55,313 nucleotides of DNA from Coriobacteriia bacterium (GCA_030523425.1 JAUNIP010000007.1:1-55313); one strand, 5' to 3'; shown: positions 1 to 55,313, numbered from the stretch's first letter. Notes: generated by a model from the sequence alone, not told the origin. A program made the numbers and translations.

Positions 1-190
1 CGTCGCCGAAGGCGAGGGTCCATGCCCCAAAGCAGCACGCCTCCTTTTCCTTGCCTAAACCCCCAGCGCAGCGCCCCCATCGCGCCTCGTGCGCTCGCCC
101 AATGCAAGCGGTCCACTCCCCGGAGCAGTCCTCTCCACTCCGCGTCCTGCCGCGGCTCCGGTCCAGGTGACACGGGCGCGTCCCCTTGGG
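1..190 (-). repeat. Interspersed GC-rich repeat, reverse-oriented copy
   Basis: Read on the minus strand, this stretch carries the same ordered blocks as the repeat array at the right end of the window: a GTGTCACC...GACCGG block, a block around GCGCTGCGCTGGGG (minus-strand core at 65-74), an AGGCAAGGAAAAGGAGG block, and a TGGACCCTCGCCTTCGGCGAC block at the very edge. The copy is cut by the window edge. Short reading frames run through it on both strands but lack ribosome binding sites, so I do not call a gene. Function unknown. Confidence 0.75.
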
Positions 191-297
191 GCCTCCGGTC
201 GGAATGGTGTGCGCGCGTGGTTTCCGCAGGTCAGGGCTTCGGGATGTTCCTATGCTGTTGGAAGTGGCATCCCCTTGTTGCCCAAAGTATCAGTTTG

Positions 298-326
298 TTG
301 ACAAAACGCTTGTTGTTGCATGTTAG
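298..326 (+). promoter_or_regulatory. Possible promoter of the prepilin-like operon
   Basis: A perfect TTGACA lies at 298-303. It is followed after 17 bases by TGTTAG (321-326), a weak -10. Other AT-rich candidates lie further down, including an extended-type TGGTAGACT near 350. The region 190-504 holds no recognised gene or riboswitch. The assignment to the downstream operon rests on position only. Confidence 0.35.
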
Positions 327-504
327 AGGCTAATAATTACGCGAAAAATGGTAGACTAACAGCGATTATATTGATACGTATGTTGGCGGCTGCCCGCTTG
401 TGTGTTGTAGGGGCGGTGCGGCTGTACACCGCGGAATGGTTGCGCCTGATGGGGCGCTTGCATGGAAAGACTGGCTTGGGCTGGTCGGGAAGTGGCGGAA
501 CGGC

Positions 505-3500
505 ATGTTTGCACGGCGGCAACAAACGCATACGCGCGGCGCGAAGCGCCAGGCGGCCTCGCGGCCCGCGGCGGCCCCGCGCGCGGCACGCGGCCGGGCG
601 GGCTTTACGCTGGCCGAATTGCTGCTTACCGTGGGCATCCTGGTCATCTTGTTTGCCTTGGTGGCCATCAACGTGGTGCAGTGGCAGAAGAACCTGCGTC
701 AAACGGAGCTGGACGGCAAGGCCGAGGTGGTGTACACCGCGGTTCAAAACGCCCTGTCCAAGAAGATGGCCGCTGGTGCCACCAGCTGCTATGATCCCGA
801 CTTAAGCGAATCTAACGGCGTGGCGCCCTTCCCCAATGCCGAAGACATCCCCAGCGACGCCGATCCTGATGTGGATCTCATCAAGCCGGGGGACATTTAC
901 TACTTCACCTCTAACGACAAGGACAGCCAAGGCCATGCCGCCTACGTGCTGGTTGACGACAACACCATCGATGGCAACGCCCACTGGGTGGTGGAGTTCG
1001 ACCCTGCTAGCGCCACCGTGTACTCGGTGTTCTACAGCGAAAACTTGGCGAACTGCGCTACTGGCTACGCGTACGACGCCTTCGGCGAATACAACACCAG
1101 CCTGCGCTATCGGGACAACCGACTGAAGGACGGCGCTCGAGTGGGTTATTACGGCGGCGGATCTGCCAATTCCGGCGACGTGACCAAAATTACTCCCAGG
1201 ATTACCGTGATCAACGCGGAAAAGCTGGTGGCCAACCTGTCGGTGAGCGTGCCATCCTCTGCCGGAACTAGTTCGCCGGTATTCGAAGTGACGCTGAAAG
1301 ACGCCGAGGGCAACACCTACATTCAGTATTTCACCTACGGCCAGCCCACGGTTGAAGGCAACACGAAGAACTATCCTGTCAACAGCGCCTCTATGACAAA
1401 GCTAGGCCGCACCTACAGCGTGGCGCTCACGTTGGACGACCTAAGCGAAGAGGCCACCCGATTTGTGAACCAGTACGGTAGCAAGGCAACCATCACGGGC
1501 GATGGCAACAATGCGCTTGATGCCGGCACCGAGCTTACCATCACGCTGAAGGTTTCTGTCCCCAGCGACTGGAAGCTTGATTCCGGCACCGCCGATGAGT
1601 CCATAACCAACAGCCTGTTCGCCGATAAAAGCACGGCAAATGCGGCTTATGTCAGCTGTGTTCGCCACCTGCAGAACCTTGACAACAGCTCTGGTGTAAC
1701 CGATGCCATTACTACGGCCGTCCAAACCGACAACCTGTCCTTTGTGGCAAGCGCTGATAAGGAAGGCCTGTGGGATTGGGCCGAGACCTACTGCGGCGCC
1801 GGTAGCGAAAAGGCCGCATACTTCAATGGGCTGTCGGAGGGTAAAGCCAACTTCAAGCCCATCAGCAACAGCCATTTGGGTAGCACTAACCCGAACACCT
1901 TCTACGACGGCGGCGACCATATCATCAAGAACTTCTTCACTGATGCCTCGGTGAAGGGCGATGAATACACGGGCCTGTTCGCCAGCGCCTACGGCAACAT
2001 CAAGGACCTGACCATGACTGGCACTCGCGTGCTGGCGGGTGCAAGCACCAAGGCTGCGGCCGCGCTGGTGGGCCATGCCACCCGGAACGTGGGCATCAAC
2101 AACGTGCAGGTGTACCTTGCGGCCGAAGACATCAACGGCATCCCTGGCGCTGCGGCCGACAAGTACCAATACACCTGGATTGGCGATAACGGCAGCAGCA
2201 GCCTGAATGTGGGCGGCCTGATTGGCGAAGTGACAGGCGGAACGGTTTCCATCTTCCGCAGCAGCGCGGCCGCCACGGTCGGCGCCTTCAACAACTCGGC
2301 CAACACCGCGGGCGGCCTGGTGGGCAACGTCACGGGCGGCATTGTGGAAATTAGCGAATCCTTCGCCGACTGCTATCTGCGCGGCACAAGGGCGGGCGGC
2401 CTGGTGGGCGTAGCGCCTATCGCGTCGTCGGTTTCCACCGTCGACGACACCTCGACCATGGCAAATGCCAGCTCGGCCGTGCGTATCCAGAACAGCTACG
2501 CCGCGGGCTTCATTACCTCTACAGACGCGGGCGCCGGCATGGTGAACGGCGGTGCCTGGGTAAAGAACAGCTACACCATCTTGGGCTTCTTGAACAACGG
2601 CACGAGTACCTACCAAGCTGTCACTGCCAGCGACGAGGTGCAAAATCGCACGGTGTTCTATTTGACGCAGGCGGCAAACGGCGGCAAGAAGCAGGGCACC
2701 TCTATTACGAGCGATACCATGACCAACGTGCTTTCTACCTTGGGCAGCGGTTTCCGGATGAAGAGTTCGCCGGGCCCTTACAACCTGATGGGCCAGACGC
2801 TTACCGCCTACACGTACCCAGAAACGGCGGCGCTGGCGCACCATGGTGACTGGGCGGCCGACTTCCAATCGGGCGCGCTGGTGTACTACGAAACCTACGA
2901 CAACAACACCGTGGGTTTCTACGGCGGCAACGTCGACTCTAGCCTGCGGTCAGACAACGGCGTAAAGGCCACGGGCGACGGCTATGGCCTGGTGTACAGG
3001 CTTAACTCCACCAACCTGCCAGATTCGGTGGAAGTTATCATCCCCGACATCAACACAAGCGAAACGCTTGGCATCAGCGGCGTCACCCCCGCCTATACGA
3101 AGCAGGTGGGCGATTACACCTATGGCATCTATCCGCTTTCCACCGCAACCGTCAATGCTGCTACTACCAGCGGCGAATTCTATATGCGCGCCACACTCAA
3201 CACCATATCTGGCGGCCAGACCATCGATACCGCGTGCTACGACTTCAACCCCTACTTCGCGCACACGCAGGTAGGTCCTGTGGATGCCGATCGGCCCCGC
3301 ACCCAGATTACGACCGACAACAACACCATCGCAGTGCGCACGGCGCGCCACACCTACGACCTTAGCATCTACTACGACCAGTATGCGGGTGCCACGGCCG
3401 TCGCCACGTTCCTGCAGGGGCGCGACATCGACTACGCCACCTACAACTGGGACGGATTTAGCCTTGCGGGCTCAAGCGTATCCAGCCAAGATCCCATCGC

Positions 3501-6500
3501 GGGCGGGAAAACGCCCTTCCAGGCCATCTACGACGGCCAGTGCCACTGGATCCAAAACGTCAGCTTCATCAGTCGAGACGGCAATTATATAGGCATGTTC
3601 GGCCGCAACCAGGGCACCATTCAGAATGTGGTGTTGCTGGCTGCCTACGACCCCGACAAAGCCACCAACTATTACGTGCAGCGTAAGCAAAACCTAACGG
3701 GCGAAACGGTGTACATGGGCATCTTGGTGGGCTTGAACGAGCGCACCGAAAGCCAAACGGGGCGCATCAGCAACTGCGCCGTTTCTGGCTACTACGTTGC
3801 GGGGTCTGACGCCACCCTGCACGCCTATTCCAACAGCACCCTGTATGTAGGCGGCCTGGTGGGCCAAAACGCCGGCGTCGTTTCCACCAGCACCGCTGAC
3901 TGCCCGGCCATCCGCCTGTCTGCCCTGTACGCCAACGTGGCCATCGGCGGCCTGGTGGGGCGCAATACCGCAGCCGGCACCATCGACCACTGCTACGACC
4001 TGGGCTACATAGAAGTGGCCGAATCCAAGGGCGGATCGGTGGCCATCAGCGGCTTTGCGGGCGTGAATGCGGGCGTTATCTCCAACAGCTACTGCGCCAC
4101 GGCTCTCACCGCCAGCGGCGAAACCGCCGTGGCGTATGGCTTCGCCCCCCGCGGCGGCCTGACGTCGGATTCTGGCTATCTGAACAAGGGCACCTACACC
4201 TATGTGGGTCAGATGCACGCCTTCGACTTCACCAGCCCCGCCGGCACCAGCCGCACCTATTCTTGGCTGCGAGATACGGCCGATAACGATGGCGTGAAGC
4301 CTGATATTAGCTATGACTTCAACCTGTCCACAGACGACCAATATCCGTTCCCCGCCGTGGTCACCAACCGCGCTGGCCAGCTGGTGCACTATGGCGACTG
4401 GCTGGAAAACAAGGCCTTAGGCACCATGGGCGTGTTCTACTGGGAGCACGAAGAGTACGGCACCAACAACGGCTACCACCTTACGTTTATCGGCACAGAT
4501 GGAGGCGATAGCGCAGGCGGCACGTCGCTGTGCACCGCCCACGATGATGGCGGCATCGTCACCGAATATGGGTACGGGTATTACTATCAGGACGAAGGGT
4601 CTGTTGAAATTACGTCCAACAGTGGCATTGCGTACTCGGGCGACACCTTCAACACTACTGCTTCTGATGCTTTGCATGAGCAGATGGACGGCTATTACTT
4701 CCATGCATATACCACACGCACTGCGGCTGAGGCCCGCAAGGCCGATTACATCTGCCTGACTGGTGACGGCAACCAAAACGGCACGTTAACACTTACGTAT
4801 ACGGCCAACACTTCGGGCATTGGCACCGACTACACCTACACGGTGTCGCCGTTCTTCGCCAACGCTATGAGCACGCTGGGCGGGCCTACGCTGACGGCAT
4901 CTGACGGCACTTCAACCGACTACTCCGTCACTCCGGGCAAAGCCGACAACAAGTACGAGATCCGCAGTGCCACCCAGCTGCAGTACCTGAACTGGAACAG
5001 CAAAGAAAATACAACCAGTGAGTGGCTGAATTACGCGGATTATGTAAGTAACGGCAATAAGGTGCCAGATAAATGGTCTGCCTTTACTTACCTTGGCTAT
5101 GTGCCAGGCAAGACAAGCGGAAGTCAGGCAAAGTATTACTTTAACCAGACACACGATACGAATGCCGATATGGCAGTCAACTCTGGCACAACAGCAGCCG
5201 GCAGTGAGTTTACGCCAATCGGATCATTCTGTGAATTGAATCCCAACAATAACGCTACAGTCGCTGCGGCATATTTTAATGGCACCTATAACGGAAACAA
5301 CTACCAGATCAAGAATGTTGAGATCTGCAGTAGGTCCCAGGGTGTGGGATTATTTGGCATCACAATCAGTGCCGATATACAGAACATCATCCTGTATTCC
5401 GACAAGGGGAATAAGATACAGACGAGTTCTGATTCGAAATATGCATCCGATGGAACCGGTAACAGAAACTGGTACTGTATGGGTGGTCTGGCCGGTGTAG
5501 CGGCCATTGGCAACAGCTCTACCGGCGGAAGCGCCGTCTTTAAGAACTGCACCGTTTCGGGATATGTGATCCGCGATAACCGTAATGACTGCGGTTACGG
5601 CGGAACCAATATGGGCGGCTTCGTTGGCCTTACCAATGTGGGAATCAGTGCCTGCTCTGCTGCGACAGATATTCAAGTTCAGCCGAATTACTCTAACAGC
5701 AGCAGAAATATTCGTGTTGGCGGCCTGGCCGGCAATTTCCGGGGAGCAACCCTGGAAAACTGTTACTCAGGCGGCTCGATTTCATCTACAACTGCCAACA
5801 GTACCAGCATCCATGTAGGCGGCCTGGTGGGCGGATGGTTCATGAGGACGAATGGAAACCTGCCAAATACGAGTAATGGCCTCTTTGGCGCCCTGACTGC
5901 GAAACCGACAGTAAGCAACTGCTACACCTATGCCGACCTTTCGGGATGTACAGGGTCCAGCGTGAAAACCATATGTCCGGTGGTTTCCAACTGCAACAAC
6001 GAGAACACCAACAACAACTTCACGGTTTCCAACTGCTATTATTATCCGCCGAAGACGGTGGCGTATAAGCAGCGCACGGTGGACAACAACAATACATTGG
6101 CTATACCGGTCACCTACGACCAGCTTGCCGGCACAGCCAACCTGACCTCCGGCAGCTATTCGGGCCGGGACATCTTGACGGCCCTCAACGTTGGCGCGGC
6201 GGCGGCATCTGGCGCATGGGATTGGGTTACCAAAGTTGACAACGCTGGTGTCGCCATCGACGGCAAGTACAGTTTCCCGGCGGGCAATGCCGCGCTCGAA
6301 GGCAAGAATTACCCGTTCCCCACGGTGGTGCGCCAGAAAGACCTGACGTTCAGCACGGTCGACAGCCCCGTGATGGTGAACGTGCACTACGGCGACTGGC
6401 CAATTGATGGCCCGTACTGGGAAGACGGCCGCACCACGCTGGATATCTTCGATGATATGCACGTTGACGGCTGGGCCAAGCAGACCTTCTACTTGAACCC

Positions 6501-9075
6501 CAACGGCAAGACCATTGACTTGGAGCTGGCCGATATCAAGGTTGACGACTCTTCGAAGGCTGAAGTGGAAAGCGTTACTTGGAACGCCGACACGGGACTT
6601 TGGGAAGTGGTGGTGCGCGCGAAGAACGTGGGCGTGACCGATCTTACGGCTTCAGGCAAACTTAGCGACGGCACTGACTGGTCGTCTGTCTTCACGCTGG
6701 AAATTACGGCCAACATAACGGTTGAGGCCGATCCTTCTGCGCCGATTATTGCCGACGGGGCTTCCCAGGACGTCGCGCTGACGGCGAAGTCCGCCAACGA
6801 CACGGCCTACGAGACCAACAGAAACACCACCTGGAAGGTGAGCGTGCTAGATCCAGACTTGGCGGACTTGCTGGATCTTACGCAGAAGGACGAAAGGGAT
6901 AACAAGAACGTCTGGAATGTGAAGCGTGAGGGCAACGGCGAGGTGCAGGTACGAGCCACCTTCAGCTACAAGTACAATGACGTAACCATCGAATCCGACT
7001 GCTTCATAGAGGTGCTGCAGCCCGACGCCGTGGGCCTGTCTAACGGCACTACCTACAACGCTGCCGACCTGGTTGATGCCGGCAACGTGGCTGGCAAGGG
7101 CACCTCATACGCCGTGGACATCCCCAAGCCCACCGCCGAAGGCTGGGACTACTTCCTGTACCTAAGCCAGGGCCAGGACAAGGCCAACCACTTTGCCGAC
7201 TACAAGGTCAACAGCGTGACGGCAAGCGCCGGCCTGCTTGGGCCCACCGAGACGTACACCGCTGCCACGGGCGCCACCGACACCACGAATGTGTACGACC
7301 AGGGCAACGACGACGGCTTCCACATCGAACTGGCGAAAGATGCTACCCACGATGACTTGTACGAATACCTGACGGGCACCATCTATTACCGCTCGACAAG
7401 CTCCAACGCCTCGGAAATGAGTGTGGATTTGACCTTCGAGCTGCAAAAGGACACGTCTGTCTATACGCTAACCATCCCGCTCAGCGTGCGCGTGGTGAAG
7501 CCCGTGACGGTGACGTACCAAGTTGATGACACCAGTGGGGCAATAGGCGACAATATCGTACGCTCTGCGTTTAGCGGTTCCTACACGCTGATTACCGGCG
7601 CCGAACTGGGTAGTTGGACCTTCCCCAGCGGCCAGTGCTTGGCAGGCTGGGTGAAGCGCGGCGGCGACGGCACCGTCTACCAGCCCGGCGAAACCGTCCA
7701 AATAGACGGCGACACCACCTTCACGCCCACCTGGAAGAACTTGGCGGCCACGTTCTATGGCAATGGCGCGCTGATTAACGGGCAGGAAACGTACGAGTAT
7801 GTGTTTGATCAGTGGACACCGAGTGTCAGCTTGGCGACCGTTACCGATATGATGACTGCGCCCGAGGGCTATACCCTGTCTGGCTGGAATACAGCGGCGG
7901 ATGGGCGAGGCACCAGCTTTAAAAATTATGATTACGTTGCTGCGTCTTCACTTGCGCCTGGGTATGCGCTGTATGCTCAGTGGACGCCGAAGACCTACAC
8001 CATTGCCTTGCAGAGCGAAGAGGTATCGCCTTGGTATGTTCGGATGCAGAATGCTGCCACATACGACAGTCCTGTGTTGGATGCTTCCAGCTACACCAAC
8101 CATTTCACCAGGGCGGGCTACAAGCTTGTGGGCTTTGCCGATGCTAAAGAAAACGGCGTGATGGTGCTTTCTGTGGGTGACGATGGCAGCCTTGGCTATA
8201 TCCCCGGCGTGGCTGGCTACACCAATGCAAACGGTTGCTGGGTGCATGACAGCGACTGCAATCTTTACACGCAATGGGAGCCTGTGAACTACGAGCTCAG
8301 CTTCAAAGGCAACGCGCCCAACGACACTGCTACGGTGGATGGCGTGCCTGAAACCCAGACGATTGGCGAGACAGGCACGTTCAGCGGCATCACTGATCCC
8401 ACCTGCGAAGGCTACAAGTTCGCTGGCTGGGCTACCAGTTCTACGGGCGATGTGGCGTACAGTTCTGCCGACCTGAATGGCAAGACGCCTTCGCAGCTAG
8501 CCGACTGGTCAACCGATTCCACCATGACCCTATACGCCCGCTGGTACAAGACGCAGAATGCGTTTGTGGATGTGACCAGCGGCGGCCTGGTGGCTGGGCA
8601 GATGTATTACCTTTCCAACAACAATGATGTTGACACTGTTGGTACCCTGCTGGGTCATGCGAACGATGCGGTTTCCAGTTCGTACGTTACTTACGCAGCT
8701 GTCAACGGGGTAAAGCGCGCCAGTGATGGTAGCGATGTTACCAACGCGGTGCTGGTGACCGGCAATATTTCCGACTGCGAATGGACGGTGTTGGGAAGCG
8801 GAGACAACCGGCAGATTTCCTACCGCGACGCAAATGATACAACGCGCTATCTAAGCTATAACGGCTCCAGCATGATTAACGCGACCACTGCTTGCAACTG
8901 GAGGCTGGCCAAAGGCTACAAGCTTCGCAACTATTCATTCATGATTAACAGCACAAACCCCTATTTGTGGCGCGACGACACCATTGGTTGGTATCTAAGC
9001 GATACAAGCAATGGCTCTGCCACTATTACGCTCTACCAGCTCGTGGAAGTCTACGACCCCAACACCCTGGTCTAA
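505..9075 (+). CDS. Giant prepilin-like surface adhesin with GLUG and InlB-type repeats
   Basis: About 2,856 residues from ATG 505, chosen because it leaves a short basic leader of 33 residues ending in Gly. This is followed by FTLAELLLTV, a type III (type IV pilin) signal with Glu at +5; earlier in-frame ATGs at 400 and 436 give longer leaders. After the hydrophobic helix come three long modules of beta-helix-like GLUG repeats (GGLVG-type motifs). Each module closes with an H(H/Y)GDW motif, at residues about 779, 1295 and 1961. Then come Ig-like segments, InlB/Listeria-Bacteroides-type repeats with GW and LYxxW motifs near residues 2390-2720, and a C-terminal beta-rich domain. Type IV pilins and pseudopilins are usually 130-250 residues, so a giant extracellular domain on a pilin stem is odd. 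The gene is co-transcribed with three small pilin-like genes. Likely role: adhesin displayed at, or processed by, a type IV pilus-like machine (inference). No ATPase, platform protein or prepilin peptidase is present in this window. Confidence 0.85.
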   Translation: MFARRQQTHTRGAKRQAASRPAAAPRAARGRAGFTLAELLLTVGILVILFALVAINVVQWQKNLRQTELDGKAEVVYTAVQNALSKKMAAGATSCYDPDLSESNGVAPFPNAEDIPSDADPDVDLIKPGDIYYFTSNDKDSQGHAAYVLVDDNTIDGNAHWVVEFDPASATVYSVFYSENLANCATGYAYDAFGEYNTSLRYRDNRLKDGARVGYYGGGSANSGDVTKITPRITVINAEKLVANLSVSVPSSAGTSSPVFEVTLKDAEGNTYIQYFTYGQPTVEGNTKNYPVNSASMTKLGRTYSVALTLDDLSEEATRFVNQYGSKATITGDGNNALDAGTELTITLKVSVPSDWKLDSGTADESITNSLFADKSTANAAYVSCVRHLQNLDNSSGVTDAITTAVQTDNLSFVASADKEGLWDWAETYCGAGSEKAAYFNGLSEGKANFKPISNSHLGSTNPNTFYDGGDHIIKNFFTDASVKGDEYTGLFASAYGNIKDLTMTGTRVLAGASTKAAAALVGHATRNVGINNVQVYLAAEDINGIPGAAADKYQYTWIGDNGSSSLNVGGLIGEVTGGTVSIFRSSAAATVGAFNNSANTAGGLVGNVTGGIVEISESFADCYLRGTRAGGLVGVAPIASSVSTVDDTSTMANASSAVRIQNSYAAGFITSTDAGAGMVNGGAWVKNSYTILGFLNNGTSTYQAVTASDEVQNRTVFYLTQAANGGKKQGTSITSDTMTNVLSTLGSGFRMKSSPGPYNLMGQTLTAYTYPETAALAHHGDWAADFQSGALVYYETYDNNTVGFYGGNVDSSLRSDNGVKATGDGYGLVYRLNSTNLPDSVEVIIPDINTSETLGISGVTPAYTKQVGDYTYGIYPLSTATVNAATTSGEFYMRATLNTISGGQTIDTACYDFNPYFAHTQVGPVDADRPRTQITTDNNTIAVRTARHTYDLSIYYDQYAGATAVATFLQGRDIDYATYNWDGFSLAGSSVSSQDPIAGGKTPFQAIYDGQCHWIQNVSFISRDGNYIGMFGRNQGTIQNVVLLAAYDPDKATNYYVQRKQNLTGETVYMGILVGLNERTESQTGRISNCAVSGYYVAGSDATLHAYSNSTLYVGGLVGQNAGVVSTSTADCPAIRLSALYANVAIGGLVGRNTAAGTIDHCYDLGYIEVAESKGGSVAISGFAGVNAGVISNSYCATALTASGETAVAYGFAPRGGLTSDSGYLNKGTYTYVGQMHAFDFTSPAGTSRTYSWLRDTADNDGVKPDISYDFNLSTDDQYPFPAVVTNRAGQLVHYGDWLENKALGTMGVFYWEHEEYGTNNGYHLTFIGTDGGDSAGGTSLCTAHDDGGIVTEYGYGYYYQDEGSVEITSNSGIAYSGDTFNTTASDALHEQMDGYYFHAYTTRTAAEARKADYICLTGDGNQNGTLTLTYTANTSGIGTDYTYTVSPFFANAMSTLGGPTLTASDGTSTDYSVTPGKADNKYEIRSATQLQYLNWNSKENTTSEWLNYADYVSNGNKVPDKWSAFTYLGYVPGKTSGSQAKYYFNQTHDTNADMAVNSGTTAAGSEFTPIGSFCELNPNNNATVAAAYFNGTYNGNNYQIKNVEICSRSQGVGLFGITISADIQNIILYSDKGNKIQTSSDSKYASDGTGNRNWYCMGGLAGVAAIGNSSTGGSAVFKNCTVSGYVIRDNRNDCGYGGTNMGGFVGLTNVGISACSAATDIQVQPNYSNSSRNIRVGGLAGNFRGATLENCYSGGSISSTTANSTSIHVGGLVGGWFMRTNGNLPNTSNGLFGALTAKPTVSNCYTYADLSGCTGSSVKTICPVVSNCNNENTNNNFTVSNCYYYPPKTVAYKQRTVDNNNTLAIPVTYDQLAGTANLTSGSYSGRDILTALNVGAAAASGAWDWVTKVDNAGVAIDGKYSFPAGNAALEGKNYPFPTVVRQKDLTFSTVDSPVMVNVHYGDWPIDGPYWEDGRTTLDIFDDMHVDGWAKQTFYLNPNGKTIDLELADIKVDDSSKAEVESVTWNADTGLWEVVVRAKNVGVTDLTASGKLSDGTDWSSVFTLEITANITVEADPSAPIIADGASQDVALTAKSANDTAYETNRNTTWKVSVLDPDLADLLDLTQKDERDNKNVWNVKREGNGEVQVRATFSYKYNDVTIESDCFIEVLQPDAVGLSNGTTYNAADLVDAGNVAGKGTSYAVDIPKPTAEGWDYFLYLSQGQDKANHFADYKVNSVTASAGLLGPTETYTAATGATDTTNVYDQGNDDGFHIELAKDATHDDLYEYLTGTIYYRSTSSNASEMSVDLTFELQKDTSVYTLTIPLSVRVVKPVTVTYQVDDTSGAIGDNIVRSAFSGSYTLITGAELGSWTFPSGQCLAGWVKRGGDGTVYQPGETVQIDGDTTFTPTWKNLAATFYGNGALINGQETYEYVFDQWTPSVSLATVTDMMTAPEGYTLSGWNTAADGRGTSFKNYDYVAASSLAPGYALYAQWTPKTYTIALQSEEVSPWYVRMQNAATYDSPVLDASSYTNHFTRAGYKLVGFADAKENGVMVLSVGDDGSLGYIPGVAGYTNANGCWVHDSDCNLYTQWEPVNYELSFKGNAPNDTATVDGVPETQTIGETGTFSGITDPTCEGYKFAGWATSSTGDVAYSSADLNGKTPSQLADWSTDSTMTLYARWYKTQNAFVDVTSGGLVAGQMYYLSNNNDVDTVGTLLGHANDAVSSSYVTYAAVNGVKRASDGSDVTNAVLVTGNISDCEWTVLGSGDNRQISYRDANDTTRYLSYNGSSMINATTACNWRLAKGYKLRNYSFMINSTNPYLWRDDTIGWYLSDTSNGSATITLYQLVEVYDPNTLV
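4960..6000 (+). other. Compositionally distinct module inside the giant adhesin gene
   Basis: Within the adhesin frame, this stretch (module three, beginning near the YEIRSATQLQYLNW segment) uses many A- and T-ending codons such as GGA, ACA, GCA, CCA, AAT and ATA. The flanking modules use GC-ending codons. The reading frame is continuous across both edges. The pattern looks like a domain acquired from a lower-GC donor and joined in frame. The boundaries are estimated by eye. Confidence 0.5.
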
Positions 9076-9077
9076 CC

Positions 9078-9692
9078 ATGCGCAAACTTCGCAACATACT
9101 GACTGACCAGCGGGGCGCGTCTATCTTCTTCGCCCTGTTCGCCTTCCTGGTGATGGCGATGGTTTCGTGCTTGATTGTGACTGCGGCGCTTAGCGGCGTC
9201 ACGCGGGTGAACAGCGACCGCGCGGCGCAGCAGGCGCACCTGCAGCTAACGTCCGCCGCCCAGCTGGTGGAAAACCAGCTTGAAGGGGCAACCACCACGG
9301 TGGTGTATGACATAAACTCCACCACTAAAGCCAGGGAGCTTAACAAAGTTTCATCCGCCGGAACGTTTCTAGCTTCGGAGCTGGATGACGCCGTGGAGTA
9401 TGTCATCACCCATGGGAAGACCTATGAGTCAAAAGGTTCGGTGTTTTCGCTTACATCGGACAACCAAGATTTAGGTACCGTGAAGGTGTCTATGACCTTA
9501 AGCGATGAAAATGCCACAGCGGTGGACTTCGATCCGCAGTACAAGGCCATTTTCACCCTTGCGCTGGAAGGTTCGGACGACCAGCTGTATCTGGAGGCAG
9601 ATGGCAACAGTGTGAAGCCAACATCGCAAGGATCCACTGAAACATGGGAATACGACTGGGGTTCCCTCAAGATCAACACGGCGGGGGTGTAG
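9078..9692 (+). CDS. Membrane-anchored pilus assembly-like protein (PilX/TadE-like N-terminus)
   Basis: 204 residues from ATG 9078, two bases after the adhesin stop codon. The N-terminus is short and basic, then RGASIFFALFAFLVMAMVS forms one hydrophobic helix. A helical stretch and a beta-rich C-terminal domain with many acidic residues follow. This is the layout of minor pilins or PilX-like assembly proteins. The +5 Glu expected of a classical prepilin is missing, so processing by a prepilin peptidase is uncertain. Tight spacing to both neighbours implies one transcript. Exact family not recognised. Confidence 0.7.
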   Translation: MRKLRNILTDQRGASIFFALFAFLVMAMVSCLIVTAALSGVTRVNSDRAAQQAHLQLTSAAQLVENQLEGATTTVVYDINSTTKARELNKVSSAGTFLASELDDAVEYVITHGKTYESKGSVFSLTSDNQDLGTVKVSMTLSDENATAVDFDPQYKAIFTLALEGSDDQLYLEADGNSVKPTSQGSTETWEYDWGSLKINTAGV

Positions 9693-9693
9693 T

Positions 9694-10074
9694 ATGCGCA
9701 CGTCTTTCAACATACCTGCACCGCGCCTGGGCCGCCCTGCCGCCCGCGGTTTGCGCGCTCGCATCGCGGCGCTGCGCACTAACACGGCGGGGGAGACCAT
9801 AGTGGAGGCGCTGGTTTCCATGCTGATTGTGTCGGTGGCCTTCGTGATGCTGTGCACCGCCATTGTGTCTGCTGCTAATGTGAATGCCAAGCTTGACAAC
9901 CAGGATACCGCCTTTGTGGTGGATGCGTCCGCAACGCCTAACGCTGCGCAGGTGACTATCAACCACGCTGACCCGGATGCCGACGACGCGAACGTGGCTG
10001 TGGACGTGTACACCTCTGCTGACGAAAACCACTACGTGTACTACACCGTCAACAGTGATACGGGGGGCAACTAA
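9694..10074 (+). CDS. Prepilin-like protein
   Basis: 126 residues, starting one base after the preceding stop and preceded by GGGGGTG. A basic, Ala/Arg-rich leader of about 32 residues ends in AG and is followed by ETIVEALVSMLIVSVAFVML. Gly at -1 and Glu at +5 before a hydrophobic helix fit the type IV prepilin pattern, although +1 is Glu rather than Phe or Met. The small C-terminal domain carries one VxVDVYTSADE-type strand region. Likely a minor pilin of the same operon. Confidence 0.7.
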   Translation: MRTSFNIPAPRLGRPAARGLRARIAALRTNTAGETIVEALVSMLIVSVAFVMLCTAIVSAANVNAKLDNQDTAFVVDASATPNAAQVTINHADPDADDANVAVDVYTSADENHYVYYTVNSDTGGN

Positions 10075-10593
10075 ATGCGGCGTGTGCGTGAAAAGCTTCG
10101 CAGCACAGGCGGCATGTCCTTCGCGGAGATGCTGATTGCGGTGCTGCTGGTGGGGCTGGTCAGCATGTGCATGGCCACCGGCGTATCCACGGCGTCTCGC
10201 AACTTGACCACGTCTATGCGCTGGTCAGAGTCGAAAACGCTGAGTTCCACCCTGATCACCGTGATTGAAGACGAGCTGGCTTATACCACCCGCGTGCAAA
10301 TGAGCGACAACACGCTGTACTTCCAAAGCCAGCACCATGCCAACCAAAAGCCGGTCACCTTTGCCACTAACGATGACGGACACTTGGTGCTGAAGTCCGA
10401 AACCGACGAGATGAACCTGGTGGGACGTGCTGCCTACACCAACGGCCTTTCGGCGCGTGTGACCCAGCTGGAGTACGACCAAGATGCCTGCCGTTTCACG
10501 GTAACTTTAGAGCTGTACTGCGGTAACGATGAATATCAAACCACCACCTTCAACGTCCTAAACGTAAACAACGCCACCTTCCCCACAACGTAG
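10075..10593 (+). CDS. Prepilin-like protein
   Basis: 172 residues. The ATG directly follows the TAA of the previous gene, so translation is probably coupled. The leader MRRVREKLRSTGG is followed by MSFAEMLIAVLLVGLVSM, with Gly at -1 and Glu at +5: a good type IV prepilin signal. The rest resembles PulJ/GspJ-like minor pseudopilins in length and in its helix-then-strand layout, but that is a shape comparison only. It is the last gene of the operon; beyond it lies a repeat region with no gene for about 1.2 kb. Confidence 0.75.
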   Translation: MRRVREKLRSTGGMSFAEMLIAVLLVGLVSMCMATGVSTASRNLTTSMRWSESKTLSSTLITVIEDELAYTTRVQMSDNTLYFQSQHHANQKPVTFATNDDGHLVLKSETDEMNLVGRAAYTNGLSARVTQLEYDQDACRFTVTLELYCGNDEYQTTTFNVLNVNNATFPTT

Positions 10594-10639
10594 GGGAGCG
10601 CTTCGCGCCTTTGCAACAGCTACCGTAACCCTTTTTGAC

Positions 10640-11750
10640 ACACACCGAAGCATGGATCGCTCCCGGTGGGCGAACGCATGAGGCGCGATGGGAGCGCTGC
10701 GCTGGGGCTATTAGGGCAAGGAAAAGGAGGCGTGCTGCTTTGGGGCCTGGGCCCTCGCGTTCGCGACGCGGGGTTTTCGCAGGCCGCGGGTTCGCGCGCA
10801 CGAGGCGGAATGCGAGCGCTACGCTGGGGCTATTAGGCAAGGAAAAGGAAGTGCCTTGCTTTGGGGCTTGGACCCTCGCGTTCGGCGACGCGCGGTTTTC
10901 GCGGCCGGGCGGCCCCAGGTGGCAGCAGAGGCCGAAAGACGGAATCAAATTCCGGGAAGATGGCAGCGGAAGGCGAAAGGCGGAATAATTTGGCCCCGTT
11001 GGGGCGGGCCGGCAGCGACATCCGCCGTTGTCCGCGGATCCGCGAAGGAGCACCCTGGCATTTCGCCTGGTCATCGGGCAGGGCGGGAATGCGTCGCTTC
11101 GAACCGGGCGCGCCGGGCGGCGCCCGTGTTCCGCTTTTCGCCTTCCGCTGCCACGGGCCGTGAATTCGATTCCGTCTTTCGCCCTGCGCTGCCAGGGCGC
11201 ACCCGGGGCCGCCTTCGCCGCGCACAAGGTTGTGCGTTCGGGGCCGACGAAGGGGGCTGATTCCGGCGTTTTCGCGGCCTTTTTGCACCATGTTGTGCGT
11301 TCGGGGCCGACGAAGGGCGCGCACTGGCGCGGGGAGGGCTGGCCGTCAACCTGCGTTCGAAAGGCCACACGGCCCTGACCTGCGGTTTTCCTTGGGAGGC
11401 GAATGGCAGCGCGCATGCGGGCTCTGGAAGTGGGCCGTTTCCGGCAGCCCTGGAAGGCCTTCGTCGGCCCCGAACGGAAGGAAGCGTGCAGGAGGCGGCC
11501 GAAACGGCCGGTTTCCGCACCCTTCGTCGGCCCCGAACGTACAACCTTGTGCGGGACGTCTTTCGAGCTGGCCAACTGAAGTGGGCGTGCGCGCGAGACG
11601 GAACGGGGAGCGCTGCGTCGGAGGGTTCGCTCTCACCCGACGCCCGCGGCCTGAATACACGCGCGTCGCGAACGCGAGTGTCCATGCCCCAGCCTGCCCG
11701 CCCTCCTATTCCTTGCCCTAAAACCCTAGTGCAGCGCTTCGAAATTTTTA
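10640..11750. repeat. Nested inverted-repeat region without genes
   Basis: Two forward units about 122 bases apart (cores GCGCTGCGCT at 10694 and GCGCTACGCT at 10816) match the array at the right end of the window. A reverse-oriented unit closes the region at about 11640-11740. Inside, a block at 10920-10985 (GGCAGC...GGCGAAAG...CGGAA) recurs inverted at 11128-11195. A further 26-base motif occurs twice in each orientation. The whole region therefore reads as a large imperfect palindrome. Frames open on both strands (up to 341 codons on the minus strand) are composed of these repeats and have no ribosome binding sites, so I call no gene. Confidence 0.8.
11225..11550. repeat. Four copies of a 26-base motif, two per orientation
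   Basis: GTGCGTTCGGGGCCGACGAA occurs forward near 11229 and 11292, both preceded by GTT or a similar triplet. Its reverse complement occurs near 11458 and 11520. At the last copy the match extends through TACAACCTTGTGC. The four copies form inverted pairs able to fold into long stems. No protein product is supported. Confidence 0.7.
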
Positions 11751-11751
11751 C

Positions 11752-11788
11752 CAAACATATGTTCTTTTATAGAAAAATCTGCTAGAGT
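11752..11788 (+). promoter_or_regulatory. LexA-like (SOS) box and extended -10 promoter of the small peptide gene
   Basis: CAAACATATGTTCT at 11752-11765 matches 12 of 14 positions of the Gram-positive/actinobacterial SOS box CGAACRNRYGTTYG. Its centre AACATATGTT is a perfect palindrome. An extended -10, TGC then TAGAGT (11783-11788), lies 17 bases downstream of 11765, so the box covers the -35 position and binding there would block RNA polymerase. Assignment to LexA is an inference from the motif; one copy is not proof. Confidence 0.5.
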
Positions 11789-11857
11789 ATTCGCACGGTC
11801 GGCGGAGTAAGTCCCGCGCGCTGGCAGCGCCTTCCTTTCAGAAGGGAGGTGAGCGTT

Positions 11858-11986
11858 ATGGGCCTGGTAATTGAAGTGCTGCATCTGGTGGCTGCGCTGC
11901 TAGAGCTTGTCACGGCGGTTGTCGGGGTCCAAGCACTGCCGCCCGGGCTACGCCTGAGGCGAAAATTGAAGAACCGCAAGCATTAG
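11858..11986 (+). CDS. 42-residue hydrophobic peptide, candidate type I toxin
   Basis: ATG 11858 follows a very strong ribosome binding site (GGGAGGTGA, 6 bases before). The peptide starts MGLVIEVLHLVAALLELV, a single membrane-length helix to about residue 27. It then has PPG and a strongly basic tail (RLRRKLKNRKH). Length, one transmembrane helix and a charged tail are typical of type I toxins (Fst/Ldr/TisB-like in style, though no sequence family is recognised). The leader can pair CCTTC with GAAGG next to the ribosome binding site, a possible translation block. The stop codon lies inside a hairpin (11968-12000) that also serves as terminator of an antisense RNA. Alternatives: a regulatory leader peptide or a small membrane protein of other function. 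Confidence 0.6.
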   Translation: MGLVIEVLHLVAALLELVTAVVGVQALPPGLRLRRKLKNRKH

Positions 11987-12049
11987 GCTTACGGTCCTTC
12001 TAACATCCAAACGGCGCTGCCCAGCGGTCACTCACGCGGGCATCCGTCG
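11962..12049 (-). ncRNA. Candidate antisense RNA, copy 1
   Basis: On the minus strand an extended -10 (TGG then TATACT, 12061-12056) predicts a start near 12049. The transcript would run about 88 bases to a hairpin (12000-11968) followed by AATTTT (11967-11962), a good intrinsic terminator. It overlaps the last 25 bases of the small peptide gene and its 3' untranslated region, in a convergent arrangement like the par/Fst type I systems. No -35 is obvious. Start and end are predictions. Confidence 0.55.
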
Positions 12050-12115
12050 ACCGGTAGTATACCACATGGCTTCGCTTAGGGCGGCGGGGGCGTTTGATTT
12101 CCCCCGCCCCAGGCG

Positions 12116-12203
12116 TAAATTGAAGAGCCGCAAGCACTAGGCTTACGGCTCTTCTGAAATCCAAACGGCGCTGCCCAGCGGTCACTCACGCGGGCATCCG
12201 TCG
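12116..12203 (-). ncRNA. Candidate antisense RNA, copy 2
   Basis: This is the tandem copy of the unit at 11962-12049, with the same extended -10 (TATACT at 12215-12210) and a perfect nine-pair outer stem (12122-12130 with 12146-12154). Its T-run is shorter (ATTTA). It does not overlap the peptide gene. Because it shares most bases with copy 1, it could act in trans on the same message, or be a decaying duplicate. Confidence 0.45.
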
Positions 12204-12291
12204 ACCGGTAGTATACCACACGGCTTCGCTTAGGGTGGGGCGCGCGTTTTCCCGCCTGCGGCTTTCGGCTGCAAAACGTCCCTTTAGCGGG

Positions 12292-12297
12292 TATACT
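12292..12297 (+). promoter_or_regulatory. Possible -10 element for thrS
   Basis: TATACT at 12292-12297, 112 bases before the thrS start, fits a -10 box; no convincing -35 is present. The leader has no T-box hallmark (no TGG-ACC antiterminator sequence), so threonine-tRNA control by a T-box is not supported. Confidence 0.4.
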
Positions 12298-12408
12298 ACG
12301 AAGTTGCGAAAAACTGCGGGCCCCGCGTTGCCCTGCGCGCCGTCTGGCCGTCTGGCCGCCGGTCGCCACACGCGCCCGCCATCACACGTACGAAAGGATG
12401 CTCTGGCC

Positions 12409-14166
12409 ATGAAGATTGTGTACAAAGACGGCACCGTTGCCGAATGCCCTGAAGACGAGGAACTGCAGGTCATTCGCCATACTGCCGCGCACATTATGGC
12501 GCAGGCGGTCAAGCGCTTGTACCCCCAGGCAGACTTCGGCTACGGCCCCGCCACCGAAAAGGGCTTCTACTACGACATCGACCTGGGCGAAGAGAAAATC
12601 TCCGACGAGGACCTGCCGCTCATCGAAGCGGAAATGCGCAAGATCGTGAAGGAGAACCTGCCGCTGAAGGGCTACATCCTTCCGCGACCGGAAGCCATTG
12701 CGCTTATGGAAGAGCGCGGGGAAAAGTACAAGGTGGAACACATCGCCGACCTGGCTGAAGACGTGGAGATAAGCTTCTTCCAGCAGGGCGAATACATTGA
12801 CATGTGCACCGGCCCGCACCTGCGCTACACCAAGGCGCTGAAGGCGTTCAAGCTGATGAGCATTTCCGGTGCGTACTGGAAAAACGACAACAAGAACAAG
12901 ATGCTCACCCGTATTAACGGCACGGCTTTCCGCACCCAGGCTGAACTGGACGAATACCTGAAGATGATAGAAGAGGCCGAAAAGCGCGACCACCGTCGCA
13001 TCGGCCGCGAAATGGACTTGTTCATGCTGCGTGACGAAGCCCCGGGCTTCCCGTTCTTCCTGCCGAAGGGCATGGAGCTGTACAACGCGCTGGTGGCGTA
13101 CTGGCACAAAATCCACCGCGCCGCGGGCTACCAGGAAATCAAGACGCCGCTGATTATGTGTCGCAACCTGTGGGAAACCAGCGGTCACTGGGACCACTAC
13201 AAAGACAACATGTACTCCACCGAAATAGACGATGAGCCGTACTGTGTGAAGCCCATGAACTGCCCCGGCAGCGTGCTGGTGTACGCGTCCAAGCCGCATT
13301 CGTACCGCGAACTGCCCATTCGCATGGGGGAACTGGGCCTGGTGCATCGCCACGAAATGCGCGGCGCGCTGCATGGCCTGTTCCGCGTGCGCGCCTTCAC
13401 GCAAGACGACGCGCATATCTTCATGCGCCCCGACCAGATTGCCGACGAGATTGAAGGCGTGGTCAACCTGATTGACGAAGTGTATTCCACCTTCGGCTTC
13501 GAATACTTCATAGAGCTGTCCACCCGCCCGGAAGATTCCATGGGTTCGGATGAGGACTGGGAAGCCGCCACCAACGGCCTGCGCACCGCGCTAGAGCGCA
13601 TGGGCAAGGAATATACCGTCAACGAAGGCGACGGCGCGTTCTACGGCCCCAAGATTGACTTCCACCTGCGCGATTGCCTGGGCCGCACGTGGCAGTGCGG
13701 CACCATCCAGTTGGACTTCCAGATGCCGCTGAACTTCAACCTGGAATACGTGGACGCCGACGGTTCGCGCAAGCGCCCCATCATGATCCATCGCGTGTGC
13801 TTCGGCAGCATCGAGCGCTTCATTGGCATTCTGACCGAGCACTTCGCCGGCCGCTTCCCCGCGTGGTTGGCGCCCGTGCAGGTGAAGGTGCTGCCCGTTT
13901 CCGAAAAGAGCATGGACTACGCCCGCAGCCTGTACCAGCAGCTGATAGACGCCGGCGTGCGCGTGGAAATTGACGAGCGCAGCGAAACCATCGGGTACAA
14001 GATTCGCGAGGCCCGCCAGGTGGACCGCGTGCCGTTCATGCTGATCATCGGCGAAAAAGAAGCCGCCAACAACACCGTGACTGTGCGCGAGCTGGCCACC
14101 GACGAAAGCAACACCATGTCCATGGTAGCCTTCCAAGCCGACCTAATCGCCAAGGCCACGAAGTAG
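12409..14166 (+). CDS. thrS: Threonyl-tRNA synthetase
   Basis: 585 residues from ATG 12409, preceded by GAAAGGA; an upstream in-frame extension to 12235 runs through non-coding-looking sequence. Charges tRNA-Thr with threonine in the cytoplasm. The editing domain shows HTAAH (residues 24-28) and CTGPH (Cys133, His137). The class II catalytic core follows, with the expected CVKPMNCPGS and RVRAFTQDDAHIF segments, and a C-terminal anticodon-binding domain from about residue 485. The usual N-terminal TGS domain is almost absent: only about 20 residues precede the editing domain, where the E. coli enzyme (642 residues) has about 60 more. Monocistronic by position, flanked by a repeat-rich leader and a convergent gene. 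Confidence 0.95.
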   Translation: MKIVYKDGTVAECPEDEELQVIRHTAAHIMAQAVKRLYPQADFGYGPATEKGFYYDIDLGEEKISDEDLPLIEAEMRKIVKENLPLKGYILPRPEAIALMEERGEKYKVEHIADLAEDVEISFFQQGEYIDMCTGPHLRYTKALKAFKLMSISGAYWKNDNKNKMLTRINGTAFRTQAELDEYLKMIEEAEKRDHRRIGREMDLFMLRDEAPGFPFFLPKGMELYNALVAYWHKIHRAAGYQEIKTPLIMCRNLWETSGHWDHYKDNMYSTEIDDEPYCVKPMNCPGSVLVYASKPHSYRELPIRMGELGLVHRHEMRGALHGLFRVRAFTQDDAHIFMRPDQIADEIEGVVNLIDEVYSTFGFEYFIELSTRPEDSMGSDEDWEAATNGLRTALERMGKEYTVNEGDGAFYGPKIDFHLRDCLGRTWQCGTIQLDFQMPLNFNLEYVDADGSRKRPIMIHRVCFGSIERFIGILTEHFAGRFPAWLAPVQVKVLPVSEKSMDYARSLYQQLIDAGVRVEIDERSETIGYKIREARQVDRVPFMLIIGEKEAANNTVTVRELATDESNTMSMVAFQADLIAKATK

Positions 14167-14176
14167 GCTTGTGGCA

Positions 14177-14197
14177 GGGGGGCCTGTCCCCCCCCCC
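14177..14197. terminator. Possible terminator between convergent thrS and DUF1846 genes
   Basis: GGGGGG at 14177-14182 can pair with the run of C at 14188-14197 across CCTGT. No U-run follows on either strand, so this is a weak call supported mainly by its place between convergent genes. Confidence 0.3.
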
Positions 14198-14226
14198 TGA
14201 CTTATGGCCCCCCTCGCTGGCGTGCC

Positions 14227-15708
14227 TTACTTGTTGTAATACCGCCGTTGTTCGAACTTGGGCTCACAGCATACGTTTATGCCTAGTTGGCGGTAGATGC
14301 GTTCATCGGCGCTGCCTAAGATCACGCTGAAGAAGGCGTCGCAGCCGCGCAGCTGGGCCGTGGCGGCCACGGCGGCTTCGGCAAGCGAGCTGGTAGAAGC
14401 ACTGCTGGAAAGCGCAATCAGCATTTCGTCGGAATGCAGGCGTGGGTTTTTCGCACCCAGGTGTTCGGTCTTCAAATGGCAGATGGGCTCAAGCGCTTCG
14501 TCGCTGATCACGTACGTGTCGTCGTCTATGCCGGCCAGCTTCTTCGCGGCGTTCAGCAGCACGCTGGAAGCAGCGCCCAGCAGATCCGACGTCTTGCCGG
14601 TGACCATGGTGCCGTCGGGCAGTTGCAGCGCGCCCGCCGGGCAGCCGCTGGTTTCTTCCTTCCACAGCGCGGCGCTGCGGCAGGGCAGCAGGTTCTGGCC
14701 GATGCCTGCCTTTTCCATCAGCATTTCCAGCTTGGACACCTGGTCTTCGCCCATACCGGTGCGCTTGCAGTCCACGGCGGCCTTGAAGTAGCGCCGCACG
14801 ATTTCGGCGTTGGCGGCTTCTTGGCACGCAGCGTCGTCCACGATGCCGAAACCCGCCATGTTCACGCCCATGTCGGTGGGGGACTGGTAGGGGCACGTGC
14901 CCGAAATGCGTTCGAACATGGCGCGCAGCACGGGGAAAATCTCCACGTCGCGGTTGTAATTCACCGTGGCTTCGCCGTAGGCGGCCAAGTGCCACGGGTC
15001 AATCACGTTCGCGTCGTCTAAGTCGGCCGTGGCGGCTTCATAGGCGATGTTCACGGGGTGGTCAAGCGGTAGGTTCCAAATGGGGAAGGTCTCGTACTTG
15101 GCGTACCCCGCCGCCACGCCGCGCGTATGTTCGCCGTACAGCTGCGAAAGGCAGGTGGCCATCTTGCCAGAACCGGGCCCCGGCGCGGTGACCACCACCA
15201 GCTTGCGCGTGGTGGGCACGTAGTCGTTTTTACCCATGCCGTCGTCGCTGACGATGTGCTCGATATCGGTGGGATAGCCGGCAATAGGGTAGTGCAGGTA
15301 GCTGTTCACGCCCAGCGCGCCTAAGCGCTTGCGGAAACCGTCGGCGCCGGGTTGGCCGGCGTATTGCGTGATGACCACGCTGGGCACGTAAAAGCCCATG
15401 CCGCGGAAGATGTCCATCAGGCGCAGCACGTCTTCATCGTAAGTGATGCCCAGGTCGCTGCGCACCTTGGACTTCTCGATGTGGTTGGCGTTCACGGCGA
15501 TGATGATTTCCACGTCATCGACCATGCTTTGCAGCATGCGAATTTTCGTGTCGGGCTCAAAGCCGGGCAGCACGCGGCTGGCGTGGTAGTCGTCGAACAG
15601 CTTCCCGCCGAATTCCAGGTACAGCTTCCCGCCGAACTGCTCGATGCGCTTGCGGATGTTTTCCGCTTGCAGCGAAATGTACTTCTGGTTGTCAAACCCC
15701 TTCTCCAT
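14227..15708 (-). CDS. DUF1846 family protein (UPF0371)
   Basis: 493 residues, the usual length for this conserved family of Gram-positive bacteria. Visible features are an N-terminal KYISLQAENIRKRIEQF segment, a glycine-rich VVTAPGPGSGKMATCLSQLY segment resembling a P-loop (near residue 180), and conserved HYPIAGYPTDIEHIVSDDG and PLDHPVNIAYEAATADL segments. A member of the family has a solved structure but I know of no settled function, so I give none. The start is supported by an AAGGGA-type site upstream. Convergent with thrS and divergent from pyrG. Confidence 0.85.
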   Translation of the reverse strand: MEKGFDNQKYISLQAENIRKRIEQFGGKLYLEFGGKLFDDYHASRVLPGFEPDTKIRMLQSMVDDVEIIIAVNANHIEKSKVRSDLGITYDEDVLRLMDIFRGMGFYVPSVVITQYAGQPGADGFRKRLGALGVNSYLHYPIAGYPTDIEHIVSDDGMGKNDYVPTTRKLVVVTAPGPGSGKMATCLSQLYGEHTRGVAAGYAKYETFPIWNLPLDHPVNIAYEAATADLDDANVIDPWHLAAYGEATVNYNRDVEIFPVLRAMFERISGTCPYQSPTDMGVNMAGFGIVDDAACQEAANAEIVRRYFKAAVDCKRTGMGEDQVSKLEMLMEKAGIGQNLLPCRSAALWKEETSGCPAGALQLPDGTMVTGKTSDLLGAASSVLLNAAKKLAGIDDDTYVISDEALEPICHLKTEHLGAKNPRLHSDEMLIALSSSASTSSLAEAAVAATAQLRGCDAFFSVILGSADERIYRQLGINVCCEPKFEQRRYYNK

Positions 15709-15795
15709 GCGCTGATCCCTTCCCGTGAATCTGTGGCCGGCGCGCGGAACCGGGCGGATTCCTGCGCGTTTTCTGCATTATATATGCTTTGTTAA

Positions 15796-17583
<1,788 letters not shown>

Positions 17584-17593
17584 CGCGACAACT

Positions 17594-17629
17594 GGAGCAG
17601 TACCCAGGGCCGCCCCAGCGTACTGCTCC
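17594..17629 (+). terminator. Hairpin after pyrG
   Basis: GGAGCAGTAC (17594-17603) pairs perfectly with GTACTGCTCC (17620-17629) across a GC-rich loop, 10 bases after the pyrG stop. There is no clear U-run, so it may be a weak terminator or a transcript-stabilising hairpin. Confidence 0.5.
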
Positions 17630-17651
17630 GTCCCCCTTCCACCTTGCTTAG

Positions 17652-17680
17652 AAAATCTTAGTGGGTTGTTATAAGATTTT
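17652..17680. repeat. AT-rich inverted repeat next to the CIRCE element
   Basis: AAAATCTTA (17652-17660) and TAAGATTTT (17672-17680) form a perfect nine-base inverted repeat with an 11-base spacer. The right arm shares its last base with the CIRCE element. It could be a second operator upstream of the same promoter, or a terminator for pyrG. Confidence 0.6.
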
Positions 17681-17721
17681 TAGCACTCGGGGGTTGACAG
17701 TGCTAAAAATGCGTGCATAAT
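17680..17721 (+). promoter_or_regulatory. CIRCE element (HrcA operator) overlapping a promoter
   Basis: TTAGCACTC (17680-17688), nine bases, then CAGTGCTAA (17698-17706) match the CIRCE consensus TTAGCACTC-N9-GAGTGCTAA at 17 of 18 positions. A perfect -35 TTGACA (17694-17699) lies inside it. It is followed after 16 bases by CATAAT (17716-17721), a five-of-six -10. Repression by HrcA in the absence of heat stress is the known role of this element. No groES, groEL, hrcA or dnaK follows. Confidence 0.85.
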
Positions 17722-17727
17722 GGTACC

Positions 17728-17860
17728 TGTAACACAAACCTAAGGCGCACGGTTGGCACGCAACGCACGTAAGCACGTAAGATTCGCTGAAGCATTTCAT
17801 TTCGCATACTCCAAGTTAACTCGGCGGACCCTGGGCACCTCCTCCCAGGGTCCGATTTTT
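17728..17860 (+). ncRNA. Candidate HrcA-controlled small RNA
   Basis: The CIRCE-overlapped promoter predicts a start near 17728. From there to the terminator ending at 17860 there is no ORF beyond seven codons; the two ATGs at 17709 and 17720 meet stops at once. The predicted RNA is about 130 bases and ends in a strong hairpin whose eight-base loop reads CACCTCCT. This equals the anti-Shine-Dalgarno stretch of 16S rRNA and is therefore complementary to ribosome binding sites. A heat-inducible regulatory RNA is the natural reading. A leader or remnant of a lost chaperone operon is the main alternative. The downstream transporter gene starts at 18037, after the terminator. Confidence 0.6.
17825..17860 (+). 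terminator. Intrinsic terminator with C-rich loop
   Basis: An 11-pair perfect stem, CGGACCCTGGG (17825-17835) with CCCAGGGTCCG (17844-17854), has loop CACCTCCT. It is followed by A and TTTTT (17856-17860). This is one of the strongest terminators in the window, yet no ORF precedes it. Confidence 0.9.
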
Positions 17861-18036
17861 GTGCGCTTGCGGGGCAAGACAGGCTTCTGCGTCAGGGGCT
17901 TGGTTCTGGCTTGCTACGTCTAAAAGATGCAATTACAAAGATTTTGGACGTAATGGCCCTTTGCGCGCTTGCGGGCGCGGCTGTGTTATGGTGGTTCTCA
18001 CACATTTTGCAAGCTGGCAGCGGGGAAGGGAGGCCC

Positions 18037-18972
18037 ATGGAAACCGTTGGCAAGGTCAGCACGTTCCTAACGCGCAACATTGCGGTGTTCATCATCTTGT
18101 TTTCCGTGGTTGCTTTCTTCGTGCCGGGGCTGTTTGCGTGGTGCACCAGCTACACCACCATCTTCTTGGCGGTGGCCATGTTCGGCATGGGGCTTACCAT
18201 CAGCTTCAAAGACTTCGGCGTGGTGTTCAGCCACCCCAAGGAAGTGGTTTTGGGCTGCGTGCTGCAATACACGGTCATGCCCTGCGCCGCGTGGCTGATT
18301 GCCACGGCGCTGCAGCTTGACGCCGACCTGGCGCTAGGCGTCATCTTGGTGGGCTGCTGCCCGGGTGGCACCGCTTCCAACGTCATAGCCTACATTGCGA
18401 AGGGCGACGTGCCGCTTTCGGTAGGCATGACCATCGTCAGCACGCTGCTAGCGCCGCTGGTCACGCCGCTGCTGGTGTTTGCGCTGGCAGGTGCCTGGGT
18501 GGAAGTGTCCATCTGGGCCATGATGCAAACGGTGGTCCAGGTGGTGCTGATCCCCGTGGCTTTGGGCATTGCTATCAACGCCTTCGCGGGGAACGTGATC
18601 CGCCGCGTGGAGCCCGTGCTGCCGCTGGTTTCCGTGGCGGCCATCGTGATGATAGTGGCGGGCATCGTGGCGGTGAACAACCAAAAGATTGTCCAGTGCG
18701 GCGTGCTGGTGTTAGTGGCCGTGATGCTGCACAATGCGTGCGGCATGGGACTGGGGTATTTGGTGGCGCGCCTGTTCAAGCTGGACTACGCGAAGACCAC
18801 CAGCGTGGCCATAGAAGTGGGCATGCAGAATTCCGGCCTGTCGGTTTCGCTGGCCACGGCGAATTTCGCGGCGAACCCGTTGGCCACGCTGCCCGGCGCC
18901 ATCTTCAGCGTGTGGCACAACATAGCCGGCTCGCTGTTCGCCAGCTGGCGCGCCCGAAACTGCGACAAGTGA
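18037..18972 (+). CDS. BASS family (bile acid:sodium symporter-like) transporter
   Basis: 311 residues from ATG 18037, preceded by GGGAGG; a longer in-frame start at 17911 lies close to the upstream terminator and lacks a clear site. About nine or ten hydrophobic segments are visible, with the family landmarks MFGMGLTISFKDF, VGCCPGGTASNVIAYIAKGD and EVGMQNSGLSVSLA. Members move organic anions such as bile acids, pantoate or keto acids with sodium; the substrate here cannot be told from sequence. It is placed alone between the small RNA unit and a minus-strand gene. Confidence 0.88.
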   Translation: METVGKVSTFLTRNIAVFIILFSVVAFFVPGLFAWCTSYTTIFLAVAMFGMGLTISFKDFGVVFSHPKEVVLGCVLQYTVMPCAAWLIATALQLDADLALGVILVGCCPGGTASNVIAYIAKGDVPLSVGMTIVSTLLAPLVTPLLVFALAGAWVEVSIWAMMQTVVQVVLIPVALGIAINAFAGNVIRRVEPVLPLVSVAAIVMIVAGIVAVNNQKIVQCGVLVLVAVMLHNACGMGLGYLVARLFKLDYAKTTSVAIEVGMQNSGLSVSLATANFAANPLATLPGAIFSVWHNIAGSLFASWRARNCDK

Positions 18973-18982
18973 AGGGTGTGCG

Positions 18983-19390
18983 TTAGCGACCGCGTTGGCG
19001 GGCGTTTTTTAGGGCCTCAAGCACGTTTTTCACTACGTCTTCGTAGCGCCATTTGGTGCGGCTGTGCTGGGGTTTGTTGCGGTAGTGGGGGTGGTTTGTG
19101 CGGAAGCGCCAGCGACATACCAGCGTGATGCACAGCGCCACGGCTGAAACTATCAGCAGCGCGGCGAAGAACCAGGCGGCGTTTTCGTTGCGCTCTAGCA
19201 CGCCATACAGCGTGGCCAACAGCGTGATGGCGGTAAGCACGCCGGTCAGCACCAAGAACAGCTTGATCAGAATTTCCTTCGCCCGCAGGGGAGACTTCGC
19301 CCACGAAACAAACACGTACACCACCACGGCCAAGACCACCAAGACAATGACCAGGGGAATGCTTTGTATCAGGCGGACAATCAGCTGCAT
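18983..19390 (-). CDS. Small membrane protein of unknown function
   Basis: 135 residues. ATG at 19390 is preceded by GGAAGG, which makes it preferable to the longer frame. Two or three hydrophobic helices are visible: MQLIVRLIQSIPLVIVLVVL at the start, then ILIKLFLVLTGVLTAITLLA and AAWFFAALLIVSAVALCITL. The C-terminus is basic and soluble (WRFRTNHPHYRNKP, then KNVLEALKNARQRGR). I recognise no family. It is divergent from the methyltransferase gene. Confidence 0.65.
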   Translation of the reverse strand: MQLIVRLIQSIPLVIVLVVLAVVVYVFVSWAKSPLRAKEILIKLFLVLTGVLTAITLLATLYGVLERNENAAWFFAALLIVSAVALCITLVCRWRFRTNHPHYRNKPQHSRTKWRYEDVVKNVLEALKNARQRGR

Positions 19391-19493
19391 GGGCACCTTC
19401 CAACTTGCTTTGCATAAGCATAACCCAAATGCCCGCCGCTTCAGAGTGGGATATACTTTTCCTACACACGAAACAAAGGGGACAGGAGCCGCC

Positions 19494-20204
19494 ATGACCA
19501 CCACACCAACCATCGAAGTGCTGCGCGAATACTACGCCGGCAAGCAGTTCGAATTCGGCTGGGCCAGCCTGTGCTGGATGAACCTGCCGGACAACCTGGA
19601 AGGGCTTAAGGTGCTAGACATAGGGTGCCGTCGCGGGAAGGGCGTGTTCAAGCTGAGCGACCGCGTGGGTGCGCGTGGCCGCGCGGTGGGCGTGGACTGG
19701 TGCGAAGACTACATTAGGGAAGCGCAGGAGCGCTGCACGCGCGCGTGGCAGCACACGGGCCTGCCGGAAAACAACATGGCGTTTGCGGTGGGCTATCCCG
19801 AAGACTTGGCGGCCGCGGGCATGGCGGACGCCAGCGTGGATGTGGTGTACATCAACAGCGTGATCAACCTGACGTATGACCCCGCGGCTTCGCTGGCCGA
19901 ATGCGCGCGGGTGCTGAAGCCCGGCGGGCTGTTGGTGGTGGAAGCCGTCACGGCTAACGTGCCGCGCGACGCGCAAGTGCTGCAGCAGGCGCGTGCCATG
20001 GGCAACAGCGTGCAGTCGGCGCCGCTTGCTGCGGACTTCGCAGCGTGGCTGGCGGCGGCGGGCTTGGCGGTGGAGCGCACCTTCGAAGAGCACGAAGTGT
20101 TCGCGGATAGCGGCTACAAGCCGGACTACCAGGCGCCGTGCGTGGAAACCGCCGAGCAGGTTACGTTCACGGCGGGGGTGTTCCATGCGCGCAAGCCGCT
20201 GTAG
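19494..20204 (+). CDS. Class I SAM-dependent methyltransferase
   Basis: 236 residues from ATG 19494, with GGGGACAGGAG upstream and a possible -10 TATACT at 19452-19457. Motif I is VLDIGCRRGKG (about residue 40). The acidic end of strand 2 is VGVDWCEDY, and the later motifs are ASVDVVYINSVINLTYDP and RVLKPGGLLVVEAV. The core is that of the type 11 methyltransferases, which include ArsM- and UbiE-like enzymes, but the cysteine pattern of ArsM is missing. Substrate unknown. The last 20 bases overlap the next gene, so the two are probably co-transcribed. Confidence 0.85.
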   Translation: MTTTPTIEVLREYYAGKQFEFGWASLCWMNLPDNLEGLKVLDIGCRRGKGVFKLSDRVGARGRAVGVDWCEDYIREAQERCTRAWQHTGLPENNMAFAVGYPEDLAAAGMADASVDVVYINSVINLTYDPAASLAECARVLKPGGLLVVEAVTANVPRDAQVLQQARAMGNSVQSAPLAADFAAWLAAAGLAVERTFEEHEVFADSGYKPDYQAPCVETAEQVTFTAGVFHARKPL

Positions 20205-20985
20205 TGTGAGGGCTGCCGGTGGGCGGCTGGCGCTGGCGCTGGCGCTGCTGTGCACGTGCGCCGCGTGCCTGGTGCTGGCGGGCTGCGGGGGCGTCAGCGC
20301 GCCGAAGGACCGCGTGAGCCCCTACAACTGGGAATACCTTACGTGGGAAACGCAGTACCCTTCCTACGAAGACGGCACCTACGTAAGCAAGTGCGGCATA
20401 GACGTCAGCGAAGAGCAGGGCTGGATTGACTGGCCGGCCGTGGCAGATGCGGGCGTGGACTTCGCGTTCGTGCGCGTGGGCTACCGGGGCATCACCGAAG
20501 GCGGCCTGTATGCGGATGACTACGCGGAGTTCAACCTGGCAGCTGCCGCCAGTGCGGGCCTGCAGGTGGGCGCGTACTTCTACAGCCAAGCCACCACTGA
20601 ACAAGAGGCCCGCGAAGAAGCGGACTTCGTGTTGGATCTGCTGGACGGCCACAAGCTTGACCTGCAGCTGGCCTTCGACTTGGAAGTGGGGGACGGCAAT
20701 CGCCTGACCGGCATGACCGCCGAAGCCTGCACGGCCGTGGCGCGCACCTTCTGCGAACGCGTGGCGGCGGCCGGTTACCAGCCCTGCTTGTACGGCAACG
20801 CCGGTGACCTGGGCTACTACGACGACGCCCTGTTGGACGCCTACCCGCTGTGGTTTGCGGCCTACACTAATGCGGCGCCCACCACGATGCTGCCCTTCGT
20901 CTACTGGCAATTCGCCAGCGACGGCGCCCTGCCCGGCATAGACACCCAGGTAGACTTAGATATCCAGATGGAAAAGATTTCCTAG
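20185..20985 (+). CDS. GH25-type muramidase lipoprotein
   Basis: 266 residues from ATG 20185, which overlaps the upstream stop. An Arg-containing N-terminus, a hydrophobic helix and the lipobox LAGC (Cys near residue 34) indicate an exported lipoprotein. The catalytic domain starts with GIDVSEEQGWIDW, the hallmark of GH25 lysozymes. It continues with FAFVRVGYRG, VGAYFYSQA, LAFDLEVG (the D-x-E catalytic strand), PCLYGN and YWQFASDG. It probably cuts peptidoglycan at the outer face of the membrane. No binding repeats are present. Confidence 0.9.
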   Translation: MRASRCSVRAAGGRLALALALLCTCAACLVLAGCGGVSAPKDRVSPYNWEYLTWETQYPSYEDGTYVSKCGIDVSEEQGWIDWPAVADAGVDFAFVRVGYRGITEGGLYADDYAEFNLAAAASAGLQVGAYFYSQATTEQEAREEADFVLDLLDGHKLDLQLAFDLEVGDGNRLTGMTAEACTAVARTFCERVAAAGYQPCLYGNAGDLGYYDDALLDAYPLWFAAYTNAAPTTMLPFVYWQFASDGALPGIDTQVDLDIQMEKIS

Positions 20986-20997
20986 CGGGCTTCGGCC

Positions 20998-21219
20998 CTA
21001 CAGGTTTTCGTCCACGTAGGCGCAGAAGTCAGCCACGGTGGTCAGGCCTTCGGGTTCGCCCAGCTCAATATCCAGGCGGTCTTCCACTTCGCAGATCAGC
21101 TCAACCATGTCCAGGGAGTCAATGCCCAGCGAATCGATGGTGGATTCCTCCGAAACGCTTTCGGGGTTGATGTCCAAATTCTCGGCCAGAATGTCCCTGA
21201 CGGTGTCGATGGTGGCCAT
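20998..21219 (-). CDS. Acyl carrier protein
   Basis: 73 residues, strongly acidic, from ATG 21219 preceded by GAAGGGAG. Ser35 in GIDSLDMVEL is the site of 4'-phosphopantetheine attachment. The four-helix ACP length and pattern (ESTIDSLGIDSLDMVELI, then GEPEGLTTVADFCAYVDENL) are complete. No fatty acid or polyketide synthesis gene is near. It is either an isolated housekeeping acpP or a dedicated carrier. A 78-base gap separates it from the upstream minus-strand gene. Confidence 0.92.
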   Translation of the reverse strand: MATIDTVRDILAENLDINPESVSEESTIDSLGIDSLDMVELICEVEDRLDIELGEPEGLTTVADFCAYVDENL

Positions 21220-21297
21220 GCGGCGCTCCCTTCGTTTGTGCCGCGGCGCGGCGGAGTGTTCAAGTGGCACCATTTTAGCGCTTGCGCGCCGTGTGCG

Positions 21298-21618
21298 CTA
21301 CAGCCGCCAGGCGCGAATGCCTTCCACGGTGATGTCCTTGATGCCCAAAAAGCTGCGCAGGTCGAAGCGGATGTCGTCGTCGTATTCCAGCGCGCGGGCG
21401 CATACCAGCACGTCGCAGCCGTTGGTGGCCAGCCTGCGCACCACGCCGGGTTCGGCCAGCGCGGCCCCCTTGGCGTTCACGGGGCGGCATACCACGTCGG
21501 CAAAGCCGCTGGTGCTGGTGGCGGAATCCACCAGTTCCACCACTATGGCGGCGTAGCCCTTCTTGGCAAGGTAGTCCTGCAGCTTGGGCGAAAGCTGCGC
21601 GTCCACGGCTACTGCCAT
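21298..21618 (-). CDS. Hypothetical protein overlapping the alarmone synthetase gene
   Basis: 106 residues. The ATG at 21618 overlaps the end of the upstream synthetase gene by 10 bases, which points to coupled translation. The protein has mixed alpha/beta character (YAAIVVELVDSATSTSGFADVV, then GCDVLVCARALEYDDDIRFDL) and two cysteines but no motif I can name. It ends close to the ACP gene. The overlap makes it likely real; the function is unknown. Confidence 0.6.
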   Translation of the reverse strand: MAVAVDAQLSPKLQDYLAKKGYAAIVVELVDSATSTSGFADVVCRPVNAKGAALAEPGVVRRLATNGCDVLVCARALEYDDDIRFDLRSFLGIKDITVEGIRAWRL

Positions 21619-22307
21619 TCCTTGTCGGCTGCGTCTAGCAAGGTGGTGGTGGCTTCAATCTTTCGGCGAATGCCGCCCATGCGCTGGTCAAGTGATTCGC
21701 AGATGTCGGCGCATTCGCGCAGCTCGCCGCCTAAATCTTCCAGCAGTTCAGGGTCTAGGCCCTTTTTGTAACGCAGCCGGTGCTCTAAGTTGGCCCAAAA
21801 CTCCATGGCGATGGTGCGCAGCTGGATTTCCACCTTCACCAGGGTTTTCCCCTGCGGGGTGAACACCGGCGTTTGCACGATTAAATGCAGGCTGCGATAC
21901 CCGTTGCCCTTCGGCTTGGCAATGTAGTCTTTCTTTTCCAGAAGCTCCACGTCGTCCTGCATAAGCAGGTAATCCGCCAGCAGGTAGATGTCCTCCACGA
22001 AGGGGCAGATCACGCGCACGCCGGCCACGTCGGTCAGGTTGTCTTCCGCGGCTTGGGTGGTCAGCGGCAGCCCGCGGCGCCGCAGCTTTTCCACTATGCT
22101 TTCGGGCGTTTTCAGACGCGTTTTGATGGTGTCTATGGGGTTGTAGCTTTTCGACGCGTTGAACTGGGCGTTCAGCACGTTGAACTTCGTTTCCACTTCC
22201 ATGATGGCACACGCGTAGCGGCTCATGAAGGCCACCATGTCGCCCATGTTTTCTGGGCTTATGGTGATGCTTTCGCCGGAATCGGCGGTCACGCTGATGC
22301 TTTCCAT
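21609..22307 (-). CDS. Small alarmone synthetase, RelQ/YjbM-like (p)ppGpp synthetase
   Basis: 232 residues from ATG 22307; a GTG at 22313 is an alternative. It transfers pyrophosphate from ATP to GDP or GTP. The RelA/SpoT synthetase core shows the family run: TRLKTPESIVEKL, DVAGVRVICPFVEDIY, KDYIAKPKGNGYRSLH, VEIQLRTIAMEFWANLEHRLRYKK. No hydrolase (HD), TGS or ACT domain is present, so it is a single-domain synthetase. It starts a few bases after the stop of the metallo-hydrolase lipoprotein gene and overlaps the next unknown gene. Confidence 0.92.
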   Translation of the reverse strand: MESISVTADSGESITISPENMGDMVAFMSRYACAIMEVETKFNVLNAQFNASKSYNPIDTIKTRLKTPESIVEKLRRRGLPLTTQAAEDNLTDVAGVRVICPFVEDIYLLADYLLMQDDVELLEKKDYIAKPKGNGYRSLHLIVQTPVFTPQGKTLVKVEIQLRTIAMEFWANLEHRLRYKKGLDPELLEDLGGELRECADICESLDQRMGGIRRKIEATTTLLDAADKEWQ

Positions 22308-22313
22308 GGTCAC

Positions 22314-23132
22314 CTACTGCAGGTTCACGGTTTCCCCCGGCTGCACAATCAGGCGCCCGGGCGCGGTGAATTGCTCGGCCACTTCCTGGCTGAAGAACTG
22401 GTCGGACGCGTCGAAGTGCACGGGCACCAGGTGCACGGGGATGTAGTGCTTGGCGCCAATCAGTTCCGCGCACGCGCTGGCCTCTTCAGGACCCATGTTG
22501 TAGAAGCCGTCGCCGGGCAGGGTGGCGTAGTCCAGGTTCATAGCGGCCAACTTGCCGCTGGTCATGTCTTCGGTGGTGCTGGTGTCGCCCGCGGCGTAAA
22601 AACGCAGGCCGTCGAATTCCAGCACCAGGCCCACGCATTCGTCAATGTTGTGGTTAGCGTTGTAAGCCTGAACAGGGGTTATGGTAATGCCATGCGATGT
22701 GAGCGTGGTGTAGTTGCCTGGGCTTGGCAAGAAATTTGCCGCGCGCAGGATTTCGCAGCCTGCCGCGTGCGGCATCAGGTCGGTGCGGGTGTGGTCGGCG
22801 TGTTCGTGGGTTACCAAGATAAGGTCGGCGGGCACGTCGTAACCTGCGCCGGCGAAGGGGTCCACGTAGATGACCACGCCTTCGGCGGTGGTGATGCGAA
22901 AGCTGCCGTGGCCAAGGTATGTCAGGGTGGGCATGGCGGTCTCCTTTGCTTGGTTGGTGTTGGCTGCAGGCGCGGTTGCAGGTTCGTTACTGGCGTTGGC
23001 GCCCGCATTGGTGTTGGCGTTGGTGCTGGTCTGGCCGCCGCCCCCGCACGCGGCAAGGGCGAAGGCGCAACACGCCAGTAGTCCTGCTGCTGCCAAGGCG
23101 ACAAACCGCTTAGCACGCTTACTCAGTTCCAT
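22314..23132 (-). CDS. Metallo-beta-lactamase fold lipoprotein (UlaG/L-ascorbate lactonase-like)
   Basis: 272 residues from ATG 23132, preceded by GGAGGG. The signal peptide ends in the lipobox LAAC (Cys near residue 28), followed by a low-complexity Asn/Thr/Ala linker. The hydrolase domain starts LTYLGHGSFRI and carries the metal site THEHADHT, then FYAAGDTS and IPVHLVPVHFD. This is the pattern of UlaG-like MBL-fold hydrolases. An extracytoplasmic location is expected. The substrate is unknown. The gene abuts the alarmone synthetase gene, so both are likely on one message. Confidence 0.88.
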   Translation of the reverse strand: MELSKRAKRFVALAAAGLLACCAFALAACGGGGQTSTNANTNAGANASNEPATAPAANTNQAKETAMPTLTYLGHGSFRITTAEGVVIYVDPFAGAGYDVPADLILVTHEHADHTRTDLMPHAAGCEILRAANFLPSPGNYTTLTSHGITITPVQAYNANHNIDECVGLVLEFDGLRFYAAGDTSTTEDMTSGKLAAMNLDYATLPGDGFYNMGPEEASACAELIGAKHYIPVHLVPVHFDASDQFFSQEVAEQFTAPGRLIVQPGETVNLQ

Positions 23133-23226
23133 GATATTCCCTCCAACGCGAAAAGCCGAACAAGTTGCTACGCATACTATATCGTGTTGGGTTTTCCCGC
23201 GGGCGGCGCAACCGTCAACTTGGTCG

Positions 23227-23254
23227 CAAAAAAACCGCGCCACGGGGGCGCGGT
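23227..23254 (-). terminator. Intrinsic terminator of the 52-residue protein gene
   Basis: On the minus strand, AACCGCGCC pairs with GGCGCGGTT across CCCGT and is followed by a run of T (23234-23228). It lies about 50 bases after the stop of the 52-residue gene. A further hairpin (CACCTGG with CCAGGTG) precedes it. Confidence 0.85.
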
Positions 23255-23302
23255 TGACACCTGGGAGTTAGTACCAGGTGGTAACGCTAAAGTGAAGAGT
23301 GC

Positions 23303-23461
23303 TTACTTCTTCGGCCTGTTCTTCCAGTTCTTTTCCGCGGAAGCTTTTTCTTCTTCCTTGGAAATGGCCCACTCGTCGGAATTGACATGAACGGCATCGG
23401 CAGTGGAACGACCCTTGATTTCACCTACGCTGCCAGCAAAAATTCTTTCCTGATGAATCAT
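23303..23461 (-). CDS. Small charged protein of unknown function
   Basis: 52 residues from ATG 23461, directly after a strong GGGAGGTG site. No membrane helix is visible; the N-terminal half is neutral (ERIFAGSVGEIKG), and the C-terminal half is rich in Lys and Glu (SKEEEKASAEKNWKNRPKK). It has its own good promoter (TTGCAG-16-TATAAT) and its own strong terminator, so it is probably well expressed. I recognise no family. Confidence 0.7.
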   Translation of the reverse strand: MIHQERIFAGSVGEIKGRSTADAVHVNSDEWAISKEEEKASAEKNWKNRPKK

Positions 23462-23512
23462 GTGCGCACCTCCCTTCTTCCTTTTTCCTCTGTTCGAATA
23501 ACACGACCATGA

Positions 23513-23540
23513 ATTATAGTTCATTTGCTTTATTCTGCAA
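23513..23540 (-). promoter_or_regulatory. Promoter of the 52-residue protein gene
   Basis: Minus strand: TTGCAG (23540-23535), 16 bases, then a perfect TATAAT (23518-23513). The predicted start near 23506 leaves a leader of about 45 bases with the GGGAGG site. Nearby on the plus strand, TATAAT at 23682-23687 probably serves the divergent signalling gene. Confidence 0.65.
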
Positions 23541-23748
23541 CCAAAATATTGGTGTATGTCTACTAACGGAAACACAAAAGCAACGGGCCTGTGACAGAAC
23601 GGCGGCAAAACGGGGGCAGTGTGACGAAAGCAACAGTTTTGGCAATTCCCGTTAGGCGCAAACAACCTCTCCCTCTTCGTTTATAATGGCTGAATATAAG
23701 GTGCTTTTGCGCCCATCATAGGCGCGCCGTTTACCAGAAAGGGCAGCT

Positions 23749-26253
23749 TTGGACCAGCAGGTATCGCAGGTAGCACAAGCCTTGCTGCAGTCGTATAACA
23801 AGGTGCTGAAGGTCAACCTGACCACAGATGCCTATGTCCTGATCCACCTGAAGCCCGGCGAATACTGCTTCGGCCAGGAAGGGTCCCTTTCGGCATGGCT
23901 GGAAGACTTCAACCGCCAAGGCTTTGTGCACCCCGACGACCAGATTGAATTCGACAACTTCACTAACCTGGGGTATCTGCGCACCTTCTTTCAGCAAATG
24001 AATGGCACAGAAGACCTGCAGTATATGTATCGGCGTCTGGTAGACGGTGCCTACGTGTGGACGGTGATGGACATTGTGCCCGCCGTGGATTGGTCGCCCG
24101 AAGACCAAAAGGCGTTTTTGATAGTCAAGGACATGGCCAACGAAAGCCCGCGCGACATTCCGCCGTTTGACCAGGCCGTTCGTGCGCTTTTCGAAGTGCA
24201 TGAAGCCATTTTCTTCGCGGATACGGAAGAAAACGTGTTGGTGCCGTATCATATGTCGCCCTTCTACGACAAGGTGTACAACCAGTTTTTCTGCCCGGCG
24301 AACAGCCTGAACGAAGCGCTGCAGAACTTTGTTGCCGCTTACGTGGCCGCGGGTGACCGCGAGTTCATGACGAAGGTGGCCCGCGCCGGCTTTCTGACGG
24401 CAGAGCTGCAACCGCGCAGTTCTTTCTCGTGCGATTTCCGCCTGGACGTGGACGGCCAAGCCATGTGGGCGCGCATGGAGGTGGTGGCCCTTGACGGCGC
24501 CGGCAACGCCAAGCGCTTGGTGCTGTGCTTCACCGACGTCAGCCACGAACGCGCCCAGGACACCGACTTCCAGGGCGTGGGCAACACGCTGTTGCTGGTG
24601 GAAGACAACGAACTGAACATGATGATGCTTACCGCCATCTTGGAAGACGACTTCACCATTTTGCAGGCGTTCAACGGCAAGGAAGCCTTGGCTGTTCTGG
24701 AAGAAAACGCGCGCGACATTGCCCTGATTGTCACCGACCTGCAGATGCCCGAAATGGACGGCTTCGAGCTGCTGCGCGCCCTGCAGGGCATGCGCAAATA
24801 CGACAGCATCCCCATAGTGGTGGCCACCGCCAGCGACGAACTGGAAACCGAACTGGAATGCCTGGAGCTGGGAGCTTCGGACTTCGTGGCCAAGCCGTAC
24901 AACCCGGCGGTCATCTTAAACCGCGTGAAAAGCTTCGTGCGCCTGCGCGAATCCACCATCATGCTTGACACCTTGGAAAAGGATTCGCTGACCGGGCTGT
25001 ATGCCAAGGAATTCTTCCTGCGCAACATGAAGATAGAATTCGACCAGAATCCGCAGCGCGCGTACACGCTTATGGTGTTTGACGTGGTGGGATTAAAGAC
25101 CATCAACGAAAAGTACGGCGAAAAGACCGGCGACGAGTGCCTGCGGTATTTGGCCCTGCGCTGCCCGCAGTATTCGCCTAACGTGGTATGCGGCGGCCGC
25201 CTGACCGGCGACAAGTTGGCGTTTTTGCTGCACGACGTGGACATGAGCGTGGATGCGGGCAACCAGATGTGCCTTGACATTGCCAAGGGCGCCCCCGCAC
25301 CGAATTTGGCCGTGCGGGCCGGCGCCTACCAGGTGAGCGACCAGCTTTCCGCCCAGATGGCCTGCGATCGCGCGCTGTTGGCGCTGGAAAAGGTGAAGGG
25401 CGCCTACAACCAGTTCTACGGCGAATACGACGACGCGGTGCGCGAAGAGATGATGAAGCGCCAGATGATTCTGGACACCATGGAACAGGCGCTGGAAGAA
25501 AAGCAGTTCCAGGTGTGGTTCCAGCCCAAGCACGACCTGCACACCGGCGTGACCGGCGGGGCCGAAGCGCTGGTGCGCTGGATCCATCCGGAAATGGGCT
25601 TCATGAACCCGGGCATGTTCATCCCGCTGTTCGAACAGAACGGCTTCATCGCGCGCGTGGACCACTACATCTTGGAGCAGGTGTGCGATGCGCTGCAGGA
25701 ATGGAGCGCGGCGGGTAGGCGCGAAATCCCCATCTCTGTGAATTTTTCACGGCGCGACTTCGAAAATCCGCACTTGGTGGACGACATCATAGAGCTGGTG
25801 GATTCCCGCTCCCTGAAGCGTTCGCTGCTGCACGTGGAAGTCACGGAATCCATTTGCTCCGACAACCCGGAAATGGTGCCGGCGGCCATCAACCGTCTGC
25901 ATAACGAAGGCTTCGTGGTGGAACTGGACGACTTCGGTTCCGGCTATTCTTCGCTGGCCGCCATGGCGGACATGGACATAGACGTTATGAAGCTGGATAT
26001 GTCGCTGGTCCGGCAAGACAGCAGCGAACCCGGTGCTACCAGCGCGCTAGAGCTTTCCATGCAGATTGCGAAAACGCTGGGCGTGCGCACCGTGGCCGAA
26101 GGCGTGGAAACCGAGGCCCAGATGATGCGCGTGAAGTCCCTAGGCGGCGACTTGGTGCAGGGCTACTACTATTCGCGCCCGCTGCCCAAGCTCGATTTCG
26201 AGGCCTACCTGGACGCCGAAGAAGTGGCCCTGAAGGCTAACGCGGCAAAGTAG
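23749..26253 (+). CDS. PAS-like/receiver/degenerate GGDEF/EAL signalling protein
   Basis: 834 residues. The start is TTG 23749, with GAAAGG upstream; no ATG fits better. Domain order: two PAS-like sensory segments (1-270); a receiver domain (about 280-395) with LVEDNELN and phospho-acceptor Asp330 in IVTDLQMPEMDG; a GGDEF-like domain (405-545) whose signature is LTGDK (485-489), so cyclase activity is doubtful; and an EAL phosphodiesterase domain (565-815) with EALVRW (606-611), NFSRRDF, ELDDFGSGYSSL, DVMKLD and AEGVETEAQ intact. It probably lowers cyclic di-GMP in response to a signal. A -10 TATAAT lies at 23682-23687. The output domain order is unusual in that the receiver sits in the middle. 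Confidence 0.9.
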   Translation: MDQQVSQVAQALLQSYNKVLKVNLTTDAYVLIHLKPGEYCFGQEGSLSAWLEDFNRQGFVHPDDQIEFDNFTNLGYLRTFFQQMNGTEDLQYMYRRLVDGAYVWTVMDIVPAVDWSPEDQKAFLIVKDMANESPRDIPPFDQAVRALFEVHEAIFFADTEENVLVPYHMSPFYDKVYNQFFCPANSLNEALQNFVAAYVAAGDREFMTKVARAGFLTAELQPRSSFSCDFRLDVDGQAMWARMEVVALDGAGNAKRLVLCFTDVSHERAQDTDFQGVGNTLLLVEDNELNMMMLTAILEDDFTILQAFNGKEALAVLEENARDIALIVTDLQMPEMDGFELLRALQGMRKYDSIPIVVATASDELETELECLELGASDFVAKPYNPAVILNRVKSFVRLRESTIMLDTLEKDSLTGLYAKEFFLRNMKIEFDQNPQRAYTLMVFDVVGLKTINEKYGEKTGDECLRYLALRCPQYSPNVVCGGRLTGDKLAFLLHDVDMSVDAGNQMCLDIAKGAPAPNLAVRAGAYQVSDQLSAQMACDRALLALEKVKGAYNQFYGEYDDAVREEMMKRQMILDTMEQALEEKQFQVWFQPKHDLHTGVTGGAEALVRWIHPEMGFMNPGMFIPLFEQNGFIARVDHYILEQVCDALQEWSAAGRREIPISVNFSRRDFENPHLVDDIIELVDSRSLKRSLLHVEVTESICSDNPEMVPAAINRLHNEGFVVELDDFGSGYSSLAAMADMDIDVMKLDMSLVRQDSSEPGATSALELSMQIAKTLGVRTVAEGVETEAQMMRVKSLGGDLVQGYYYSRPLPKLDFEAYLDAEEVALKANAAK

Positions 26254-26254
26254 C

Positions 26255-26452
26255 GTGCTGACGCCCGAAGAGAAGCGCTGGAAGCGCATCCAAGAAAAGC
26301 TGCTGGCAGAATCCCGCGGCGACGCCCCCGCAACCTTTTGTTCCCAACGAACCCTGTTCGGCATCAAAAGCAGCGTAGAAGAAGTGATAGACCGCACCGT
26401 AGCCGAAGAGAACGCTCGCCTGGAAGCCAAACTTCACGAAGAGCGGGAGTAA
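26255..26452 (+). CDS. Small hypothetical protein downstream of the EAL gene
   Basis: 65 residues from GTG 26255, one base after the EAL gene stop. The composition is helical and charged (TPEEKRWKRIQEKLLAES, then EEVIDRTVAEENARLEAKLHEERE) with a short middle holding one cysteine. No family recognised. The tight spacing suggests co-expression with the EAL protein. Confidence 0.6.
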   Translation: MLTPEEKRWKRIQEKLLAESRGDAPATFCSQRTLFGIKSSVEEVIDRTVAEENARLEAKLHEERE

Positions 26453-26465
26453 GCCGCGTGGGGCG

Positions 26466-28106
26466 CTAGGACTGGTTTTCGCGGTCTACCAGGTTTTCGG
26501 CGCCGTATTGTTTGCGCAGGGCGGGCTTTTCTATCTTGCCGGTGGCGTTGCGGGGCACCTTCGCGAAGATTATCTTGCGGGGACGCTTGTAGCGGGGCAT
26601 GCCCAGGCAGAACTGGTTGATGTCGTCTTCGGTGGTGCCCGCCGCTTCGGGCTTCAGTTCCACGATGGCGGTGCAGATTTCGCCCAGGCGTGCGTCCGGG
26701 GTGCCTATGACGGCCACGTCTTTGATGGCAGGGTTGGCGGCCATGAAATTTTCAATCTCTACGGGGTAGATGTTTTCGCCGCCGGAAATGACCACGTCTT
26801 TCTTGCGGTCTACCAGCCAATAGAAGCCGTCTTCGTCGCGACGGGCAATGTCGCCGGTCAGCAGCCACCCGTCCACCATGGATTCTTCGGTGGCCTGCGG
26901 GTTGTTGTAGTAGCAGGTCATCAGCGCCGGGCCCTTCAGGCACAGCTCGCCGGTGGCTTCCATGTCGTGGATTTCAGCGCCGGTGCCGTCTATCAGCTTC
27001 GCCTGCCAGCCATAGCCGGGTATGCCGATGGCGCCTACCTTGTGGATGTTTTCCACACCTAAGTGCACGCTGCCGGGGCCCATGCCTTCGGAAAGGCCAT
27101 AGTTGGTGTCGTAGTCGTGGTGCGGGAAGATTTCCTTCCACTTGGAAACCAGGCTTTTCGGCACGGGCTGCGCGCCTATGTGCATCAAGCGCCACTGGTC
27201 AAGCTGGTAATCTTCCAGCTTCAGGCGGCCTTCTTCTATGGCCAGCAAAATGTCTTGGGCCCAAGGCACCAGCAGCCACGCCACGGTGCAGCGTTCAGCG
27301 CTGATGGTTTGGAAGATGGTTTCGGGCGTCACGCCGCGTAGCAGCACCGAACGCGAACCCACCAACAGGTGCCCTAACAGGTGAATCTTCGCGCCCGTGT
27401 GGTACAGCGGGGGGATGCACAAGAACACGTCGTCGTGAGTTTGGCTGTGGTGGGCCTGCTCGCAGCGGGCGGCGTGCAAAATGGACATGTGGTTGTGCAG
27501 GATGGCCTTCGGGAAGCCCGTTGTGCCGCTGGAAAAGTAAATGGCGGCGTCGTCTTCGTCGCAGATGGGCACATGCGGGTCGGTGCTGGAACAGTCTGCG
27601 GTCAGCTCGCGGTAGTCTTCTGCGAACGGCGGGCAGTCGTCGCCCAGATACACCAGCAGGCGGCCTTCCTGGATTTCCGGCACAATGTCTTCCAAGCGCC
27701 CGATGAATTCCGGCCCGAACACCAACATGTTGGCCTCGGACAAGTCGATGCAGTATTTGATTTCTTCGCTGGTGTAGCGGAAGTTGAACGGCACGGCCAC
27801 GGCGCCGCTTTTCAGCACGCCGAAGTAGATGGGCAGCCACTCCAAGCAGTTCATCAGCAGAATGGCCACCTTGTCACCCACACCAATGCCGCGGCTGATC
27901 AGCAGGTTCGCGAAGCGGTTGGCCTTTTCGTCGAACACGCGCCACGTGATTTCATGGCGAAACGCCGGGGCGGTGGAGCCTTCGATCAGGTCGTAGTCGC
28001 GCCACGTGATGCGGCGGGGCTCCGCCTTTTCGGGGTTCACTTCCACCAAGGCAACTTCGTCAGCGTACTGGATGGCGTTGCGGCGCAGGTAGTCGGTTAT
28101 AGGCAT
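26466..28106 (-). CDS. Acyl-CoA synthetase / AMP-dependent ligase
   Basis: 546 residues, typical for adenylate-forming acyl-CoA ligases. Motifs: P-loop IYFSSGTTGFPKA (about residue 190), YGLSEGMGPG, the hinge region LTGDIARRDEDGFYWLVDRKKD, VISGGENIYPVEIE, and the C-terminal catalytic lysine in NATGKIEKPALR. It converts a carboxylic acid to its CoA thioester with ATP. The acid is not evident; short/medium-chain, aryl or carnitine-like acids are possible. The next gene on this strand upstream is an antiporter read separately. Confidence 0.88.
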   Translation of the reverse strand: MPITDYLRRNAIQYADEVALVEVNPEKAEPRRITWRDYDLIEGSTAPAFRHEITWRVFDEKANRFANLLISRGIGVGDKVAILLMNCLEWLPIYFGVLKSGAVAVPFNFRYTSEEIKYCIDLSEANMLVFGPEFIGRLEDIVPEIQEGRLLVYLGDDCPPFAEDYRELTADCSSTDPHVPICDEDDAAIYFSSGTTGFPKAILHNHMSILHAARCEQAHHSQTHDDVFLCIPPLYHTGAKIHLLGHLLVGSRSVLLRGVTPETIFQTISAERCTVAWLLVPWAQDILLAIEEGRLKLEDYQLDQWRLMHIGAQPVPKSLVSKWKEIFPHHDYDTNYGLSEGMGPGSVHLGVENIHKVGAIGIPGYGWQAKLIDGTGAEIHDMEATGELCLKGPALMTCYYNNPQATEESMVDGWLLTGDIARRDEDGFYWLVDRKKDVVISGGENIYPVEIENFMAANPAIKDVAVIGTPDARLGEICTAIVELKPEAAGTTEDDINQFCLGMPRYKRPRKIIFAKVPRNATGKIEKPALRKQYGAENLVDRENQS

Positions 28107-28170
28107 GGGTCCTCATTTCGCTTTCACATTCCCGTGGGTGCACGCAAGCAGCGCGCACGCGCGAAAACCC

Positions 28171-28176
28171 ATTCTA
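28171..28176 (-). promoter_or_regulatory. Possible extended -10 for the acyl-CoA synthetase gene
   Basis: Minus strand TGC then TAGAAT (28176-28171), 65 bases upstream of the ATG at 28106, fits an extended -10. No clear -35. The same gap should hold the terminator of the upstream antiporter gene; a GC-rich run ending GGGTTTT near 28205 is the only candidate. Confidence 0.4.
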
Positions 28177-28233
28177 GCACTGTGCGGCCCGCTGGCGGCA
28201 GAAAACCCGCCCCGCCTGCGGCTTAAGCGGCGG

Positions 28234-29799
28234 CTAAGCGGCAGCTTCCTGTTCGCCGGCTTCGACGGCGGGCTTGGCGCTTTCGACATTGATGCCCACC
28301 GTGCGTTTCAGCACCACCAGCGTGGCCACCACCAACACCACGCCCACTATCAGGCTGATGGGGGCGCTTTGCGTGAAGCCGGCCACCACGAAGCACACAA
28401 ACGAAATGGCCACCATGGTCAGCACGTAGGGCAGCTGGGTGTTCACGTGCTCCATGTGGTCAACGTTGGCACCCGCGGAAGCCATGATGGTGGTGTCTGA
28501 AATGGGGGAGCAGTGGTCGCCTGCTACGGCGCCGGCCAGGCAGGCCGAAATGCCAATGGTCAAAAGCGTGGGTTCGTTCGCAAAGATGGGCAACACGATG
28601 GGGATCAGTATGCCGAACGTGCCCCAGCTGGTGCCCGAAGAGAAGGCCAAGAACACGGCCACCAGGAAGATGATGGCCGGCAGCATGGCATACAGGCCGG
28701 AAGCCGCGCCTTCCATCAGGCCCGCCACGAACACGTCGGCGCCTAGCAGGCTGGTCATGTTCTTCAGGGCCACCGCAAAGGTGAGGATGAAGATAGCAGG
28801 GCACATGGCGTGGAAGCCCGAAGTCAGGCATTCCATGGCAACCTTGAAGCCCACCACGCGGCGGCACAGCAGGTAAATGATGCTGAGGACCAGGGCAATC
28901 AGCGCGCCCCACGGCAGGCCCACAAAGGCGTCGGTGTTGCCGAAGGCGCCAATGATGTCGCCGGCGTAGTCGGTGGTGCCTTCCAGGTCGGCCCCGAAGA
29001 AGCCGCCCACAAACAGCATACCCACGATGCAGCAGACAATCAGCAAGATGACCGGGATCAGCATGTCCCACATGCTGGATTTTTCTATTTCGACGGTCTT
29101 TTCGTTGCCTTGGCTGCCCAACTCACCGGTTTGATAGGCCTTCATTTCAGCCTTCGCCATAGGGCCGTAATCAAAGCCCATAGAGACGATCACAATCACA
29201 AACACCAAGGTGAGCAGCGAATAGAAATTAAACGGGATGGCGGAAATGAACAGCGTGATGCCGTCGGCGTCCAGGTCGGCCGCCACGCCGGACACGGCCG
29301 CCGCCCACGAAGACACGGGGGCAATCATGCAGATGGGCGCCGCAGTGGCGTCAATTAAGTAAGAAAGCTTCGCGCGTGAAACCTTTTTGGAGTCGGTCAC
29401 GGGTCGCATGACCGATCCTACGGTCAGGCAGTTGAAGTAGTCGTCGATGAAGATGAGCACGCCTAAGATGAAGGTGGCAATCTGTACGCCGCGGCGGCCC
29501 TTGATGTGCTTGGCCGCCCACTTCCCGAAGGCCGCCGCCGCGCCGGTGACGTTGACCAGCGCCACGGTTATGCCCAGCATCACCAGGAATATGAAGATGC
29601 CGGCGTTGTCGGCCACGGCGGGGATCAGGCCGTCGTTGATGATGCAGGTTAAGGCGTCTATGGGGTTGCAGCCCGCCACCAGAAAGCCGCCCACCACAAT
29701 GCCTACGAACAGCGAACTGTAGGCTTCTTTGGTGATGAGCGCCAAGATGATGGCTACCAGCGGGGGGACCAAGGCCCAAAAGGTATTGACGAATTCCAT
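28234..29799 (-). CDS. NhaC-type Na+/H+ antiporter family protein
   Basis: 521 residues from ATG 29799, preceded by AAGGAG; an upstream in-frame ATG lacks a site. About 12 hydrophobic segments. Family landmarks are FIDDYFNCLTVGSVMRPVTD, KLSYLIDATAAPICMIAPVSSWAA and SGTSWGTFGILIPI, followed by GDHCSPISDTTIMASAGA. Such proteins exchange sodium for protons, and some exchange amino acids or organic acids. The nearby acyl-CoA ligase could suggest a carboxylate link, but this is only inference. Confidence 0.88.
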   Translation of the reverse strand: MEFVNTFWALVPPLVAIILALITKEAYSSLFVGIVVGGFLVAGCNPIDALTCIINDGLIPAVADNAGIFIFLVMLGITVALVNVTGAAAAFGKWAAKHIKGRRGVQIATFILGVLIFIDDYFNCLTVGSVMRPVTDSKKVSRAKLSYLIDATAAPICMIAPVSSWAAAVSGVAADLDADGITLFISAIPFNFYSLLTLVFVIVIVSMGFDYGPMAKAEMKAYQTGELGSQGNEKTVEIEKSSMWDMLIPVILLIVCCIVGMLFVGGFFGADLEGTTDYAGDIIGAFGNTDAFVGLPWGALIALVLSIIYLLCRRVVGFKVAMECLTSGFHAMCPAIFILTFAVALKNMTSLLGADVFVAGLMEGAASGLYAMLPAIIFLVAVFLAFSSGTSWGTFGILIPIVLPIFANEPTLLTIGISACLAGAVAGDHCSPISDTTIMASAGANVDHMEHVNTQLPYVLTMVAISFVCFVVAGFTQSAPISLIVGVVLVVATLVVLKRTVGINVESAKPAVEAGEQEAAA

Positions 29800-29992
29800 G
29801 ATGCTCCTTATGCGTAGGCGGCTGGGGTTTGGGTGGTGCCGCGGGTCCGGCAAAGTGCCAGTTGGGGTAGTGCTTGGGTTTCGGTAGTGCTTGGGTTTAC
29901 AAAACAGTGACCTATTTTATGCCTAGGATTGACGTTTTGGGGGCAGAAGGCCATATACTAACCTGCACGAAACACTTTAAGGGGGCAATGGC

Positions 29993-30868
29993 GTGAAATA
30001 CCGCTTGTTGATAGTGCTGGCTACCGTTATCTGGGGCAGTTCGTTTGTGATTGTGAAGGGAGTCACCGACTATCTTGACCCGGCGTTGCTGTTGGCCGTG
30101 CGCTTCTTGGTGGCGGCGCTGGTGCTGGCGGTGGTGTTCGCGGGGCGGCGCAGCCTGTACCTGCGTCGTGAGTACGTGGGCATAGGCCTGCTGTTCGGCG
30201 TGGCGCTGTTTGCGGGCTACTACCTGCAGACGCAGGGCATTCGCTTCACCACGCCGGGCAAAAACGCGTTTCTGACCGGCACCTATTGCGTGATGGTGCC
30301 GTTTTTGGCGTGGCTTGTCACGCGCAACCCACCCACGGTGTTCAACCTGGTGGCGGCCGCGCTGTGCGTGGGCGGCGTGGGGCTTATCAGCCTGGGCAAT
30401 GAGGCTGGCGTCAACGTGGGCGACGCGCTGACCTTGGCCTGCGCGGTGTTTTACGCCATCCATATAGTGCTGGTGGCGCGCCTGAGCGTCGGGCGAAACA
30501 TCTACGTGCTGACCATGTGGCAGTTTGCGGGCGCGGGCGCCTGTTCGCTGGTGGTGGCGCTGCTTACGGGGGCCAACTTCGGGCAGCTGGCTGTGCTTGA
30601 GTCGGGGCAGGTGGGCGCGCTGGCGTACCTGGCGCTGGCCTGCACCGCCTTCGCGCTGCTGCTGCAAAACGTGGGCCAGGCAAACCTGCCGCCCGCAACG
30701 GCCAGCCTGCTGCTTTCGCTTGAGTCGCCCTTCGGCGTGCTGTTCAGCGTGCTGGCAGGCGCCGAGGTGCTGCAGGTGAAGACCGTCCTGGGCTTTTGCC
30801 TGGTCTTTGCGGCCATAGTAGTGTCCGAGGTGCTGCCCGGCTTGCGCCAAAAAGATGCCTTGGGGTAG
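29993..30868 (+). CDS. EamA/DMT family transporter
   Basis: 291 residues from GTG 29993, with GGGGGC upstream. Ten transmembrane segments in two EamA halves: LATVIWGSSFVIVKG in the first helix, GIRFTTPGKNAFLTGTYCVMVPF after the first half, and LLSLESPFGVLFSVL in the second. These are drug/metabolite exporters; the substrate is not readable from sequence. Upstream, 29854-29992 shows only a short direct repeat (GGTAGTGCTTGGGTTT) twice near 29865-29900. Confidence 0.85.
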   Translation: MKYRLLIVLATVIWGSSFVIVKGVTDYLDPALLLAVRFLVAALVLAVVFAGRRSLYLRREYVGIGLLFGVALFAGYYLQTQGIRFTTPGKNAFLTGTYCVMVPFLAWLVTRNPPTVFNLVAAALCVGGVGLISLGNEAGVNVGDALTLACAVFYAIHIVLVARLSVGRNIYVLTMWQFAGAGACSLVVALLTGANFGQLAVLESGQVGALAYLALACTAFALLLQNVGQANLPPATASLLLSLESPFGVLFSVLAGAEVLQVKTVLGFCLVFAAIVVSEVLPGLRQKDALG

Positions 30869-30932
30869 GGTCTCTTGCCATCTTTTTGGTTGGTGACATA
30901 ATAGGGCTCATCCGATTGAACAGGGGGTTCTT

Positions 30933-31550
30933 ATGAAGGTTCTCATTCTTAATGGCAGCCCGCGCAAGGGCGGTAACACCAACATTGCGTGCGCTGAACT
31001 GGAAAAGGTGTTTGCTGAAGAAGGCGTGGAGTGCGAAACGGTGCAGGTGGGCGCGCTAGACGTGCGCGGCTGCATTGCGTGCGGCAGCTGTTCCAAGCAG
31101 GGTAAATGTGCGTTTGACGACGTGGTGAACGAACTGGCGCCCAAGTTTGAGCAGGCCGACGGCCTGATTGCCGCCACGCCGGTGTACTACGCATCGGCCA
31201 ACGCCACGTTGGTGGCCGTGTTAGACCGCCTGTTTTACAGCACGCCGTTCAGCAAGCGCATGAAGGTGGGAGCCAGCGTGGCGGTGGCGCGCAGGGGCGG
31301 ATGCAGCGCCACGTTTGACGAACTGAACAAGTATTTCACCATCAGCGGCATGCCCGTGGCGTCTAGCCAGTACTGGAACAGCGTGCACGGCCGCGAAAAG
31401 GGCGAAGCCGCGCAAGACGGCGAAGGCCTGCAGACCATGCGCGTGTTGGCTTACAACATGACCTTCCTGATGAAGAGCATAGCCCTGGGCAAGGAAGCCT
31501 ACGGCCTGCCCGCCGAAGAAGACCGCGTGTTCACGCACTTCGTGCGGTAG
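30933..31550 (+). CDS. Flavodoxin-fold NADPH-dependent FMN reductase family protein
   Basis: 205 residues from ATG 30933, preceded by AGGGGG. It starts VLILNGSPRKGGNTN, the FMN phosphate-binding loop of the iron-sulfur flavoprotein / NADPH-dependent FMN reductase group. It continues with CIACGSCSKQGKC, a compact cysteine motif that may hold an Fe-S cluster or disulfide, and ATPVYYASANATLVAVLDR, the second flavin contact. Cytoplasmic redox role; partner unknown. Confidence 0.87.
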   Translation: MKVLILNGSPRKGGNTNIACAELEKVFAEEGVECETVQVGALDVRGCIACGSCSKQGKCAFDDVVNELAPKFEQADGLIAATPVYYASANATLVAVLDRLFYSTPFSKRMKVGASVAVARRGGCSATFDELNKYFTISGMPVASSQYWNSVHGREKGEAAQDGEGLQTMRVLAYNMTFLMKSIALGKEAYGLPAEEDRVFTHFVR

Positions 31551-31563
31551 GGAACGGGGCGGC

Positions 31564-33741
31564 TTACTCTGCCGCCACGTATACGTTGTAGTTGAACAGC
31601 ATGGCGGCGCATTCGGCTCGGGTGGCGGACGCTTGCGGCTTTATGCGGCCGTTCGCGCCGTTGATGACGTGCATGAACGTGGCCCAGCCCACCGACTGCC
31701 GCGCCCAGCTGCTCACGCGCGCGTTGTCGGGGAAGGCGCGCAGGGCGCTGTCGTCCACTTGGCTTACGTCTAAGCCCTCCATTAGGGCGTAGTTGCGCAG
31801 GAAGCACGCAATCTGTTCGCGGGTTACCTGCTGGTCGGGGCCGAAGGAGGTGGCGTTCAGACCGCTGGTCACGCCGGTGTCGTAGGCCCAGTTCACCGAC
31901 TGCCGGTACCAGCTGGCGGTCAGATCCTGGAAGGGGGCGTCCTCGGCCACGGCGGGACAGCCCGCTTGGCGCCACAGCATGGTCACGAACATGGCGCGGT
32001 TGGTGGTGTCGTCCGGCGCCATGGTAGTAGCGTTGTAGCCGGTCAGCAGGCGCTTCGACCACACGTAGTCCATGGTGGAGTGGTACCACGCGCTTGGGCT
32101 GACGTCAGTGAACACCTGCGCGGCGCATTCAGTCAAGGCGGGTATGGTGCGCGGCGTGCTGGACAGCACTTCGCCGCAGCGGGAGCAGCGCACCACCAGG
32201 TTGTAGCTGCCGGGCGCGGCGCAGGTGGGGCTCACGGTGTCCTCCGCGCGCGCCAGCCCGCTTTCGTGTCCCAAGTCCGTGCAATCCAGCGGTGCCACCA
32301 CGGCGCCCGTCACGGCGAAGCCCACGTTCGCGTACGTGGCGCCCGACTCCAAGTGGCCGTTCCAGTCCAGGTTGCCCAGCGTAAGCGTTGCGTCGCCCGC
32401 TTCGTAGGTGCAGCACCACGGCGTGTCGGAAAGCTGGAAGGCCCCGGTGAAGGGCAGGGTGAAGCTCCAGCTGTCCACGGCGGCGCTGCCCACGTTGGTT
32501 ACGCTCACTGCATATAGCGTGGTGGTGGCGTTGCCCGAAGACCACGTTTTGGCCACGGTGCAGGTAACTTCCAGCTGGCCGTAGGTGCGTGTGACGTCGG
32601 TGGGCGCCTTGCCGCCCCCGCCGCCGGTGTCGTCATCGTAGCCGGAAAGGTCCAGCGCGCCGGTCAGCATTTCCAGCAGCCACTGCCCGGCCGGCGTCAG
32701 CTCCGAAACGTAGAACCCGCTGACCTTCGAGCAGCTGCTATCAATAATAGAAGCGCTTTCAGCCTTGTTGCACAGGCTCCAATTCACGTAGCTGATGCCG
32801 CGCGCGTTCAGCGTGGCAATCCACTGATTGGCCTGGTCAAGATCCAGCGCGCCGTTGCCCGAAGCGTCGCAGATGCCATATTCGCTCACAAAGATGGGCA
32901 GCCCCGCGTCCTGCGCGGCCGCCATGGTCTGGCGCAGCGCGCCTGTGTGCGTGGCGGCGTAGAAGTGGAAGGTGTACATCAGGTTGTCGAACGCCAGCGG
33001 CGCGGCGGCGGCCTTGTCCACTTCCTGGCACCACGTGGGGGTGCCCACCAACACCACCGCGTTGGGGGCGTTTGCCCTGATCACGGGGATGACTTCGTTG
33101 GCGTAGGCCACCACTTGGTCCCAGGTGGTGCCACTGTTGGGTTCGTTGCATATCTCGTAGATGACGTTGTCGTTGCCCGCCAAGCTGGCGCTCATTTCGG
33201 CGAAGAAGGCTTTTGCCTGGTCAAGGTAGGTTAGGGGATTGCCATCGCTTAGAATGTGCCAGTCCACAATCACATACATGTCGGCATGGGTGGCGAAGTT
33301 CACGCCGGAGCGCACCAAATCTTTCAGGGCTTGCTGGTCGCCGCCTTCGCAGTAGCCGCCGTATTCGGCGGTGTACAGGGCCAAACGCACCACGTTGGCG
33401 TCCCATTGGGTGGAAAGCTCGTCGAACAGCGGCTGGTTCACGTATTGCGGGAACCATGCCAGACCGTGGGTGCTCACGCCGCGCAGCTGCACAGGATTGC
33501 CGGCGGCATCGCATAGCTGGGTGCCCACCACCTGCAGCTGCCCGCTGGTGGAAGGCCGCGCCAGGTACGTAGACGCGCTGGCGGGCTGGGCTTCCGCGGC
33601 TGCAGGCGTGCTAGTGGCCTGGGGCGCGGCCGCAGCGGCGTCTGTCGGGGCCGTCCAATGGGCCACGGCTGCAAGGGCTAACGCGGCCGCAAGGGCAACC
33701 GCGCACGCAAGCGCAGCAAGCGCAACCTTGGAAACCTTCAC
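31564..33741 (-). CDS. SLH-anchored GH5 cellulase
   Basis: 725 residues. The start is GTG 33741, preceded by GAAAGGAG; the longer frame has no site. Signal peptide (1-28), Ala/Thr linker, then a GH5 catalytic domain (about 60-350). It has GNPVQLRGVSTHGL, VIVDWHIL, the acid/base in NEPNS (Glu near 200) and the nucleophile in FVSEYG (Glu near 287). Then a Gly/Asp linker, a CBM2-like cellulose-binding domain (about 365-460, Trp-rich, CCTYEAG), and three SLH-type repeats (about 525-725; FTDVSPSAWYHS, FQDLTASWYRQSVNWA, FPDNARVSSWARQS) for cell wall attachment. Secreted, wall-bound beta-glucanase. Unusual for a largely asaccharolytic bacterial group, if that placement is right. Confidence 0.87.
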   Translation of the reverse strand: MKVSKVALAALACAVALAAALALAAVAHWTAPTDAAAAAPQATSTPAAAEAQPASASTYLARPSTSGQLQVVGTQLCDAAGNPVQLRGVSTHGLAWFPQYVNQPLFDELSTQWDANVVRLALYTAEYGGYCEGGDQQALKDLVRSGVNFATHADMYVIVDWHILSDGNPLTYLDQAKAFFAEMSASLAGNDNVIYEICNEPNSGTTWDQVVAYANEVIPVIRANAPNAVVLVGTPTWCQEVDKAAAAPLAFDNLMYTFHFYAATHTGALRQTMAAAQDAGLPIFVSEYGICDASGNGALDLDQANQWIATLNARGISYVNWSLCNKAESASIIDSSCSKVSGFYVSELTPAGQWLLEMLTGALDLSGYDDDTGGGGGKAPTDVTRTYGQLEVTCTVAKTWSSGNATTTLYAVSVTNVGSAAVDSWSFTLPFTGAFQLSDTPWCCTYEAGDATLTLGNLDWNGHLESGATYANVGFAVTGAVVAPLDCTDLGHESGLARAEDTVSPTCAAPGSYNLVVRCSRCGEVLSSTPRTIPALTECAAQVFTDVSPSAWYHSTMDYVWSKRLLTGYNATTMAPDDTTNRAMFVTMLWRQAGCPAVAEDAPFQDLTASWYRQSVNWAYDTGVTSGLNATSFGPDQQVTREQIACFLRNYALMEGLDVSQVDDSALRAFPDNARVSSWARQSVGWATFMHVINGANGRIKPQASATRAECAAMLFNYNVYVAAE

Positions 33742-33799
33742 TGCCGCTCCTTTCGCCGGGCCGCCGGGACTCTTGTTGCATTCTACTACGTCGGTGCGC

Positions 33800-33824
33800 A
33801 AAAAGGGCGCCCCGCAGGGCGCCC
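33800..33824 (-). terminator. Intrinsic terminator after the hibernation factor gene
   Basis: Minus strand: GGGCGCCC (33824-33817) and GGGCGCCC (33812-33805), self-complementary arms across TGCG, followed by TTTTT (33804-33800). It sits 32 bases past the stop of the gene at 33857. Confidence 0.85.
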
Positions 33825-33856
33825 GAAGCAACCGGTTGACGGCCCGCAGCCGCCCG

Positions 33857-34441
<585 letters not shown>

Positions 34442-34603
34442 GGATCACTCCTTTTTCCGTAGGTTGCCATGACATGTCCAGCATAGCGCATAATGGGCCG
34501 CAGCGGGGCAGCGCAGGCGGCACACTTGTCCGGGCGGTGCTACGCCGAAAAGCACATGACGTGCGCAAATGAACAAAATAGCCCGTATGTTACAGGTGAA
34601 AAA

Positions 34604-34660
34604 ATTATTCCACAAAGCGGATGTTTTGGGGCCTGCACGCACCGCGGAGTGTGGAATAAT
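34604..34660. promoter_or_regulatory. Perfect 11-base inverted repeat upstream of the transhydrogenase operon
   Basis: ATTATTCCACA (34604-34614) and TGTGGAATAAT (34650-34660) are exact reverse complements 46 bases apart centre to centre. The right arm contains AATAAT, a possible -10 for the downstream operon at 34710. It may be a two-site operator (looping or paired dimers) or fold as a long leader stem. It does not match the Rex consensus. Regulator unknown. Confidence 0.5.
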
Positions 34661-34709
34661 ACGCCTTGCGTTTGTTACTGGACTAGATATGCAACAGGGG
34701 GTGTTGCAG

Positions 34710-35246
34710 ATGGACGACGAAACCACGTTCGGCTGGAAAAGCGATTTGTCGTTGCTTGACCAGGCCGTTTCTGAATACGGCGGCAATCCGAACAACCTGA
34801 TAACCTTGCTTCAGGCCGCACAGGACATCTATGGCTATCTGCCGAAGGACGTGCTGTATTACCTGGCGGACCAGGTGGGCGTTAGCCCCGCCGACGCCAT
34901 GGGCGTGGCCACGTTCTATTCGCAGTTCAGGTTGCAGCCCATAGGGAAGTACCTGATCATGTCGTGCCAGGGCACGGCCTGCCATGTGAACGGGTCGCAG
35001 GTTATCAGCCGCACCATCCAAGAACATTTGGGCATCGAAAGCGGGCAGACCACCGAAGATGGCCTGTTCACGCTGGAAGACGTGGCGTGTCTGGGCTGCT
35101 GCAGCTTGGCGCCCGTCATAACCATCAACGGCGAAGCGCACGGCAACTTAACGCCTTCCGCGGTCATTCGCATTCTGGACGACATCCGCGCGGCCGAAGC
35201 CGCCGCGCCAGCCGTCACCACGGAAGGGGGTGCCCCATGCGCGTAA
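34710..35246 (+). CDS. NuoE-like 2Fe-2S subunit of an NAD(P) oxidoreductase complex
   Basis: 178 residues from ATG 34710, chosen for the GGGGGTG six bases upstream; longer frames lack a site. The N-terminal helical part (NNLITLLQAAQDIYGYLPKDVL) is followed by a thioredoxin-like 2Fe-2S domain with SCQGTACHVNG and CLGCCS, the four cysteines of the 24-kDa family. It passes electrons between the flavin subunit and partners. The next gene overlaps its end by 10 bases. First gene of a three-gene operon resembling StnABC or HydABC-type bifurcating modules. Confidence 0.88.
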   Translation: MDDETTFGWKSDLSLLDQAVSEYGGNPNNLITLLQAAQDIYGYLPKDVLYYLADQVGVSPADAMGVATFYSQFRLQPIGKYLIMSCQGTACHVNGSQVISRTIQEHLGIESGQTTEDGLFTLEDVACLGCCSLAPVITINGEAHGNLTPSAVIRILDDIRAAEAAAPAVTTEGGAPCA

Positions 35247-36991
35247 AGATAGGCGAAGGATCTTGCGGCATTGCCGCGGGCGCCGGCAAGGTACACGCCG
35301 CCCTGCAAGCGGCCATGACCAGCGAAGACACCTTCACGTTAGGCATCGTGGGCTGCATTGGCATGTGCTACTTAGAGCCCATCGTAGACATCTACGCCGA
35401 CGACGACACGCTGAAGGCGCGCCTGGTGCACGTGACGCCCGAAGACGCGCCAGCCATTGCTCAGGCCGTGCGCACGGGCAACCTGGAAGGCGTGCAAGAC
35501 CTGTGCATCCAAAGCGATGACCAGGAGTTTCTGACCAAGCAAACCCGCATAGCCCTGCGCCACTGCGGCCTGATAGATCCCACCAGCCTGGAAGCTTACC
35601 AACAGGCCGGCGGCTACCGCGCCCTGCGCCACGTGCTAGGCAAAATGACGCCCGAACAGGTCATCGAAGAAGTGAAGACGTCCGGCTTGGCGGGCCGCGG
35701 CGGCGCGGGCTTCCCCACGTGGTTCAAGTGGAACGCCGCGCGCAACAATCCGGGCGAAAACAAGTACCTGGTGTGCAACGCCGACGAAGGCGACCCCGGC
35801 GCGTTTATGGACCGCGCGCTGCTGGAATCCGACCCCCACAGCGTGCTGGAAGGCATGCTCATAGGCGCCTATGCCATCGGTGCCACGCACATGCTGGTGT
35901 ACGTGCGCGCGGAATACCCGCTGGCCATCAAGCACTTGCAGATTGCCATCGAACAAGCCCGCGAAGCCAACCTGCTAGGCGAAAACATCCTGGGTTCGGG
36001 CTTTTCCTGCGACATGACCATCAAGCAGGGCGCCGGCGCGTTCGTGTGCGGCGAAGAGACCGCCCTGATAGCTTCCATGGAAGGCGAACGCGGCATGCCG
36101 CGCGTGAAGCCGCCCTTCCCGGCCGAAAACGGCTATCTGGCAAGCCCTTCTAACATCAACAACGTGGAAACCTACGGCAACGTCACGTGGATTATCAACC
36201 ACGGCGGCGAAGCGTATGCGGCCATGGGCACCGAAACCAGCAAGGGCACGAAGGTGTTCGCCCTTACCGGCAAAATCCGCCGCGGCGGCCTGGTGGAAAT
36301 TCCCATGGGCGCCACGCTTGGCGATGTCATCTTCGGCATAGGCGGCGGCCTGAAAAATGACGGCCAGCTGAAGGCCGTGCAGATGGGCGGTCCGTCCGGC
36401 GGCTGCGTGCCGGCCAGCCTGATGGACACCGTCATAGACTACAAGGCCCTTTCCGCCACGGGTGCCATCATGGGCTCGGGCGGCATGGTGGTCATGGACC
36501 AGTCCACCTGCATGGTGGGCATGGCCAAGTTCTTCTTGGACTTCACCGCCAGCGAATCGTGCGGCAAGTGCGTGCCGTGCCGCTTGGGCACCCAGCGCAT
36601 GCAAGAAATTCTGACGCGCATAGTGGAAGGCGAAGGCCAAGAAGGCGACATCGAGCTGCTGGAAGAGCTGTGCGCCATGGTGGGCAGCGCTTCGCTGTGC
36701 GGCCTGGGCCAAACGGCTCCTAACCCGGTGCTGACCACCATTCGCTACTTCCGCGAAGAATACGAAGAGCACATCCGCAACAAGAAGTGCCCGGCGCACG
36801 AATGCCCGGCGCTGCGCACGTATTCCATCGATCCCGAAAAGTGCACGGGCTGCACGCTGTGTTCGCGCAAGTGCGCGGTAGGCGCCATATCGGGCGAAAA
36901 GAAGCAGCCGCACGTGATTGACGCGGCGGCGTGCATCCGCTGCAACCAGTGTGCGGAAGCCTGCCGCTTCGGCGCCGTGGTAGTGGAATAG
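35237..36991 (+). CDS. NuoF-like NADH-binding flavoprotein subunit with C-terminal ferredoxin domain
   Basis: 584 residues from ATG 35237, which overlaps the previous stop. An N-terminal thioredoxin-like 2Fe-2S domain (GSCGIAAGA, VGCIGMCYLEP) is followed by the NuoF core. The core has the NADH-site GLAGRGGAGFPTWFKW, the FMN-site NADEGDPGAFMDR and GAGAFVCGEETALIASMEG, and the 4Fe-4S motif SCGKCVPCRLGTQR. A C-terminal 2x4Fe-4S ferredoxin (CTGCTLCSRKC, CIRCNQCAEAC) completes it. This is the layout of HydB/HndC/StnB subunits that can bifurcate electrons between NAD and ferredoxin. No hydrogenase or formate dehydrogenase is adjacent. Confidence 0.92.
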   Translation: MRVKIGEGSCGIAAGAGKVHAALQAAMTSEDTFTLGIVGCIGMCYLEPIVDIYADDDTLKARLVHVTPEDAPAIAQAVRTGNLEGVQDLCIQSDDQEFLTKQTRIALRHCGLIDPTSLEAYQQAGGYRALRHVLGKMTPEQVIEEVKTSGLAGRGGAGFPTWFKWNAARNNPGENKYLVCNADEGDPGAFMDRALLESDPHSVLEGMLIGAYAIGATHMLVYVRAEYPLAIKHLQIAIEQAREANLLGENILGSGFSCDMTIKQGAGAFVCGEETALIASMEGERGMPRVKPPFPAENGYLASPSNINNVETYGNVTWIINHGGEAYAAMGTETSKGTKVFALTGKIRRGGLVEIPMGATLGDVIFGIGGGLKNDGQLKAVQMGGPSGGCVPASLMDTVIDYKALSATGAIMGSGGMVVMDQSTCMVGMAKFFLDFTASESCGKCVPCRLGTQRMQEILTRIVEGEGQEGDIELLEELCAMVGSASLCGLGQTAPNPVLTTIRYFREEYEEHIRNKKCPAHECPALRTYSIDPEKCTGCTLCSRKCAVGAISGEKKQPHVIDAAACIRCNQCAEACRFGAVVVE

Positions 36992-37002
36992 GAGGGCGTA
37001 CC

Positions 37003-39030
37003 ATGGAAACCATAACCATTACCGTCGACGGGCGCGAACTTACCTGCAACGCGGGCGACATTCTGCTGAGCGTGGCGCTGAAGGCCGGCATTGACATTCC
37101 GCATCTGTGCTTCGAAGAGGATCTGGGCCGCTACGGCGCCTGCAGCCTGTGCGTGGTGGAGGTGGAAGGCCGCCCCAAGCTGATGCGCGCGTGTGCCACC
37201 ACCGTGTGGGACGGCATGGTGGTGCAAACCAACACGCCCCGCACGCAGCAGGTGCGCAAAGTGGCCATGGAGCTGCTGATGGCCGACCACACCGGCGACT
37301 GCAAGGGCCCCTGCGAACTGGAATGCCCCGCGCACACGGATGCCCAGGGCTACCTGCGGGCCATCCGCGAAGGCAATGACCGCGAAGCCGTGCGTATAGT
37401 GAAGGAAACCAACCCGCTGCCGGCGTCCATCGGGCGCGTGTGCCCGCATCCCTGCGAAGGCGCGTGCCGCCGCGGGCTGGTGGAGCAGCCGCTAAGCATC
37501 GCGTTCTTGAAGGCCTTCGCGGCCGACAACGACATGAATTCCGCGAACCCCTTCGTGCCCGAAGTGGCGGCTGACACCGGCAAGAAGGTTGCCATTGTGG
37601 GCGGCGGCCCGGCCGGCTTGGCCGCGGCGTACCGCCTGCGCGTGGCGGGGCACGCCGTGGATGTGTACGACGCCATGCCCGAAATGGGCGGCATGCTGCG
37701 CTACGGCATTCCCGAATACCGCCTGCCGGCCGAAGTGCTGGCGCGCGAAGTGGCGGCCATCGAAACGCTGGGCGTGGGCATGCACACGGGCGTGCGCGTG
37801 GGCACCGATGTGACGCTTGACGCGCTGCGTTCGCAGGCCGACGCCGTGCTGATTGCCGTGGGCGCGTGGAAGGCCGGCGGCGTGCGCTGCCCGGGCGAAG
37901 ACCTTGAAGGCGTGGTAGGCGGCATTGACTTTCTGCGCGAAGTGAACGAAGGAACCATCCCCAACCTGGGCAAACGCGTGGCTGTGGTGGGCGGCGGCAA
38001 CACCGCCATGGACGCCTGCCGCACGGCGCTGCGTTGCGGGGCCGAAGAAGTGTATGTGGTGTACCGCCGCACGCGCGAACAGGCGCCCGCCGAAGACATG
38101 GAAATCCAGGACGCCATCGACGAAGGCGTGGTGTTCAAGTGGCTGACCAACCCGGCTGAAATCCAGGGCGAAGGTGGCCATGTGACCAACATGAAGCTGC
38201 AGATCATGGAGCTAGGCGAACCCGACGCTTCGGGTCGGCGCCGCCCCGTGGCCGTGGAAGGCGCCTTTGAGGACCTGCCTGTGGACACCGTGATTGCGGC
38301 CATCGGACAGGCGGCCGTACTTGATGGCTTTGAGCAGGTGGAAGCCAACAAGTGGGGGTGGCTGGTGGCCAACCCCACTTCCGGCGCCACGAACCTGGAA
38401 GGCGTGTTCGCCGCGGGTGACGTCACCAACGACGGCGCTTCCATTGCCATCGACGCCATAGCCGAAGGCAACCGTGCGGCGGCGGGCATTTGCGCCTACC
38501 TGGCCGGATACGACCTACCGGAGTTCGAGCCGTACTGGTCGAAGACGGAAAAGACCGCCGAAGACTTCGCCGACGAGCCGCGCCGCCCGCGCGCCGAAAT
38601 GCCCAAGCTGGACGCCACTGCGCGTGCCCGCACGTTCGACGAGGTGATCAAGGGCTTCAGCGAAGAAGACGCCCGCGGGGAAGCCGACCGCTGCCTGCGC
38701 TGCGGCTGCCACGACTTCCATGAGTGTTCGCTCATTCGCTGTGCCAACCTGCAGGCCATCCAGCCTGAGCGCCTGGCGGGCGCCAAGCATGCGGCCTACA
38801 AGGAACGCAAACTGGTGGCCATCGAACGCGACCAGGGCAAATGCATTCTGTGCGACGTGTGCGTGCGCACGTGCAAGCACGTGGCCGGCAAGGGCCTGCT
38901 AGGCTTGGTTAACCGCGGTTCCCACACCGTGATTGCGCCCGAGTTCGCCAACGTGGACGTGGCCACCGTATGCGCCGACTGCCACCTGTGCGTAGACAGA
39001 TGCCCCACCGGCGCCCTGAAGCTGCTGTAA
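37003..39030 (+). CDS. GltD/NfnB-like FAD oxidoreductase with N-terminal 2Fe-2S and C-terminal 4Fe-4S domains
   Basis: 675 residues from ATG 37003, with GGAGGG upstream. The N-terminal 2Fe-2S NuoG-like domain has HLCFEEDLGRYGACSLCVVEVEG. A GltD-type linker domain (GRVCPHPCEGACRRG) and an FAD site (VAIVGGGPAGLAAAYRL, about residue 200) come next. A second nucleotide site (VAVVGGGNTAMDACRTA, about 330), probably NADPH, and GVFAAGDVTNDG follow. The C-terminal part has CLRCGCHDFHEC, CILCDVCVRTCKHV and CADCHLCVDRCP. With the two genes before it, it forms a StnC-like subunit: NADPH oxidation coupled to NAD and ferredoxin is the likely chemistry (inference from layout). Confidence 0.9.
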   Translation: METITITVDGRELTCNAGDILLSVALKAGIDIPHLCFEEDLGRYGACSLCVVEVEGRPKLMRACATTVWDGMVVQTNTPRTQQVRKVAMELLMADHTGDCKGPCELECPAHTDAQGYLRAIREGNDREAVRIVKETNPLPASIGRVCPHPCEGACRRGLVEQPLSIAFLKAFAADNDMNSANPFVPEVAADTGKKVAIVGGGPAGLAAAYRLRVAGHAVDVYDAMPEMGGMLRYGIPEYRLPAEVLAREVAAIETLGVGMHTGVRVGTDVTLDALRSQADAVLIAVGAWKAGGVRCPGEDLEGVVGGIDFLREVNEGTIPNLGKRVAVVGGGNTAMDACRTALRCGAEEVYVVYRRTREQAPAEDMEIQDAIDEGVVFKWLTNPAEIQGEGGHVTNMKLQIMELGEPDASGRRRPVAVEGAFEDLPVDTVIAAIGQAAVLDGFEQVEANKWGWLVANPTSGATNLEGVFAAGDVTNDGASIAIDAIAEGNRAAAGICAYLAGYDLPEFEPYWSKTEKTAEDFADEPRRPRAEMPKLDATARARTFDEVIKGFSEEDARGEADRCLRCGCHDFHECSLIRCANLQAIQPERLAGAKHAAYKERKLVAIERDQGKCILCDVCVRTCKHVAGKGLLGLVNRGSHTVIAPEFANVDVATVCADCHLCVDRCPTGALKLL

Positions 39031-39048
39031 ATTTTCCGTGCCGAATGA

Positions 39049-39081
39049 CCCGGCTCCGCCCCGCGCGGAGTCGGGTTTTTT
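39049..39081 (+). terminator. Intrinsic terminator of the transhydrogenase operon
   Basis: CCCGGCTCCGC pairs with GCGGAGTCGGG with one mismatch across CCCGC and is followed by TTTTTT (39076-39081), just after the stop at 39030. Confidence 0.9.
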
Positions 39082-39162
39082 GCTGCCCAGCCCACCCCGA
39101 CTTGCCCTTAGAACGTGTACAATGAAACCGATATTGTTCACACCCCGGGTGAAAGGGCACTT

Positions 39163-40371
39163 ATGAGCGAATCGGTGAATTATCAGTGTCCGGCTTGTAA
39201 TGGTCCGTTGAAGTTCCAAGCCGAAACAGGCATGTTGGCCTGCGAATACTGCGGGTCAACCTTCACGGCAGAGCAAATCCAGCAGATAATGGCGCAGCGC
39301 CAGGCCAAGGCCGATGCCAAGGCCGAAGAAAATGCCGCCAAGGAAGCCGCCCGCGCTGCGCAAGATCAGGCTGGCGCAGAAGGTGCCGCAGCCGCCGGGG
39401 CAGCCCCCGCAGCTGCCGCCAACGCCGCCACCCCCCAAGGCGACCCCATCCAGGCCTTCTTAGACCGTGCGCCCTGGACCACGGCTTCCGAAGAGAACAT
39501 GGTGTCCTACACCTGCCGGTCGTGCGCGGCGGAACTGCTGGTGGACAGTACCACCGCCATCACGGAATGCCCTTACTGCGGCAACCAAGACATCATTCCC
39601 AACCAGGTGACGGGCGCCATGAAGCCCGACTACATCATCCCGTTCAAGCTGACGCATGACCAGGCCATAGCGGGCCTGCAGGAACACTACAGGGGAAAAA
39701 GCCTGCTGCCGCGCGCCTTCACCGACCGCAACCACATTGAGCACATCCAAGGCGTGTACGTGCCGTTTTGGCTGTACACCTACAACGCGCACGGCACGGT
39801 TACCTACCGCGGCGAACGCATCCGCACGTGGGTGGACGGCAGGGGCGACACCATGCAGGAAACGTCCATCTTTGATGTTTCGCGCACAGGAAATATGGAA
39901 TTCCGCAACATCCCGGCCGACGGGTCGTCCAAGATGCCCGATGCCCACATGGACGCCATCGAACCCTACGACTTCAGCGAGCTGCAGCCCTTCAACGTGG
40001 CCTACCTGCCGGGCTTTGCGGCCGAACGCTACGACCAAGATGCCGAAGCTATGCAGCACCGTGCCACCGGGCGCATGGAAAACAGCGTGATCACCGCGTT
40101 GGCCAGCACCGTTACCGGTTATGACAACGTGGTTCCGGAGCAGAAGTCCATCTCCGCCGACTTGGAGGCCGTGCATTATGCGCTGCTGCCGGTGTGGATG
40201 CTGCACACGCGGTGGAAGGACAACGACTACCTGTTCGCCATGAACGGCCAAACCGGCAAGATGATTGGCGACTTGCCCATCGATGGCAAGAAGCAGGCTT
40301 TGTTCTTCTTGTTGCCGGCCATACTGCTGTTCATCATTGTGTTCGTCGTCGTGTTTATCTTTTTCAGGTAG
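39163..40371 (+). CDS. Zinc-ribbon membrane protein
   Basis: 402 residues from ATG 39163, preceded by GAAAGGG. An N-terminal zinc ribbon (CPACNGPLKF to CEYCGSTF, residues 9-32) is followed by an Ala-rich coiled region, a second zinc ribbon (CRSCAAELL to CPYCGNQ, near 123-147), a long soluble domain (PDYIIPFKLTHDQAIAGL, GVYVPFWLYTYNAHG, LLPVWMLHTRW), and one C-terminal membrane helix (FFLLPAILLFIIVFVVVFIFF). Such proteins are sometimes annotated as helicase- or replication-related by their zinc ribbon; nothing here supports that. Adjacent to a TPM-domain gene, probably one unit. Confidence 0.75.
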   Translation: MSESVNYQCPACNGPLKFQAETGMLACEYCGSTFTAEQIQQIMAQRQAKADAKAEENAAKEAARAAQDQAGAEGAAAAGAAPAAAANAATPQGDPIQAFLDRAPWTTASEENMVSYTCRSCAAELLVDSTTAITECPYCGNQDIIPNQVTGAMKPDYIIPFKLTHDQAIAGLQEHYRGKSLLPRAFTDRNHIEHIQGVYVPFWLYTYNAHGTVTYRGERIRTWVDGRGDTMQETSIFDVSRTGNMEFRNIPADGSSKMPDAHMDAIEPYDFSELQPFNVAYLPGFAAERYDQDAEAMQHRATGRMENSVITALASTVTGYDNVVPEQKSISADLEAVHYALLPVWMLHTRWKDNDYLFAMNGQTGKMIGDLPIDGKKQALFFLLPAILLFIIVFVVVFIFFR

Positions 40372-40383
40372 GGGGGTGCCAGT

Positions 40384-41184
40384 ATGCAAAAGACGTTGAA
40401 ATCCGTTTCTTTGGCCGTTTTGGCCACTCTTGTGTCCGTGGCGCTTGCCCTTTCGGTGTTTGCCAGCGCTGCCTTCGCGGAAGGCACGTACGTGAAGGAT
40501 CGCAAGCAAGCGCTCAGTTCGTCTGAGGCCGCGGCGCTGGAAAGCAAGGCGGCGTCCATTTCTCAGGCATCCGGCGTTGGCGTGTACCTGTATTACATCG
40601 CCGACCTGGGCACGTACGCTTCGGCGCGCGAATGCGCCAAGGCCATCTATCAGAAAGAAGGTCTGGGGCTGGGAAGCGGCCACGACGGCATCATGTTCCT
40701 GGTGGCGGTTGATTCGCGCGATTACGTGACCATCACATACGGCAAGGGCGTGAATGCCTTCACCGACAACTATATTGGCGTGCTGGAAGACGACGTGACC
40801 AGTTACCTGCACGACGACGACTGGAACGGCGCGGGCGAAGCGTATCTGAATCGCTGCAACACCGCGCTTACGTACTACACCCAAAACGGCGAACCCTACG
40901 AAGAGCCCACCAGCCCGCTCATGGCCATCATCGCAGGCATCGTGGCGGCGCTGTTCGGCGGCGGTGCCGTAGCGGGTGCGCAGCGTGCGAAGATGAAGTC
41001 GGCCGTGGAAGCCACAGAAGCCGACAACTATCTGGATGCCGGCACGTTTGACCTGCAGGATGCCAGCGACGACTTCCGCACCACGGTGGTGGTGTGCATC
41101 CAGACGCACGAGCAAAAGGAAGCGGCCAGCCGCTCTACCGTGGATTCAGGCGGTTTCGGCGGGTCAAGCGGCGGCAAGTTCTAA
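40384..41184 (+). CDS. TPM domain protein, membrane anchored
   Basis: 266 residues from ATG 40384, 12 bases after the previous gene. A signal peptide (to about residue 32, ASAAFAEG) is followed by a TPM domain (about 35-165: VKDRKQALSSSEAAALESKA, GVGVYLYYIADLG, GIMFLVAVDSRDYVTITYGKG). Then come a membrane helix (MAIIAGIVAALFGGGAVAGA) and a tail ending in Gly/Ser (GGFGGSSGGKF), a common end of TPM membrane proteins. The molecular role of TPM proteins is poorly defined; photosystem or membrane protein quality control functions are known in plants. Confidence 0.85.
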   Translation: MQKTLKSVSLAVLATLVSVALALSVFASAAFAEGTYVKDRKQALSSSEAAALESKAASISQASGVGVYLYYIADLGTYASARECAKAIYQKEGLGLGSGHDGIMFLVAVDSRDYVTITYGKGVNAFTDNYIGVLEDDVTSYLHDDDWNGAGEAYLNRCNTALTYYTQNGEPYEEPTSPLMAIIAGIVAALFGGGAVAGAQRAKMKSAVEATEADNYLDAGTFDLQDASDDFRTTVVVCIQTHEQKEAASRSTVDSGGFGGSSGGKF

Positions 41185-41197
41185 GGATGTGGCAAGC

Positions 41198-41229
41198 GCG
41201 CCGGCCGTATGCGGCGGCCGGCGCTTTTG
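41198..41229 (+). terminator. Intrinsic terminator after the TPM gene
   Basis: GCGCCGGCCG pairs with CGGCCGGCGC across a short loop, followed by TTTTGCG. It ends the two-gene unit. Confidence 0.8.
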
Positions 41230-41244
41230 CGTTAGGGGAAACAT

Positions 41245-41823
41245 ATGATCAACTGGACAACGTGGAAAAACCTGACGGTCAACGAATTTACGGCCCAGGT
41301 GCTGCAGGAATTCAACCTGGACATTCCCGTGGTGGAAGAAGACGACGGCGCGAACACGCTGTGCTTCATTGACGGCCTGACGGAAAAAGACGAGCAATGG
41401 GTGGTGGAACAGGACCCCTACCTGCGCGTTCCGCCCGCAACCACGGCGTTGTACCTAAAGATTGAGCGGTTCAACCCGTCCACCAAGGCGGCGCTGGTGG
41501 TGATGAGCGACCTGATTGCCGACCGCATGCCGGAAAAGGCCGTGAAGAAGAGCCGCCTGAAGCCCGACCAGCTGCTGATGCTGTTCATAGTGCTGCACGA
41601 AATAGGCCTGTATTTGGATTTCAAAGGCATGCCGCTGGAAGACTATATCCAGAAGGGTTTGGATCGTTTCGCGTACATGGACGATCTTTCCGTGCGCTGT
41701 TCGGCCATGCCGACTGCCATGGGACAGAAGGTATACGCCAAGGAAAGCCGTCGCGACCCCTTGGAAGCCGCCGGCGACTCCTACGCCCTGCGCACCCTGA
41801 AAGCGTATTTGCGCACGTTCTAG
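41245..41823 (+). CDS. Hypothetical protein
   Basis: 192 residues from ATG 41245, preceded by TAGGGGAAAC. Mixed acidic protein without membrane helix or signal: an N-terminal helix-strand region (INWTTWKNLTVNEFTAQVLQ), then LPDQ-type helices (LLMLFIVLHEIGLYLDFKG). The sequence HEIGL is not a full HExxH zinc motif. No family recognised. It lies between a terminator and the cobalamin riboswitch, so it is a single-gene unit. Confidence 0.75.
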   Translation: MINWTTWKNLTVNEFTAQVLQEFNLDIPVVEEDDGANTLCFIDGLTEKDEQWVVEQDPYLRVPPATTALYLKIERFNPSTKAALVVMSDLIADRMPEKAVKKSRLKPDQLLMLFIVLHEIGLYLDFKGMPLEDYIQKGLDRFAYMDDLSVRCSAMPTAMGQKVYAKESRRDPLEAAGDSYALRTLKAYLRTF

Positions 41824-41949
41824 CACGCGTGTAGCCCAAACCGCAGGCGCACCGCATGGGGCGTTCCCCCCAAGTTATTCACCATTTTTCCACAATTGCT
41901 TGGAACCTTGGGTTTTCTTCAGGTATTAGGAGTATCATTACCCTCGTAT

Positions 41950-42060
41950 GCGATAATGCGCATTTGGAAGAAGACGTCCTGGAAAGGGAAAGCGGGTGGA
42001 AATCCCGCGCGGTGCCGCCACTGTGATCCGGGTTTGCCGGTCAGTCAGAACACCAACCAG
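41950..42060 (+). promoter_or_regulatory. Cobalamin (B12) riboswitch
   Basis: The diagnostic run is present: GGGTGGAAATCCCGCGCGGT (41993-42012), then GCCGCCACTGTGA, a variable arm, and the B12 box AGTCAGAACACC (42043-42054). It sits about 175 bases before the first gene of the transport operon. Possible expression-platform hairpins follow: CACATAA with TTATGTG (42147-42162) and TGTCCT with AGGACA (42181-42206), just before the AAAGGAAAAGGG binding site. It is therefore expected to shut the operon off when adenosylcobalamin or related forms are plentiful. Confidence 0.93.
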
Positions 42061-42233
42061 GAAGCGTGCTGCCGGCCAAGGCGGGTCACCTTGGCAAGCG
42101 CCTGGCGGAAACGCCAGCTGACCGCGTAGCGAAAATGGGCTGCGTGCACATAAGGTTATGTGTAGGCTGCCACTTTTCGCTGTCCTTCTTCTGGTGAAGT
42201 AGGACATGCGGAGAAAAGAAAGGAAAAGGGATA

Positions 42234-44120
42234 ATGAAACAACAAACGCAGCTTATGTCCCAAGGCACTTCGTTGTTACACAAGTTGATCGCCGTGCTGG
42301 TTTCGGTTGCCTTGGCAACCAGCTTCATCAGCTTCGCCAGCGTTCCGGCCGCCTTAGGCGCGCAAGAACCCGAAGCGCCTGAGGTTGCCGCCGAATCGGC
42401 AGCCGCCAACTTGGAAACTGCCAACCTGGCAGAGGCCACCTTGGAAGCCACGCCGGACGTGGTGGAAGCTTCCACGCAGGCGGAAAATGTGGCTGATCCC
42501 ACAACCAACGAAGAGGCCGTTGTCACCACTGAAGAAACCCCCAGCGCTGAATTGCTGGCCGCAGGGGATACCATCGACGTTGCACTTACCATTGTGGACG
42601 CCAGCGGCACCACGGTTTCTGCCGTCTACAACGCCGGTGTGAAAGTGGTCGAACCCGCCACCGTGGCCGGCCTGCTGCAGGCCGCCGGTTTCACCGAGGG
42701 GCCGGAAGCTGACTGCAAGACAGGCTCGAAGGTGTACACCGTAGACGCCACGGACTCCAACAAGCTGATCGGGGTTGCCGGACTGCTGCAGGATCCTTCC
42801 GCCGATACTCCCAAGGTGTGGTCGTATTCCTCTACCGACACTGGCGTGACCGTGACTGACCTTGCTTCCGCGGTGGAAGTTGGCAAGCATTACGTGCTGG
42901 TATACGGTGCCGCGGACTACGCCTTTGCTTACGACACCACCATCAAGGACCCGTTCCAGAAGAACGTTTATGACGCAGAATTTGTTAGCAAGCTAACCGA
43001 AAACCTGGCGAACCGCTTCAAGACCGGCGGCAAGGATGCGAACATCCCCGTTTCCACGGCTGGCAGCGCTAAGACTGCCTCCACCGACTATGCCGCTTAC
43101 GGCCTGTACCACCTGAACTTTGCGGGCGATGTTGACAGCGATGCCATCATCGCCAACTACAAGGCCGCCCGGGCCGCCAACCCCGATGGCATGAGCGCCG
43201 GCCTTATCGCTCGCTACATTTTGGCCCTTACGGCTTCTGATATGGACGCTGCAGAGATTGACGAGGACGGCAACTCGCTGGTTGATCCAGAGAACCATCA
43301 CGACTTGATAGCTGAGATGGAAAAGGCCATGAAGGACGATGAAAGCCTGTATGACTTGGTGTGGATTTTGCCTGTGTACTTGAATTACACAATGGAAGAC
43401 ACAGATGAAAACGAGGCAATGCTAACGAAGCTCATCTCGCAGATGTTGTCTTATTGGAAAGACGCCGCGATTATCGATTCTGGCATGGGCCCTGACTACC
43501 AAACCACTGCCCAGGCGGTGTTGGCCTTGGCGCCCTATTACGACAACACCAACTTCACCGCTGACGGAAAGCTGAAGAACACGCTGGACGCCGCCTGTGC
43601 GGCTTTCGCGGAAGCCGTTAACTATGACGGCGGCATTGCCGGGTTGTTCAGCGAAGGCGCAAGCGACGTTGACGCCACCGCTGCGGTGGTTACCGCGCTG
43701 GTGGCCATGGGCAAAAACCCTGTTGCTTACACCAATGCCGTAACCGGTTCTGACCTGCTGGGTTACCTGGTTGAGCAGGCAGACGCCACGCTGGACGGCT
43801 ACAAGGCCGTTTCGCAGTACGACGAGCCCATGACCGCCGCCACCGTGTTGGAGGCCTTGGGCGTGTATAAGGAAATGCAGGAAAAGGTGGTGAATGGTTC
43901 CTCGTATGCTGAAGCTGCTGTCAACGCGCTTGATTTCGTTCCTGAGGTGAACCCCACCCCCAACAAAAACACCAACACGAACACCGCAAAGAGCACTACG
44001 GCTGCCACGGGCGATGCGAATTTCCCGCTGTTCATGACGTTCGGCATTTTGGCCGTCTGCTCGGCGGTGGCCTTGTTCTTCGCTTTCCGCAGCCGTTCTA
44101 GGGACAAGGTGAACCGATAG
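42234..44120 (+). CDS. Transcobalamin-like surface protein with alpha/alpha-barrel, candidate B12-binding protein
   Basis: 628 residues from ATG 42234, preceded by AAAGGAAAAGGG. Signal peptide (1-about 43, ending ALGAQ), an acidic Ala/Glu/Thr linker, then a beta domain (about 105-225; ATVAGLLQAAGFTEG, LASAVEVGKHYVLVYG) resembling the DUF4430/transcobalamin C-domain fold. A helical domain follows (about 240-580) with repeated barrel-like segments: GMGPDYQTTAQAVLALAPYY, DGGIAGLFSEGASDVDATA, DEPMTAATVLEALGVY. These resemble the alpha6/alpha6 barrel of intrinsic factor and transcobalamin. A Thr-rich stem, a TGD motif, a hydrophobic helix and RSRSRDK anchor it to the envelope. Domain order is reversed relative to the animal carriers. 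It lies directly under a cobalamin riboswitch and ahead of an ECF transporter, so cobalamin capture is the inferred role. Confidence 0.75.
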   Translation: MKQQTQLMSQGTSLLHKLIAVLVSVALATSFISFASVPAALGAQEPEAPEVAAESAAANLETANLAEATLEATPDVVEASTQAENVADPTTNEEAVVTTEETPSAELLAAGDTIDVALTIVDASGTTVSAVYNAGVKVVEPATVAGLLQAAGFTEGPEADCKTGSKVYTVDATDSNKLIGVAGLLQDPSADTPKVWSYSSTDTGVTVTDLASAVEVGKHYVLVYGAADYAFAYDTTIKDPFQKNVYDAEFVSKLTENLANRFKTGGKDANIPVSTAGSAKTASTDYAAYGLYHLNFAGDVDSDAIIANYKAARAANPDGMSAGLIARYILALTASDMDAAEIDEDGNSLVDPENHHDLIAEMEKAMKDDESLYDLVWILPVYLNYTMEDTDENEAMLTKLISQMLSYWKDAAIIDSGMGPDYQTTAQAVLALAPYYDNTNFTADGKLKNTLDAACAAFAEAVNYDGGIAGLFSEGASDVDATAAVVTALVAMGKNPVAYTNAVTGSDLLGYLVEQADATLDGYKAVSQYDEPMTAATVLEALGVYKEMQEKVVNGSSYAEAAVNALDFVPEVNPTPNKNTNTNTAKSTTAATGDANFPLFMTFGILAVCSAVALFFAFRSRSRDKVNR

Positions 44121-44123
44121 CGT

Positions 44124-45059
44124 ATGGTCGAACAACAGGAGCCGGGGCGCATCCCCAAGGACGCGCTCGATGAACGGATAGCTCCTGCTTCAGTTCGAGA
44201 AACCGAAGCGTTAAGCGGGCCCGGTGTTGGCGAAACAGCACCGGGCCCTTCTTCTGTTTCCAGGAAGCAGGGCATAGCTTTAGGCCTTGGCGCCGTGGTG
44301 CTGTGCGCCCTTATTGCGGTGGTGGGCTTTGGCCTTGCCAACCCGCAGGCACAGCCTGAAGCGGTTCTCAACCAAGCGGCGGCGGGTGCGGCCCAGGGGG
44401 CGGGCGAAGATGTCGCTGCGTCCGCGAATGTCGCTGCGTCTTCGGCCGCGGGCGGGACGCCTGTGGCTGCCACCAACGAAGCCGCGAACGCGAACGCTGG
44501 CAACGCCGCTAGCGCTAGTGCGGGTGCGGGCGAAAGCCAGGCAGCTGCTGCGTCTTCGCCGCAAACGACAACGTCCCAGCAGGCCCCGGCGGCCGGTTCC
44601 CAGGAATCTGAATCCGCAGGCGCGGCTTCGGGCGGGCATTCCCAGCTGCCTTCCTCGGGCAGTTCCGGCGGCTCTGGCAGTTCGGGTGGCTCCGGCGGCG
44701 GCGCAACCCCGCAGCCTGAACCCGCACCGTCTGCCACGCAAACCATAACCGTGACGGTATGCGTTGACAGTTCGCGCGCACCGGGCTACCCGGCTTCCCT
44801 GGCAAACGCGCAGGTGGAAGTGCCGCAGGGCGCTTCGGTATATGACGCCTTGCTGGCCACGGGCGTTTCCGTGGGCGGAGGCAGCTCCTACATTTCGTCT
44901 ATCAACGGCTTGGCCGAAAAGCTGAGCGGATACCCCGGCAGCGGCTGGATGTATTCCGTTGACGGCAGCTTTCCCGGCATGTCCTGCGGGCGCTACATGC
45001 TGCAGGGCGGGGAATATGTTTTGTGGGTGTACACCCTGAACATGGGCCAGGACGTGTAG
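44124..45059 (+). CDS. Membrane-tethered DUF4430 (transcobalamin-like C domain) protein
   Basis: 311 residues from ATG 44124, three bases after the previous stop. A short cytoplasmic N-terminus is followed by one membrane helix (QGIALGLGAVVLCALIAVVG, about 48-70), a flexible Ala/Ser/Gly/Gln-rich stalk of about 130 residues, and a C-terminal DUF4430 domain (about 208-311). The domain has ITVTVCVDSS, VPQGASVYDALLATGV and GSGWMYSVDG, the last typical of the family and of the B12-facing domain of transcobalamins. The stalk would place the domain at some distance from the membrane. It is likely to pass cobalamin from the surface protein to the transporter (inference). Confidence 0.75.
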   Translation: MVEQQEPGRIPKDALDERIAPASVRETEALSGPGVGETAPGPSSVSRKQGIALGLGAVVLCALIAVVGFGLANPQAQPEAVLNQAAAGAAQGAGEDVAASANVAASSAAGGTPVAATNEAANANAGNAASASAGAGESQAAAASSPQTTTSQQAPAAGSQESESAGAASGGHSQLPSSGSSGGSGSSGGSGGGATPQPEPAPSATQTITVTVCVDSSRAPGYPASLANAQVEVPQGASVYDALLATGVSVGGGSSYISSINGLAEKLSGYPGSGWMYSVDGSFPGMSCGRYMLQGGEYVLWVYTLNMGQDV

Positions 45060-45066
45060 GTGCGCC

Positions 45067-45954
45067 ATGGATGCAGCCTCTGCGCCCCGCAGCGCACCCG
45101 CCGTTGCCGAAACCACCCTGTTCGAAGGCTTCCATCCAGCCTTCGCTGCGCTGTATTTTGCGGCGGTGCTGGGGCTTACCATGTGCGTGCTGAATCCTGT
45201 GACCGTTTGTATGTCCGCCGTGGTGGGGTTTGTGCTGCACGGCCGCCTGAGCGGCTTTGGCGTTGCGGGGCGGCAGTTGGCGTGGCAGGTGGGTGTGCTG
45301 CTGGTGCTGACCACGCTGCTGAACGCCGTGCTTTCCTCGGCGGGATCTACGGTGCTGTTCCGGCTGGGGCCTTTTTGCATCTCCTTTGAAAGCGTGGCCT
45401 TCGGCGCCTGCATGGGAGGGCTGTTGGTGGCCATGCTGCAGTGGTTCAGCTGCGCGGCAAAGGTGCTTACGTCAAGCAACGTCATGGCGCTGTTGGGCCC
45501 GGTGGCGCCTAACGTGGGGCTGCTGCTTACCATGAGCATGCGGCTGGTGCCGCAGTTTTTGCGCCGCGGCACCCGCATTCATCAGGTGCGCAGCGCCTGC
45601 ACCGCGGCGGGCAACGCGCCCGTGCGGGGGATGGGCGACCGATTCCGCCAGCTGACGGTGCTGATGAGCTGGGGCATGGAAGATTCCCTGGAATCGGCCG
45701 ACGCCGTGCGCGCGCGGGGCTGGGGGGCGGCAAAGCGCCGCACGTCGTATGCGTGCCGACGCTTCCGCATCCTTGACGCTGCGGCCTGCGCGCTGTTGGC
45801 GGCGCTTGTTGCGCTATGCGTGGTGTGCGCGGTTGCGGCATGCGCGCGCTTTTCGTTCTACCCCGTGATAAGCGGCTTTGGCCCGGCGGTGGCTTACCTG
45901 CCCTTTGCGGCGTTGTTGCTGGTCCCGGCGGTGTTGGAGGTGCTGCACCGGTGA
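45067..45954 (+). CDS. ecfT: ECF transporter transmembrane component (EcfT/CbiQ-like)
   Basis: 295 residues from ATG 45067, with TAGGTG upstream. Five or six membrane helices (PAFAALYFAAVLGLTMCVL, VAWQVGVLLVLTTLLN, VGLLLTMSMRLVPQFL) and two coupling-type motifs; SLESADAVRARGWG matches the ADAMRARGYG motif that contacts the ATPases. Its stop codon overlaps the GTG of the next gene (45951-45954). Group II ECF modules share one T unit among S units, but the operon context here suggests a dedicated unit. Confidence 0.88.
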   Translation: MDAASAPRSAPAVAETTLFEGFHPAFAALYFAAVLGLTMCVLNPVTVCMSAVVGFVLHGRLSGFGVAGRQLAWQVGVLLVLTTLLNAVLSSAGSTVLFRLGPFCISFESVAFGACMGGLLVAMLQWFSCAAKVLTSSNVMALLGPVAPNVGLLLTMSMRLVPQFLRRGTRIHQVRSACTAAGNAPVRGMGDRFRQLTVLMSWGMEDSLESADAVRARGWGAAKRRTSYACRRFRILDAAACALLAALVALCVVCAVAACARFSFYPVISGFGPAVAYLPFAALLLVPAVLEVLHR

Positions 45955-47423
45955 GCGTAGCCCTGGAATTCGATAATTTCTCCTTCGCATACCCTGAAGG
46001 TACGCCGGTGCTGCAAGGCGTTTCCTGCAGCGTGCCGGCAGGCGCCTTCGTGGTGTTGGTGGGCGAAACCGGCAGCGGCAAGACCACGCTTTTGCGCTGC
46101 GCCCACCCGGTGTTGGCCCCGGTAGGAACACGCAGCGGCCAGGTGCGGGTGGCGGGCCAGGCGCTGGAAAGCTTGGGCCCGGCTGCCAGTGGTGCGCTGG
46201 TGGGCATGGTGGCGCAAAGCCCCGAAAACCAACTGGTGTGCGATTCGGTGTGGCACCAGATGGCCTTCGGCTTGGAAAACTTAGGGATGGACCCCCAAGA
46301 AATGCGGCGGCGCGTGGCCGAAGTGGCGCACTATTTCGGCATTCAGCCGTGGTTCCACCAAGATGTCAACCAGCTTTCGGGGGGCCAACAGCAGCTGTTG
46401 AACCTGGCCAGCGTGCTGGTGATGCAGCCGCAGGTGTTGCTGTTGGACGAACCCACCGCCCAGCTTGACCCCGTGGCGCAGCGCAACTTCTGCCATGCCC
46501 TGTTCCGCCTGAACCGCGAACTGGGGCTTACCGTGGTGGTTGCCACCCATGCCCCGCAGCTGTTTTCGGCCTACGCCACGCAGGCCTTGCTGCTGCGCGA
46601 AGGCACGGTGGTGCCGTGCAGCATGGCAGCCTTCCGCGAAAGGCCCTTCGACGTGCCCGCTGCCTGGCCTGCGCCCACGGATTTGCGGTCCGCGGTGGTA
46701 ACCCTGCAAGACGTGCACGTGCGCTATGCCCGCGAAGCCCCGCCCATCCTGCGTGGGATGGACCTGCGTGTTCCTGCCGGCAGCATATGTGCGCTGGTAG
46801 GCGGCAACGGCAGCGGCAAAACCACGGTGCTCAACACCGTGGCCGGCGTGCTGAAACCCTTCCGCGGGAAGGTGGCGAACACAGCGCTTCGCACTCAGGC
46901 GCTGCTGCCGCAAGACCCCAAGGCGCTGTTCGTGAAGGACACCGCCTTAGACGAGCTGATGGAGTGGAGCAAGCCCTGCGGCTATGGGCGCGAAGACGCG
47001 CAGCGCTGGTTGGAGCGCCTGGGCCTGCAAGCCTGCGAACACCAGCACCCTTATGACCTTTCGGGCGGCCAACAGCAGCTTTTGGCCTTCGCAAAGCTGG
47101 CGCTGACCAAGCCCGGCCTGCTACTGCTAGACGAACCTGCCAAAGGGCTTGACGCCCACAGCACCTTGGCCTTAGCCCAGCTTATACGTCAGTTCGCCAC
47201 TGAAGGCGGCACAGTGCTGTTCGCCACGCACAATCTTGCCTTCGCCGCCTGCGTGGCGCAGCGCGTGGTGCTGCTGTTTGACGGTCAAGCCGCCTGCGAA
47301 GAAGCGCCTGCGGACTTCTTCCGGCGCAACGTGTTCTACCGCCCCGTGGCCGATGCCTTCACCGAAGCCTTCATGGCCGCCGCTTCGGGCGGTGCAGGCG
47401 CAAGCGAAGCGGCGGAGGCCTAA
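45951..47423 (+). CDS. Fused ECF ABC ATPase (EcfA-EcfA')
   Basis: 490 residues from GTG 45951, overlapping the upstream stop. Two full ABC ATPase domains: Walker A GETGSGKTT, signature LSGGQQQLL, Walker B VLLLDEPTAQLD in the first; Walker A GGNGSGKTT, signature LSGGQQQLL, Walker B LLLLDEPAKGLD in the second (from about residue 250). It powers the transporter in the cytoplasm. Most ECF systems have separate A and A' genes; the fusion here assures a one-to-one pair. All catalytic motifs are intact in both halves. Confidence 0.93.
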   Translation: MSVALEFDNFSFAYPEGTPVLQGVSCSVPAGAFVVLVGETGSGKTTLLRCAHPVLAPVGTRSGQVRVAGQALESLGPAASGALVGMVAQSPENQLVCDSVWHQMAFGLENLGMDPQEMRRRVAEVAHYFGIQPWFHQDVNQLSGGQQQLLNLASVLVMQPQVLLLDEPTAQLDPVAQRNFCHALFRLNRELGLTVVVATHAPQLFSAYATQALLLREGTVVPCSMAAFRERPFDVPAAWPAPTDLRSAVVTLQDVHVRYAREAPPILRGMDLRVPAGSICALVGGNGSGKTTVLNTVAGVLKPFRGKVANTALRTQALLPQDPKALFVKDTALDELMEWSKPCGYGREDAQRWLERLGLQACEHQHPYDLSGGQQQLLAFAKLALTKPGLLLLDEPAKGLDAHSTLALAQLIRQFATEGGTVLFATHNLAFAACVAQRVVLLFDGQAACEEAPADFFRRNVFYRPVADAFTEAFMAAASGGAGASEAAEA

Positions 47424-47426
47424 CGC

Positions 47427-48188
47427 ATGCCCGCCGCCCAGCAAGCTCCCCAACAGGTGGTCCTCACCGGGCAGTCGCGCCTGTGCCGGGCGTTGCGCGC
47501 CTTGGAAGTGCCTGCGCTGGTTGCGGTGCCGGCCGCGCTTATGGCCTGCGCTTACTTCCAGGTCCAGCAGGCTGCCGCTGCCACCATGGCGGTGGTGGCG
47601 CTGTGCTTGGTGGTGTTTTTTGCCGGTTTCGAAGCCAGCCGCCCGGCCTTGCGTCAGATAATGCCTGCGGTGGTGCTAGGCGCGCTGGCTGCGGCGGGGC
47701 GTCTGCTGTTCTTCGCCGTGCCCAGCTTTAAGCCGGTTGCGGCCATCTGCATCATTTCCGGCGTGGTGTTTGGCCGGCGCACGGGCTTTTTGGTGGGCGC
47801 GTTGGCGGCGCTGGTGTCTAACTTCTTTCTCAGCCAAGGGCTGTGGACGCCCTGGCAGATGTATGCCTGGGGCCTTATTGGCTATATGGCAGGTGTGCTG
47901 GCATGCCGCGGGCTGTTTGAGCGCCGGCTGGGCAAGCTGAAGCTTTCGCCGTGGCTGTATGTGTTCGCCGCGCTTTCGGGCTTGCTGTACGGGTGGCTTT
48001 TGAACACGTGGTATGCCATCAGCTTCGTGCAGCCGTTTTCGCCTGCGGCGCTGGTGGCTGCCTATGCCGCCGGCTTGCCGTTCGACGCCGTGCAATCCGG
48101 CGCCACGGTGGTGTTTTTGCTGGTGCTGTACGAACCGTGGAAGGTGAAGCTGGAGCGCATCCGCACAAAGTACGATTTGCGCACATGA
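47427..48188 (+). CDS. ECF transporter substrate-specificity component (S component), probably for cobalamin
   Basis: 253 residues from ATG 47427, three bases after the ATPase stop. Six hydrophobic helices with the S-component pattern: an Ala/Gly-rich helix 1 (LVAVPAALMACAYF), then AICIISGVVFGRRTGFLVGALAALVSNFF and GLWTPWQMYAWGLIGYMAGVLA. This layout is seen in ECF S proteins such as CbrT, PanT and other large-substrate members. The upstream riboswitch and transcobalamin-like proteins make cobalamin or a corrinoid precursor the best substrate guess. It ends the operon at 48188. Confidence 0.85.
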   Translation: MPAAQQAPQQVVLTGQSRLCRALRALEVPALVAVPAALMACAYFQVQQAAAATMAVVALCLVVFFAGFEASRPALRQIMPAVVLGALAAAGRLLFFAVPSFKPVAAICIISGVVFGRRTGFLVGALAALVSNFFLSQGLWTPWQMYAWGLIGYMAGVLACRGLFERRLGKLKLSPWLYVFAALSGLLYGWLLNTWYAISFVQPFSPAALVAAYAAGLPFDAVQSGATVVFLLVLYEPWKVKLERIRTKYDLRT

Positions 48189-48222
48189 CGTGCTTGCAAG
48201 CCCTGCTTCGCGGTGGCATGTG

Positions 48223-48258
48223 CCTTAAACTAGGATAATGGCGTCAACTGGTTTAAGG
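48223..48258. promoter_or_regulatory. Inverted repeat around a -10-like element
   Basis: CCTTAAAC (48223-48230) and GTTTAAGG (48251-48258) are exact reverse complements with a 20-base spacer that includes GGATAAT (48233-48239). It lies between the ECF operon and the YrdC-like gene. It could be an operator or a weak terminator. Confidence 0.35.
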
Positions 48259-48341
48259 CTGCGTTTGCGAAGGCGCATGTTACACTTTTGCTTCAAAGTT
48301 TAATCAGGGTTGACCTCTGGACAAGGAAAGGGGGGCCTGCC

Positions 48342-48944
48342 ATGACCATTACGGCATCTACCGTGGATACCGCGGTGCTTTGCTTGCGCGATGGCCAACC
48401 GGTCGCCTTTCCTACCGACACCGTGTTCGGTGTGGGCGTTTCGGTGGGCCATGCCCCTTCGCCGCACATTCTGTACCAGCTGAAGCAGCGCGCCGAACGC
48501 AAGCCTATAGCGTGGCTGGTGGGCAGCGTTTCCTGTCTGCAGGAATATGGCAGCGGCGTTCCCCCGTTTGCGCAGGTGCTAGCCGAAACGTTTTGGCCGG
48601 GGCCGCTTACATTGGTGGTGCGGGCCAGCTCCGCCGTGCCGCAGGCGTTTCGGTCGGACGTGGGCACCATAGGGCTGCGCATGCCCAACAACGCCACGGC
48701 GCTGCGTCTGTTGCAGGGGGTGGGATGCCCCCTTGCCACCACGTCTGCCAATGTGGCCGGCCGCAAGCCGCCTGCCAGCTTCCAGGATGTAGACCCCGCC
48801 TTCGCACAGCTGCTGGCAGCTGTGGTGGCCTCTGATGCGCCCTGCAGCGGCGTGGCTTCCACGGTGGTGGATTGCACGGGCGACCACCCTCATATCATCC
48901 GCGAAGGCGCCATAACCATCGCCGACATTTTGGCCTTGAGCTGA
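48342..48944 (+). CDS. YrdC/Sua5-type threonylcarbamoyl-AMP synthase domain protein
   Basis: 200 residues from ATG 48342, preceded by AAGGAAAGGGGGG. The YrdC core is complete: GQPVAFPTDTVFGVG, LKQRAERKPIAWLV, AETFWPGPLTLVVRA, GLRMPNNATALRLLQ, PLATTSANVAGRKPP and ASTVVDCTGDHPHIIREG. It is expected to make threonylcarbamoyl-AMP for t6A modification of tRNA. It lacks the extra Sua5 C-terminal domain, so it is closer to TsaC/YrdC. Short spacing to the next gene suggests a two-gene unit. Confidence 0.93.
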   Translation: MTITASTVDTAVLCLRDGQPVAFPTDTVFGVGVSVGHAPSPHILYQLKQRAERKPIAWLVGSVSCLQEYGSGVPPFAQVLAETFWPGPLTLVVRASSAVPQAFRSDVGTIGLRMPNNATALRLLQGVGCPLATTSANVAGRKPPASFQDVDPAFAQLLAAVVASDAPCSGVASTVVDCTGDHPHIIREGAITIADILALS

Positions 48945-48957
48945 CGGGAGAACCGCC

Positions 48958-49905
48958 ATGGCTGCTTCGGTTGAAAAAACTTCCTTCGAACTAAATTCCG
49001 CCGACGGCGCTTCGGTGGTGCGGGGGTTTGTCTGGAAGCCCCAAGAACCCGCGGAACTGAAAGGCGTTGTCCAGCTTATCCACGGCATGGCGGAATACAT
49101 CGACCGCTATGACGACTTCGCGCGCTTTTTGGCGGCGGATGGCTATGTGGTGTGCGGTCACGACCACTTGGGCCACGGCCTAAGCCAGCCTGACCAGGCG
49201 CTGCGCGGGCACATGCCCGCAGACGGCAAGGAAACGCTGCTGGCGAATGCGCAAAACGTGCAAGAAAAGGTGGCGGGGGACTACCCCACGCTGCCGGTGT
49301 TCGTGTTCGGCCATTCCATGGGCAGCTTCGTGGCGCGTGCCCTGCTGCGCCGCCACGGGAAGAACCTGGCGGGCGTGGTGGTGTGCGGCACCGGGTTTGT
49401 GCCGGTGGGAACGTCGAAGGCGGGCAATGCCTTGGCGCGCACCATTTCGCGCGTGCAGGGCGACCAAACCCACAGCAACCTGCTGCATTCCTTAGCCGAC
49501 GGCGCCTATTCCAAAGGCGTGGCAGACGCGCGCACGCCCTTCGATTGGCTGAACACCGATCCGGAAAAGGTGGACGCCTACATAAACGACCCCGACTGCG
49601 GTTACATGTTCACCGCAGGCGGCTACGCAGTTCTAACCGACCTTACCGCCGAAGTGTGCGACGCCGATCTGATGGCCCTTATCCCGCGGTATGTGCCGCT
49701 TCTGTATGTGGCCGGCGACCAAGACCCGGTGGGGGACTACGGCAAGGGCGTGGCGGCCGCCGCCCAGCTGGCGCTTGCGGGCGGGGCGAAGGACGTGCAG
49801 GTGAAAATATATTCCGGCATGCGCCACGAAATCCTGCAAGAGCCCAACCGCATGCAGGTCTACCAAGACGTCCTTTCCTGGATCAACCAAATAGCGAAGG
49901 CGTAA
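48958..49905 (+). CDS. Alpha/beta hydrolase (monoacylglycerol lipase-like)
   Basis: 315 residues from ATG 48958, with ACGGGAG upstream. The pattern is that of the serine aminopeptidase S33/MGL family: QLIHGMAEYIDRYDDFARFL with the oxyanion HG, GHDHLGHGLS, the nucleophile GHSMGS (Ser near 122), the acid in VAGDQDPVGDYGKG, and the His in YSGMRHEIL. Cytoplasmic, without signal peptide. It hydrolyses an ester, probably a monoacylglycerol or lysophospholipid; the substrate is not proven. Confidence 0.88.
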   Translation: MAASVEKTSFELNSADGASVVRGFVWKPQEPAELKGVVQLIHGMAEYIDRYDDFARFLAADGYVVCGHDHLGHGLSQPDQALRGHMPADGKETLLANAQNVQEKVAGDYPTLPVFVFGHSMGSFVARALLRRHGKNLAGVVVCGTGFVPVGTSKAGNALARTISRVQGDQTHSNLLHSLADGAYSKGVADARTPFDWLNTDPEKVDAYINDPDCGYMFTAGGYAVLTDLTAEVCDADLMALIPRYVPLLYVAGDQDPVGDYGKGVAAAAQLALAGGAKDVQVKIYSGMRHEILQEPNRMQVYQDVLSWINQIAKA

Positions 49906-50214
49906 ACCGTCGCAGATCACGCTCCGAAGTCCTCTCGGCGGGTGATGCCGGATGCCTTTCGGGCGACCCGTTCCGCTGCTTAAACCCTGCGCTTGGCGCG
50001 CAGGGTTTACCGTGCGCTCCACTGCCTCATGTTTTTTTAATTCCGCTGCGCTTCGCGCAGCATTGTTTGCTATCAGAGACGCCCGAAAGGCATCCGCCAT
50101 CCCCCGCGGGGAGTCTTTAGCAGTTGGGGCATACCGCCAGGGCGCGTGATTTTTGTCTCCCATTGTTGGCAGCGTCGGGCAGTGGCGCCGTTCGTCAGAA
50201 CGGCGCAACGAAAA

Positions 50215-50230
50215 GGTTTCACGTGAAACA
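50215..50230. promoter_or_regulatory. parS centromere site (ParB/Spo0J binding)
   Basis: GGTTTCACGTGAAACA differs from the bacterial parS consensus TGTTTCACGTGAAACA at one position, and its inner 14 bases are a perfect palindrome. ParB family proteins bind such sites near replication origins and spread on DNA. No parA or parB gene is in the window. Confidence 0.85.
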
Positions 50231-50254
50231 TTGCTGTTTTGTTGGAGCCACGGT

Positions 50255-50330
50255 ATGTGAAATGGGGACGTAGCATTTTTCACATTTTGGGGGAGCAAAA
50301 TGTGAAAAATGCTACGTCCCCATTTCACAT
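50255..50330. repeat. 76-base palindrome with 35-base perfect arms
   Basis: The left arm (50255-50289) begins ATGTGAAATGGGGACGTAG and the right arm (50296-50330) is its exact reverse complement, around the loop GGGGAG. The hexamer-rich GGGGACGTAGCATTTTTCAC is of the kind seen in REP/BIME-like palindromes moved by Y1 (RAYT) transposases; that link is only by resemblance. It is not followed by a T-run as a terminator would be. Confidence 0.85.
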
Positions 50331-50504
50331 GTCAGGCAGCGCAGCGGGTCGCCCGAAAGGCATCCGGCATCGCCCGCCGAGAGACTTTCGATGCACTATT
50401 TTGCCGTTCCGCCGTTGTGGATGCACAAGGCAAATATTAGACGTGACCAACGATGAATTTCGGGTAGCATGGTGCCATCGTTATTCTTTGAGAAAGGATG
50501 TGTT

Positions 50505-52001
50505 ATGGCCCGTTACGTTGTAGCCCTTGACCAAGGGACCACCTCATCCCGTTCGATGCTCATCGATCAGAACGGAACGGTGATTGACGTCGATCAAAAG
50601 CCCTTCGAGCAGATTTATCCTCAGCCTGGTTGGGTGGAGCATGACCCGCAAGAAATTCTGTCCACCCAGCTTGGCACCTTCGCGGGCCTGATGGCGCAGA
50701 ACAACTTGCAGCCTTCCGACATCGACTCCATCGGCATTACCAACCAGCGCGAAACCACCATCATCTGGAACCGCGAAACCGGCAAGCCCATTTACAACGC
50801 CATTGTGTGGCAATGCCGTCGCACCGCCGCGGTCATCGATGAAATTTGCGGCGACGACCAGGAACTGCGCGCGCGCATTACCGCCAAGACCGGCCTGCTG
50901 CCCGACCCGTATTTCAGCGCCAGCAAGGCGAAGTGGATTTTGGACACGGTGCCCGGCGCCAAGCAGGACGCGCAAGACGGCAAGCTGGCCTTCGGCACGA
51001 TTGATACCTGGCTTATCTGGAACCTGACCAACGGTCGCGTGCATGCCACCGACGTGACCAACGCCAGCCGTACCATGCTCTATGACATCCACAAAGGCTG
51101 CTGGGACCAAGAATTGCTTGACCTGTTCGGCATCCCTGCTTCCATGATGCCCGAAGTGCTTCCTTCCGCGGCCAATTATGGGTCTACGTCCAACCCCAAC
51201 CTGCCCCAGGGCATTCCCATCTGCGGCGTGGCGGGCGACCAGCAGTCAGCCTTGTTCGGCCAGTGCTGCTTCAACGCCGGCCAGGCGAAGAACACCTACG
51301 GCACGGGCTGTTTCTTGCTGATGCACACCGGCCACGAAGCGTGCGCTTCGCACAACAACTTGGTCACCACCATTGCTGCCAGCGCTCCTGGTACCGAAGG
51401 CATCGAATACGCCTTGGAAGGCAGCGTATTTGTGGCGGGTGCTGTGGTGCAGTGGCTGCGTGACGAAATGAAGATGGTTGAAAACGCGGCCGACACGCAA
51501 GAGATTGCCGAAAGCGTGCCGGATACCGGCGGCGTGTATTTGGTTCCCGCTTTCACGGGCTTGGGCGCTCCGTATTGGGATTCCGAAGCGCGCGGCACCG
51601 TGGTAGGCATCACGCGCGGCACCAACCAGGCGCATTTCGTGCGCGCCGCGTTGGAATCCATGGCGTACCAGGTGAACGACCTGATGGACGCCATGCGGGC
51701 GGATTCCGGTGTGAAGGTGGAAGCGCTCAACGTTGACGGCGGCGCTTCGGCTAACGACTTCCTGATGCAGTTCCAGGCCGATTTGCTGGGCGCGGAAATT
51801 CGCCGTCCGCAAAACACCGAAACCACCGCCCTGGGCGCGGCCTATCTGGCCGGTCTGACCACGGGATTCTTCCCCAACGTGGATTACCTGAAGACGCTGC
51901 GCTCCAGCGACGACGTGTTTGAGCCCTCCATGGATGACCAGAAGCGGCAGGAAGTCCTGGACGGCTGGAAGGAAGCCATCAAGCGCACGCTTTCGAAGTA
52001 A
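50505..52001 (+). CDS. glpK: Glycerol kinase
   Basis: 498 residues, normal for the family. ATG 50505 follows AGAAAGGATG. The FGGY kinase pattern is intact: YVVALDQGTTSSRSM at the N-terminus (ATP-site loop), GWVEHDPQEI, TNQRETTIIWNRETGKP (glycerol contacts), GDQQSALFGQCC, and LNVDGGASANDFLMQFQAD near the end. It makes glycerol-3-phosphate from glycerol and ATP. No glpF or glpD is adjacent in the window. Downstream lies a long hairpin and rpiB. Confidence 0.97.
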   Translation: MARYVVALDQGTTSSRSMLIDQNGTVIDVDQKPFEQIYPQPGWVEHDPQEILSTQLGTFAGLMAQNNLQPSDIDSIGITNQRETTIIWNRETGKPIYNAIVWQCRRTAAVIDEICGDDQELRARITAKTGLLPDPYFSASKAKWILDTVPGAKQDAQDGKLAFGTIDTWLIWNLTNGRVHATDVTNASRTMLYDIHKGCWDQELLDLFGIPASMMPEVLPSAANYGSTSNPNLPQGIPICGVAGDQQSALFGQCCFNAGQAKNTYGTGCFLLMHTGHEACASHNNLVTTIAASAPGTEGIEYALEGSVFVAGAVVQWLRDEMKMVENAADTQEIAESVPDTGGVYLVPAFTGLGAPYWDSEARGTVVGITRGTNQAHFVRAALESMAYQVNDLMDAMRADSGVKVEALNVDGGASANDFLMQFQADLLGAEIRRPQNTETTALGAAYLAGLTTGFFPNVDYLKTLRSSDDVFEPSMDDQKRQEVLDGWKEAIKRTLSK

Positions 52002-52040
52002 GGTTAACAGCGGAATAAATTACCGCAACTTTTCAAGACT

Positions 52041-52083
52041 GCACCGCACAAGGGGCGCATGATGCGCTACCCTTGTGCGGTGC
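52041..52083 (+). terminator. Long hairpin between glpK and rpiB
   Basis: GCACCGCACAAGGG (52041-52054) pairs perfectly with CCCTTGTGCGGTGC (52070-52083), with a small inner GCGCAT/ATGCGC stem. Only GTTCATTC follows, so its efficiency as a terminator is uncertain. Confidence 0.65.
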
Positions 52084-52117
52084 GTTCATTCTAGGGCCAA
52101 TTCACGGGGGATTTCTT

Positions 52118-52558
52118 ATGAAAGTTAGCATTGCAAGTGATCATGCAGGCTTCGAGCAAAAGCAACTTTTGGCTGCTTACCTGGTCGAATGCGGCCACGA
52201 AGTCATTGATCGCGGCCCGCAGTCCGCAGACCGGGTTGACTACCCGGACTTCGCCGTGCTGGTGGGCGAAGATGTGGCTGCCGGCACCGCGCAGCGCGGC
52301 GTGCTGGTATGCGGCACCGGCATCGGCATGGCCATTGCGGCCTGCAAGGTGAACGGCGTGCGGGCGGCCAACATAGTCTCCACCGAATTCGCCGCGCTGT
52401 GCCGCGAACACAACGACGCCAACGTCATCACGCTTTCTGGCCGCTTTGTTAGCTTGGAAGACAACAAGGCCATCCTGGATACATTCTTCGCCACCGAATT
52501 CGGCGGCGGGCGCCATACGGGCCGCGTGCAAAAGATCATGGACATCGAAAGCAAGTAA
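52118..52558 (+). CDS. rpiB: Ribose-5-phosphate isomerase B
   Basis: 146 residues from ATG 52118, preceded by GGGGGA. The RpiB/LacAB pattern is complete: SIASDHAGFEQKQLL, DYPDFAVLVGEDV, GVLVCGTGIGMAIAACKVNGVRAA with the catalytic Cys in CGTGIG, and REHNDANVITLSGRF. It interconverts ribose-5-phosphate and ribulose-5-phosphate. Together with glyA downstream it is a common Gram-positive neighbourhood. Confidence 0.95.
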   Translation: MKVSIASDHAGFEQKQLLAAYLVECGHEVIDRGPQSADRVDYPDFAVLVGEDVAAGTAQRGVLVCGTGIGMAIAACKVNGVRAANIVSTEFAALCREHNDANVITLSGRFVSLEDNKAILDTFFATEFGGGRHTGRVQKIMDIESK

Positions 52559-52605
52559 GGTAAGCCGCGCCGCAAAGGCGCTTCACACAAAGATAAGGAA
52601 CCACC

Positions 52606-53862
52606 ATGCCATTGGAAAACGTTAAGGCGCAAGACCCCGAAATTGCCGATTTGCTGGGCCAGGAACTGGCCCGTCAGCGCGAAAGCATCGAACTGATTGC
52701 GTCTGAGAACTTCACATCGCGTGCGGTGATGGAAGCCATGGGCTCGGTGAACACCAACAAGTACGCCGAAGGCTACCCCGGCAAGCGCTACTACGGCGGC
52801 TGTGAAAAGGTTGACATGGTGGAATCCTTGGCCATCAAGCGCGCGTGTGAACTGTTTGATTGCGCGTTCGCCAACGTGCAGCCCCATTCCGGCGCGCAGG
52901 CAAACTACGCGGCCTATGCGGCTGCCATCACTCCGGGCGACACCATCATGGGCATGAGCCTGGACAACGGCGGTCACCTGACCCACGGCAGCCCGGCGAA
53001 TTTTTCCGGCAAGCTGTACAACGTGGTGGGCTACGGCGTGGACGACCAAACGGAAGTGATTGACTACGACGCGGTGCTGGTCCAGGCCAAGGAATGCCGT
53101 CCGAAGATGATAGTGGCCGGCGCCTCGGCTTACCCGCGCGTCATAGACTTCGCCCGCCTGCGCGACATTGCCAACGAAGTGGACGCGCTGCTGATGGTGG
53201 ACATGGCCCACATCGCGGGCCTGGTGGCCACGGGGTATCACCCCAGCCCAGTGCCGTATGCGGACATCGTGACCACCACCACCCACAAAACGCTGCGCGG
53301 CCCCCGCGGCGGCATGATCTTGACCAACAACGAAGCGCTGGCGAAAAAAATCAACAGCGCGGTGTTCCCCGGCTCCCAAGGCGGTCCGCTGATGCATGTG
53401 ATCGCTGCGAAAGCTGTCAGCCTGCTGGAGGCGCAGCAGCCCGAATATGCAACCTATATTGGCAACGTGGTGAAAAACTGCGCTGTCATGGGCGAAGCCA
53501 TGGTGGAAGGCGGCCTGCGCCTGGTTTCCGGCGGCACGGACAACCACCTGTGCCTGGTAGACTTGACCGCGGCTGACATAACCGGCAAGGACGCCGAAAA
53601 CCTGCTGGGTTCGGTGGGTCTGACGGTGAACAAGAACACCATCCCGCGCGAAACCCGCAGCCCCTTTGTGACCAGTGGCATCCGCGTGGGCACGGCTGCT
53701 GCCACCACCCGCGGCCTGACCGCCGAAGATTTCGCGGTGGTAGGCTCCTGCATTGCCAAGACCGTGTTCGCCGCCCAAGATACGCAGGTCCAAGACGACG
53801 TGCGCGCCCAGGTGCGCACCATACTGGAAGCCCACCCGCTGTACCCGGGACTGGAATACTAA
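52606..53862 (+). CDS. glyA: Serine hydroxymethyltransferase
   Basis: 418 residues from ATG 52606, preceded by AAGGAACC. The PLP enzyme pattern is complete: [56 protein letters not shown], the PLP lysine in [13 protein letters not shown], and the C-terminal [14 protein letters not shown]. It converts serine and tetrahydrofolate to glycine and methylene-tetrahydrofolate. Confidence 0.97.
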
Positions 53863-53947
53863 GGCCTGGCGCCACCCGACCAGGGTGACACTGGCTGCGT
53901 TTGCCGTATAATGTCCCTACTGTGCATCGCCTGCGAAAGGGGCATAC

Positions 53948-54406
53948 ATGGCTGACTTCCAAGACCGCCCAAGTTGGGACGAATACTTCATGGCCTTAGC
54001 CGACCAAGTGGCCACGCGCACTACCTGCATTCGCCGCGCGGTGGGCTGCGTGCTGGTGCGCGACAAGCGCATCTTGGCCACCGGCTATAACGGTGCGCCA
54101 AGCGGCCTGAAACATTGCGGCGAAATTGGCTGTCTGCGCCAGCAGCTCAACATTCCCAGCGGCCAAAACCACGAACTGTGCCGCGCCCTGCATGCGGAAC
54201 AAAACGCGCTCATCCAGGCCGCCCGCTACGGCATCAGCGTGGAAGGTGCCAGCATCTACGTGAACACCCAGCCCTGCGTGCTGTGCGCAAAGATGCTCAT
54301 CAACGCCGGCATTTCCGAAATCATCTACAAGAACCCCTACCCGGACGAACTGGCCATGTCCATGCTAGAAGAATCCAAGGTGAAACTGCGCGTCTTCGGT
54401 GCCTAG
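53948..54406 (+). CDS. dCMP deaminase family protein (ComEB-like)
   Basis: 152 residues from ATG 53948, preceded by CGAAAGGGG. Zinc motifs HAEQNAL (His with catalytic Glu) and PCVLCAKML (two Cys) are present, as is the N-terminal [21 protein letters not shown] and [17 protein letters not shown] segment of dCMP deaminases. It converts dCMP to dUMP, feeding thymidylate synthesis; glyA next door supplies the one-carbon unit. The CDC-like cysteines ([14 protein letters not shown]) suggest the second, regulatory metal site of ComEB. Confidence 0.92.
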
Positions 54407-54443
54407 GGGACTGCGTGAGCTGCTTGGGAGCGTGAAGTGCGCG

Positions 54444-54545
54444 TGAGCCATGCGCCCCTGTCGCCTCGACCGCAGGCGGCGAAGCCATGAGCCCGTGTCA
54501 CCTCGACCGCAGGCGGCGAAGCCATGCGCACGTGTCACCTTGACC
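54444..54545. repeat. 37-base tandem repeat, three units
   Basis: Units starting at 54444, 54481 and 54518 share GAAGCCATG...GTGTCACCTCGACCGCAGGCGGC with a period of 37 bases. The third unit diverges and runs into a GTGTCACCTTGACCGGAAGCC block that also occurs, inverted, near 150-185 of the window. No gene. Confidence 0.8.
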
Positions 54546-54599
54546 GGAAGCCCCGCAGGGGCCGGAGTGGAGAGGTCTACTTCGAAGCGTGGACTGCTC

Positions 54600-55313
54600 C
54601 CATTGGGCGGACGCACGGGGCGAACCCGAAGCGCTGCGCTGGGGGTTTAGGCAAGGAAAAGAAGGGCAGGCTTGTTGGGGCATGGACCCTCGCCTTCGGC
54701 GACGCGCGCCGTGGCGGGCTTGGGGCGTGGGCCGGCTGCGGGTTCGCGCGCACGAGGCGCGACGGGGGCGCTGCGCTGGGGCTTAGGGCGAGGAAAAGAA
54801 GGGCAGGCGGCTTGGGGCGTGGAGCCTCGCCTTCGGCGACGCGGGGTTTTCGGGTCGCGGGGTCGCGCGCACGAGGCGCGATGGGAGCGCTGCGCTGGGG
54901 CTATTAGGCAAAGAAAAGAAGGGCAGGCGGCTTGGGGCGTGGAGCCTCGCCTTCGGCGACGCGGGGTTTTCGGGTCGCGGGGTCGCGCGCACGAGGCGCG
55001 ACGGGAGCGCTGCGCTGGGGCTATTAGGGCAAGGAAAAGGAAGTGCATTGCTTTGGGGCGTGGACCCTCGCCTTCGGCGACGCGGGGGTTTCGCAGGCCG
55101 CGGGTTCGCGCGCAAGAGGCGCAATGTGAGCGCTGCGCTGGGGCTTAGGGCAAGGAAAAGAAGGGCAGGCGGCTTGGGGCATGGACCCTCGCCTTCGGCG
55201 ACGCGCGCCGTGGCGGGCTTGGGGCGTGGGCCGGCCGCGGCCCCGCCTGGCAGGAAACGCCGAAAGTTGGAACGGTTTTCGGGGAAAGTGGCAGCAGAGG
55301 GCGAAAGTTGGAA
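54600..55313. repeat. ~120-base tandem repeat array, cut by the window edge
   Basis: The core GCGCTGCGCTGGGG recurs at 54631, 54768, 54887, 55007 and 55130, spacings 137, 119, 120 and 123. Two adjacent units (54841-54960 and 54961-55080) are nearly identical in their first 60 bases. Each unit contains AGGCAAGGAAAAGAAGGGCA, TGGAGCCTCGCCTTCGGCGAC or close variants, and a CGCGGGTTCGCGCGCACGAGG segment. The period of about 120 keeps frames open, but spacing slips break them, and no ribosome binding site is seen. The last 60 bases add a GGCAGCAGAGGGCGAAAG block shared with 10920-10985. Confidence 0.85.

Follow-up and report, generated by a model that had tools for sequence, protein, structure and literature searches.

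The window analyzed here is a 55,313-nucleotide stretch from a Coriobacteriia bacterium, a gut actinobacterium with a 1.97-Mb genome (GCA_030523425.1, JAUNIP010000007.1). Five genes, all on the + strand, are packed behind a cobalamin riboswitch and separated from their neighbors by short gaps or a 4-nt overlap (Table 1). They encode two surface proteins and the three parts of an energy-coupling factor (ECF) transporter. A first-pass annotation, made from the sequence alone, had described this riboswitch and five-gene run, and the RF00174 match, the gene calls, PF14478, the EcfAA' models, the EcfT profile and the ECF S families all confirm it. The coordinates it gave were correct, except that a start at 41950 omits 14 nt at the 5' end of the aptamer.

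Table 1. Genes, domains and RNA elements of the operon (positions counted from the first nucleotide of the window)
Feature	Coordinates	Strand	Description
Cobalamin riboswitch aptamer (RF00174)	41936..42108	+	cmscan 31.9 bits, full model 1-189
Leader past the aptamer	42109..42233	+	Long hairpin to near 42181, second hairpin, purine-rich ribosome-binding region
Surface protein 1 gene	42234..44120	+	628 aa; begins with a signal sequence, continues with beta domain and toroid, ends in a degenerate LPXTG-like tail
Beta domain of protein 1 (residues 108-234)	42555..42935	+	Probable divergent DUF4430/SLBB relative
Alpha/alpha toroid of protein 1 (about residues 248-549)	42975..43880	+	Family profile and structure model
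Sorting-signal-like tail of protein 1	44004..44117	+	AATGD, hydrophobic stretch, RSRSR
Surface protein 2 gene	44124..45059	+	311 aa; N-terminal membrane anchor, Ala/Gly/Ser-rich stalk (both by sequence reading), C-terminal DUF4430
DUF4430 (transcobalamin beta-type) domain of protein 2	44730..45056	+	PF14478, E 1.2e-11, over cut-off
EcfT gene (transmembrane coupling protein)	45067..45954	+	A-R-G coupling-type motif (VRARGWG); family profile match
Fused EcfA-EcfA' ATPase gene	45951..47423	+	490 aa; GTG start overlaps the EcfT stop; TIGR04520/TIGR04521
CbrT-type S component gene	47427..48188	+	253 aa; profile match to 6fnp_A

Domains of the two surface proteins

Surface protein 2 carries the one PF14478 domain detected in the host genome. 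A structure model of this domain, built with 50 sequences, reached a pLDDT of 97, and its first 12 Foldseek matches were all transcobalamin or haptocorrin structures. The next matches were an uncharacterized bacterial structure from Ruminococcus gnavus (3u7z), more transcobalamin and intrinsic factor. VIA alignment to the B12 carriers gave Z scores of 12.6-14.0, compared with 11.9 to 3u7z and 8.1 to the next family. The kinship of DUF4430 to the beta domain of animal B12 carriers, which the first-pass annotation had put forward, is thus upheld for transcobalamin, haptocorrin and intrinsic factor alike. With both a PF14478 score over the cut-off and a transcobalamin-type beta-grasp fold, protein 2 falls in the DUF4430/SLBB transcobalamin clade. 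One of the Foldseek matches, 5np4, is the isolated human transcobalamin beta domain with cyanocobalamin bound, and a DUF4430-type domain is therefore able to hold B12 alone. Judged from modeled fold and context, the surface proteins are likely to bind a corrinoid.

The beta part of protein 1 had no Pfam match, and the structure model is poor there (pLDDT about 45). An hhalign comparison of its family with that of DUF4430 gave a probability of 90.9 and E 1.2e-6, and in sister proteins a recognizable DUF4430 often stands at the same position. For the helical domain, Pfam and NCBIfam returned nothing on the protein 1 sequence alone, so that the toroid came to light through family profiles and modeling only. 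The family profile matches alpha/alpha toroids, including terpene cyclases, and the model of residues 108-565 (nine sequences; mean pLDDT 68) is good in the helical part. Profile and model together make the alpha/alpha toroid fold clear. The reading had been staked on this domain not turning out to be an unrelated fold, and it did not. Of the transcobalamin fold pair that had been proposed, the toroid and the protein 2 DUF4430 domain stand, but the beta part of protein 1 is probably no more than a divergent DUF4430 relative and the domain order is reversed with respect to the animal proteins.

Whether the toroid is especially close to the B12 carriers depends on the comparison made. Against the whole PDB, Foldseek ranks rat transcobalamin with cobalamin first (E 1.2e-4), and bovine transcobalamin and intrinsic factor are also among the six matches below 0.001. 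VIA Z scores, in contrast, are higher for cyclases (drimenyl diphosphate synthase 21.7, squalene-hopene cyclase 21.4) than for human intrinsic factor (17.2). One sister protein matches PF01122 at E 0.0019. A special kinship of the modeled toroid with the B12 carriers is therefore not clear. The fold itself is common to cyclases, glycosidases and many unrelated enzymes.

The high Z scores raised a cyclase or glycosidase role for the toroid, which is disfavored by the extracellular setting and by the DxDD motif of terpene cyclases, absent from the window protein and from all nine rows of its alignment (A3). The missing motif argues against a cyclase in particular. Two D.DD strings in rows of a second alignment, A2 (DMDDAGL and DGDDGKL), lie off the aligned position of the motif.

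At its C terminus, protein 1 scores 14.9 bits on the Gram_pos_anchor model, under the cut-off of 20, and so does not qualify as an LPXTG substrate by that measure. Orthologue tails carry PQTGD, PATGD and similar motifs, which are nearer the LPXTG consensus. Since the host genome encodes two sortases, sortase anchoring of protein 1 to the wall is still likely on sequence grounds despite the sub-cut-off motif.

The ECF module, its riboswitch and the host

The ATPase is a fused EcfA-A' with two ABC_tran domains, matching TIGR04520/TIGR04521 at E about 1e-79. EcfT had no match in Pfam; a profile of 18 relatives finds the EcfT of solved ECF complexes (5d3m_D, E 5.9e-12). EcfT, two EcfA ATPase domains and an S component are thus encoded together, as in an ECF transporter with a dedicated module.

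The S component matches ECF S families in Pfam, the best being PF07155 (riboflavin S component; E 7.5e-11). A profile of 26 S components searched against the PDB gave 6fnp_A, the CbrT subunit of ECF-CbrT, as its sole strong match (E 9.9e-19), followed by HmpT (E 0.002) and RibU (E 0.036). The window protein alone also finds 6fnp_A (E 6.7e-9, residues 76-248). Because CbrT is so far ahead in the PDB profile search, we regard the Pfam riboflavin label as misleading and rejected it. The protein is nearer CbrT than other solved S components of known specificity and is assigned to the CbrT family; membership in a well-defined non-corrinoid family, named in advance as evidence against a B12 role, was not what we found.

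The RF00174 match exceeds the gathering score only marginally (31.9 versus 31.5 bits; E 2.2e-4 for the whole window). This is the only cobalamin riboswitch in the host genome. The leader (41930-42250) folds far better than shuffled sequence (z -5.5), and sister operons carry strong copies of the riboswitch at the same position (59.8 bits in L087, 55.5 in L045, 53.6 in L120 and 51.9 in L039). Between the aptamer and the first start codon lie 125 nt, and this part of the leader is likely the expression platform. A simple terminator-type platform was dropped, as no terminator-like site was found on the + strand between the aptamer and the start codon. Riboswitch control of the operon, a surface location for its first two products and CbrT-type import are well-supported predictions.

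Only one protein with a B12-binding domain was detected in the host genome, a MetH-like methionine synthase, and CbiD, which acts in anaerobic corrin synthesis, was searched for there and is absent. A B12-dependent MetH without CbiD implies that the cell should need imported corrinoid, CbiD being a marker of the anaerobic route only. The genome gave no match to the corrinoid adenosyltransferase families PF01923 and PF02572. Five matches to FecCD-type permeases leave room for a BtuCD-like importer, which counts against the operon being the route of uptake.

Distribution and exchange of surface modules

Among 199 Coriobacteriia genomes, the S profile was found in 112, DUF4430 in 110 and a cobalamin riboswitch in 105. 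Riboswitch and S gene were both detected in 41 genomes, and in 30 of these the S gene follows the riboswitch on the same strand at a distance of 2.7-11 kb; the count is a lower bound given the strict filters and contig breaks. A survey of the class for the same gene order had been suggested at the outset, and the order does recur in many genera: surface protein(s), EcfT, EcfAA' and S follow one another in Gordonibacter, Slackia, Paraeggerthella, Enteroscipio, Senegalimassilia, Olsenella, Thermophilibacter and others, and most retrieved loci, from Coriobacteriia and some Clostridia, keep it. DUF4430 genes adjoin the EcfT block in dozens of genomes. In many Collinsella loci the ECF block comes with no detected DUF4430, and three sister operons (L043, L044 and L051) are without protein 1 or without any DUF4430, from which it follows that the surface proteins are not essential to CbrT-type importers generally. 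Predicted B12 capture systems of this kind are common in Coriobacteriia.

The large surface protein varies. In a set of 77 operons (repeats removed, each with over 3 kb upstream), it carries a toroid in 13, a beta-propeller in 45, neither in 19 and both in none. The propeller is BamB/PQQ-like by Pfam and by PDB profile. Homology to BtuG is unsupported: the best 60 of 79 PDB matches comprise BamB/PQQ propellers and designed 'Cake' proteins but do not include BtuG. On an S-component tree of 58 operons (quick search), the toroid or propeller label must change at least 9 times, and well-supported branches enforce 4 of these changes, a count to be read knowing that the operons are related and that very divergent toroids in giant proteins could escape detection. 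Even within one surveyed genus (g8), one genome has the propeller (G054) and two have the toroid (G070 and G138).

These observations suggest a modular Gram-positive system for B12 capture in Coriobacteriia and some Clostridia. Its constant core would be the riboswitch, the stalked DUF4430 protein and the CbrT-type ECF transporter; toroid and BamB-like propeller would be repeatedly exchanged modules, both capturing B12 and passing the corrinoid to the membrane-anchored DUF4430 protein. We hold this broader proposal at even odds.

Interpretation and comparison with known systems

We consider it highly probable (roughly 0.88) that this is a cobalamin-controlled operon for corrinoid capture at the cell surface followed by ECF import. 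This explanation is favored by the riboswitch linkage, the CbrT match, the DUF4430 and toroid models, the conserved gene order, MetH without CbiD and a prediction published in 2007 (see below). The original proposal, B12-controlled surface capture by transcobalamin-type domains and then ECF import, agrees with every test that was run.

In the mechanism that we infer, low cellular cobalamin would lead the riboswitch to permit expression of the operon. Protein 1 would be secreted and probably attached by sortase to the cell wall, where its toroid and divergent DUF4430-like domain would likely hold a corrinoid jointly, much as in animal transcobalamin. Protein 2 would place a second DUF4430 domain on a stalk beside the membrane and would likely accept the corrinoid or offer it to the S component. 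Our guess is that handover starts at protein 1 and reaches the S component by way of protein 2. The CbrT-type S component would then move the corrinoid across the membrane, powered by the dedicated EcfT/EcfAA' motor, and the imported cofactor would serve MetH, the sole enzyme with a B12 domain detected.

Other readings of the operon concern either the ligand or the part played by the surface proteins. The main substrate may be a cobamide other than cobalamin, or an incomplete corrinoid (cobinamide, for example), with the surface proteins widening or setting the specificity; this is a variant of corrinoid capture and import, with which its probability overlaps. The gut contains many corrinoids other than cobalamin, and the lower-ligand side of the pocket is unreadable in the models. 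Transporters of the CbrT family and BtuFCD import both B12 and cobinamide (PMC6593275). However, MetH requires a complete cobamide, and salvage of a precursor in a cell without CbiD would require late biosynthesis genes; we therefore regard this variant as possible but rather unlikely. It is improbable that the ECF part alone carries cobalamin while the surface proteins bind some other ligand or serve in adhesion or display, co-regulated by chance or history. The compact sister operons without a large surface protein or any DUF4430 would fit that arrangement, as would the occurrence of the toroid in unrelated enzymes, but the DUF4430 model fits just the beta domains of B12 carriers and one uncharacterized bacterial homologue, the domain is found beside the EcfT block time and again, and both domain types of the animal B12 carriers occur here together.

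Two further readings replace the corrinoid with a different substrate. A CbiMNQO-type cobalt importer under cobalamin control is brought to mind by the frequent regulation of cobalt ECF transporters by cobalamin riboswitches (PMC3766115) and by the score of the ATPase on the cbiO model. It is very improbable: there are no CbiM- or CbiN-type matches in the operon, the S profile is that of CbrT, and a genome without CbiD has little call for cobalt import for corrin synthesis. Least probable of all is a riboflavin or folate transporter, as the Pfam and NCBIfam labels of the S component would have it. PF07155 is indeed its top Pfam match, but the window protein scores far under the cut-offs of the riboflavin and folate S models of NCBIfam, the E-value of CbrT in the PDB search is 16 orders of magnitude below that of RibU, and the riboswitch is of the cobalamin type, not FMN.

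The first-pass annotation had taken the arrangement to be undescribed, which was mistaken. This kind of system is not new, as Burroughs et al. 2007 (PMC1796856) predicted it: they described Gram-positive surface proteins in which a transcobalamin-like SLBB domain stands before or after an alpha/alpha toroid, together with a further SLBB paralogue from the same operon and with CbiO/CbiQ genes. They predicted that such systems scavenge B12, in hosts that usually lack its synthesis. They also noted fusions of SLBB to other extracellular domains, including a beta-propeller, and Gram-positive anchors. The window operon shares a predicted secreted protein with a toroid and a probable SLBB-like domain, the SLBB paralogue, the ABC ATPase and the CbiQ-like membrane protein. 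The 2007 text, however, has no riboswitch and no S component, both present here, and for this clade names low-GC Gram-positives and planctomycetes, with euryarchaea less often, but not Coriobacteriia (PMC1796856). Open papers that name DUF4430 do not, judging by their titles, deal with uptake of B12 by bacteria. No experimental follow-up of that 2007 prediction was found in the open literature, an absence that is not proof because subscription papers lay outside the scope of the search. What is new here is the CbrT-type S component in an SLBB operon, the class-wide riboswitch linkage, the breadth of the system and the exchange of toroid and propeller.

ECF-CbrT, the B12 transporter of Lactobacillus delbrueckii, was characterized in 2018 (PDB 6FNP, PMC5997447). 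The S component here is homologous over nearly the whole CbrT chain, and EcfT and EcfA are homologous as well. The genes for EcfT and the fused EcfAA' adjoin the S gene in the window and are preceded by those for the surface proteins, which the 6FNP complex is without.

Surface B12 capture in Gram-positive gut bacteria is little known, as is stated for Firmicutes (PMC8941943), whereas BtuG and BtuH of Bacteroides have been worked out in detail. These, too, are riboswitch-linked surface proteins that catch B12 and feed a transporter (PMC6143338, PMC8941943), but they belong to Gram-negative cells with an outer-membrane transporter. BtuG is a beta-propeller, like the alternative module in most sister operons, whereas the window operon has the toroid; the sister propellers are nearest BamB/PQQ, with no BtuG among the matches listed. 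The operon offers a defined, testable candidate for surface B12 capture in common gut genera, tied to CbrT.

Animal transcobalamin, intrinsic factor and haptocorrin likewise combine an alpha/alpha toroid with a DUF4430 beta domain. They circulate, whereas the proteins here are cell-anchored; protein 1 runs from beta domain to toroid, the second beta domain sits on a separate protein, and sequence identity is about 20% or less. Transfer of a toroid-SLBB protein to animals has been proposed (PMC1796856), and the same fold pair in a riboswitch-controlled B12 operon bears on the bacterial origin of intrinsic factor and transcobalamin.

Variation in the first gene and in operon layout

In sister operons, the toroid of the first operon gene is replaced by a conserved BamB/PQQ-like β-propeller (L035, L036, L038, L040, L042, L078, L085, L093, L127 and others). 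Toroid and propeller were not detected together in any of the 77 non-repeat operons with more than 3 kb of upstream sequence, and switches between the two were repeated on the tree of S components from 58 operons.

The layout of the operon also varies. A single reading frame fuses EcfAA′ to the S component in Senegalimassilia anaerobia (L011) and likewise in L115, and L060, L064, L079, L118, L125, L129 and L143, which are Collinsella and related loci, have similar long frames containing both. The minimal operon L051 consists of a riboswitch, EcfT, EcfAA′ and S, with neither DUF4430 nor the large surface protein between the riboswitch and the ECF genes. At L053, L054, L061 and L062, DUF4430 genes adjoin a cobalamin riboswitch while the S gene lies elsewhere in the genome; a propeller protein is found at the first three of these loci.

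Coordinates of features in the window and in sister loci
Feature	Sequence	Position
Terminator-like hairpin	window	44217-44248
Protein 2 region matching PDB 3u7z	window	44730-45056
EcfAA′-S fusion frame	L011	250-2190
Riboswitch of minimal operon	L051	near 1380

Cofactor form and riboswitch ligand

Despite the cobalamin riboswitch, a search of the operon's own genome found no corrinoid adenosyltransferase (PF01923 or PF02572), and MetH (L155) was the only B12-domain protein found. The riboswitch may therefore sense methylcobalamin or imported adenosylcobalamin.

Protein 2 and its structural relative

Near its start, the coding region of protein 2 contains a strong terminator-like hairpin of 13 pairs, 10 of them G-C, followed by TTCTTCTGTT.

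The structural model of protein 2 matched PDB 3u7z, which has the same transcobalamin-type β fold. This entry is RUMGNA_00854 of Ruminococcus gnavus, an uncharacterised protein of solved structure, labelled “putative metal binding protein”. RUMGNA_00854 may bind B12.
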